A DNA stretch of 48,830 bases from Irineochytrium annulatum (lineage: Eukaryota; Chytridiomycota; Chytridiomycetes; Chytridiales; Chytridiaceae): NCBI GenBank assembly GCA_027600665.1, contig JADGJL010000067.1, positions 1-48,830 on the forward strand, in the 5' to 3' direction. A program made the translations under genes and the position numbers. Positions 1-48,830 of this stretch are shown here, piece after piece; position 1 is the stretch's first letter, and each line of letters begins with the position of its first letter. The notes under the pieces were generated by a model. It saw only the letters and a list, made by a program, of their open reading frames with translations. It had not been told where the DNA came from and made no database searches.

Positions 1-3000
1 GCCCAATCCCACCCCCACCTACAAGCCCTCGCGAGTTCTCCAACTCCCTTCGATATACCCCCCGCGCTTTCTTCGAAGATAACAGCCACGTCGCGGTAGT
101 TCCCGCCAGCGTCTACCGACACGTCCGCCTCCTCCCCGCTAGCGAGCTCGACCTTGCCAGTGTAATTGATGTCAAGGAAAGGGCCGCTCAACTCGGTGTC
201 GATTAGGAGCCGGGGCACGTGAGGGGGTACGGCCTCGCAGAGAGTTTCGAGTCTGGAGCCCGGATCTGCGGTGGAAACACAATTAGCACATATATTCCAC
301 CACAGCTGTGATTTATGGTACTTACGCATGGTGGCCCCAACAACAACAAACAACGAGCAACCCGCCACATCCCCATCCACAACCTCCCAAAACGCCGCCT
401 CCTCCTCCCCTTCCTCATCATCATCAAATCTTAATCCCGGATGCACGAGCCCACTCACGCACCCAACCCTCTCACACTTGACCACATCGTCGCTCTCCAC
501 AAGCCCCCAAAACCGCTCCGCCTCCATCGCCTGGAAACACCTCTCACAACTGGGTCCCCTCACACCCACCGGACCCACCGCACCGGGCGGCGTGGCACTA
601 CTCGGACTCGCCCCCGGCGTCGTCGGCGTCCCCGGTGCACTGACCGGCGGCGTCCTCACCCCTCCACGCAACTCCAACGCGTCCGTGATCCCCAACGCTA
701 CCGTATCCATCCCGTCCACATTGGCCGTCACGACCCTCCCCAGGATACCCATCCCCTCCATCTGCACGACAAGCGCATGCGCCGCGCCGCTCGCGAGCTT
801 CCTCCTCCGCAGCGGCAGGTAACTCCTCCGCAGCACTTTAAAGAACTCTCGGGGGTTCGCCCGCAGCGTTTCCCGCTTTAACGGCTCTAACCCGACGGCC
901 CTCGCCTGAGCCGGGCCGAATGTCAGGACAGTTGACCCCGCGCGCGGTCCGAGCACGACGACGGCCTTGAACGGGTTGGGCTTGTCGAACCGGTTGCGGG
1001 TGCGCCACTCCCCCTCCTCGATCTTGGCAGCGACGCCTGCAAGCGAGACGTCGGCGTTCAAACACCGCTGTCGGACGTCAAGCGGTATGCGGGTGTTCTC
1101 CAGCGCGCGCCGTCTCCGTCGTGACGCGATCGTTAGCGGTGGGTTGACATCGGTCTCGTTGAGCGACGATGAAGACGTGTTGGCGCGTCTTGGCGGTCGA
1201 TATGGCGGCGGCGGGGATGGAGGCAGTGTTGCACCGTGGAGTGCCAGGAGTGTGACGACCTTGTCGAGAGAGTGGAGTCGTGCGAGGTCAAGGGCGGTGT
1301 TGCCGTCGGCGTCGAGGGCATCGGCGGGGCAGGCGTTATTGAGGAGGAGCTGGGCGGTAGAGACGAGAAGGTCTTCGGGCGTTGGAGTGCGAGGCGGCAG
1401 GCAGGAGGAGTGAAGGGGGGTGTGGGCTTGATTGTCGATAAGAGAGAGGGAGTTGGGGACGGATGTGGGATGGGTGAGGAGAGGAGACAGTATATCAGGG
1501 CGGTGATCGATGGCGGCAAGATGGAAGACTGTAATCCCTTTGCCTACAAACATGAATCCGTTAAGTAGCGCTTCCGGTGCGAATAGAATGCAATGAACCT
1601 ACAATCGTGACGGTGCGTATCCAAAGTTGGGACCTGCAGCAACCGCAAAACCACGTCTAGCGACCCAGACGCGACGGCCAGATGCAAAATTGTCTCCCCC
1701 TTTCTCGTCACCTTCGTCACGTCCGCCCCAAACTCCATCAACATTTCGACCATCTCCTTATCCCCATCCTTTGCCGCCAGCAACAAAGGCGTGTACCCCC
1801 TCCAGTCCGGGATATTCTGCGACTCCGGCTTCTCGGGGACGACCGGCACACTAACAATCAGTTAGCGATTGTAACCTCTATTATCGCATCTCCCACCTGC
1901 TTCCACTCGAGCTCCCGGATCTACTCATGCTGACGCCACCACTCACCTGCGCCTTTGCCGCCGTCGCCGCCCCGTTAAGCTGCTTCGCCGGGCTTAGCCT
2001 CGCGACCGTGCCGGCGCGCCGCGCCGAGTTCGCGCGAGTCGCGAGCGTCGGAGAGGGGCCTTTCTCCTTCTTCGCCTTCGCATGCTCCAAGATCATGCGC
2101 GCGATGCGGTGCTGTCGACTCGCGACCGCGTAGAAGAGCGCGGAGTGGCGGTGCACGTCGAGGAGGGTAGTGTCCGCGTTCGCCTTTTAGAAGAACATCA
2201 GTCAACGTCGGTACAAGCGGGTTAAGGTATCCTACTTTAAGAAGGCGCTCGACAATGGCAACGTTTCCTTGCTTCGCAGCGATCATCAACGGCGTCGTCT
2301 TCTGACAGTCTGTTTGAAGTGACCGTTAATTCTACAATAAACTGGCGGTTGCTCACCAACGCAGTTCACATCCGCATGCAGCTTGATTAACGCCTCCACC
2401 ATGGCAATCCACGCATCCTCGCCGTTCCCCTCCAAAAGCCCATCCACTCCGTTGACCCTCCCGGCCTCCAAGACGACGAGATGCAGCGACGACCGCAGCC
2501 TCCCGACAGTCCTGACGGATATCATGGCGAGCGCCAGGATCGAGTTAGACCCCAGGAGCGTCCGCAGCGTGTCGACACTGTTCGCGAGCGCGGTCACGTG
2601 GACGGCCGTATGTCCAAAGTCGTTGGCGGCAAGAAAGAGAGGTGAGCGCTTAATGTCGGAGGTGGCAGGGTGCATGGAGAGGAAGTATCGGATTACGTCG
2701 TGGTTGCCGTGACTGTTTGTCATCCCAACTCAGCAAGCTGACCCCTGAAGTTGATTGCGCGCAACTCACTGGCATGCGACCATGAACGGCGTGTTCCCCT
2801 CCGCGTCCCTCGGGTCTGACCGGATGAACTTCTGCAGGAGCTCACGGAATTGGACAAAATCCTCCCGCCTGACGGCGGCGGCGAAGAGCGCCCTAGATGC
2901 GATCTCCGTGTCCTTCTCCTGCTTCGCGATCGAGACCTGCAGCGACGAGTAGTATCCGACGGCGGCCACGGTGACGGCGGCCGTAATCCAAAGCGTTCCT

Positions 3001-3032
3001 TTGACGATGCCACCCATCATGGCCCCGTCCAT
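1..3032 (-). CDS. Membrane-anchored ankyrin-repeat protein with a C-terminal degenerate Sir2 (sirtuin) domain, 3' end off window
   Basis: Seven exons keep one frame: 3032-2770, 2712-2357, 2309-2236, 2183-1897, 1850-1603, 1543-326, and 265 to the edge (over 900 residues). The ATG at 3032 is the first one before a hydrophobic stretch at about residues 8-30, probably a membrane anchor. Residues about 50-480 are ankyrin repeats (for example GNTPFMVAC, TTPLMIAA, GYTPLLLAAKDG, GETILHLAV, GITVFHLAA, DGNTALDLA). From about residue 600 the protein reads as Sir2: VVVLG, then ANPREFF, a TANVDGMD block matching sirtuin TQNIDGL, four cysteines as CERC and KCERVGC, a GLVHPGLRF block, and VVVGATMHPGS matching the GTSL/P motif. 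The catalytic His position (E-hydrophobic-HG) is ELRG here, and the GAGIS and PDFR motifs are not recognisable, so deacetylase activity is doubtful. A Pro/Thr/Ser-rich insert separates ELRG from the cysteines. Ankyrin assignment is sure; Sir2 assignment is probable. Confidence 0.72.
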
Positions 3033-3838
3033 CTCACTTAACAACCCGCGTTAGCGTGTGGGATTAGCAGTTCGGGCTGCGAGCTCGAATGCCCAGGACT
3101 TCCGGGATGATCAGCGATGAGGACGAATGGCGGCCGGCCGACGAGGACGGCAGCAGCGACCAGGGACGTCCGAGGCCGGTGGAGATGACGATGACCCCTT
3201 CGTCGCCACCGCTTTTCTTTGCAGCTTTGACGTCAACCTTCACGAAATAGTGGAAGTAGGTGAGATAAAAATACATGGGAGGGCGATACTGTCGTTCTTC
3301 GAGACGCGGAAGCGCACAGATGAAGAAATCGATTATTGAGAGTTTATTTACTAAGCAACTCGACAGGTGCCGTTGCACGGTGGCAGGGCGTGAGTGGACA
3401 TATATAAATATAAGCAGAGTCTCGGTAAGAGCGTGGGAAAGAAGCAACAGGCCACAAAGGCCTGTGTGCAAAGTCGGCTCAGGATGAGGTGGAAGAGTAA
3501 AATCAGGAAGAAACACAAGCTCAAGATGGTACGAGAATAGGGATGTAAGTAGGAAGGATTACAATAAGGTAAAGAAGTGCAAATACACCTGCAGGAGGTG
3601 GATATACAACTCGGGGGGTAAGATGTGGTAGTAAAGCGTTATAAGGCTGGGAATAAGATAGAGCTTTAACAATCAATGCACAACAGTCTCCTCAGTGACA
3701 CACATATTCTAAATGGAGAAGAAGGACTAACTATCCACAAGCGCGTTACAAAGGGACGGATAAGTTAGATAATAGAAGAATGAAAAAATGAGAAAACATG
3801 CAAGAAGATAACAACGCAACAAAACCCGCTTATCAACT
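3033..3838. other. Intergenic region between the ankyrin-Sir2 gene and the FEN1-like gene
   Basis: About 800 bp. The first 230 bp are GC-rich and open in short frames on both strands, one of them an acidic plus-strand frame from 3089. None has a recognisable domain or convincing splice partners, so this is most likely leader and promoter of the minus-strand gene that starts at 3032. The remainder is A/T-richer and holds no gene I can support. Confidence 0.4.
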
Positions 3839-5450
3839 TTACGCCTTCTCCCCCTCTTCATCCTCATCGGGCTTCTCATAATAAAAGTCCCTCCCCTCCG
3901 CCTCCCGCGGGTCCGTGATTCCCATCGCATGCTCCAACACACCCCTTTCGTACAGGAACTCCGCCACGGCCGTCCAGTCCGGATCCTTGGGTTCGAGCTC
4001 TTCGGCCGTCGGCAAGCTGAGGCCCTCGAACGCGATGTTTTTATAGACCTCGCGGGCGGTCTCGTAGTCGAAAGTTTTGAGGTCCGAGGGGTACTTGTGT
4101 TGGGCGAGGATGGCCTCGATGGAGCCGAGCTTCTGCATGAGCTTAAGGGCCGTGACCATACCAACCTTGATTATCGCAAAAACGAGGAAGGGTCAGCCGA
4201 TAACGGAAGTTGACGACACTCACCTTGGTTAGCTTGCCCTCCGTAAAGTCGGTTCCGAGAAGAATGGCCAAATCGATCATCTGGTCCTTTGTGAAGCCTA
4301 AAGCCTTTCTGGCCTCAGCTGGGTCAATGACGAATGGCTCCTTATAAAGTGATAATTTTAAGAGTAAGTCGATGTTGTACACGAACGGATAGAGTAAGTC
4401 GATGTTGTACACGAACGGATACAGGTTTAAAAATAAGAACCCGCACCTGCTTAGCGCCATTCCCAGTCATCGAGCGAACCTCTCCCGTAAAATTCCTCAA
4501 CACCTTGCCGTCCCCAAAGATGACTGCATCCATGTCCTCGGTGGCCGTGACTGAGCACACGCCATTGTGCGTCAGGTGCGCGCACATCGCCTCCCCCTCG
4601 TGCGGTGACACAAATACCGGGCACCCAAGGAGCTCGATCAGCTGCCTCAAGTCCTTCAGCTGCCCCGCCGTCAGCCTCTTTGTCCTCAGCTCCAACGCGT
4701 CCGCCCCGACATTCTCCTTCATCAACTGCCACAGCCTCTCCTCGAACAGGATCGCAGGCGTCTTCACCACCTCCCCGTCGAACAAGTCCACCTCCTCCTC
4801 CTCCTCCCCCACCGCGGCCTCCACCCGCGCCATGTACTCATCCACGATCCGCGCCGTCATCTCATACACCTTCAGCCTCTTCTTCGGCACGCCTTCCTTT
4901 GTCGCCTTCCGCTCCAGCTCCGCGTGGGCCCTCATCAGTCCCTCCATCCCCTTGACGGCCCTCGGGTCCCCTTGCGCCTCGTAGGCGGTCCCCACCATCT
5001 CCCGCAGGAGGTTAGCCCGCTGGCGCTCGAGGAACGCGTCGACGACGTTCCTCTCGTAGGTGCGGTCCCGGCGTCGGCGCTCAAAGGCCTTGGCGTCGAG
5101 GAGCTTGGGCCCGTCGAGGCACCAGACGGGGAGGATGTCGAGGGCACCCCGGAGCTCGGTGATCATGGCGTAGGTGCGCGTGAGAACAAATTGGTATGGA
5201 GGGAGCATCTCGGCGTAAGGGTTCGTGGGACGGGTGAAGAGGAACTTCATGGCGAAAAGCTTTGTGTCGACGGCCATGCGCGTGCCTCGGAATCTGGTGG
5301 AGTGGACGTGGTTGTTAGAAAGGGTCCGCGACGAAAAAGCAAAATCAAATGAACTTTAAGAAGAAGGTCGTACTGGTCGAGGTCATAGATACGCGTGATG
5401 GACGACGGGGCGCTCTTCTTGAGAAGCCTGGTTAAATCCTTGACCCCCAT
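3839..5450 (-). CDS. FEN1/XPG-family structure-specific nuclease with an enlarged arch region
   Basis: Four exons join in frame (5450-5374, 5293-4447, 4340-4224, 4165-3839), giving 455 residues. The start MGVKDLTRLLKK matches the FEN1 N-terminus, whose first residues fold into the active site. Family metal-binding acids are visible: D35 (MAVDTKLF), D86 (PVWCLDGP), the acidic pair in SPHEGEAMC, ATEDMD, and ILLGTDF. A helix-two-turn-helix segment follows (VTALKLMQKLGSIEAI). FEN1 removes 5' flaps in Okazaki-fragment maturation and base excision repair. Two features are unlike FEN1: about 170 residues separate D86 from the HEGEA motif against about 70 in human FEN1, so the arch carries roughly 100 extra residues including a glutamate run; and the acidic C-terminus ends EDEEGEKA with no visible PCNA-binding box. 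A FEN1 paralogue fits better than the housekeeping copy. Nuclease activity looks intact. Confidence 0.8.
4361..4420. repeat. Perfect 2 x 30 bp tandem duplication inside an intron
   Basis: The unit starting agagtaagtcgatgttgtac and ending acgaacggat occurs at 4361-4390 and again, without a mismatch, at 4391-4420. It lies in the second intron (4341-4446) of the FEN1-like gene. The identity suggests a recent slippage or duplication; no effect on coding is seen. Confidence 0.9.
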
Positions 5451-5989
5451 CGCGTACCGGATGAAGTCTGTGACCACCAGCGTTAGACAGAAGGCGACAT
5501 TCAAACGATGAGAAAGGAGAAAAGGAGGCGTTAGCTGATGATGACTGGACGCCCAAGGTAACTGTGGCCCGTTGGACTCTACGATGGCTAACTCACGTCT
5601 CGCGGCTGCCCTGGGTACTGCTGGTGGGATCTGGTTGGAGGGGCGTCGGGCAGCCTACCTGGCGGCGGTGACGAGCTGCTGATGGGATGACGGCCAGTGG
5701 ATTGGTGTTGGTTGACGATGGGACGACAAGAGGGCCGTTGATTAAGAGGTTGGCAAGGGGCGCACAATCGTGTCCGGACACAATTTATGACTCGATGGCA
5801 ATCTATACCCATCAAACAGCGAATAGCACATGAAGGGTCAACTATTACGATGAAAGACGAAGCACCACAGAATGAACAAGCAATATTTTAAACACAAATT
5901 AAACAATCGTATCTACCCCAGCATATATCAGGCATAAAAAACCAAAAACAAGCTCCAACGATGCATACATCGTACGTCGTTAAAAACAT
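5451..5989. other. Intergenic region between the FEN1-like gene and PRP19
   Basis: About 540 bp upstream of the FEN1-like start and downstream of the PRP19 stop, both genes on the minus strand. It presumably holds the PRP19 3' UTR (A/T-rich, 5830-5960) and the promoter of the nuclease gene. No coding or RNA feature is supported. Confidence 0.4.
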
Positions 5990-7930
5990 TCAAGCTCCCA
6001 ACACAACGACCTTCCGGTCCGCCGCGGCGACGAGGGTTTTTGCGTTCTGGCCAAACTTGAAGTCGGTGATAGTGCTCCCTTCTATCGGCGCGTACTTGCT
6101 AAGCGGTTCCCAGGTCTTGTTCATAAAGATCCTGCAGGAAAAAAAAAAAAAAAAAAATTGAATCACGTCATTGATATGGATTCCGAAGGCAAACAGGTGG
6201 CCTGCACAACGTACCTGACATGATCACCCGCCGCGGCCCCTAGGTACTGTCCACTGTAATCGAACCTAACCTTCTGAATGCCCTCGACCCCTTGCCCTTT
6301 AAGATCGATCGAATGGAAGTTTGTGAGCTTCCGAAGATCCCACAGCCGGACGATGCCCATGTCCTCCGAGCACGAGGCGAGGTAGTACCCGTTCTCCGAG
6401 AAGCTCAAGCACGTAACGGGCTTGCCGTCGTGCTCGTTCGTGAAGGATGCCACGTTCTGGGCTGACTTCACCTCCCAGATCCGGATGTGGCCGTCCGACG
6501 TGCCCGTGCCGAGGATCTGACCGTCCGGGTGGAATGAAATGGATGAGTAGCCTGACGAACTCATGTTAATTGCGCAAGTCCGCTGTGTTTTTAAAACCCA
6601 CAAGAAAGTCCCTACCTTTTGTGACCTCGGGATTCCTCACGTGCAACACGTGTTTCCCGGCCGAGATGTCAGCAAACGACCAAGTCGCATCCGTAGACGC
6701 CGTCGCAAAGTACTTCTTGCTCGGGTTCACGGACAAACCGACGATCTCGCCATCGTGGTGCTTGTACGTGGCCTTCGCCTTGGGCTTTTTTTCCTCGGAC
6801 TTCACGTTCCACACCTTTACCGTCTTGTCGACCGACCCCGTCAAGACCATGTCCTCGTCGACCCAAGCTACCGCAGACACCTTCTTAGTGTGAGCTTTGA
6901 CCGAGAACTCCTGCGAGGGTTGTGCGGGCGCGAGGTCGTGGACGGAGAAAGAGCCGTCGTTTCCGGCCGTTGCGACGTGGTTGGAGGCGGCGTGCAGGTC
7001 GAAGGCGGTGACCCCAGTCTTTGCCTGGTACAGGGAGTCGACCGACTTCTTCTCCGTCATATGCTTGATTTGCTCCACCGTCGCGTTGTCGGGCCCAGGT
7101 TTCCGCTTCTTCCGGGCCTTTGATAGACTATGAAAAATGGATCGCGTTAATCGATTAATTTAAACGAGAGGAGATTTATGACACCGGTCTCACCTGTCAT
7201 GCGTGCTATCCAGAACCTCGCAAATCTCCGCCGGCAGCGCCATCTCCGCCTTCTCCCCCTCATCCACGTCCATCGCCGTCGCGTTATTGCCCGCCTCCGC
7301 CTCACCAGCGCCGCCCGCCGGCGCTCCCACCATGCCCGAAACCGCCTGCGCGGCCGTCACGGTCGCCAGGTTCTCCCTCGCCTGATCCCTCTCCTTCGCC
7401 AACCGCGCGATCACGCGCTTCGCGGCGTCGTTCTCGTACAAGGCGTTCGATAGCTCCTGCCGGAGCGTTGCGTACTGCTGCTTCAGCTGGTACGTCTCTA
7501 GCATGACGCTGTCCCATTCGTTTTGCAAAAGCGATAGGAGGGCGGGGACGGAGTTCATAGTCGGTGGCCGGGGTTTCACGACCTTGCTCGCTAAAAAAGT
7601 ATGGAGTCAGGCTGAATGTTACGTGCAGACACAATCCTCCGTCAACGGGTTTACCTGACTTAACAACAACAATGTCATCCTCCGTCAGCTCCTCGCCCGT
7701 GCCAGGTTCCTTCCCATTGTCCGCGATGTACTTGAGGATGAGCCGCTTCTCGTACATGTGGCCGGACTTCTTCGACACGACCGGCTCCTGGGGAGCTTCT
7801 CCCGAGACTGAGCAAAGAGCGTCAGAAACACCACTCCGCGAAAGGACATAATGCCGGTGAAGTAATGAAAACCTTGACAAAGAAGGCATAAAAAAAGAGG
7901 CCAATGGAAGTACTCACTAGCGCAGAACAT
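5990..7930 (-). CDS. prp19: Pre-mRNA-processing factor 19: U-box E3 ligase with coiled coil and WD40 repeats
   Basis: Six exons splice in frame (7930-7918, 7807-7655, 7590-7194, 7127-6641, 6582-6215, 6131-5990), giving 519 residues, close to the family's usual 500. Order: an N-terminal U-box ([19 protein letters not shown], then [13 protein letters not shown], as in human Prp19); the linker VVKPRPP with [20 protein letters not shown]; the tetramerising coiled coil ([20 protein letters not shown]); a lysine/arginine-rich nuclear-signal-like stretch ([10 protein letters not shown]); and a WD40 propeller with [14 protein letters not shown] and [12 protein letters not shown] blocks typical of Prp19. 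It is the scaffold and ubiquitin ligase of the NineTeen complex that activates the spliceosome and also acts in DNA repair, in the nucleus. The first exon has only 13 coding bases. The 6640/6583 splice uses a GTGAGG donor; the alternative donor at 6616 would run into a stop. Confidence 0.95.
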
Positions 7931-8537
7931 CGCTCAGGGACAATTCACGCTCGATCTGAAGAACGATGCGAGCACGACTGGTATCTGCGAAGGCCATTTA
8001 ATCAACTGCGCATGGAACTGCGTGCGATCCGCGACGCCCTCATCCCATCAACCTCCGCACACCTCCGGCACGCTCCCAGACAAGTCCTCGACGATCCGAC
8101 ATGCCGGGCAAGTCTCTCCGCATCCCCCGACGACCTCGCCCCATCACCGCCGAATGGGCCGAACAACCCCCCCCAAAATCCTCCGTCCCATCAGCATCCC
8201 GGCCAGAACAACCCCAGCGAAGGCATCCGGGGAGAGTCCATGACCGCGCGGTCCACGTCGCCGCACGTACATCGAAGCCGCGAAAGCGCGCTGATGGAGA
8301 GAGACGAGCTCACGCAAACGTCGGATTGCAAAAAAAGGTCGAAACGTTGCTCATTGGCCGACCTGGATCGGCCAATGGTCTCCCCCGGTCAGAAGCGGAG
8401 TTGGCAGGAAATTGACGACCTGACAAGGAAGGTGGCCTTTGATCACACACTAGGCCCGCTCGACGACGTTTCTCTGGGGCTCGTCCACCTCCTCATCTTC
8501 CCTTTTCATCCACCTCGTTGATTCATTTTGACCGAGC
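7931..8537. promoter_or_regulatory. Divergent intergenic region (PRP19 promoter / promoter of the 8538 gene)
   Basis: About 600 bp lie between the two start codons, which point away from each other. A 205-codon open frame on the plus strand crosses it but is rich in Pro/Ser/Arg, matches no domain and overlaps PRP19 exon 1, so I do not call it a gene. The clearest element is the CCAAT palindrome listed separately. Confidence 0.45.
8352..8377. promoter_or_regulatory. Perfect inverted repeat carrying two opposed CCAAT boxes
   Basis: The arms cattggccga (8352-8361) and tcggccaatg (8368-8377) are exact reverse complements separated by 6 bp. Each contains a CCAAT box, one per strand, as expected of a site shared by divergent genes. 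CCAAT is the known target of the fungal Hap/NF-Y complex. Use by that factor here is inference. Confidence 0.55.
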
Positions 8538-9926
8538 ATGGGAGGCCCGCGTCAGCCCACCCCGCCCGACGATGCACCGCCGGGGAAGGGGCGGCCGGCC
8601 AACAGGAGTGCGTCCGCGGGGAAGGCAGGCAAGGCGACGGAGCAGCAGCAGCAGCAACAGACGAATCAGCAGCAGCAGTCGATGCAGCTGCTTCAGGGCT
8701 CTGGATCGCCTCAACCGCCGCCCGGGTCGGCTGGAATGGGGCAGGTCGGTTGATGTACGGTTGACTTTGGACGAATGATCGTGGTGCGAAGATGGTCGCC
8801 GGGGGTTGCTGTTGAAGGCGGCCAATTTGGAGGAAGATTGCGATATTAACGCATCGCTTTTCTGTATTTTCTGGTGCAGTCGTCAGATGAGAAACGAAGC
8901 TCGCTTCTGGACGTCGTGAGGGACAACCTGAACCGACAAGGGAAGGTGAGCTAAAAGATTCCTCGTCGTTTGGGGTGTCGCGCTAAAGCTAAGGTTTTCT
9001 CAGTCAATGATGTACCGCGTGGTCGTCACGGGTGAACTACGGAACGTCGCCGAGCGAGCGGAATACGGAGGTAGAGTTTTTTTGAAATTTCCACCTTGGC
9101 TTATCCCTATGATCCTTGCCCCTTTACGAAAATAAAAAAAAAAAAAAAAACCAGCCCACAACCAGAAATTTTTCAAGCAATACCAAGGCGACGCCGACCT
9201 CATCACGGGCATGCTCATGGTTCTCCAAGACACCTTCATCCACGCCCTCGAGGCCTCACAAAAGGTCTCCCTGGCCTTCCTCCGCGAGCTCGGCGTCCGC
9301 CTGCCCCCACCCCTCGCCGCCATATCGGACCAAGTCAAGGCCCGCGCGGACCTCGAGGCGTACATGCGGGGGCCACTGCCGGTCGAGCATCGATACGTGA
9401 AGAACGTGAGGGTGTTGTTGGTGTTGGAGGATGCCGGCCAGAGGTTCTTCCCGTTCTGGGCGAGCAGGGTCGTGGAGGCGAATCCGAACGCGAGCGCGGT
9501 GTATGTGGATGAGGCCGGGTTCGCGGAGTCGGCGGTGGCTAAGACGATCGCGGATCTTTGTGTGGCGTTTTGCAACATTGGGTCCGGGTTGTCGAATCTG
9601 ACGAAGGTGAGTGAGATGACTTTTGTTATTTGTTTTAGCTTAAGGGCATTGCTCACTCGAGTTTTACACAGAATGACTTGAAGAATGCGCTGGATGAGCT
9701 GCCGGAGCGGTTCAAGGACCTGATGCCTTCCGCCGAGATACTACGTTTCATCGCAGGGTGCAAACGTATCATGTCAATCGATGAGTGGCTCGACATATTT
9801 GACGGGCACGTACGGGTACCAAAGGAATCGGGTGGGTCTCCATTTCAATGTCCGCCATGTTCTCGCTGATACGTTGTTGCTCCCTTAGATCTCGTCTGGC
9901 CAATGTACAAAGCGATTGTGATTTGA
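8538..9926 (+). CDS. Conserved-looking protein of unknown function with a polyglutamine N-terminus
   Basis: I do not recognise this protein. Six exons keep frame (8538-8744, 8880-8945, 9004-9070, 9155-9606, 9672-9831, 9889-9926), giving 329 residues. The ATG at 8538 opens a disordered Pro/Ser/Gly/Gln region of about 70 residues with two glutamine runs around residues 35-48. From SSDEKRSSLLDVVRDNLNRQ onwards it looks folded and mostly helical (FFKQYQGDADLITGM, VSLAFLRELGV, NDLKNALDELPERF), ending DLVWPMYKAIVI. No signal peptide, membrane segment or catalytic motif is visible. The acceptor at 9155 follows an 18-A tract and was chosen because only it keeps phase. The pattern of disordered head plus helical body would suit a complex subunit, but that is a guess. 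The gene shares its upstream region with PRP19. Confidence 0.72.
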
Positions 9927-10333
9927 CCGGTCGTTGTTAGAATATAGAGATGGACGTTGACGGACAAGTGTTTCTTCACAATGCAAGTTTTGCACGCATG
10001 TTTTCTTTTTAGAGATTAAGGCGCCGGTAGACGAAATTTCGCATGCAATACATGGTGTTTTTAAAACGCAGTCATATTTATAAAAGCATTATTACAGAGG
10101 TGTTGAAGGAGTGCATAGTCCCCAAAGTCATTTTCACAACACAATGTCGAGGTACAAGGAGGTGATAGCAAACACTCGCAGTTCAGTAGGTATATCGATG
10201 AAGGGGGGAAACTCGTCGAGGGATGACTTTTTGCGGATACATAGACGCGGCAACAAGATGAGAGAGTCACGAAAACGACGAAGAAAAGACGAAGAGAGGC
10301 CTCAAAATAGGGAAGGGCACGAAAACCCCCAGC
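9927..10333. other. Intergenic region between two convergent genes
   Basis: About 400 bp between the stop codons of the 8538 gene and the GLTP gene. It should hold both 3' UTRs. I see no further gene, repeat or RNA in it. Confidence 0.4.
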
Positions 10334-11422
10334 TTAAGGCATTCCCTTTGCGAGACCCTGGGCCTCGTAGTAAGGCGACAGGATCCCCATAACCTTCTCG
10401 AGCCCGCTCAACCAGTTCTTGAACTCGTCGTCGAAGCCAGGTGCGGAGTTGCCGAGCTTCTCGTAAAAGTCCTTCCGGGTCGGGCAGGCCCTCATTGCCA
10501 TCTTAAAAAGGAGAAACTCTGTGATTAGACTCCTCGCCACGAAAGCTTTAACGGTGCGAAGGTCCTCCAAAAGGCTTCAACTTCATCCATTTCCCTCGGG
10601 CCACCACCTCTAATCATCGATCCTTCTCTCAGGAGCCAATACGCTCCGTCCATCAATCTTCTCCATCCATTTACCCATCCACATTTCGTCCATAGTCTCC
10701 ACAATCCATCCCTTCTAAACTTCCTTCATCCCATCTCCCATCTCCCCCAAAACATACCGAAAAGACGGGCCTGACAACAAAGCTGTGGAAGGGCGCGAGG
10801 GTGGCCGAGTAAGCGGCGTTGAAGCTGACGCTGAGCTCCTCGGCCGGGTTCTCAACGCTCCTCCTCAGGCCAATGGCCGTGAACTCGAGCGTCCGCTTGA
10901 GCCAGAGCATGCCCTCGGTCGCGACGCGCTTCTTGTCCCCCTTCTCGCCCTCGACGATCGACTGGAGGGTCGTGTACTTGGCAGGGTCCTCGGCGTGCTT
11001 GGTGCGGATTTTCTGTGGATCGCAGGGGTAAGGAAGGAAGTTTAGAAGTGTGATGGGGAACAGACAAAACAAACAAAGCTCACAGTGACGTTGCCGACGA
11101 TGTCGGACTTGATCATGCCAAGACCGGAGCCCAGCTTGTCTGCAGGAAAGATCGGTTAGCAAACGATCGCAAAGCTTCCACACCGTCATCCCTTTCATCC
11201 GACGTCCGCGATCCCGCGATTCCACTCCCTCCCACCACCATCACCATCTTCCCGCGTCCTCCAACAGCATCCCCGCATGCCCTGTTCTCGTCCGCCGAAA
11301 AGCTCACCAAAGATCCCAGCAACGCCATCGCAAGCGTTGCAGAACGAGACGAGGTCGATCCCCTGAGTGGCCGGGTCGATGTTGACCGAGTTGAAGGACG
11401 TGACGGACTGGAAGTAGGCCAT
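10334..11422 (-). CDS. Glycolipid transfer protein (GLTP domain)
   Basis: Four exons (11422-11308, 11139-11084, 11012-10758, 10501-10334) give 197 residues, close to the 209 of human GLTP. Lines of similarity run the whole length: IFDKLGSGLGMIKSDIVGNV corresponds to the human FFDCLGSPVF/IKADISGNI stretch, then KYTTLQSIVEGEK, MLWLKRTLEF and FHSFVV. The residues that grip the glycolipid headgroup in GLTP (Asp, Asn and Lys of the KADISGNITK motif, the Trp of MWLKR, and the conserved His) are all visible as KSDIVGNVTK, LWLKR and FHSF. The protein should move glycosphingolipids between membranes as a soluble cytosolic carrier; its fungal relatives include HET-C2. The start is the first true ATG (MAYFQSV). 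The last intron (10502-10757) is long for this locus; the acceptor next to MAMRACP was chosen because it alone keeps phase and the family alignment. Confidence 0.9.
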
Positions 11423-12214
11423 GTTGGAATGCAAGGCGATGCGATAGGGAAAGTGAAGTGAATAGTGATCTGGAGACGAGTCGAAGGCGGGAGGTTGCTG
11501 GATTTATAGGAAGTTTGACGAGGGTGAATTCCCCCCCCCCCCAAGCAGGCCTGCTGGTATTCCACTGCAGCAGCTGGGCCATTGAAAGCAATCGGGGGAT
11601 CGAATGCTGACGGCCGCAAGCGAGGGGTGAGCCAGAGAGAGGGGACCATATTTGCTTCGGGGCAGGCCGGGCACGTCGCAAGTGAGATATTGGACTTTCA
11701 ACTGATTAAACAACCGACGGTTGCTCTCAAGGACAGTAAAGGACAGTCACCAGCCCATCGCGTGGTTGGGCCGACGACGGTGCCAGTCCATGCGGCTTCA
11801 CCTGCTCTGCTCGTAGTGGAAATCTCGCCCCTCTTTTCATCACGACCTTAACAGCCGCGTCCCCCTCGTCTTCAATGGACCTCCCAATCGAAGCGGGCAT
11901 TCCGAACGTCGTCGCGTCAGTATTAACAGTGGAATGTGGGATTGTTTGGAATGGCCGCGCTGTTTGCCCAATGCGCTTGACTGTCCCCCCCAACCCCTCC
12001 GGGCCGAGCGATGAGTCGATGTCGCATGGATGTGGGGTGGTTGACATGCCGAGAAGCTTGAAAGTGCAGTTTGAAAATTGAGCCTAGTTGACGCTCTCCC
12101 ACACACCCTTCGCTCTCCTGGACGTCGATTTTCTCCGACCTCCGTCGTCCTCGTGGCCGGGGTCTTCGTCAGTCCTGAGAGAAGCTCGAAGACCCGAGAC
12201 GCTGCTCGAACGAG
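11423..12214. other. Divergent intergenic region between GLTP and the hydrolase
   Basis: About 790 bp between two start codons pointing apart. It contains a run of 14 C at about 11530-11543 and otherwise mixed sequence. Long open frames here are out-of-phase GC-rich frames without domains. Promoters of both genes are expected, but no specific element is identifiable. Confidence 0.4.
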
Positions 12215-13483
12215 ATGTCGCTCAAGTCGAAGAACACCGAGCCTCCGCGTCGCCGTTGCGCGTCCTGGGCCTGGCGATGCGCGATCGTCCTCCCGCTCCT
12301 CCTCACGGCCGCGTTCGCCCTCCTCCCAATCCTTCTCCTGGCCGTCATCCACCTCCCGACCGACCACTTCTCCGACGTCCCCATCCCTCCACCACGCGTG
12401 GACCCGATCGACGCCCTCTACACCTCCGTGACCGAGAACCTGCACGAGGGTCACCCGTCGCACCACTGGCGATCCATTCCGCAATCAGATCCGCCCCCCG
12501 CGCCGCTCGGCGCCGTCCTGCTCCTCCACGGCTTCCCGGAAAGCGGAAGGCTGTCTTGGAGGCATCAGATGCCCGCGCTCGCGGGGGCCGGATACGACGT
12601 CATTGTGCCGGATCTGCGGGGGTTCAACGGGAGCGCCGGTGGATCGCTGACGGCGCGGGATAGCCACTCGGACGGCATGCTGCTGGATCTGGAGGTGCTG
12701 CTCTCGCGGACGATCTGGGCGGACGACGACGACGACGACGGCGAAAGTGGAGCAGCAAGCCGGGGGAGGAGGAGTAGGAGGATGAGGAGGAGATTATGCG
12801 TCGTCGGGCACGACTGGGGCGCCGTCCCCGCGTGGGACATCGCGCTGCGACACCCGGATGATTTGGCGTGCCTGGTGATCCTGAACGGCCCGCACGGGGG
12901 CGTGTACATGCGTCACCTGAAGAGGGAGCCGGTCTTGACGCTGAAGCACGCGTGGTACGTTGTGTGGTTCCTGATCATGGGGGAATGGGCCGACGCCGTG
13001 ATCGGGTACGCGAGGTATGAGGTTCTGGAGCGGTTTGCCCTGGGCAGCTCGACGAAAGGCGCCTTCTCGAAGGAGGATGCGATGGCTTATCGGGAGCTGT
13101 GGGGACGACCGGGGGTGATGAAGACGATGGTTGAGTAGCTTTCCGGTTTTATCCAGAAAAAACCGCTCTTTTCTCTTAACCATTATTGTTTTCTCGACTT
13201 GCAGCTTGGTTGGTACCAGTACGTCAAAGAACGTCTCGCGGGCAACCGGATTGACGTCCCGCCACCCTCTGTCGAGACGATACCATCGGACATCCCCGTC
13301 GTCACGATCTGGGGCAAGCGGGACGCCTACCTTCCGCTCGCGATCGGGACGGACGCGAAGGGCCTTCTTGCGCCGCACATGGAGTTCCATTTCTTTGAAA
13401 ACGGCACGCACTGGGTCCAGCACGACCACAGGGACGAGGTGAATGCCATCTTGTTGGACACCTTGAAGGGGGCGAGGTGGTGA
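12215..13483 (+). CDS. Alpha/beta-hydrolase of the epoxide hydrolase type, N-terminally membrane-anchored
   Basis: Two exons (12215-13129, 13205-13483) give 397 residues. A hydrophobic stretch at about residues 18-46 follows a basic head and should anchor the protein in a membrane, as in microsomal epoxide hydrolases. The fold's motifs are in order: HGFPES (oxyanion loop HGxP), DLRGFNGS, VVGHDWGAVPA with Asp as nucleophile (typical of epoxide hydrolases and dehalogenases rather than Ser esterases), WGKRDAYLPL with the charge-relay Asp, and FFENGTHWVQHD with the catalytic His. The likely reaction is hydrolysis of an epoxide to a diol, in detoxification or lipid metabolism; the substrate cannot be read from sequence. 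A loop after the DLRG block holds a run of six Asp followed by a Gly/Arg-rich stretch, probably disordered. The start chosen is the ATG that opens the basic head. Confidence 0.87.
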
Positions 13484-14073
13484 AGCGGTCGGAAGGTTGG
13501 ATTTGTGGACTACTAGGGTGGGAATGATGGCATGAATGGGGGCTTTATCTTTTGCTGCATGTATTTTCGGTTGCAGTTCTGAACCATTGGACTTCTAATT
13601 TGCATAGCATTCCCTATTGAACCTATTTGTACATCACTCACTTGCATATGTAAACTTCCTTGTGGAGTCGTTTCGACCATCGATTGTGAATGACGTTGCA
13701 GTCACAGCCCCTGTGTATGTTAGCCGATGTGGCCACTCTTCCACACTGACTAGGAGAATGAGGGAGACAAGGCGAAGGCTGCAAAAAGAGGGAGGCAACG
13801 GGAAATGGAGGAGGACAGAACTTCGGAGCGTCAGCTGCTCAAGCAACAGAGGCATGTGTTCATGGAGGATATGCGTTTGAGTATTCATTGCAGGCCGTTT
13901 ATTAAGATGCCATTTCATCAGGTGCTTACCGGTGTATAATTCTTGGTAACAGCACGCCGCGAGCATAATGAAATGTAGTTATTTTCATCGATTCTCAACG
14001 AGCGCTGATGCTGTCAGCACCCTTTTTTGGTATATACATTCGCTCGGTACGGAATCGCGAATGATTGAAACTC
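13484..14073. other. Intergenic region between the hydrolase and cyclase-array gene A (convergent)
   Basis: About 590 bp between two stop codons, A/T-richer than the flanking genes. It should contain both 3' UTRs. No coding, repeat or RNA feature is seen. Confidence 0.4.
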
Positions 14074-17000
14074 TTATTGGCTGGCTTGCAAGGCGTTCAT
14101 CCAAACCTGAAGCCTCGCGAATGATTTGGAGAACTCCACGACCGCAGCTTCCGTATATCTTTGCCTCTCGTTCGTCTTGGAGTCACAAATCGCGATCGTG
14201 GCGCAAACGTAGCCTCGGAGCGCCGCCCAGTCCTTCACCTTCTTGCCGTCCTTCCCTCTGAGCATCGATTTCAACTTCTCCAGCGACCCCAATTTACCAA
14301 CCCTCCGCCGATTTGATAGTCTGCTCAGTATTGCGTTGGCTGCATGAAGAGCCCATAGCGAGAGCACGGAGCGCATTTCTTTGTGCGCGAACTTGTTTGC
14401 CTTCGCTAGCAATGATAACGCATGCAGAATCTGCTGTCGGTGCTTGGATGGTTCGGCCTCTCGCTGATTATGCGTGTAGCGTGTCGGGAACAGCAGCATC
14501 AGGCTCATGAAAATGAGGTGCGGTGACAGATTCGCGAAATCTAAAAATCGCGGGTTTCTATACTGAAGTACTTGAGCCATGTCAGAGTATATCTGGCACG
14601 CGTCGGAGTGACTCCCTGTGAGCATTTCCTGCAGTAGCAGCGGCATTTTGTAGAGCGCTCTGTGGAACCGATTCCCAATCTTTTCGGTCTGCGTGATCGC
14701 CATCCTCGTCCAAACATTGGCCTCGTCATCGTCGCGTCCCGTGAACCAGAGGTGGCGAGCGATGACGCAGGACGACGTTGCTAGCAGGTAGTGATTGCTG
14801 CTTCTCTTAAATTCCTCCGACGCTGCAAGGCACTCCGTCAACCCTTCGATCGCATCGTTGAGCGACTCTCCCTTGGACCACATAAACTGGGTTTGAAGCA
14901 GCTGGCCGACGCAGGCGTACAATACTTGATGCTTAACCCGCCCTAATTCGATGGCTGGGCCCATCAGCTGTCGAGCGACAGCAACGTTGCCTCGAACGTA
15001 TTCGCCCATACTGACGAAAAGGTCCGAGTGGAAAACGCTCATGGACTGTTCGGGCCGTAATCTGGCTCTCAGCAGCGCGTGCCGTTTACGGAACAACGTC
15101 CCCGCCTTGGGCGAGAGCTGCATCAGCATGAAAGCCAGATACCCGAAAGTGAGACACGCGGGGACGGGCTGCGATATCACATTCCGAACGGTCATGTTGG
15201 CCATCAACAATGCGCACAGCGTTCGTTGATGATATAACTCCGGAACCAATAAAGACTCGTCGTCCGTCAGCAAGACAATCATGAATGTCGTGAGGGTGCC
15301 GATCGTGAAGGCCACTCTGTCGGGGTCGGGCTTCGCGCGACTCTTGATGTCCCGCTTGCCGCCGGCGGCTCGCCGCCACAACCACATTTGCAGCAGCATT
15401 TGTTTGTGGTACTCTCTCTTACATTCGCGAAGGCCGTCGGGGAAGTACACGCCGAGCGAATTGAGCATCTCCCTGAATAGGGGCACACATTTGATGTGCT
15501 GCCCGTTTAACCTGTAGTTGTCCGCGAGCATGCGCTTCCACCGCACTATGTCCATTTGTGACGGCATGGCGTCCGATGCGTCTTCCTGCGCTAAGCCTGC
15601 ACGCTCCATTTGCCGTGCCTTTACTGCCGCCAGCAGAAACTCCATCGTATTGATACATTCGATAACCATGTACTTTCGCGAGTAGACCAAACTGAAGCGA
15701 TTATGTCAGCTACTTCATGAAGTGAAAAGTTCCGACTTACCCCAGGGCGTCGAAGTATTTTACAATTTTTTGGAAGTCGCCCGTCCGGCCGAAGTGGTAA
15801 GCAACCAGCGGCAGGAGAAATTCATCGCCGTCGGATTCTCCATTCGCCGACCCGCGTTTTTTCATTACTTCTTCCAGGTGATATGCCACCTTAAGATGCA
15901 TGGTCTTTCTGTCCGAAAAAGATATTCCCTCGTAAATGCAGTTCAAGATCGATATGTGCCGGAAGAAATATGCTCGCTCCCCGATATTAGTCGCGGCGAT
16001 TGAAAGGAAGCAGAAAAGATCATGGGATGCAATCCACGGGTCAACGTTTTCAAGCTGCAGGTCGAGATCAAAAATGTTCGCGATAATTGCAACGTCAAAG
16101 TATTGACCTAGGCATGCCGCGTATCTGAAAAAAGTCTTTGTCTGCGTGTCGAGGCTGTCGTACTGCGTCTGCACCAATAGTTAATATTTGGGCTAACATA
16201 TGACCTTCATACCTGAATTCCGGACGCGACGTCGAACTTCAGATTTTCTACTACGCCCTCATCCATGTAGAGCACACCTTCCTTCAATGTGGAGTTCGCG
16301 AGGATCATCTCGCGCTGGCTGGAGACGCAGGTCGATATGAGAAGGGGGCTGGCGCTGCCTCCCAATAATTCAAATATTGAATCCATTAGCGCTGAGTCGA
16401 TGGTGTGGAGGCCGGGGACTTGCAGACAGCTGACCTGAAAGTTATGCCGCGTAAGATGCTGTGGTTCGGAAAGGCAGAAAACTTACGATTAAAGCGCTTG
16501 CATCCTGTTTCGTAAATCCGTTCAGCTGAATGTGTGTTGACAACGAATTCTCCATTATCATTTTGATGGAATGCACAACGTAGTCTGAGGTCGGCCTGGT
16601 GAATATTAAAATTCCGATCTAACATGATGTCAGTTTCCGCAATTCATCGTGTGTTAATGCCACCTTTGGACATTCTTGGGATAAAAGCAAGATGGTTTGC
16701 ATGGATGCAGTGTCGATCCACTGCAGCATTGTTAGATACAAAACTAGCTTGCTTTGATGTACCTGAGCGTCGTCCAGAAAGATCACCATCGGGGCTGAAG
16801 AGCTTTCCGTATATTTCCGAATAATTTGCAGGACAATCGACTGCAATATGCTCGCCCGCTTTTCCGCCGTTAAACCCTTCATTACCGCGGATTCTTCCAA
16901 TGAAACGGGAAAAATTGATCTGATCTTGAGGTCAGTTTGTTACTCTGCACTAACTACGAACTCGCCTTAAAAGCGACGCCGTCTCCGGAACAATGTTGCA

Positions 17001-19370
17001 ATCGTGAAGTACGCGAAGGAGATTAGCTGTGAAAAGATCATCCTGCCCATCGGGAAACCCGCTTCGAAATGAGGCCTGCGAGGTGCAGCTTGATCGGTGC
17101 GCCTTCCGAAGCGGCGTTAACGTTTGGTCCGCCATCTCCGCCATCTCCGTTACGATGCGCTGGAGGAGCCCACATATTGCAAAGTATGGGTTACCCTGGT
17201 CTACGGTAGAACCCTGACACAGGCTGCTCGCGAAGTGAGATTAATGTCAAGCAGAAATGGTGGCCGACGGCACCCACCTTATGCTCACGCCGTGAGGCTC
17301 AAGAACGCTGATTGCGGCGTTCAAAAAGCTGGTCTTACCAACGCCACTGGGGCCTTCGACGACGGCAAGGAGCTGAGATGCACCGTTCAGCCAGCCCATC
17401 GCCGCTGATACCAACCGCTCCTTCTCCTTCACGTAGCCGACTTCCTTTGGCAGTAGGGGCGCAGCTGCCGAAGAGCTACTGTCATTAGCCAAAGACCAGG
17501 CTCCGACGGGCCGTTTCTTCCCTTTTACCTATGCGAATTCAGAACATAATGTGGGTGCGGAAGGCTCAGCATACCATATGCTCCCCGAGAAAAGTGTGTA
17601 CTCCTATAGCCGCAGTCGCCACGTGTGTCGTATAGTCACAAACGACGCCGTCATCTGTGAAACTAAGCAGGCGGGCGGCTAAGTTGACCGAGTCACCTTT
17701 TGCGATTGCATTAGTCACGTTGCGTTTAGAACTATGGTTTACCAAGGCCTGTCGAATCGGCTCTGATCTCGTTTCCAAGCACTGAGATGAGGATTTCTCC
17801 GGTCGCCAAAGACACTGCCACGCCGTGCTCAGGCGCCAGCTTCCTCCACACCTTTACAAATGCCAGGCTTGCCTCCACCGCATTATTCGAGCTGTCGCCA
17901 CGGTGGAATGGCGGCAGTCCAAAGAATGCCAACATCGTTTGACCCTTGTCGTCAACTGTAGTTCACTTAGGCAACAAAATCGGTGGACGTTAGAAAAAAA
18001 ATTGTGATCACCTGCAAACTGCTGAAATACTCCGTGATGCTTGCCGACAGAATTGATGAAGGCCGTCATGCAGCTCTGAGCGCGCAAGACGTTGAAGGTC
18101 CATTTTAGTTTCACGAAGGCGGCCGTGATGAAGCGGTATTCGTTGCTGAGGGCCATAGTTGTATGGGAAGAGTCTCGGCGGGTCTCCATCACGCGATGCG
18201 CCAGGGCTGTCGGTAGGAATTTGAGGAGGCGGTAGTGCTGTTCATCGCTGAGGATAAGCTGGATTGGATTGGGAGAAACAGGTCTCTCGAGATAGGGAGC
18301 GGGCCAAGTAATTGAAGCGATCTTCTCGCCCGCGAGGACAATACATCCGTTGGTTCCTACAGCGACGGGGTCGCCATGATTAAAGCCTGATAACGTCCAG
18401 GCAGCGTCGGAGACGCCAAGCTGGCCTACAAAGAGCAAAGATGTGAGCTGCAGAGCGATGCGGCATCAGTCCCACCTTTCCCCGTGCTGTCCAGAATTGC
18501 TTTCATGTCCTCAAGGCAATCCCCGTGGATCAAGTACTCTAGCCTCGAGTTCGGTGAGCCAATGATGCACCGATCCACCACCCCGCATGTCGCAGCGATA
18601 TGAAGCTGTAGCGAAAGTTTCGACATGGAACCGTTGGTGGAGCTTCTTCTTGGGGCCGGGCTGGGCACTTTAGTAGACGGCGTTCTGCTCGCGACCTTGT
18701 TGGCTCGCCCGGAGACGTGGTTCATGTGGTCGTCGTCCTCCTCTGCCGCGGTGTCAAGATCAAGCTCACAAACCTCCCCGATGTTCACATACGCCGACAG
18801 GTCGACGTCAACGCACGGCAGCTCCGCCATAATGGTCGCGCAGCACAGGACCCCCCGGCGTGCGACCTCGCGCTTGGCCGACGCGTCATGTTGTTGCGGG
18901 GATCGTGGCGGGCAGAAGCTTACTAAAACAGCGTCACCGAGGAACTTGATGATGTCGCCACCAAAGCTGTGCAAGATCCGGATGAGGTTGTCGAGAAACT
19001 TGGACACTGTGGAGGAAATTACTTCCGAGGACACCTTCCCGGCCGTTGCCTAGTAAGGCATGTGAGTTGTCCGTCGAGACGACGAGGAAATAAAGGTGGT
19101 GAAATCCTATCGTACCAGAACCGAGGTAAAATTGGAGTATCCGCTGATGTCGATCATAACCTGCATAAGACGCGTCAACACAGTCAAATAATAATCTGCA
19201 GGCGCGCCACAACCCACCATCATCATGAAGCCGGTTTCGACGAATGGCTCGCCCTTCCGCAGGCCCCGAGATAGCTCGTCCCACGTCGCATCGTTGCGGA
19301 CGATTTCGCGAACGTACGCGGACGCGAACGACGACGCAGGCCACGAACTGTGCTGTTTCGCGGACTGCAT
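14074..19370 (-). CDS. Soluble adenylyl cyclase-like protein, array copy A (C1-C2-ATPase-helical)
   Basis: Fourteen exons read in one frame from ATG 19370, about 1,540 residues. First exons: 19370-19218, 19160-19116, 19049-18476, 18425-18012, 17955-17743, 17696-17575, 17528-17278, 17223-16966. C1 has both metal aspartates (MIDISGYS and KFLGDAV). A Ser-rich insert of about 70 residues follows NIGEV, then C1 closes with CIIGSPNSRLEYLIHGDC. C2 holds HHGVFQQF, DDKGQTMLAFFGLPPFH, STGLGDSVNLAARLL. The ATPase has a Walker A (EGPSGVGKTS) and Walker B (VIFLDDAQWID). About 750 mostly helical residues follow. Family knowledge: such C1-C2 pairs make cAMP from ATP, often stimulated by bicarbonate. The arginine in SRLEYLIHG aligns with the bicarbonate-binding Arg of human sAC as I recall it. 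One intron (donor 16960-16965) is GC-AG. An intron present in the other copies is missing at 17640, and a 44-nt intron at 16169-16212 is unique to this copy. No lesion seen. Confidence 0.9.
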
Positions 19371-19684
19371 CGCTCGTCGACTTGCTGGCACCGTGGGATT
19401 TACGGTCTTGCCATCAGCCTGCAACGGACGGGACCTTAAGATTTACTTCGGCTTGGTCTAGACGATACCGCCCGAAGGCCTGGTGACTCCTTCCCTAAGA
19501 TTTTCTGTTCAGTATTTATAAGGGTGAGCTTTACGCTTTTCAACGGGGATGTCCGAGTTCAAAGGCTTTCACTTGAGCTTTTATAGGGGTTTATCCTAAA
19601 ACAGCGTCTTTTACTAAAAATAAAGCAAACATAAAGTAACGGACTAATGACACGTTGGCATTTTTTTCTTTTTTAAGCGGAAGG
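19371..19684. promoter_or_regulatory. Short intergenic region between array copies A and B, with a TATA-like box for A
   Basis: Only 314 bp separate the copy B stop from the copy A start. On the minus strand, TATAAATA at 19520-19513 lies about 143 nt upstream of the copy A ATG. Copy B has a similar box at a similar distance. The rest should be copy B 3' UTR, including a T-rich tract at about 19660-19674. Confidence 0.4.
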
Positions 19685-22600
19685 CTACTCAATGATTTGT
19701 GATTTAAACCATGTTTGAAATCTTCTGAAAGTTTTTGAGAACTCGTAGTCTGCCGCTTCCTTGTACCGCTGCCTCTCTGTTTTTCTAGGATCACAAAAAG
19801 CGATGGTCGCACACACGTAGCCTCTAAGTACTGCCCACTCCTTAACTCGCTTGCCATCCCTGCCTTTGAGCATTCTCTTCAGCTTCGAAAGCGATCCACG
19901 ACCCCCTTTGTGGTCGGTAAACTTGCGGAGTATTACATTCGCCACATGCTGGGCCCAGTTCGAGAGAACACAGGGCATGTTCGGCATAAAGCTCAAGTTA
20001 GCCCGTGACAGCAACGATAGCGCATGCAAAATCTGAAGTCTTCGTTCCAACTGCATAGCTCGCCCCATTTTTTGCGCGAACGGTGCCGGGAACAGCAGCA
20101 GAAGACTCAAAAAGATCAAATGTGGCAGCAAGGTCCCAAACTCAAAGAATGTTGGTATCGGGGGCTGAAGCTCCCTGGCAAAATGCTGGTAAAAATCACA
20201 CGCTCCGGAGAAATTTCCAGTGAACAGCGCTTGTAGCAGCAAAGGTAATTTGAATATAGCCCTGTGATATCGATTTGGGGCTTTCTCCGTGTGCAGAGAG
20301 GCTATCGCTGTCCATTCCATTGCCTCCTTGTCATCGCCCATGAACCAGTAGTGTTGACCAACTGCGCTAGACACGAGAATCACCAAATAATTATTCCTGC
20401 CCTTTTTAAACTCCTCCGAAGCCGCAAGACCTTCTATTGCGCCATCCACATCGTCGTTGAGAGATTGGCCCTTCGACCGCATAAACTCCGTCGGCAAGCT
20501 GTTTCCAATTATTACCCAAAGTAGTGGCGTGTTTACGCGGCCAACAGATAGCCCCGCTTTCATGTGCTCGCGGCCCAAATCGGCATTCCCGAAAGCAAAG
20601 TTCACCATTCCCACCATAAACCCAGCGTGAAATAGAGAAGTGAGCTGTTCCGGAGGAACCTTCGAACGGATGCGCGCATAGCGTCTAAGATATAGCTTGG
20701 CTAGTGGTCTTGAGAGCTGCAATAACATTGCAGCAACGTACGCGCAGCTGTTTGCGAAGGCGATTCTCTGCGATTTGGCAGTCAAAATTGTCTGGTTGGC
20801 CATCAACAACGCGCACAGTGTTCTTTGGTATTTCAGCTCAGGGACCATTTGAGATTCGGGATCTAAACCCGTCGTGAGGCCGGTCATTAGTGTCGTTAAG
20901 GTGCTGATCATCAGCGCATTTTTTTCCGAGTTTGGGGCTTCCCGGCTTCTAATATCCTTTGACCCTCCATTTCGTTGCCAGAGCCATAATTGCAGCAGGA
21001 GCTGCTTTCTGTACGCCTTTTTGCACTTTTTGAGACCATCTGGAAAACTGACGCCAAGAGACTCGAGAACCTCTCGTAAGAGCGGCATCGATTTCATGTA
21101 CTTTCCATCCATCTTGTAGCTCTCCGCCAGCATCCGTTTCCAGCCGACAACCGCGAGCGTCGAAGGCATTGTCCCGCTGTTATCTCCAATCGTCGTCATC
21201 TGTGCCTGCTTCCGCTTTACGGCCTCGAGTAAAACCTCCATTGCTCTTATGCATTCGATTGGCATATACTTTCTCATGTAGAAGAGGCTGGACACCAGTA
21301 CGATTAGCGTGAAATCACGAAGTTAAGTTTCTTACCCCAAGGCGTCGAAGTATTTTACGATCTTATCAAAATTGCGAGTCCGGCCATAGTGATAAGCAAC
21401 GAGTGGCAGATAAAACTCGGCCTTAACTCCATCATTGATGGGTCCGCTATTCACCATCTCCTTCTCGAAGTGAGCCGCAATTTTTTGATGAATGGCTGTT
21501 CTCTCGGTAAATGATATTCCTTCGTAGATGCACGTCAGAATCGATATATGTCGAAAGTAGTAGCCCTTGTCGGTATCCGACTCAACCAGCGAAAGGAAAG
21601 AGAACAAATCGTGGGTCGCAACCCATTCCTCTGCTTCCTCGGCTTGCAGCCCCAAATCAAAAACAAGCAAAATCAAGGACGCGTCAAAGTACTGTCCAAG
21701 GCTCGCCGCATATTTCAGAAACGCCTTGAACTGAATGTTAAGACTGTCGTACTCTGCTTGAATGCCGGAACCAATGTCTAGCTTTAAGTTTTGCACTGCT
21801 TCCCTTTCCATGTATAATACGCCATCGCGGAGCTCAGAGCTATCCAGTATCAAATGTCGCTGACTTCTGATAATTGTCGATATTAACAACGGGCTGCCGT
21901 TTCCTCCTAACAGTTCAAATAGCGTGTCCAGCAGGGAAGTGGACAAAGTCAGGAGCCCTGGAACTTGAAGGCTGTTGACCTGTTGCTTGTTAGATCTTTG
22001 TATAAAGAACGGAGCATACAACAAGGACGCCCGCGTCAGGCTTCGTCAAGCCATTCAACGCAATATGTTTAAGATACTGGTTCTCCATAATCTGTTTAAG
22101 ACACGCTGTCCCGGTGTCCGAGATTGGTCGAGTTAAAATGAAGAGGCCAGTCTTTTTGGTTGTCAGTCATTATCGGTTTGGAACTGTGTGTCACCTTTGG
22201 ACACTCTTGCGATATAAGCAAAAGGATTTGCATTGAAGCTGTGTCTATCCACTGCGGAAGACAAATTTCAGCCGCAAAGAAGAGTGAGATAACGTACCTG
22301 CGCGTCGTCAAGTACAATTGCGGTCCGAAAACGCGATCGCTCGGTGTACATGTGAAGTAGTTTCAAAACCGTCGACTGCAAAATGCTTGCGCGCTTTTCG
22401 GACGGCATACTCGTTGTTGTTGGGGACTCCTCTAAAGAAATGGGGAAAATCGATCTAAATCGGTTTTTAGTCTAGCGACGGCGGTGGGACGTTAACCTCA
22501 AGATCGCCGCCGTTTCTAGTGCTATATTGCCCGCGCGCAGCACGAACAGGAGCTGCCTCGTGAAGTGGTCGACACTCTCCTCGAGTTCAGCTAGGTTTCG

Positions 22601-25014
22601 GCAGGAGGTAAACGTAGCGGAGCTGGATCTGCGGACAGTCCCTCTCCTCGGTATTGGCTCCGCCATCTCCGTTATAATACGATGGAGCAGCCCTTGAATT
22701 GCAAAATACGGAGTTCCCTGATCTACTGTGGATCCTTGGCACAGGCTAGGAAATGTTAGCTTGCACAGGATTGGTGAAAAGCGCTGACCTAATGTTCACA
22801 CCACGTGCATGCAGTAAGCTGAGTGCAGAGTTCATGAAACTCGTTTTGCCGACCCCACTAGGCCCTTCGACCACGACCAAGAGCTGCGAGTCACCTTCAA
22901 GCCAGTCGAGAACGCCCATTCGCACCTGTTCCCTCTCTTCAACGTAGCCGACTTGTTCCGGGACCTTCGACAAAATAGTGTAGGCACTTGACGCATTACC
23001 ATCAGCTGCCAGAGACCATACACCAATCGCTTCTGTTTTCCCCTTGACCTTCGCAAACTGTTAAGCAAAACCACCGTTGCTCTTTTCTACCGCATGCTCT
23101 CCGAGAAAAGTGTGAAGTCCAACCGATGTTGTTGCGAGATGGGTCGCGTTGTCACACACTAAGTCATCAGAAGCCAAACTGCAATTGTTATTAGGTACGC
23201 TACCCAACGAATGCAATGGCGAACACACCTCATTAAGCGGGCGGCCAAATTGATCGAGTCACCTTGATAGCGGTCAGTGATAATAAAAAAAAAAAAAAAA
23301 AATTAACAACGGTCAATCTCACCAAGACCCGTCAAATCCGCTCTAAGCTCGTTTCCGAGGACAGAAAACAAAATTTCTCCCGTGGCCAAGGAAATCGAAA
23401 CTTTATTGACGGAGTCTTGATTTTTCCATGACATTAGAAATGCCAGGCTTGCCTCCACGGCATTCCTCGAGCCGTCCCCCTTGTGAAAAGGCGGTAGCCC
23501 GAAGAACACTAAAAATGTTTGCCCTTTGTCGTCAACTGAAATGCAGGTGAGATGTCGCCTGCACGGACTATCTGTAGCCTTACCAGCGAATTGCTGCAAA
23601 ACACCATGATGCTCCGCAACACTTTTCAACAGAGACGTCATGCTCGCCTGAGCGCGCGTTACGTTGAAGTCCCATCGTAACATGATAAATGCAGTGGTAA
23701 CCAGTCGGAACTCGTTGCCGTTGGCTATTGCTTCATGATGACAATCGGTCCGGGTCTCCATTAACCGATGCGCGAGAGCGGCCGGGAGGAACCTAAGAAT
23801 TCGGGAGTGATGCGGATGACTGCGGTCGAGTTCGACCGATTCGAACAATGCAGGTTGGCTCAACAAAGAAAACGAGGACAGTAGGGATGAAAAGTGCTCG
23901 TTTGTCAGCATAACAAAGCCTTTGGATGGGCTCGTCGCAAGTTCACCGAGGTTGAGTTCGGATAAAATCCAGGTTGCATTAGATATTCCCAGCTGGTCTT
24001 GAACAGAATAGAGAATCAGACAATTTGACATCTAACTGACAAGAATTTCTACCTTTCCCCGTGCCATCCAAAATGTGTTTCATCTCCTGCATGCAGTCGC
24101 CATGAATTAAGTACTCGAGCCGTGTGTCAGGCGTGCCGATGATGCACCTGTCGACCGGCCCGCAGACGATCCCTACGTGCAGTCCTAGCGATAACTTTGC
24201 ACCCGTTCCAGACATAGAATCCGCTCTAATAACGGCACTCAAAGCCTGGACAGGCGGCTGACACGCTGGCGCTGACTTCCATGATGACCGTCGGTTGAAC
24301 GTTGAGTGCGCAAAACCTTCGGCCGCTGCCGCGGAGCCGCGCTCATGCGCTTGCGCAGACTTCTTCACTGACTGACGGATAGACGAATTGTTGTTATGTT
24401 CTTCCGCTGCAACCGCCGAGACAAGATGTAGGTCGGATATCTCCCCTATATTGACACAGGCGGATAAATCGACCTCAACGCATGGGAGCTGGTCCATGAT
24501 TGTAGCGCAGCACAGAACCGCCCGACGGGCGACCTCCCGCTTCGACGACATGTCGTTCATATGGGACAAGTTCTGTGGGCTGAAGCTAACCAAAACAGCG
24601 TCGCCAAGGAATTTCACGATGTCGCCGCCGAAGGAGTTCAAAATCCGGATGAGGCCGTCGAGGAACTTGGAGACGGTCGAGGAGATCACTTCCGATGACA
24701 CCTTCCCAGCCGTCGCCTATAAAAGCATTAACATTGGGCCTTCCCGAGCGCAATCTCACCAGAGCAGAGGTAAAGCCCGAATAGCCGCTGATGTCGATCA
24801 TCACCTGTATAAGGCGCGTCAGTACGACCAGGTAGGGTCCCCCAGCCGCGGCACGTGAACGCACCATCACCGCGAACCCGGGTTCGACGAACGGCTCGCC
24901 TTTCCGCAGGCCTCGCGTCACGTCCTCCCAGGTCGCGTCATTGCGGACGATCTCAAGCACGTACGCGGACGTGAACGACGACGCCGGCGGCTCGTGCTGC
25001 CTCGTGGGCCGCAT
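19685..25014 (-). CDS. Soluble adenylyl cyclase-like protein, array copy B
   Basis: Fourteen exons, ATG at 25014 by alignment with the other copies. C1 spans about 24806-24050 and keeps both metal aspartates (MIDISGYSG, VKFLGDAVLV); its variable insert is the longest of the family and Ala/Ser/Pro-rich. C2 lies at about 24000-23095 with HHGVLQQF, DDKGQTFLVFFG and DSINLAARLM. The Walker A reads EGPSGVGKTS and Walker B TAIVLDDAQ followed after an intron by WIDTASM, the STAND/AAA_16 pattern. The last exon (21295-19685, 536 residues) is uninterrupted and helical, probably TPR-like as proposed for human sAC. All splice sites are GT-AG, and the intron before the exon starting near 23327 carries an 18-A tract. 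No lesion is seen. It is clearly more diverged from C and D than they are from each other. Predicted soluble, with no membrane segment. Confidence 0.9.
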
Positions 25015-25633
25015 GTGATGTGTTCGCGACGCGGAATTTGGGCTTGCTCGACCCTGAAAGGTTTACACCAGGATCTACGCGTCTCAGCGGTCGGCCGGCT
25101 TAGGCTTGCATCCAGCATCCCTCTGTATTTATATATTTACTTTTTTGGGGGGCTGTAGCGATACTTCGCGTTTTTGGTCCACCCCTTAAGTTACTTTATA
25201 ACTAAAAATACAGGCTTTTTGTTTTCATATACCACATAAGAGGTACTCTCTCTTGTATCAGAACGATGTCTAGCCCTTTTCTTTCTTGTGCTGGGCAACA
25301 CATCACCCCAAAGCATGGCTGGAGAAAGCTCGCCAAGTCGGTTACATCTAACCTAAGTCCAGTTGACCATTTTTTGTTTGCTCTTCAACCAGAAAAGGAA
25401 AGATGCGCAAGTTTCCCCGTCCGCGGCATCTCCAGGAATCCCCTGCCGCCACATCGGCGCCGCAATCTCAGCGACGCGATCATAGCCGTTCAGTCTACTC
25501 AGCACCACGTCTGCCTCGCGTCGAGAGAAGCCTTCGTTCACCGACTTTAGCCCCCAATGGCCGTTGCAGACTCATCGGATATCTAACCATCTGTGCAGCT
25601 GCGTAGTTTTGGGCGAAGCTTGGATTACTGCCT
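25015..25633. other. Intergenic region between array copies B and C
   Basis: About 620 bp. Next to copy B it holds the TATA-like box and T-rich sequence. At 25353-25560 a minus-strand frame of about 70 codons has a coding-like composition and ends in a stop, but it has no start supported by context and no domain I recognise. It may be a gene remnant. Confidence 0.35.
25126..25135 (-). promoter_or_regulatory. TATA-like element upstream of array copy B
   Basis: The minus strand reads TATATAAATA here, about 112 nt upstream of the copy B start codon at 25014 and in the same orientation. The position suits a TATA box with a leader of roughly 80 nt. Called from consensus and distance only. Confidence 0.4.
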
Positions 25634-28600
25634 TCACAGCCGCGTTTGAAAGTTCATCCAAGTCTGAAGCCTGGCGAACGTCTTCGAAAACTCCAGCTTT
25701 GCCGCTTCTGCATATTTCTGTCGCTCATAGGGGTTGAAGTCACACAAAGCTGCAGTCGCGCAAATATATCCTCTGAAAACCGGCCAATCCTTAAATGTTT
25801 TGCCAGGTTTCCCTTTCAACATATTTTTGAGACGTGAGAGCGATCGATTCGTCCGGCTCTTGCTGTCGGAAAATCTGAACAAGACTGCTCTGGCCACAAG
25901 AATGGCCCACGAAGTCAGCTTGAAGGGATAGTACGAGGTGCTACAGGTCGCCTTTTCGAGACACGAGACCGCAAGAAGTATTTTGTTCCTTTGCTCTGGG
26001 CTTACATTTTCCGTGCCGAAGGTTGTTCCATACTTCGCAGGGAACAGCATCATAAGGCTCAACATGATTAGATGCGGCATCAGCGTTCCGAAGTCGAGAA
26101 ACAGAGGGATGGGGGGCTGAAGTTGTTCAGCCATATTGAGATAGATATCGGCAGCGGCAGAAGGCGTCCCGGCGAATACCTCTCGCAGCAATAGCGGGAT
26201 CTTAAAGATGGTCCGTTGGTGTCGATTCCCCACCTTCTCCCAATGTGCGGCCACTGTCTCAGTCCACGCTATCGCCTCCTCGTCATCTACGCCCGTGAAC
26301 CACAGATGCCGTCCCACGACACACGCTGCCCCTGCCACTAAGTAATGGTTGCTGCTTCTCCTGAATTCCTCAGAGGCAGCCAGAGCCTCGACGATACCGT
26401 CCCCGAGTTCGTTGAGCGACCCTCCTTTGGAAAGCAAAAATTCTACTTGACCCACTTGCCCAACATACGAGTACAACATTTGCGGATGGATAAGCGCGAC
26501 CGCCCTCGCACAACCAAGAATCGCGCGAGCCTCCTTGACGTTCGCCCGCGGGAGCTCGGTTATAGCAACGAGCCAGTCAGTGTGAAAGTGGGCGTGGAGT
26601 TGCGGCGGCGTCAGCCTCGCGCGGACGTGCCCGTGCCGCTTCAGGTACAGGGCTGCTAGGCATTCCGGGGCGGATTGCATCAGCGTGAAACCAAGGCAAC
26701 CACATGCGTTTGCATATGCGACTGGCTCAGATGCCGCGGTTTGGACAGACAGATTGGCCATTAGCAATGCCGCGAGCGTCCGCTGATACTTCAGTTCAGG
26801 AACAAAAAGAGACTCATGGTCCTAGAACGGTTCAACGTTTAGGTATCGAAATGATAGAGATGGGTACCGTTAGGAGAACGATCACCAAGGAGGATAAGGT
26901 GCTCATCGCTAAGGCTGCTCTCTCCGGATCGGACTTCGCGCCAGGCTTCTTCAAATCGCGCGTGCCCCCGACGGATTTGTGCCAGAGCCACAGTTGACGA
27001 AGAAGTTGCTTACGATGTTCCGTCTTGCACTCGCGAAGACCGTCGGGGAAGAAAACGCCGACGGTTCTGAGAATTTCTCGGAATAGTGGCACGCACTTGA
27101 TATGTTGGCCGAACAATCTATAGTTTTCCGCCAGCAAGCGCTTCCAGCGGACGATTTCGATTTCCGAAGGTATACCTGCGAATAAATGGCTCTCGGCTTG
27201 CCGTGAGGTCACCGCTGCGAGCAGAAACTCAAGTGTTTTGATGCATTCGAGAGTCATAAACTTCCGTGAATAGACGAGACTAGTAACACTCAATTGATAT
27301 CGTAGCTTGCATTTTTACTCACCTTAGGGCATCGTAGTTCTTGATTATCTTCTCAAATTCTCCGGTTCGGCCGTAGTGGTAAGCGACGAGCGGAAGGAGG
27401 AATTCATTCTCAACCCCTGAGTCTGTAGACCCCTTCTTGGCAATTTCTTCCTCCAAATGCCTCGCGATTCTCAGGTGTATCCCCCTCCTATCTGCAAAGG
27501 ATATTCCTTCATAAATGCAGCTCATGATTGATATGTGCCTGAAGAAGTAGCTCCGTTCCCCATTCTCCGTTTCAACGACCGAAAGGAACGAGAAGACGTC
27601 GTGTGACTCAATCCATGACTCAATGCCATCGAGCGCGAGCTGAAGATCAAAGACTTGCACAATCAACGCCACGTCGAAGTACTGCCCAAAGCTCGCTGCG
27701 TATCTGAAAAACATCTTCGATTGCCCGTCAAGGGTATCGAACTGCGTTTGGATTCCTGACGCCACGTCCAGCTTCAGGGACTTCACCGCGTCGTCATCCA
27801 TGTAGAGAACTGCTTCTCGGATTTGTGAGCTCTCCAGAATGAATTCCCGCTGGCTGGAGACCATGGTCGACAGGATGAGCGGACTTGCGTTGCCTCCTAG
27901 TAAGTGCATGATGGAGTCAATGAGTGATTCATCGATGCCTTGGAGATTGGGCTCTTGCAAACAGTTGATCTAGTTCAGATTTAACACATTACAAAACAGA
28001 TCGGTCACAGACGATTAAGGCCGCTGCATCCGTTTTTGATAAGCCGTTAAGCTGGATATGTTTGAGCGACGGGTTCGCCATCAACAGCTTAAAAGTGTCT
28101 CCACCGTAATCGACTATGGGCCGGGTGAATATAAGAATTCCGATCTACAGCTGAGGTCAGCGTCGTCATTCATCACGCCGTGTGATGTTTTATTACCAAG
28201 GGACACTCTTGCGCTATCAGCAAAATCGTTTGCATTGATGCCGTGTCGATCCACTGCGGCAAGCTTAGTGGCAAGCAAACAAATCTTCATGTACCTGAGC
28301 ATCGTCCAAGAAAATCACAGTCCTACAAGAGGAAACCTCGGTGTATCTTCGAATAATATCAAGAACCATTGTCTGCAGGACGTTTGCCCGTTTCTCGGCC
28401 GTAAAAGCTCCAATTGTAGGGGTTTCTTCCATCGTTACGGGAAAAATTGATCTGTAGCAGCGATTCAGTCTTCGGACAGTCCCGGGGGACTTCCAAGTAC
28501 CTCAATAGTGACGCCGTTTCTGGCGCTATGTTGCAGTCACAAACGACGCGCCAGAGCTTCCGCGTAAAAACGTCATCTTGCACGTCCGACGCCACGAGGG

Positions 28601-30953
28601 ATCGAAAGGACGCGTGCGAAGTCGAATTCGACCGAACAGCTTTCCGGACCGATTTCGACCGAACAGAGTCCCGGATCGAATTCGACCGAAAAGCGTTCCG
28701 GAGCGATGGCGTCGGGTCCGCCATCTCCGTGATCATGCGATGAAGAAGCCCGCGTACCGCAAAGTAAGGACTGCCCTGGTCTACCGTAGAGCCTTGGCAT
28801 AAGCTGGGAGGGTTTTCAGCATTTGCACGGGGCATTTTAAGACCAGTTTAAAGGGCAATACCTGATATTGGCGCCATACGGCTCGAGCAAGTTAATGGCG
28901 GAGTTCAGGAAACAAGTCTTCCCGACTCCACTGGGACCCTCCACTATCGTCAGCAGCGGAGAGTCGCCGGTTAACCAATCTCGAGCGGCTTTTGCGAGGA
29001 TCGTCCTCTCCTCAACATAGCCGACCGGCGCGGCGTTCTTCTTGGCCGATTGCGGGTCGGATAAGTTGTCTTCACGCTCTGTCAAAGACCAGATTCCGAC
29101 GGCCTGCTTCTTTCCCTTTACCTTTGGCAAAAACATTAGCTTACGATACAAATTGCGGCCTGCACCGTGTGATCTCCGAGAAAGTAATGTAGGCCTGTGT
29201 CAATTGCTGCTGCGTGTGTTGTTGTGTCACAAACGACGCCGTCGTCTGTGAAACTATGGTTGTGTTGATTAAACATACATTAAACAAACATCAATACCTC
29301 AACAACCGCGCGGCCACGTTAATTGAGTCCCCTAAGACATAAATGCGTCAGTCGTAGCTGTGTGGTGTCACGTTTTACCAAGCCCTGTTGAATCAGCGCG
29401 CAGCTCATTCCCAAGCGCTGAGATTAGGATTTCTCCCGTCGTTAGCGAAACGGATACCGTATGTTCTGGCGCAGACATCCTCCAGGACTTTAAAAAGGCA
29501 AAGCTCGCTTCAATAGCGTTCACTGAGCTGTCGCCTCGGTGGAAGGGCGGTAGCCCAAAGAACGCTAACATTGTTTGACCTTTATCATCCACTGCGTATG
29601 CATTAGTTATCATATCAGACGGGAGATGCTCATACCAGCGAACTGCTGAAATACGCCATGGTGTTTGCCGACGGCTTTGACAAAGGCCGTCATACAACTT
29701 TGGGCACGTAGAGTGCTGAAGGGCCACTGAAGTTTAACAAAGGCTGCTGTTATTGTGCGGTACTCGTTGTTTGCAATCAGTGCGTGACGAGCAGAGGCCC
29801 TTCGAGTTTCCATTATTCGATGGGCCAGCGCGGTCGGCAGAAACTTAAGAAGGCGGTGTTGCTGTTCGTCGCTGAGTTCCAGCTCATACGGCTCGAACGT
29901 TAGGGGCCGTTTGACAAACGAAGATGAAAGCAACAGGGAAGTAAAGTGTTCGTTCGTGAGCAGGGTAAATCCGTTGGATGAGCTTGCTGGATCCTTGCCG
30001 TCGCCTAATTCAGACAAAGCCCAAGCTGATTCAGATACGCCGAGCTGGTCTTTAGCACCACTAATTAGTCAATAGACATGCAAACAAATTTACCTTTGCC
30101 TGTTGCGTCCAAAATATGCTTCATGTCGTCAAGGCATTCGCCGTGGACAACGTACTCAAGACGCACGTTTGTTGAGCCGATAATGCACCGATCAACCGCA
30201 CCGCATGTAACAGCAACGTGCAGGCGTAACGAAAGTCGCGACCCAGCACCCGTTACGGTCTTCCGCGCTACACTTTGCAGCCGAGATGATTTTCTTGTAG
30301 AAGACCTGCCTCCCGACCCCGCTTCGCGATCCAAGTCTTCATGCTCTTCTGCTACAGAATTGAGGCCGAGGTCGGGAATTTCACCGATGTTGACGTAGTT
30401 CGACAGGTCGACCTCGACGGAGGGAAGCTCTGCCATAATGGTCGCGCAGCACAAAATAGCTCGGCGTGCAACCTCACGCTCCGCCGACGCGTCGTGTTGT
30501 TGAAGATGGCGTTGCGGCCAGAAGCTGACCAGAACCGCATCGCCCAGGAATTTTAATATGTCGCCGCCAAAAGAGAGCAAAATCCGGATGAGGCCGTCGA
30601 GAAATTTCGATACAGTCGAAGAGATAACCTCTGACGAAACTTTTCCCGCCGTCGCCTAAGGCAATACTCTTCAGAACCAAATTGGTGCAAGACGTAACAA
30701 GACTTAAACTCACCAGAGCGGAGGTGAAGCCCGAGTAGCCGCTGATGTCGATCATAACCTGCAAATACGGCGTGAGTCCAGCCCGGTGATGCGCCTCGGC
30801 GCCTTAACGCACCATCACGGCGAAGCCACTTTCGACGAAAGGAGCGCCCTGCCGCAGGCCTCGCGACAGCTTGTCCCAGGTCGCGTCATTGCGAACGGTC
30901 TCAGCTACGTACGCGGACGTGAACGACGTCGCAGGCCACGCGGACGACTGCAT
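25634..30953 (-). CDS. Soluble adenylyl cyclase-like protein, array copy C
   Basis: Fifteen exons from ATG 30953 (MQSSAWPATSF, as in the other copies). C1: MIDISGYSG and LKFLGDAVLVSF keep the two metal aspartates; CIIGSTNVRLEYVVHGEC closes the domain. C2: HHGVFQQF, DDKGQTMLAFFGLPPFH, STGLGDSINVAARLL. ATPase: EGPSGVGKTC, Walker B TVIFLDDAQ then WIDTASM. The linker after Walker A contains three 9-residue arginine/serine repeats coded by a 3 x 27 bp tandem repeat (28623-28703) that is absent from the other copies. A 46-nt intron (26822-26867) splits the last exon; only copy D shares it. With the matching residues across the whole length this marks C and D as the youngest pair. No stop, frameshift or bad splice site found. 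Confidence 0.9.
28623..28703. repeat. 3 x 27 bp coding minisatellite in array copy C
   Basis: Three consecutive 27-bp units starting cgaattcgaccgaa, cgatttcgaccgaa and cgaattcgaccgaa, with a few mismatches. On the minus strand they encode three 9-residue units built on R-x-x-x-R-S-x-S, between the ATPase Walker A and Walker B. The array keeps frame because 27 is a multiple of three. Confidence 0.85.
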
Positions 30954-31629
30954 GTGTGCTGTGCGCTGTGACCTTCGCGGGCCAGATTTACACGGATGTT
31001 TATTTAATAGATTTCCATTGTAAATCTCCTGCAAGGTATAGCTGGGACTGGGTCCAAAAAAATTAATAGTTGAAAATAGCTTGGCTCGTTTTCCCTTACA
31101 AAATAAATCAAAATTAAGGGACACATCGCGAAATTCTAAATTGTCGAACTCCGACTTCGGACCTCAAACTCAGGAACTTCCGACGCTGGAAGGATAAATG
31201 AGCCGACGGAGGGTGCGGAGCGACTCCTGGGGCCGGCCGTGAAGCTTGACGACAGCTTGGCCATCCCAGGACGATGCCACGTCAATTTGCCGGTAAGGAT
31301 TACTTTCATCGGCCCTGCAGCCGTATCGCACCGCCGAGAGATGGCCGAATATGACGAGAGCGGTGTTCCATAAATGTGTAAGGTACCTCGAGCTGGAATG
31401 CGAATGCAGGGATGTGCAGATTAAAAGATCTATTACAAACGGCTACACAGGCGATCCGTATATCAGATTTTAAGCCATAGATCTCGCCGTGTATGACTTT
31501 TCTGATAGTGCATTTAACAACGTAGTCCCAGTGAGATGATTCTGCTTGGCTTCAAAGCGTCAACTTGTCTTGCGCCATCAGCTATCCAACCATCCGCCGG
31601 CGGTTCAACTGAATAAACGCGGGCTGCCT
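30954..31629. other. Intergenic region between array copies C and D
   Basis: About 680 bp. The copy C promoter side (30954-31140) is A/T-rich. At about 31180-31390 the minus strand has a GC-rich open stretch of about 70 codons ending in a stop near 31175, without a recognisable domain or start. It could be the relic of an exon. The rest is probably the copy D 3' UTR. Confidence 0.35.
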
Positions 31630-34600
31630 TTACTCGCATAATTGGAAGTTTATCCACGTCTGAAGCCTGCCAAACGTGTTTGCAAACTCTTGCTTTGCGG
31701 CGTCCATATATCGCCGCCTTTCAGTTAAGCTGTTATCACACAGCGCGATCGTTGCGCAGACATATCCTTTGAGAACCACCCAGTCCTTTACTTTTTCGCC
31801 TGCTTTTCCTTTCAGCATACGTTTAAGGCGCGAGAGAGATCGATTTGTTCGGCTCTTGTTGTCGGAGAATTTCGATAAGACAGCTTTGGCCACAAGTCCT
31901 GCCCAAGTGGTCAACTCGAACGGATAGTATGATATACCGCAGTTTGCCTTGTCAAGACTGCAGACCGAAAAAAGTACTTTGTTCCTTTGCTCTGCACTAA
32001 TATTTTCCGTGCCGACGTTTGCTTCATACTTTGCAGGAAACAGCAGCATAAGGCTCAGTAATATGAAATGCGGCAGCAATGTTCCAAAGTCGAGAAACGG
32101 GGGAACGGGGTGTTGAAGCTGTTCGGCTATACTGAAGTAGATGCCGCACGCGGCGGAATGGGTTCCCGTGAACATCTCTTGAAGCACCAGGGGCATTTTA
32201 AGCAATGCTCGATGGTATCGATTGCCCACTCTCTCAGTGTGCATGGCCGCCATTTTCGTCCAGATCATCGCCTCTTCGTTTTGACTGCCTGTGAACCACA
32301 GATGTCGCCCGACGACGCACGATACTGTCGCGAGCGGATAGTGATTGCTGCCCCTTTTGAAGTCCTCGGACGCTGCCAGAGCTTCGACGATACCGTCCCC
32401 GATCTCGTTGAGCGACCCGCCCCTGGACAGCATGAATTCGACCTGACATACTTGGCCAACGAACGCGTAGAGAATTTGGTGGTTGACGCGCGAGACCATT
32501 CTCACCGTGCCCATAACTGCGCGGGCTTCCTTGATGTTCCCCCGCGCGAGCTGGGTAAGGGCGACAAGAAAGTCGGAGTAGAAGTTGGCACCGAGCTGTT
32601 GTGGCAAAAGCCTTGCGCGGAGGCGCGCGTGCCGCTTTAAGTACAACAGTCCTAGTTTCGGCATGGACTCCCCCACCAAGAAGCCCAGGCACCCGCAAGC
32701 GTGTGCCATACTGATGGGGTCCGACGCCGCGGTTTGTATGGCCTGGTTGGCCATTAATAATGCGGTGAGCGTCCGCTGATACTTCAGCTCGGGAACAAAA
32801 AGTGATTCGTGATCCTAAAAGGCGGGTTGATTAATACAAAGGCGTGTTGATGGAATTTACCGTTATTAACACGATCAGCAAGGTAGATAAGGTGGCCATC
32901 GTCAAAGCTGCTATTTCGGAGTCGGGCTTTGCGCCGGATTTCATGATATCTCGCGTACACGCAGCGGATTTGTGCCAAAGCCATAATTGGCGCCAGATCT
33001 GCTTATGATGCTCCCTCCTGCACTCGCGAAGACCGTCGGGGAACGTGACGCCGAACGTCTTAAGGATGTCCCGGAACAGCGGCAGACATTTGATGTGGTG
33101 CCCAAAAAACCTGTAATTTTCCGCCAGCAGGCGCTTCCAGCGAACGATTTCAATTTCCGACGGCATGCCTCCGGACGCGTCGATCGGCGCCGTGTTGGCA
33201 AGGTCGGCCTGGCGCGATTTCACAGTCGCGAGGAGAAACTCTAACGTCTTAATACATTCGAGCACCATAAACTTTCGGGAATAGACGAGACTGGCGACAC
33301 TCAGTTGATATCGTAGCTTGAAGTAAACTCACCTTAGGGCATCATAGTACTTAACAATCTTTTCAAACTCCCCAGTCAGGCCATAGTGATAAGCTACGAG
33401 TGGGAGAAGGTCGCTTTCGACGCCATTGTCTGCCATAGGCTTGCTTTGGGAAATTTTTTCCTCGAGATGTTTCGCAACTTTCAAGTGTACGCTTCTCCTG
33501 TCCGCAAACGATATGCCCTCGTAAATGCAATTTAAAATTGATATGTGCCGAAAGAAGTAGCTCCGTTCCCCTTTGTCCGTTACTGCGACCGTAAGAAACG
33601 CGAAGATGTCGTGTGCCTCAATCCAGGACTCAATGTCCGCGAACGGGACATTCAAATCAAAGACTTGCACAATGAGGCCCACATCAAAGTACTGCCCCAG
33701 ACTCGCTGCGTATCTAAAGAACATCTTCGACTGCCTATCGAGGCTATCGAACTGCGTTTGAATGCCAGATGTGATGTCCATCTTCAAGTTCTTTACTGCA
33801 ATATCCTTCATGTAAAGAACTCCTCCTCGGATCTCTGAGCTTTCCAGTATAAATTCCCGCTGGCTGGACACCATAGTCGAAAGAAGAAGCGGGCTTGCGG
33901 TGCCTCCAAGTATATTCATGATGGAGTTCATTAGTGACTCATCGATGCCATGCAGATCAGGCACGCGCAGGCAGTTAATCTAGTTATGATTAGACACATA
34001 AGAAATGCAGCTACAAACAATTAGCGTTGTTGCGTCCGTCTTCAGGAGGCCATTGAGTTTAATGTGTTTAAGCGATGGGTTCACCATCATCAACTTGAAG
34101 GCTTCTCCATCGTAATCCGCTATGGGGCGAGAGAAGATGACGACCCCGATCTACAATACATGTCAGCACTGTCACTCACAGATATGTTGATACCATTGGA
34201 CATTCCTGCGATATCAGCAGGATTGTCTGCATTGATGCTGTGTCTATCCACTGCATGGTGGTTAAGTATAGACAAAAAAGCATTTGCTAGTACCTGAGCA
34301 TCATCTAAAAATATCACCGTTCTACTAGAGGACACCTCGGTGTATCTTCGAATGATTTGAAGAACCATTGACTGCAAAACGTTTGCCCGCTTCTCCGCCG
34401 TGAGACCTTTAATTGCTGCCGTCTCTTCCAAAAATATCGGGAAAATTGATCTATGCAGACAAGTCGGTCAACGCACTTCTAAAAATTATTCCTGAATACC
34501 TAAAAACTGACGCCGTCTCCGGCGCAATATTGCAATCACGAACGACGCGCTGGAGCTTTCTCGTAAACCCGTCGTCATGCCCGTCCGACGTCACCACGGA

Positions 34601-36912
34601 TCGAAAGGACGCATGTGAGACTGAGCCCGAACGGAAGACGGTCCCGCTCGCCATCAGTAGCGATGGCGCCGGGTCCGCCAGTTCTGTGATAATACGATGA
34701 AGGAGTCCTCGTACAGCAAAATAGGGACTGCCCTGGTCCACCGTAGAGCCTTGGCATAAGCTGGGAGGTGTTTCTGCTTCAGTACGGAGCTAAAAAAGGG
34801 TCCATACTAATCGCAATACCTGATGTTCACACCAAACGGCTCAAGTAAGTTGATTGCGGTGTTCAAAAAAGATGTCTTTCCGACCCCACTGGGGCCTTCA
34901 ACTATCGTCAGCAGCGGCGAATCGCCGTTAAGCCAGTCCCGCGCGGCTTTTGCAAGAACCATTCTCTCCTCAATGTAGCCGACCGGCCTGGCGGTTTCCG
35001 TGACAGGTCGCGCTCCGGATGAATCCTGGCCACCTTCTGAAAGGGACCAAATTCCGACGGCGTCCTTTTTCCCCTTTACCTTTGGCAAAGCGTTAGTTGC
35101 ATCTACGTTTCCGGCCTCTACCGTGTGGTCGCCCAAAAAGTGATGCAAGCCTGTTGCCGACGTTGCTGTGTGTGTTGTGGTGTCACATACGACGCCGTCC
35201 TCCGTAAAACTGAAGATGTTAATTATATGATGCAATAAATGCATTAGTACCTCAGCAACCGCGCGGCCATGTTAATTGACTCCCCTACAAAATAAAGGCG
35301 TCAGTCGCAGCTGATGTGGTGCTACGATTTACCAAGCCCCGTGGAGTCGGCGCGCAGCTCATTGCCAAGCACTGAGATTAGGATTTCTCCCGTCGCTAAC
35401 GAAACGGAGACCGTGTGTTTTGGCGCAGACATCCTCCAGGCTTTTATAAAGGCAAAGCTCGCTTCAACGGCGTTCACTGAGCTGTCGCCTCGGTGAAAGG
35501 GCGGCAGCCCGAAGAACGCTAACATTGTTTGACCTTTATCATCCACTACGTGTGCTTAGTAATCACATCAGGCGGGAGTGCTCCATACCAGCGAACTGCT
35601 GAAAAACGCCATGGTGTTCGCCGACTGCTTCGACGAAAGCCGTCATACAACTTTGGGCACGTGGCGTGCTGAATGGCCACCTAAGCTTTACAAAGGCTGC
35701 AGTTATAGAACGGTACTCGTTGTTTGCAATCAGTCCGTAACGTGCAGAGTCCCTTCGAGCTTCTACTATTCGATGGGCCAGCGCCGTCGGCAGGAACTTG
35801 AGGAGGCGGTGCTGCTGCTCGTCGCTGAATTCGAGCTCAACGAGCTCGTCCTTTATAGACCGATCGATTGCCAAAGATGACAGCAGAATAGAGGAGAAAT
35901 GCTCACTGGTGAGCAAGATGAAGCCGTTGGACGAGCTGGTTGCGATGCCGCTAAATCCCGACAAAGCCCATGTTGATTCAGATATACCGAGCTGATCTTC
36001 ATACGCAAAGTACTTAGTACACTGACGTGTTGAATGTCCAACCTTTACTCGTTGCGTCCAAGATATGTTTCAGGTCGTCGAGGCATTCGCCGTGAACAAT
36101 ATATTCAAGCCTTGTATTCTGCGAGCCGATGATGCACCGGTCGACCACACCGCATGTGACAGCAACGTGAAGGCGTAACGAAAGTCGTGACCCGGCACCA
36201 GTGACGGACTGCAATCGGTAGGCTTCCGCGGACGTCCTCGACGAATTTCTGCTGATCGACTTGAAGCCCGACAGCTTTTCCCGGTTCATGTCCTCCTGTG
36301 TTTCTGTCGAAGGGTCGAAGTCAAGCACGTGGATTTCGCCAATGTTAACGTAATTCGACATGTCCACCTGGACACAGGGGAGCTCCGCCATAATGGTCGC
36401 GCAGCAAAGGACGGCTCGACGTGCGGCCTCGCTCCGAGGCAAGTCACCACGATTTTGCGTGGATTGAGAAGGGCAGAAGCTGACCAGCACGGCGTCGCCG
36501 AGGAACTTGACGATGTCGCCGTTGAAGCGATGCAAGATTCGGATGAGGCTATCAAGGAACTTGGAGACCGTCGAGGATATAACTTCTGAGGACACCTTCC
36601 CTGCCACGGCCTATGACAAGAGCGGAGAAACTCATTCAGAACGAAGATGAAGGAAAAGGATTTTTTTTTTCTTACCAGAACCGACGTGAAGCTCGAGTAC
36701 CCGCTGATATCAATCATGACCTTTGAAGAGTCACGTTAGTCAAGAGCGACAGTCGCGGACGCGTGGGACGGACCCACCATCACCGCAAAGCCTGTCTCGA
36801 CGAAAGGGGCGCCATTTATTAGGCCCCGCGTTATTTGGTTCCAGGTCGCATCGTCGCGGATGGCGTCGCGGACGTACGAGGACGCGAAGGACGGCGCGGG
36901 CCACGACTGCAT
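31630..36912 (-). CDS. Soluble adenylyl cyclase-like protein, array copy D
   Basis: Fifteen exons. ATG 36912 (MQSWPAPSF) matches the start of the other copies; an in-frame ATG at 36990 would add 26 residues and is less likely. C1: MIDISGYSS and VKFLGDAVLVSF; the usual FGGD is FNGD here. C1 ends CIIGSQNTRLEYIVHGEC. C2: HHGVFQQF, DDKGQTML, STGLGESINMAARLL (the usual D before SIN is E). ATPase: EGPSGVGKTS, TVIFLDDAQ then WIDTASM. The final region is helical and shares with copy C a 46-nt intron (32815-32860). The linker after Walker A lacks the 27-bp repeats of copy C. All splice sites are GT-AG and the frame is open throughout, so this copy looks functional. It is transcribed divergently from copy E with about 510 bp between the starts. 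Confidence 0.9.
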
Positions 36913-37425
36913 GGTTGGCAGGGTGCTCGGATTTGCGTGTGTGAATCGATCTACGTTTGATTTACGAGATTTTCGCAAAGGCTCCCCCATGATAACAAAT
37001 TACTATTGAACTTTGCCTTCAGTCTTTTTGGCGGATTATTACCGTATTAAGTTAACGTTCCTTTTTGCTGCTTGTCACTAAAGTCGTTGTTCCTTTTTTT
37101 CTTATCGTCCTTTTAGAAACGGAAAAGAGCTGACTGGAGGAATAAACATGCCAAATAGGCAATTAGATGACACGTGGAGGCGTTTGTTTAAGTTTCAAAC
37201 TCTCTTAAGAAAAAACATCTTTAATCGTAGCCAAATAAAAATGGGGGGAACTTCCAAGGAGATAATACTTGGAACTCCGCAACGCGATCTTGTCTCACGG
37301 TCTACGCCCGTGCTCACCTCTCGCCGAGAAAGAAGGGAAGGGTTAGGATCGCAAGATCGTGCCAGCTGTGCAGGTAAATCAGCGAAAATCCTTGCAGGAA
37401 CCCTGCCGGTGAGCTGAAAACCACG
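36913..37425. promoter_or_regulatory. Divergent intergenic region between array copies D and E
   Basis: About 510 bp between start codons of the oppositely oriented copies, A/T-rich in the middle (37000-37250). Promoters of both genes should be here. No CCAAT or TATA element stands out, and the sequence is not palindromic, so the inverted copy E did not bring a mirrored copy of the D promoter. Confidence 0.4.
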
Positions 37426-40400
37426 ATGTCATGGCCGGCGTCGTCGTTCGCGTCCGCCTACGTGATCGAGGCTGTCAGGAAAGACGCGAAATGGGACGTG
37501 ATCACTCGAGGGCTGCGGGCCGACTCCCCGTTTGTGGAGAAGGGGTTTGCCGTGATGGTGAGGCCTGTTGGGCCCTGAGGAACTTGCTGTACTGACGCGC
37601 CACTGAAGGTCATGATCGACATCAGCGGGTATTCTGGCTTCACGTCGGCACTTGTGAGTCCTAATTCTGTTGTAATGCTTTGCTGCTGTTGCCGCTTGTA
37701 TTGGCGTGCCTACAGGGTTGCGACTGACCGTTTCTTGATTTTACAGGCGACGACCGGGAAGGTTTCCTCCGAGGTTATTTCATCGACCATCTCGAAGTAC
37801 CTGGACGGTCTCATCCGGATCCTGTATTCCTTCGGTGGCGACGTCGTCAAGTTCCTCGGCGACGCCGTCCTTGTCAGCTTTATTCCTTTGCACGAGAGAT
37901 ATGTTGAAGCGACGTCGTCTCGACGCGAGGTCACGCGGAGAGCCATCCGGTGCTGCGCGACCATCATGGCCGAGCTGCCCTCCGTCGAGGTCGACCTTAC
38001 ATCTTTCGTCAACATTGGCGAGATTCCCGAGCTCAATCTTCATGGTCCCATGCATGCTCATGCGCGCAGTGGGTCTAAGACTGCTTCTGGGCTCAACGGG
38101 TCTACGGCAAGCGAGCAGACCACGCCCGGTTACCGTGCGAGAAACGGTGGTAGCTTTGCGTCGGCGTGTGATGCTTCAATGCTGTCGCTTAAGCTACACA
38201 TCGGCATCACATGCGGGATGGTGGACAGGTGCATAATCGGTTCGCCGGACATGAGGATGGAGTATGTGATTGACGGCGACTGCCTTGGCGCCATGTCACG
38301 TATACTCGACGGGACGGCAAAAGGTTTCGTCTCGCTCGAGAATATGTATGCATTTTAAACAGAAGTCATGCCACAGATCAGCTTGGGGTCTCAGATCTCG
38401 CGTGGATGTTGTCCGGTTACGACCTCGAGCAAGTTCCCGTAACATCCTCTGACGGCTTCGTCATCCTGAAGGGTGACGGGTTCCTCTCTATCGTCTCCAC
38501 CGCCGCACCAGGATTTAACCGCTCGCCACTCCTTGTCGCCGGGCCCCTGCTGGTGCCGAACGAGGAAGAGCACTCTCGCCTTCTCAAATTCCTTCCGACC
38601 GCGTTAGCTCACCGGATCATGGAGACCCGGCGCGAGTCCCGCGCCAGCGTAGTAGGGGAGGCCAGCGAGTACCGCTTTATCACCGCCTGCTTTGTCAAGC
38701 GTAAATGGAAGTTTAGCGTATCATTAGCCCAAAGATGCATGATGACATTTCTCCAATGCGTCAAGAAACACCATGGGGTTTTCCAGCAGTTCGCAGGTTG
38801 GGATTTCATGCGCCTCAACCGATTATTTTTTTTATTATTTTTTTGACTCATTTTGTTTGCTAGTTGACGATAAAGGTGAAACTATGCTGGCCTTCTTCGG
38901 GCTTGCGCCGTTTCACAAGGGCAACAGCTCACGAAACGCTTCCGTGGCGGGCCTGCTTTTCTTAAGGACTTGGAGGCAGAAAGAGCCGGAGCATCATGTG
39001 GCTGTCTCGTTAGCGGCGGGCGAGATTTTGATGTCCGTACTTGGCAACGAGATTCGAGCCGACTGCACTGGCTTGGGTAAACTTTAACTCGTTGATATTC
39101 AGCTGGCATTTTTATCTAAGTCTTTAAAGGCGATTCGATAAATGTGGCCGCCCGTCTACTGAAGTAGGATAAATTTCTTCATTCTGCTGTTTCCTTGCGC
39201 TAATTGTCGCGCAGCTTTGCAACTGACGATCTCGTATGTGACGACACGACGCATACATCGTCTATAGCAGTAGGAGTTTATTCCTTCCTTGGGGAGCACA
39301 TGGTAAAAGAAAGCCGTTATTGCGTTTATGATACTGAATCATTACAAAGGTCAAGGGCAAGAACCAACCGATTGGTATATGGTCGGTAGTAGCTGGTAAT
39401 GAAGCCACTACATCGTCGTGCAAACCCGCGAAGGCGGCGGATCAATTCGGATACGTCGAAGAGAGAAACACCATTTCAACAGCAGCGCTAGATTGGCTAA
39501 AGGGAGACTCACAGCTCTTGGTCGTGGTTGAGGGCCCTAGCGGCGTCGGGAAGACGAGCCTTATGAACTCCGCTATCAGCGTAATCGAACCGCACGGTGT
39601 CCTCGTTAGGTTTGCTTGTTTTTGTGCTTTGCTCTGCATTCGCGGCTCACATGATACAGTCTGTGCCAGGGCTCTACCGTCGATCAAGGTTGTCCTTACT
39701 TCGCAATTCGCGGCCTCCTTCAGCGCATTGTGGAAAAAATGGCGGATCCGGTAGTGTCGTCCGTAAAGAGGGATAGAACAATGACCCCGACGCGCTCAAT
39801 CACGTTGGCGTCATCTGGAAGCATAAGGATGGTTGGCAGGCCTGACGCGATGATGCGTGAAGACGACTTCACAAATAGCCTTCTGCTCGTTTTGCGCAGG
39901 GTCAACATTGAGGAGGAAATGCATTCGCTTCTAAGGTCTGCCCGCTTACGACATTCTCGTCCTTACTGCGCAGACTGATAAATGCCTTTGTTACGTTTCA
40001 GATCAATATTCCCGATTACTTTGGAAGAAGCACCGGCTGTAAAGGCATTGCCTTCTGAAAAGCGAGCGAGCATTCTGCAGTCGATTGTTCTTAAACTCAT
40101 TCATTTGTATACAGTGAGTTCATCGTCACCGACAGCCATCATTCTGGACGATGCCCAGGAGAAAATACCTTCTTCGTAAACGTGTTCCACTCACGGATAT
40201 GAACTTCTGCAGTGGATGGATACGGCGTCGATGCAAGTTATCCGGCTAATTGCACAGGAGTGTTCGAAGGTTTTAAATTTCCTCGTTCGTCCACATGCAA
40301 ACTAAACGGCCATACTAGATAGGAATTTTGATTTTCACGCGGCCGATCTCTGATTATGGAGGCGGTTCTATAAATACTATATTGGGGACGCAGGGCGCGA

Positions 40401-42829
40401 AGCACATTCTTTTGAACGGTCTAGCAAAAATCAGACGCGCACACACTGATGGTAAATCATGTGCTTGTTGCACATAATTGCATTATGTCAGATTACTGAC
40501 GGGTGCAAACAGGCAAGCAGCCTGCAAGTCCCCGGGCTCCAAAGAATTGACACGTTGCTCTTGGACTCTTTATATGACCTGCTTGGTGGTAACGGCAGCC
40601 CGCTGCTCATCTCTACGATCATCTCTGGCCAACGCAAGACAATCCTTAATAACTGCGAGCTTCGAGACGGCGTTCTTTACTTAACCAATGGTGCAATCAT
40701 TCAAAACCTGAAATTGGATCTTGCATCGCGCATTCAAACTCAGTACGATAGCCTTGACGTACAATTTAAGACGTTTCTCCGCTATGCGGCGAGCCTGGGT
40801 CAATATTTCGACGTGAATCTGATCCGCAGCGTCTTCGACCTTGACATCGGTTCAGAAAACTTCGACGTGTGGATTGGCTCCCACGACTCCTTCGCATTCC
40901 TGGCCGATGCCGGTGGGCCCGAACGAGAGCACGGTTACTACTTCCGTCACATTTCTATTTTGACGTGCATCTACAAGGGCATCTCGTTTGCAGACAGGAA
41001 GGACATCCACCTGAGGATTGCGAACTATCTGGAACAGCAGGCCCTTAAGGGTGGGACATCGAATGGCGTCGCTGGCGACGAGTTTGTCCTGCCCCTCGTC
41101 GCGTACCACTTCAGCAGAACCGGTGATTTTGAGAAGATCATAAAGTACCACGACGCGTTGGGGTGAGCATATAAGAAATGTATTCTATTTCTATGTCTAA
41201 CAGCATGACGATAGCCTTGTCTACTTCAAAAAGTACATGGCGCACGAGTCCATCCAGACGATGCAACTCCTCCTGGCGGCCGTGAAGACCCGTAAAGCCG
41301 AGATCGCGAACCGTGCGCGCGCCCCCGATGCGCCGGGCGTCATGCCGTCCGATTTCACCGTTGCGCGCTGGAAGCGCCTGCTTGCCGAGAGTTACAGAAT
41401 CAACGGCGAGTTCCCCAAGGTCGTGCCGTTGCTGGTGGAAGTCCTTGGGGCGCTCGGCGTGCGATGGCCCGACACACCGCGCGAGTGCAGAAGCGAATAC
41501 AGGAAGCAGCTCCGGCGTCAGCTCTGGCTCTGGCATCGAACAGCAGGTGCCACAAAGGATATCCAGCCAACGGCCCCCGCGGAACCGGAGAAAGAAGCAT
41601 TGAGATCTGCCAGTCTCGTGCTCCTGATGCAGGTGCTCACAACTGAGGACGACAGCCTCTTTAGCCCGGTGCTCAAGTACCAACGAACGCTAACGACCCT
41701 TCTTCTTATCAACTCGGCCATCGTAAAATGCGCATCCCAGCCCGCCGCACTGGTCGCCAGCTGCGGCTTCCTCGGCTTTATGCTCCTTCAGCACTCGCCT
41801 CGCCTGTCCCGTGTCTACATCGACCGATATAATAAGCTCCTCGTCAAGCTCCCGCCGCAAATTGCACCATTCGTCCTCCATTACGGGTACATGATCGGAA
41901 TAATCGAGTACGTTTATGGCAACGCCGACGCCGCGCTGGCGCACATGCGGGCCGCGGCGACATCAGGGGATGTTTTCATGCAGTTCATTTACGTCATCGC
42001 AAGCACAACCCTCCCAACAGAGTTTATGAGGTCCCGGGGCGGGGGTGTCTTCTACGACCTGAAGGGCATCTTGGGCGACCTTGGCGGCTTTGCCGAACTC
42101 GAAAAAAGCAACAATTACTACTTTATGGCTATGAACGCGTCTCTCATCGCCCGGCATCTGTTGTTTGCCGGGGAGGACGCGGAGGCGGCGGTATGGACGG
42201 CCAGGATGCTGAGAGACGTGGGGAGGGTCGGGAACCGCTATCATCGTCGTGCGGTGTTTAAGATGCCAATCGTCGTTCAAGACCTGTTCAGCACTGGGAA
42301 CTATGCGGAGGCATGCAATACTTACCTGTCTTTAGCCCTAGAACTTCAGCATCCTCTTCCCCCGTTCCTCGAGTTTGGCACAATGCTGCCTCAACTTACG
42401 TTCCTCGGCCTAATGCTGCTATTCCCCGCCCCATTCGCATCAAGACATGAACACTGCAAGTCTGTCAACTTCAAGGATCCGGTTCTGCATGCGTTATCGC
42501 TACTCGCCGCGGCTAACAAGCGCTTCTTTGGCGAGATGCACTGCGTTCAGTCATTGTGGGCTCAACATGTCGCGAGGGCAATTTTGAATAGGTTCTCCAA
42601 CCGCAAGCGCGGTCGTGGATCTTTATATAAGCTCAAGAGAATGCTCAAAGGGACGGAGGGAAAGAAGGTCAAAGATTGGGTGGTGCTCAGAGGCTACGTG
42701 TGCGCGGCCATTGCGTTCTGTGATCCCAACAACACTGAAAGGCAGCGATATGCAGAGGCAGCGAGACATGAGTTTTCGTGTACTTTCGTTAGGCTCCAGA
42801 CATGGATGAATGCACATGTGCACGACTAG
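37426..42829 (+). CDS. Soluble adenylyl cyclase-like protein, array copy E, inverted, with two lesions (possible pseudogene)
   Basis: Exons by paralogue alignment: 37426-37557, 37609-37653, 37747-38323, 38377-38796, 38864-39076, 39130-39163, 39215-39302, 39350-39609, 39660-39935, 40002-40158, 40213-40269, 40319-40451, 40513-41162, 41215-42829; about 1,551 residues if intact. C1: MIDISGYSG, VKFLGDAVLVSF, SPDMRMEYVIDGDC. C2: HHGVFQQF, DDKGETMLAFFG, CTGLGDSINVAARLL. ATPase: EGPSGVGKTS, AIILDDAQ/WMDTASM. Two defects: the donor after DDAQ is GA (cag|gagaaa at 40159) instead of the GT seen in all other copies, and exon 12 is 133 nt where copy A has 132, with one extra base in the A5 run at 40426-40430 that throws off the frame before SDAHTLM. 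The last exon is an uninterrupted 538-codon frame, so decay, if real, is recent. It could also be base-call error at two sites. Confidence 0.8.
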
Positions 42830-43932
42830 TTACCTTGTGAACTCGGCCGATTCACACTGGTAGGAACCCAACGACGCAGATAAGTCTTTGCAGCGCAGCG
42901 CCGCTCCAGTTTCAGCTTGACCTATCGTGAGCGGGTTACCGTGAAAAGTGTTTCTCGAGTCACCAATCATATTTGCGAGATGGCGCTTCGGACGGCGGCT
43001 AGCTAGGGGCTGCGCTGATCGTCACACCGCGAAAACGATGAATGAGCGCGTATATCACATTAAGGGCTGTCTGGAAGCGATGAGTCGACAGATGAAAACA
43101 GATGAGAGCACCCTTGTCAGCTTTCTGAAGAGCATCTTGACCAGAAGGCGGCCTAAAGTTTGGAGTACACGCCGATATGAACTACAAGCCAAGAAATAAC
43201 GAGTGAGCTGGCGGTGTGTCGACACTGCCCAGATCGCGCGGCTTTTGACAGCCGGATGCTAGCGAACGTAGACGGCGACGCCGGCGCACATCGACGCATT
43301 TGGGTTTTTCTCTCGATTTTTGTCGCTTTCGTAGTGCAAGCTGGCGCAACCGTCAGCATTTACACCCACGGCTGACCATTCCCTTCCCCTGTGCTCGCAT
43401 CGCAAGGCGCCTCGATTTCGGCCGCGGAGGTCGCTCGGCGTCGTGCTCGCTGAGTTAAAAAATTGAGGCTTTTCTTTGAAAAGTTGCTTATTAATATAAA
43501 TTTACGTTAAAAAAATGTATACTGTAATACAACAAGGCTCAGAGAGAAATACGAAACCAACCCCTTTCCTTCGTTCCTTTTTTCTCTCGTATTTCTCGCT
43601 CAAAGGTTTGTTTTCGATGAACAACAGCGAAGGGCGGTTGCAAGTACGAAAACAATCATAAACCCTGGCGTATCTCCATGTGTGTCACCCACATCGATCG
43701 CCCAATTTTGACGATCTCCGTGCAGAGGATCACCATGCTTGTTGCTTTTCCGTACTCAAACCATCACGAACGACCCCATCGCATACCGTCGTCGCGACTT
43801 ACCCGACAGCGTTGTGAACGTCGCCCGCCCCGTGGCGCTGTAGCCGGCCACCAGGACGACGGCAGTGTATCGTCGCGAGGTTCCGCCGCGTGTCAACGCG
43901 ACAATCGCACATCCGCGACTGCGCGCGGCCCA
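42830..43932. other. Intergenic region between array copy E and the GPCR gene
   Basis: About 1.1 kb. An 83-codon frame at 42948-43199 (plus) is basic and has no recognisable domain or splice partner. An A/T-rich stretch lies at 43460-43640, probably the promoter side of the GPCR gene. I see no RNA gene or repeat. Confidence 0.4.
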
Positions 43933-46900
43933 ATGAGTAAGCGGCGATGGGGGGTCGGTGGGAGGACCCCCCGCGCGCTGGCGGTAGCGGTCTGGCTACT
44001 GACGCTCGCGCAGGCCGTTCTCGCTGTCGTTCCAGGTAATGAGGCTGATGGAGGGAACGCGGTTTTCTTACCTGCAGTGTTGAACCAACCCAAATTTTCC
44101 TCTCTTCCTAGTCCACCTGCTCGCCAGCGGAGCCTCATTCCCTGGAGACCTCTACCTCCAGCTGGTCGCGCTCTTTCAAGAACGTAACTCGGACACGATC
44201 GGCAGTTTCATGTACAATGTGTCGTCCTCCAATAACGGGCAAGCGGATCAGTACTACAGTAGGACTCATTGGGGAAGTTCCGATATCGCGATTAATAAGA
44301 CGAGCTACCCTGGACCGCCGGAGTTGATTGCATTGCCGTCGGTTGGAGCGTAAGCGTTTTGAAAGTTAATTCTTCGGCATAATGCTGATTTGACATTCTC
44401 GCAGAGCTATCATCGTCGCGGTTAATATCCCCAACCTTCACACCGTAACCCCATTGAAACTATCCCGCAACGTCCTGCCCCTTATCTTCTCTGGCAACCT
44501 GACCTCTTGGAATGACCCTAGGCTCCTTCGCGATCAGGACGACTCGCGGCTCGTATCGCTCCTCACTTCCATGCCTGGAAGCCCGCGAATTCAGCTCATC
44601 GTCCGTAGCCCCGGTTCCGGAACGTCCGCAAACTTCGTCAAGGTGCTTAGGCGCATGGAACCGGCTTTCCCGCCCATGTCAGATTGGTCCACGGTTCTGC
44701 CGGACGCGTTTGTGGCGAACTCTAACCCGGCCGTCGGGAATATCCTGTCAAGTGTACCTTACACAGTGAGTTTACGTGCATCGGTGGCTGTCGCCGGGAG
44801 TCTAACATGAGTGACGCAGATGACCTACATGGATGCGCACGAGCTCATCGGCCTCCTCTCCGCCTTGTCGCCGCCGAACACGCCGCCCGTCGCTTCCTAT
44901 ATCCAGAACGCCATCGGCGAGTTCGTGCTCCCGACGGCGGATTCGGTCGCTAACGCGTTCGCCTCCGTCAACGCCTCTGAGCTTGCGTCGCTGGACCTAC
45001 ACACGGCAGCAGCGTCGGTATTGGATCCGCCGGGAGTGGCAGGAGTATACCCAATGGCCGTGATCACAAATGTCGTCATCAGGACGAACGCCATTGCGGA
45101 TGATGTGGATATCGCGCGGGCGGTGCTTCAATTTATTTGGTGGATGCTCACGGATGTTACGGTTTGTCTTGGATATGCTTGAAGTCAATATTTCTAACGT
45201 GAGCAAAACGCACGACAGCTCCCGGACCTCCTGCTCTCTATGAACTTCACTACCATCCGCAGCACGCCACTCTCAAACCTCACGCTCTCCTATCTCCAAT
45301 CCTATACTCACTCGACCGACCCCGTCCCCCTCTACGGCCAATCTATCTGCGACATCCCTGGCGCCTGCCAGCATGGCTCGTGCCCCTCGACTTTACCCTT
45401 CCAACCCGCGACCGCCACGTGCCAGTGCGACCGCGGCTGGACAAATCTAGAGGCGTCCGATTGCTCCGAGCGCATCCCTGTCTTTGACTGGTCGGACACG
45501 ACGGTGCCAGCGCAGCTGGGCATGGGCGTCTTCGGTGTCTTGGTCGTCGGGACTGTGTGGGCGCTGATGTTGGTCACGAGGGGGCATCCGAGGATGCGGA
45601 CGATTTCACCTTTGTGTTGTCAGTTTGTGTTGGCGGGTTGCGCGGTCGGGGAGCTGGCCGTGATTATGTATGCCGTCACGCCAACGGACTGGGTTTGCAA
45701 CGTCCGCATCTTCCTCCCGGCCATCGCGTTCGGGCTCGTGTTCGGGATGATTATGCTTAAGACGTACAGGATCTACGCCATTCTAGGATACTCGAAGGCG
45801 TCCAAGTCGAGGGCGATATCGGATCTTACGCTCATCGCTGTGACGATGGGGTTGACGGTCATCGAGGTGCTGCTGTGCCTCATCGATGTGCTAGTGTCGA
45901 AGCCGCGAGGAGTGTTGGTGCAGCTGCCGGTGATTACGGTCCAAGCGGGCGGTGGCGCGGGGGTCGTGTACGCTGCCACTGCGACACCAAAGACGTATGT
46001 GGCGTGTCAGGCGTCGGACGGGAGAGGGGAGATTGGAATGGCAATTGAGATCATCATTTATCTGTACAACGCGCTTGTCCTTGTCGGAGCGCTTTCGCTT
46101 GCCTTTATGACGCGGCGCGCCTACACAAAGTATAGCGAGTCAAAAGCTATCGGATATGTTACATATTCGGTGACGGTAGCGCTGGTTTTGGCTCTGGTAA
46201 GTTGCCCTTTCTATCGTTATACTGTTTTGTTGAGAATCATAAGTAACGAGTGGGTAATTCAGCCAATCCTTTACGCCGTACCCGTTGATAGCTTACAAGC
46301 ACATGCAATCATCCGCCTTATCCGCGCAGTTCTCATTTTCCTTTTATCAACTCTCACGCCTCTCATTCTCTTCACCGAGCGCCTTCGCGCGGCCCTGCTC
46401 GGCTCCGCTAAGATCCTACTAAACCCAACAATGATCACCACTCCCTCAGCGGGCCGTGGCGGCGCTCCCGACGCCCACGTCGACCCGGCGGACGCGACCA
46501 GCCAGCGGGAGTTTAGGCAACCGCACTGCTCAAGCATGGATCCGACCCGAATCTTTTCTTTCGGCGGTCGACGTACGCAACTCTCATCGCCCCCTGGAGA
46601 CCCGATCCGCGTTCAACAGAACCAGGTCAGCAGCAGGGCACACACAAACTCCGTCGTCGCAAGCTTCACGGTCCCGATCGATCATGAATCCCTTCCGCCA
46701 TTACCACGTCTCCCGGCGATCCCCTCCGTTAGCATGAACACCACGAGCGCCGAAGCCGCGTCGCACTCACCGCTCTATAACCCGCTAGTCAACAACATCA
46801 ATGTCACACACACGGCCCCGTCCCGCTGGCATGACCGCCGGCAATCTAACAGCGCCGTTCGAACTTCCCGCAGCGGCGGCGAGCCCGCCGCCCTCTTTCA

Positions 46901-47387
46901 TGTGGGAATCCGGAGAGATCGACTCCTGAGCCCGTGGCGAGCGTCGAACCTCCTCGTGCTGCCGCAGCAGGACCTTATGTTCTTCATGGCAACCGAAGGC
47001 GACACGGCTGGCACAACACACCGGACCCTTGCGTCCTGCAGGGTTTCGGCGTGCCAGATGTCAGGCGCCGCATGGAATGCACAAGCGGGAGCGGCGCCGT
47101 ATGTCGTCAGCCGCGGCGGAGCTGCGATTGGGAGCTCTGTCATGGGGGATGGGGAATGTGACGAAAGCGAAGGAGTGATTTCGCAGACGGAGAGTGGGAG
47201 CGGACCGATGGGGATTCCTAGCGATGGTTTGGGACCTAGGAGCTCGGTTTGTTTAAGGCCGGAAGGCGATCGGGTCGGATGGGTCGTGGAGTTTGCAACT
47301 AGCAAGAGGCTAGGGCGGTTCAGGGCTGCCTGCGACGCTGCCTGCGGCGCCGCCAGGGGAGCGGGCGGAGGTAGCGCGCTGGCTTGA
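43933..47387 (+). CDS. Class C GPCR with a PstS-like phosphate-binding ectodomain and EGF-like linker
   Basis: Six exons (43933-44035, 44112-44349, 44405-44765, 44820-45161, 45219-46196, 46263-47387) give 1,048 residues. The ATG at 43933 opens a basic head plus hydrophobic core, a signal peptide; an in-frame ATG at 43678 would bury it. The ectodomain (about 35-345) follows bacterial PstS in order: GASFP, SSNNG, WGSSDIAI, PSVGAAIIVAVNIP, SGNLTSWNDP, VRSPGSGTS. In E. coli PstS the equivalent residues (Ser of SSGG, Asp of GASD, Arg and SGT of RADGSGTS) contact phosphate. An EGF-like cysteine-rich linker follows (ACQHGSC, ATCQCDRGW). Seven membrane segments start at about 45505, with the conserved class C cysteines (DWVC, VACQ). 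The cytoplasmic tail of about 300 residues is Ser/Pro-rich. Several N-glycosylation sites sit in the ectodomain. Likely a plasma-membrane receptor; phosphate as ligand is inference. Confidence 0.87.
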
Positions 47388-47798
47388 CTGGCGATTGAAA
47401 CATAATGTTGGTGAGGATAAGGCCTAGCACGGTTTACATGCACAACCAAGGGCTTTCGTAGGCATCATTGTTTGTGGTCTTTGGCGTGCATCTGTTCAAT
47501 ACACACATTTTATTGCACTCCCCGAATGTGATCAGACGTGCTTTCTGGCGATAGCGATGGCACTGACCAGCGCGGGAATGAGGACCCGCCGTCGCCAGGC
47601 TCACCAGACTAATCTCCTGCACTCCCGGGACCCGGCGTGTAAATGGATGACCACAAATGAATGGTCGACGCCCTCATACACCTTAAGTTAGGCAACACAT
47701 AAATCCCCCGCTTCCGCAAACCAAGTAAATCTGCAACCTCGACAGCAGACCCGACGGCAGCCTTCGGCATCCCTCCGTAGCTCCCACTCGCTGAGAGA
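47388..47798. other. Intergenic region between the GPCR gene and cyclase gene F
   Basis: About 410 bp containing the GPCR 3' UTR and the upstream region of gene F. Nothing else is recognisable. Confidence 0.4.
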
Positions 47799-48695
47799 AT
47801 GGACGTCGCGAGGTTCACGGCCAGCTACCTCCGCGATCTAAGTCGCGACCCGAACACGGTTGCCGCCGTGCAAGCCGACCTCGTCGCCGGGCGGGCCTTC
47901 GAGACCACCGAGAGGATGGCCATCATGATGCTGGACATAAGCGGATACTCCAAGATGTCTGCTGACCTGGTGAGTTTAGGGGTCTTATGGAATTGATCGG
48001 GTTTTGGGGTAGTATTGCTGTGATAGCGACGCGGTCGCTCTGACGGGTCCTGCTGGTTGCATTTTAAGCAAGGGAGGTCGCTTTCTACTGTGGTCGCTTG
48101 GTATTGTATCGTTTAAAGGGTTGCTGTATGGCAGAGGCTGAGGATGCTGAGGATAGCACGTGGACTGAACGGCGCGCAGCGCTTTCGTTGATTTCGTCAA
48201 TAACTGCATTTCAACTTACAATCTCCTTAAGACTTTCCTCGGCAAGATGGCGTCAGAAATCACCACCATGTCTATCGGAGCATACATGAATCAGGTAGCA
48301 CATCAGTGATATTGCCTGGATCATTCGTTACTTAACGCTATACTTATGCATGTTCATCCCACAATGAAGATTATTGATGTCATCTCGCTGTACAACGGGG
48401 ACATTGTCAAGTTCTTAGGTAGGCAAGGAAAATAATGTGTTGTAACACATTTTGTAACATATTTTGTAAAATTGCATCGCCAGGTGACGCCGTCCTCGTA
48501 ACTTTCTCCAAGAGCCATCTGCTGGAATGTCACGGCCAGGTTTCTATGCGAGCGATTGGGTGCTGCCTGCACATCATGTCGGCGTACCCCGTTATGGATC
48601 TCAACATGAAGATTGCAGAAACAAACGGGGTTAAGGTTAGGGTTAGGGTTAAGGTAAAGATTAAGGTTAAGGTTAAGGTTAACGTTAAAGGTTAG
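47799..48695 (+). pseudogene. Soluble adenylyl cyclase-like gene F, truncated inside C1 by telomere-like repeats
   Basis: Exons 47799-47969, 48232-48294, 48370-48418 and 48484 onwards keep frame. The N-terminus (FTASYLRDLSRDP, AFETTERMAIMMLDISGYSK) aligns with the start of copies A to E, and the C1 metal aspartates are present (MLDISGYS, VKFLGDAVLVTF). The match continues through RAIGCCLHIMSAYP to DLNMKIAETNG, corresponding to the NIGEI region of the others, and stops at about 48628. Beyond that the frame reads repeat-derived Val/Lys/Arg dipeptides and ends at a TAG (48693-48695). C2, the ATPase and the helical region are missing, so no cyclase can be made. Intron positions differ from A to E: there is no intron before DISGYS, and two extra ones lie around NGDIVKFLG. 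This was therefore an older, divergent family member before it was cut. Confidence 0.75.
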
Positions 48696-48702
48696 GGTTA
48701 GG
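48629..48702 (+). repeat. Degenerate telomere-like repeat (TTAGGG/TTAAGG)n
   Basis: About 74 bp made of hexamers: TTAGGG four times, TTAAGG about five times, plus variants such as TAAAGA, TTAACG and TTAAAGG. TTAGGG is the common fungal telomere unit. The G-rich strand is the plus strand, so a chromosome end would lie to the right. The repeat sits exactly at the break in gene F on one side and the endonuclease-like frame on the other. Confidence 0.85.
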
Positions 48703-48830
48703 CCCATGGTGTCCACCCAGCGCTCACACGTTTTGCGGAGATGACTCAGAGGCTATTGAGAGACCACGCAGGCGCCCCTATGATCATCGTGGGGGACTTC
48801 AACATTCGAAGCAGATCGTTAACTGGTGAC
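48703..48830 (+). mobile_element. 5'-truncated fragment of a non-LTR-type endonuclease/exonuclease/phosphatase domain, continues off window
   Basis: Directly after the telomere-like repeat one frame is open to the window edge, 43 codons, with a TAG at 48699-48701 inside the repeat just before it. It contains RFAEMTQRLLRDH followed by APMIIVGDFNIRSRS. The hydrophobic run plus GDFN is the hallmark of the apurinic-type endonuclease domain of LINE-like retrotransposons; a cellular exonuclease III or DNase I-like gene is possible but less likely in this setting. The N-terminal half of the domain is missing, as in the 5'-truncated copies usual for LINEs. Reverse transcriptase would lie to the right, outside the window. 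Confidence 0.55.

Follow-up and report, generated by a model that had tools for sequence, protein, structure and literature searches.

Class C receptors whose ectodomains depart from the usual ANF type have already been described in fungi. According to the accessible text of PMC3251606, PBP_like_2 (PF12849), a family placed there in the type II clan PBP, occurs in the class C receptor SPPG_06488 of Spizellomyces punctatus, while LysR_substrate is found in receptors of Allomyces and Spizellomyces, and OpuAC and SBP_bac_1 in Allomyces; the word phosphate does not appear in the main text of that paper as available. Likewise, almost half of the class C receptors of gut fungi carry type II substrate-binding (SBP) domains, all of the sugar type in the text available, and some contain an EGF-like element (PMC5168858). 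PBP_like_2 is also among the abbreviations given in the accessible part of a survey of social-amoeba GPCRs (PMC10445921). Phosphate sensing by a class C receptor has a precedent too, in that phosphate acts as a non-competitive antagonist of the calcium-sensing receptor and needs the anion-site residue R62, as stated in the published excerpt (PMC6795806). The initial annotation of the locus studied here had known of no characterised example, a view that has to be corrected both by the non-ANF fungal receptors, one with PF12849 among them, and by the calcium-sensing receptor, which there responds through an anion site. In the open-access literature, judged mainly by titles and the beginnings of abstracts, we found no account of a GPCR that senses phosphate through a PstS-type domain.

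Within the window, by which we mean the whole 48,830-nucleotide stretch of Irineochytrium annulatum (Chytridiomycota) DNA analysed, positions 43933..47387 encode a GPCR fused to a PstS-type module, as first observed in the initial annotation and now borne out by a gene model, Pfam, NCBIfam and homologues. We consider the anatomy and the PstS ancestry of this receptor firm. It is of a known kind, the fungal class C receptors with a type II ectodomain, since a clan PBP family and 7tm_3 both score above their cut-offs; as in other such receptors, the type II domain precedes 7tm_3 and NCD3G, the nine-cysteine domain, is missing. What is new is the phosphate subfamily of the ectodomain and its kept phosphate pocket. 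These features distinguish it from the gut-fungal receptors, sugar-type in the available text of PMC5168858, and from SPPG_06488, which is known by Pfam family alone in the accessible text of PMC3251606 and was compared by description only. Unlike bacterial PstS and PhoX, the ectodomain is not a soluble partner of PstCAB, being joined to seven helices; it has no transporter partner, lacks the aspartate that pairs with the phosphate-binding arginine and scores below the PstS equivalog cut-off. With the calcium-sensing receptor it shares class C membership and, as predicted here, phosphate sensing, but there phosphate is an antagonist and not a cleft ligand in the text available (PMC6795806). 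The DING proteins and the human phosphate-binding protein match the predicted ectodomain fold less well than plain PstS does. To our knowledge, these proteins are not joined to a receptor. The ectodomain of the calcium-sensing receptor, for its part, is of the type I ANF kind.

Six exons separated by five GT-AG introns of 54 to 76 bases fit these outer coordinates, with the stop at 47387, and give a spliced product of 1048 aa (Table 1). Introns 3 and 4 both contain in-frame stops, so their splicing is required; intron 5 has no such stop, and splicing it out gives the helix 6-7 sequence found in Dinochytrium. The NCBI model of the gene (HK101_010050, here P0001; 645 aa) has the same two domains but is missing the signal peptide, the final helices and the cytoplasmic tail, all three of which the six-exon model supplies. 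A signal-like stretch also starts the Blyttiomyces homologue (P0003), and the tail matches the Dinochytrium (P0002) and Blyttiomyces proteins at 5.45e-11 and 1.82e-9, respectively. A conserved block in this tail has no Pfam match and might be a small folded domain. Among the 10 neighbouring open reading frames scanned, out of 21 in the window of at least 200 aa left of 43500, none was recognised as phosphate linked; two of the 10 matched families (XPG_I and abhydrolase). The start of a downstream gene has no Pfam match, and no Rfam family scored above its cut-off in the window.

Table 1. Features of the receptor gene and its surroundings, and predicted phosphate contacts (residues in the order Irineochytrium/Dinochytrium/Blyttiomyces; 1048-aa numbering unless P0001 is given)
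Feature	Position	Strand	Content, or residues in chytrids	Basis, or residues in 79 PstS
Exon 1	43933..44035	+	start codon; signal peptide with a hydrophobic stretch at residues 15-33	GT-AG model; hydropathy peak 2.41
Exon 2	44112..44349	+	PstS-type ectodomain, first part; Ser43, Ser74, Asp92	GT-AG model, alignment
Exon 3	44405..44765	+	PstS-type ectodomain; Arg181, Ser185-Gly186-Thr187, Asn221	GT-AG model, PF12849 match, alignment
Exon 4	44820..45161	+	PstS-type ectodomain, C-terminal part	GT-AG model, Pfam
Exon 5	45219..46196	+	ectodomain end, six-cysteine EGF-like linker (Cys392-Cys430), helices 1-5, helix 6 start	GT-AG model, 7tm_3, hydropathy
Exon 6	46263..47387	+	helix 6 remainder, helix 7, cytoplasmic tail	GT-AG model, tail homology
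PF12849 match	44397-44657			genome-level domain match
7tm_3 match	45486-46214			genome-level domain match
Conserved tail block	~46896-47330		model residues ~886-1030	common to Dinochytrium and Blyttiomyces
Downstream gene start	47800-48560	+	spliced pieces weakly like adenylate cyclase type 10	best PDB E 9.2e-4
Contig end	48630-48830		TTAGGG-like repeats, then retroelement-endonuclease-like stretch (MIIVGDFNIR)	read by eye
PhoX Ser34	Ser43; S11 in P0001		S/S/S	T 60, S 18, gap 1
PhoX Ser62	Ser74; S42 in P0001		S/S/S	S 79
PhoX Asp80	Asp92; D60 in P0001		D/D/D	D 78, E 1
PhoX Arg159	Arg181; R149 in P0001		R/R/G	R 79
PhoX Gly164	Gly186; G154 in P0001		G/G/G	G 79
PhoX Thr165	Thr187; T155 in P0001		T/T/T	T 79
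PhoX Asn201	Asn221; N189 in P0001		N/N/N	N 78, S 1

The receptor half is that of a class C GPCR, as had been proposed. The 7tm_3 family (PF00003) matches residues 438-711 at 5.7e-32, with 111.8 bits against a Pfam gathering score of 33.5, and hydropathy resolves seven helices with peaks near residues 449, 480, 510, 552, 626, 662 and 693; apart from these, the threshold is exceeded in the signal peptide, at ectodomain residues 102-122 and, next to helices, at 562-598 and 684. Class C GPCRs typically have a cysteine pair that links the top of helix 3 to the second extracellular loop, and the corresponding Cys508 and Cys611 are invariant in three aligned homologues. Also invariant there are six cysteines in the linker between ectodomain and helices, the sole cysteines between residues 35 and 440; we call the linker EGF-like from their spacing, a label without a profile score. 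It occupies the place that NCD3G takes in many class C receptors, and Pfam found no NCD3G at E<=1. This domain is not required for class C, as it is absent from all novel non-metazoan members in the accessible text of PMC3251606 and GABA-B receptors are excepted from having it in that of PMC5168858. The genome holds four G-alpha loci above the family cut-off, and by analogy with class C receptors we infer that this receptor couples to a heterotrimeric G protein.

The proposed PstS-type ectodomain was likewise recovered by profile searches. PF12849 covers residues 103-346 at 2.7e-11, over the Pfam cut-off, and the ectodomain alone matches the NCBIfam PstS model TIGR00975 at 1.6e-31 (109.6 bits), though below the equivalog cut-off of 205, as are the Dinochytrium (107.2 bits) and Blyttiomyces (142.8 bits) proteins. 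The competing LIVBP/ANF assignment drew no match, with neither ANF_receptor (PF01094) nor any other type I PBP family found in Pfam at E<=1 and no type I structure, ANF or other, among 21 PDB sequence matches. The predicted structure of residues 1-355 of HK101_010050 has the bilobed PstS fold, type II and not the usual type I, in a model that leans towards this fold because the alignment fed to the predictor was mostly PstS. A profile search with the ectodomain returned 300 proteins at E<=1e-5, and among the 120 listed, those with a source name are called phosphate transport or phosphate ABC substrate-binding proteins. In the alignment, 79 selected PstS proteins are 23-29% identical to the HK101_010050 ectodomain. 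When 82 sequences were placed in a midpoint-rooted tree, the three chytrid ectodomains grouped as one clade (support 1.0, stem ~1.07 substitutions/site), which fits a single ancient capture for the three chytrids sampled.

To locate the pocket, the phosphate-holding residues given for PhoX in the text available (PMC5439949) were placed by motif and spacing on the alignment of the chytrid sequences with the 79 PstS, which are stand-alone proteins, presumed bacterial; PhoX itself is absent from this alignment. So placed, the predicted contacts are complete in Irineochytrium and Dinochytrium (7/7 each) and number 6/7 in Blyttiomyces. The motifs quoted in the initial annotation (SSNNG, WGSSD and VRSPGSGTS) are present and align with PstS, and the arginine, serine and aspartate of the pocket are all found in the Irineochytrium receptor. 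The accompanying claim that the phosphate-holding residues are all kept stands for Ser, Asp, Arg and Ser-Gly-Thr here, but does not extend to the aspartate that pairs with the arginine, lost in all three chytrids, nor to the arginine itself in Blyttiomyces. That acidic partner, which we take to be Asp137 in E. coli numbering, is Pro in Irineochytrium and Dinochytrium and Ala in Blyttiomyces, against Asp in 77 and Glu in 2 of the 79 PstS; its loss is compatible with phosphate binding. The residue preceding the pocket serine, Gly in 78/79 PstS, is Ser, Asn and Ser in the three chytrids, the PstS loop Gly-Ser-Gly reads Ser-Ser-Asn in the Irineochytrium receptor, and next to the Asp motif, where all 79 PstS have Phe, all three chytrids have Trp. 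Judging from the alignment, the change of Arg to Gly in Blyttiomyces argues that phosphate affinity may be weakened, or the ligand changed, in that protein.

With moderate confidence we favour the reading that the gene encodes a class C-type chytrid GPCR with a domesticated PstS clam-shell, in which the phosphate-closed cleft drives a G protein. Inorganic phosphate, or a close oxyanion such as arsenate, would enter the cleft between the two lobes, which would close on it as in bacterial PstS. The EGF-like linker would relay this closure to the seven-helix domain, which would switch on the heterotrimeric G protein, and the extracellular phosphate level would thereby be reported to the cell or motile zoospore. 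In this model the phosphate ligand, the closure switch, G-protein coupling and the biological role are carried over from PstS and class C receptors onto a computed frame of domain order, homology, predicted fold, pocket residues, fusion in three genera and G-alpha genes. By analogy with PstS, phosphate is the probable ligand of the Irineochytrium receptor, which is the weakest step of the mechanism, and a doubtful one for the Blyttiomyces relative. Possibly, specificity for phosphate relaxed after fusion, and what the PstS-derived ectodomain now detects is a different small anion or a compound that is phosphorylated or carboxylated. Such a shift would accord with the missing Arg-pairing Asp in all three chytrids, the altered loop, the exchange of Phe for Trp and the Arg-to-Gly change in Blyttiomyces, as well as with the stem length of the chytrid clade and the diversity of ectodomains among the other class C receptors of the genome. 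We nevertheless regard it as unlikely, albeit a serious contender: all seven contacts, among them the Asp to which phosphate donates its proton in PstS, are kept in two of the three chytrids, and the PDB holds Asp137 mutants with phosphate.

The relatives bear on whether the ectodomain binds a ligand at all. A search of ~5.8 billion proteins, in which the 8000 best-word candidates were scored, gave three receptors with the PstS-type plus 7tm_3 architecture, namely the Irineochytrium receptor, that of Dinochytrium kinnereticum (42% identity over 93% of the query) and that of Blyttiomyces sp. JEL0837 (36% over 95%). The Dinochytrium ectodomain matches the NCBIfam PstS model at 8.3e-31, and this model alone, Pfam PBP_like_2 not being reported at E<=0.1. 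The public Blyttiomyces model is short by ~28 residues between helices 3 and 4, probably because an exon border was mis-set. A full-length profile search, again limited to the 8000 best-word candidates and so liable to overlook remote homologues such as SPPG_06488, returned the three chytrids, a tandem PstS without 7tm_3 (P0004) and a 1227-residue class C receptor with 7tm_3 and two PstS-like units (P0005). In the first unit of P0005 the Asp, Arg and Ser-Gly-Thr positions no longer hold those residues, and with its pocket so eroded a PstS-type ectodomain need not bind phosphate. The helix part of P0005 scores 72.0 bits against another Irineochytrium receptor (L014) and 36.6 bits against the PstS-type receptor, hinting that P0005 may have arisen by a separate fusion. 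Conceivably, then, the ectodomain could be a non-binding scaffold on a receptor driven by a partner protein, dimerisation or its own helices. GABA-B2 has a binding-type domain without a known ligand, and P0005 lost its pocket yet kept the domain; the Arg-to-Gly change in Blyttiomyces points the same way. In Irineochytrium and Dinochytrium, however, the contacts are retained even though the ectodomains are only 45% identical, and we find a scaffold role improbable for this receptor.

By hand, 32 7tm_3 matches in the Irineochytrium genome were grouped into ~20 class C loci. At 10 of these an ANF_receptor match lies just upstream on the same strand, whereas six of the ten non-ANF loci gave weak ectodomain matches below Pfam cut-offs (SBP_bac_1 at two, Bmp at one, Peripla_BP_4 at one and Laminin_G_3 at two). 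L015 resembles L014 as judged by eye, L025 has no ectodomain match in the piece scanned, and C802 and the PstS-type receptor complete the ten non-ANF loci. The two receptors with laminin-G-like matches are L020 (contig C788) and L026 (contig C743), and L020 additionally matches ephrin-receptor-like cysteine repeats with a score above the Pfam cut-off. No OpuAC was found in the genome. The PstS-type receptor is one of the ~20 loci and the sole PF12849 match genome-wide at E<=0.001. That contamination or misassembly set a bacterial pstS fragment beside a fungal receptor has a negligible probability. Some contigs of the assembly look bacterial, and long open frames give at least 33 SBP_bac_1 matches, but none of the contigs with these matches carries a 7tm_3 match, and PF12849 is matched nowhere else at the above threshold. 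We reject bacterial contamination as the source on the grounds of introns (two interrupt the binding-protein part and two lie at its edges), GC3 (0.698 there against 0.697 in the helix part) and homologues, and the presence of the fusion in two other genera makes chance or misassembly very unlikely. Separately, the many long uninterrupted sugar-binding-protein frames in contigs C1, C2, C126, C325, C547 and others, with one stretch packed with long open reading frames, suggest that the assembly includes contaminating bacterial DNA.

In conclusion, a class C receptor that closes a PstS-type cleft on phosphate is our preferred reading of this gene. A wider proposal, tentative and rather finely balanced in our judgment, is that it belongs to a conserved chytrid family in which a bacterial PstS was captured once, before Irineochytrium, Dinochytrium and Blyttiomyces split, and became a high-affinity phosphate sensor acting directly via G proteins. 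Since the domain contains no cysteines from residue 35 to the linker, the ectodomain should be easy enough to express on its own, which would make testing the central claim inexpensive. Fungi are known to sense phosphate through transporters such as Pho84 and through intracellular SPX domains. If the preferred reading is true, a bacterial-type site outside the cell would constitute a third route, apart from those based on transporters and SPX, and would provide motile zoospores with a cell-surface phosphate input. Furthermore, with a PstS-type binding protein taken up by class C receptors, the captured domain might reveal the identity of the ligand.
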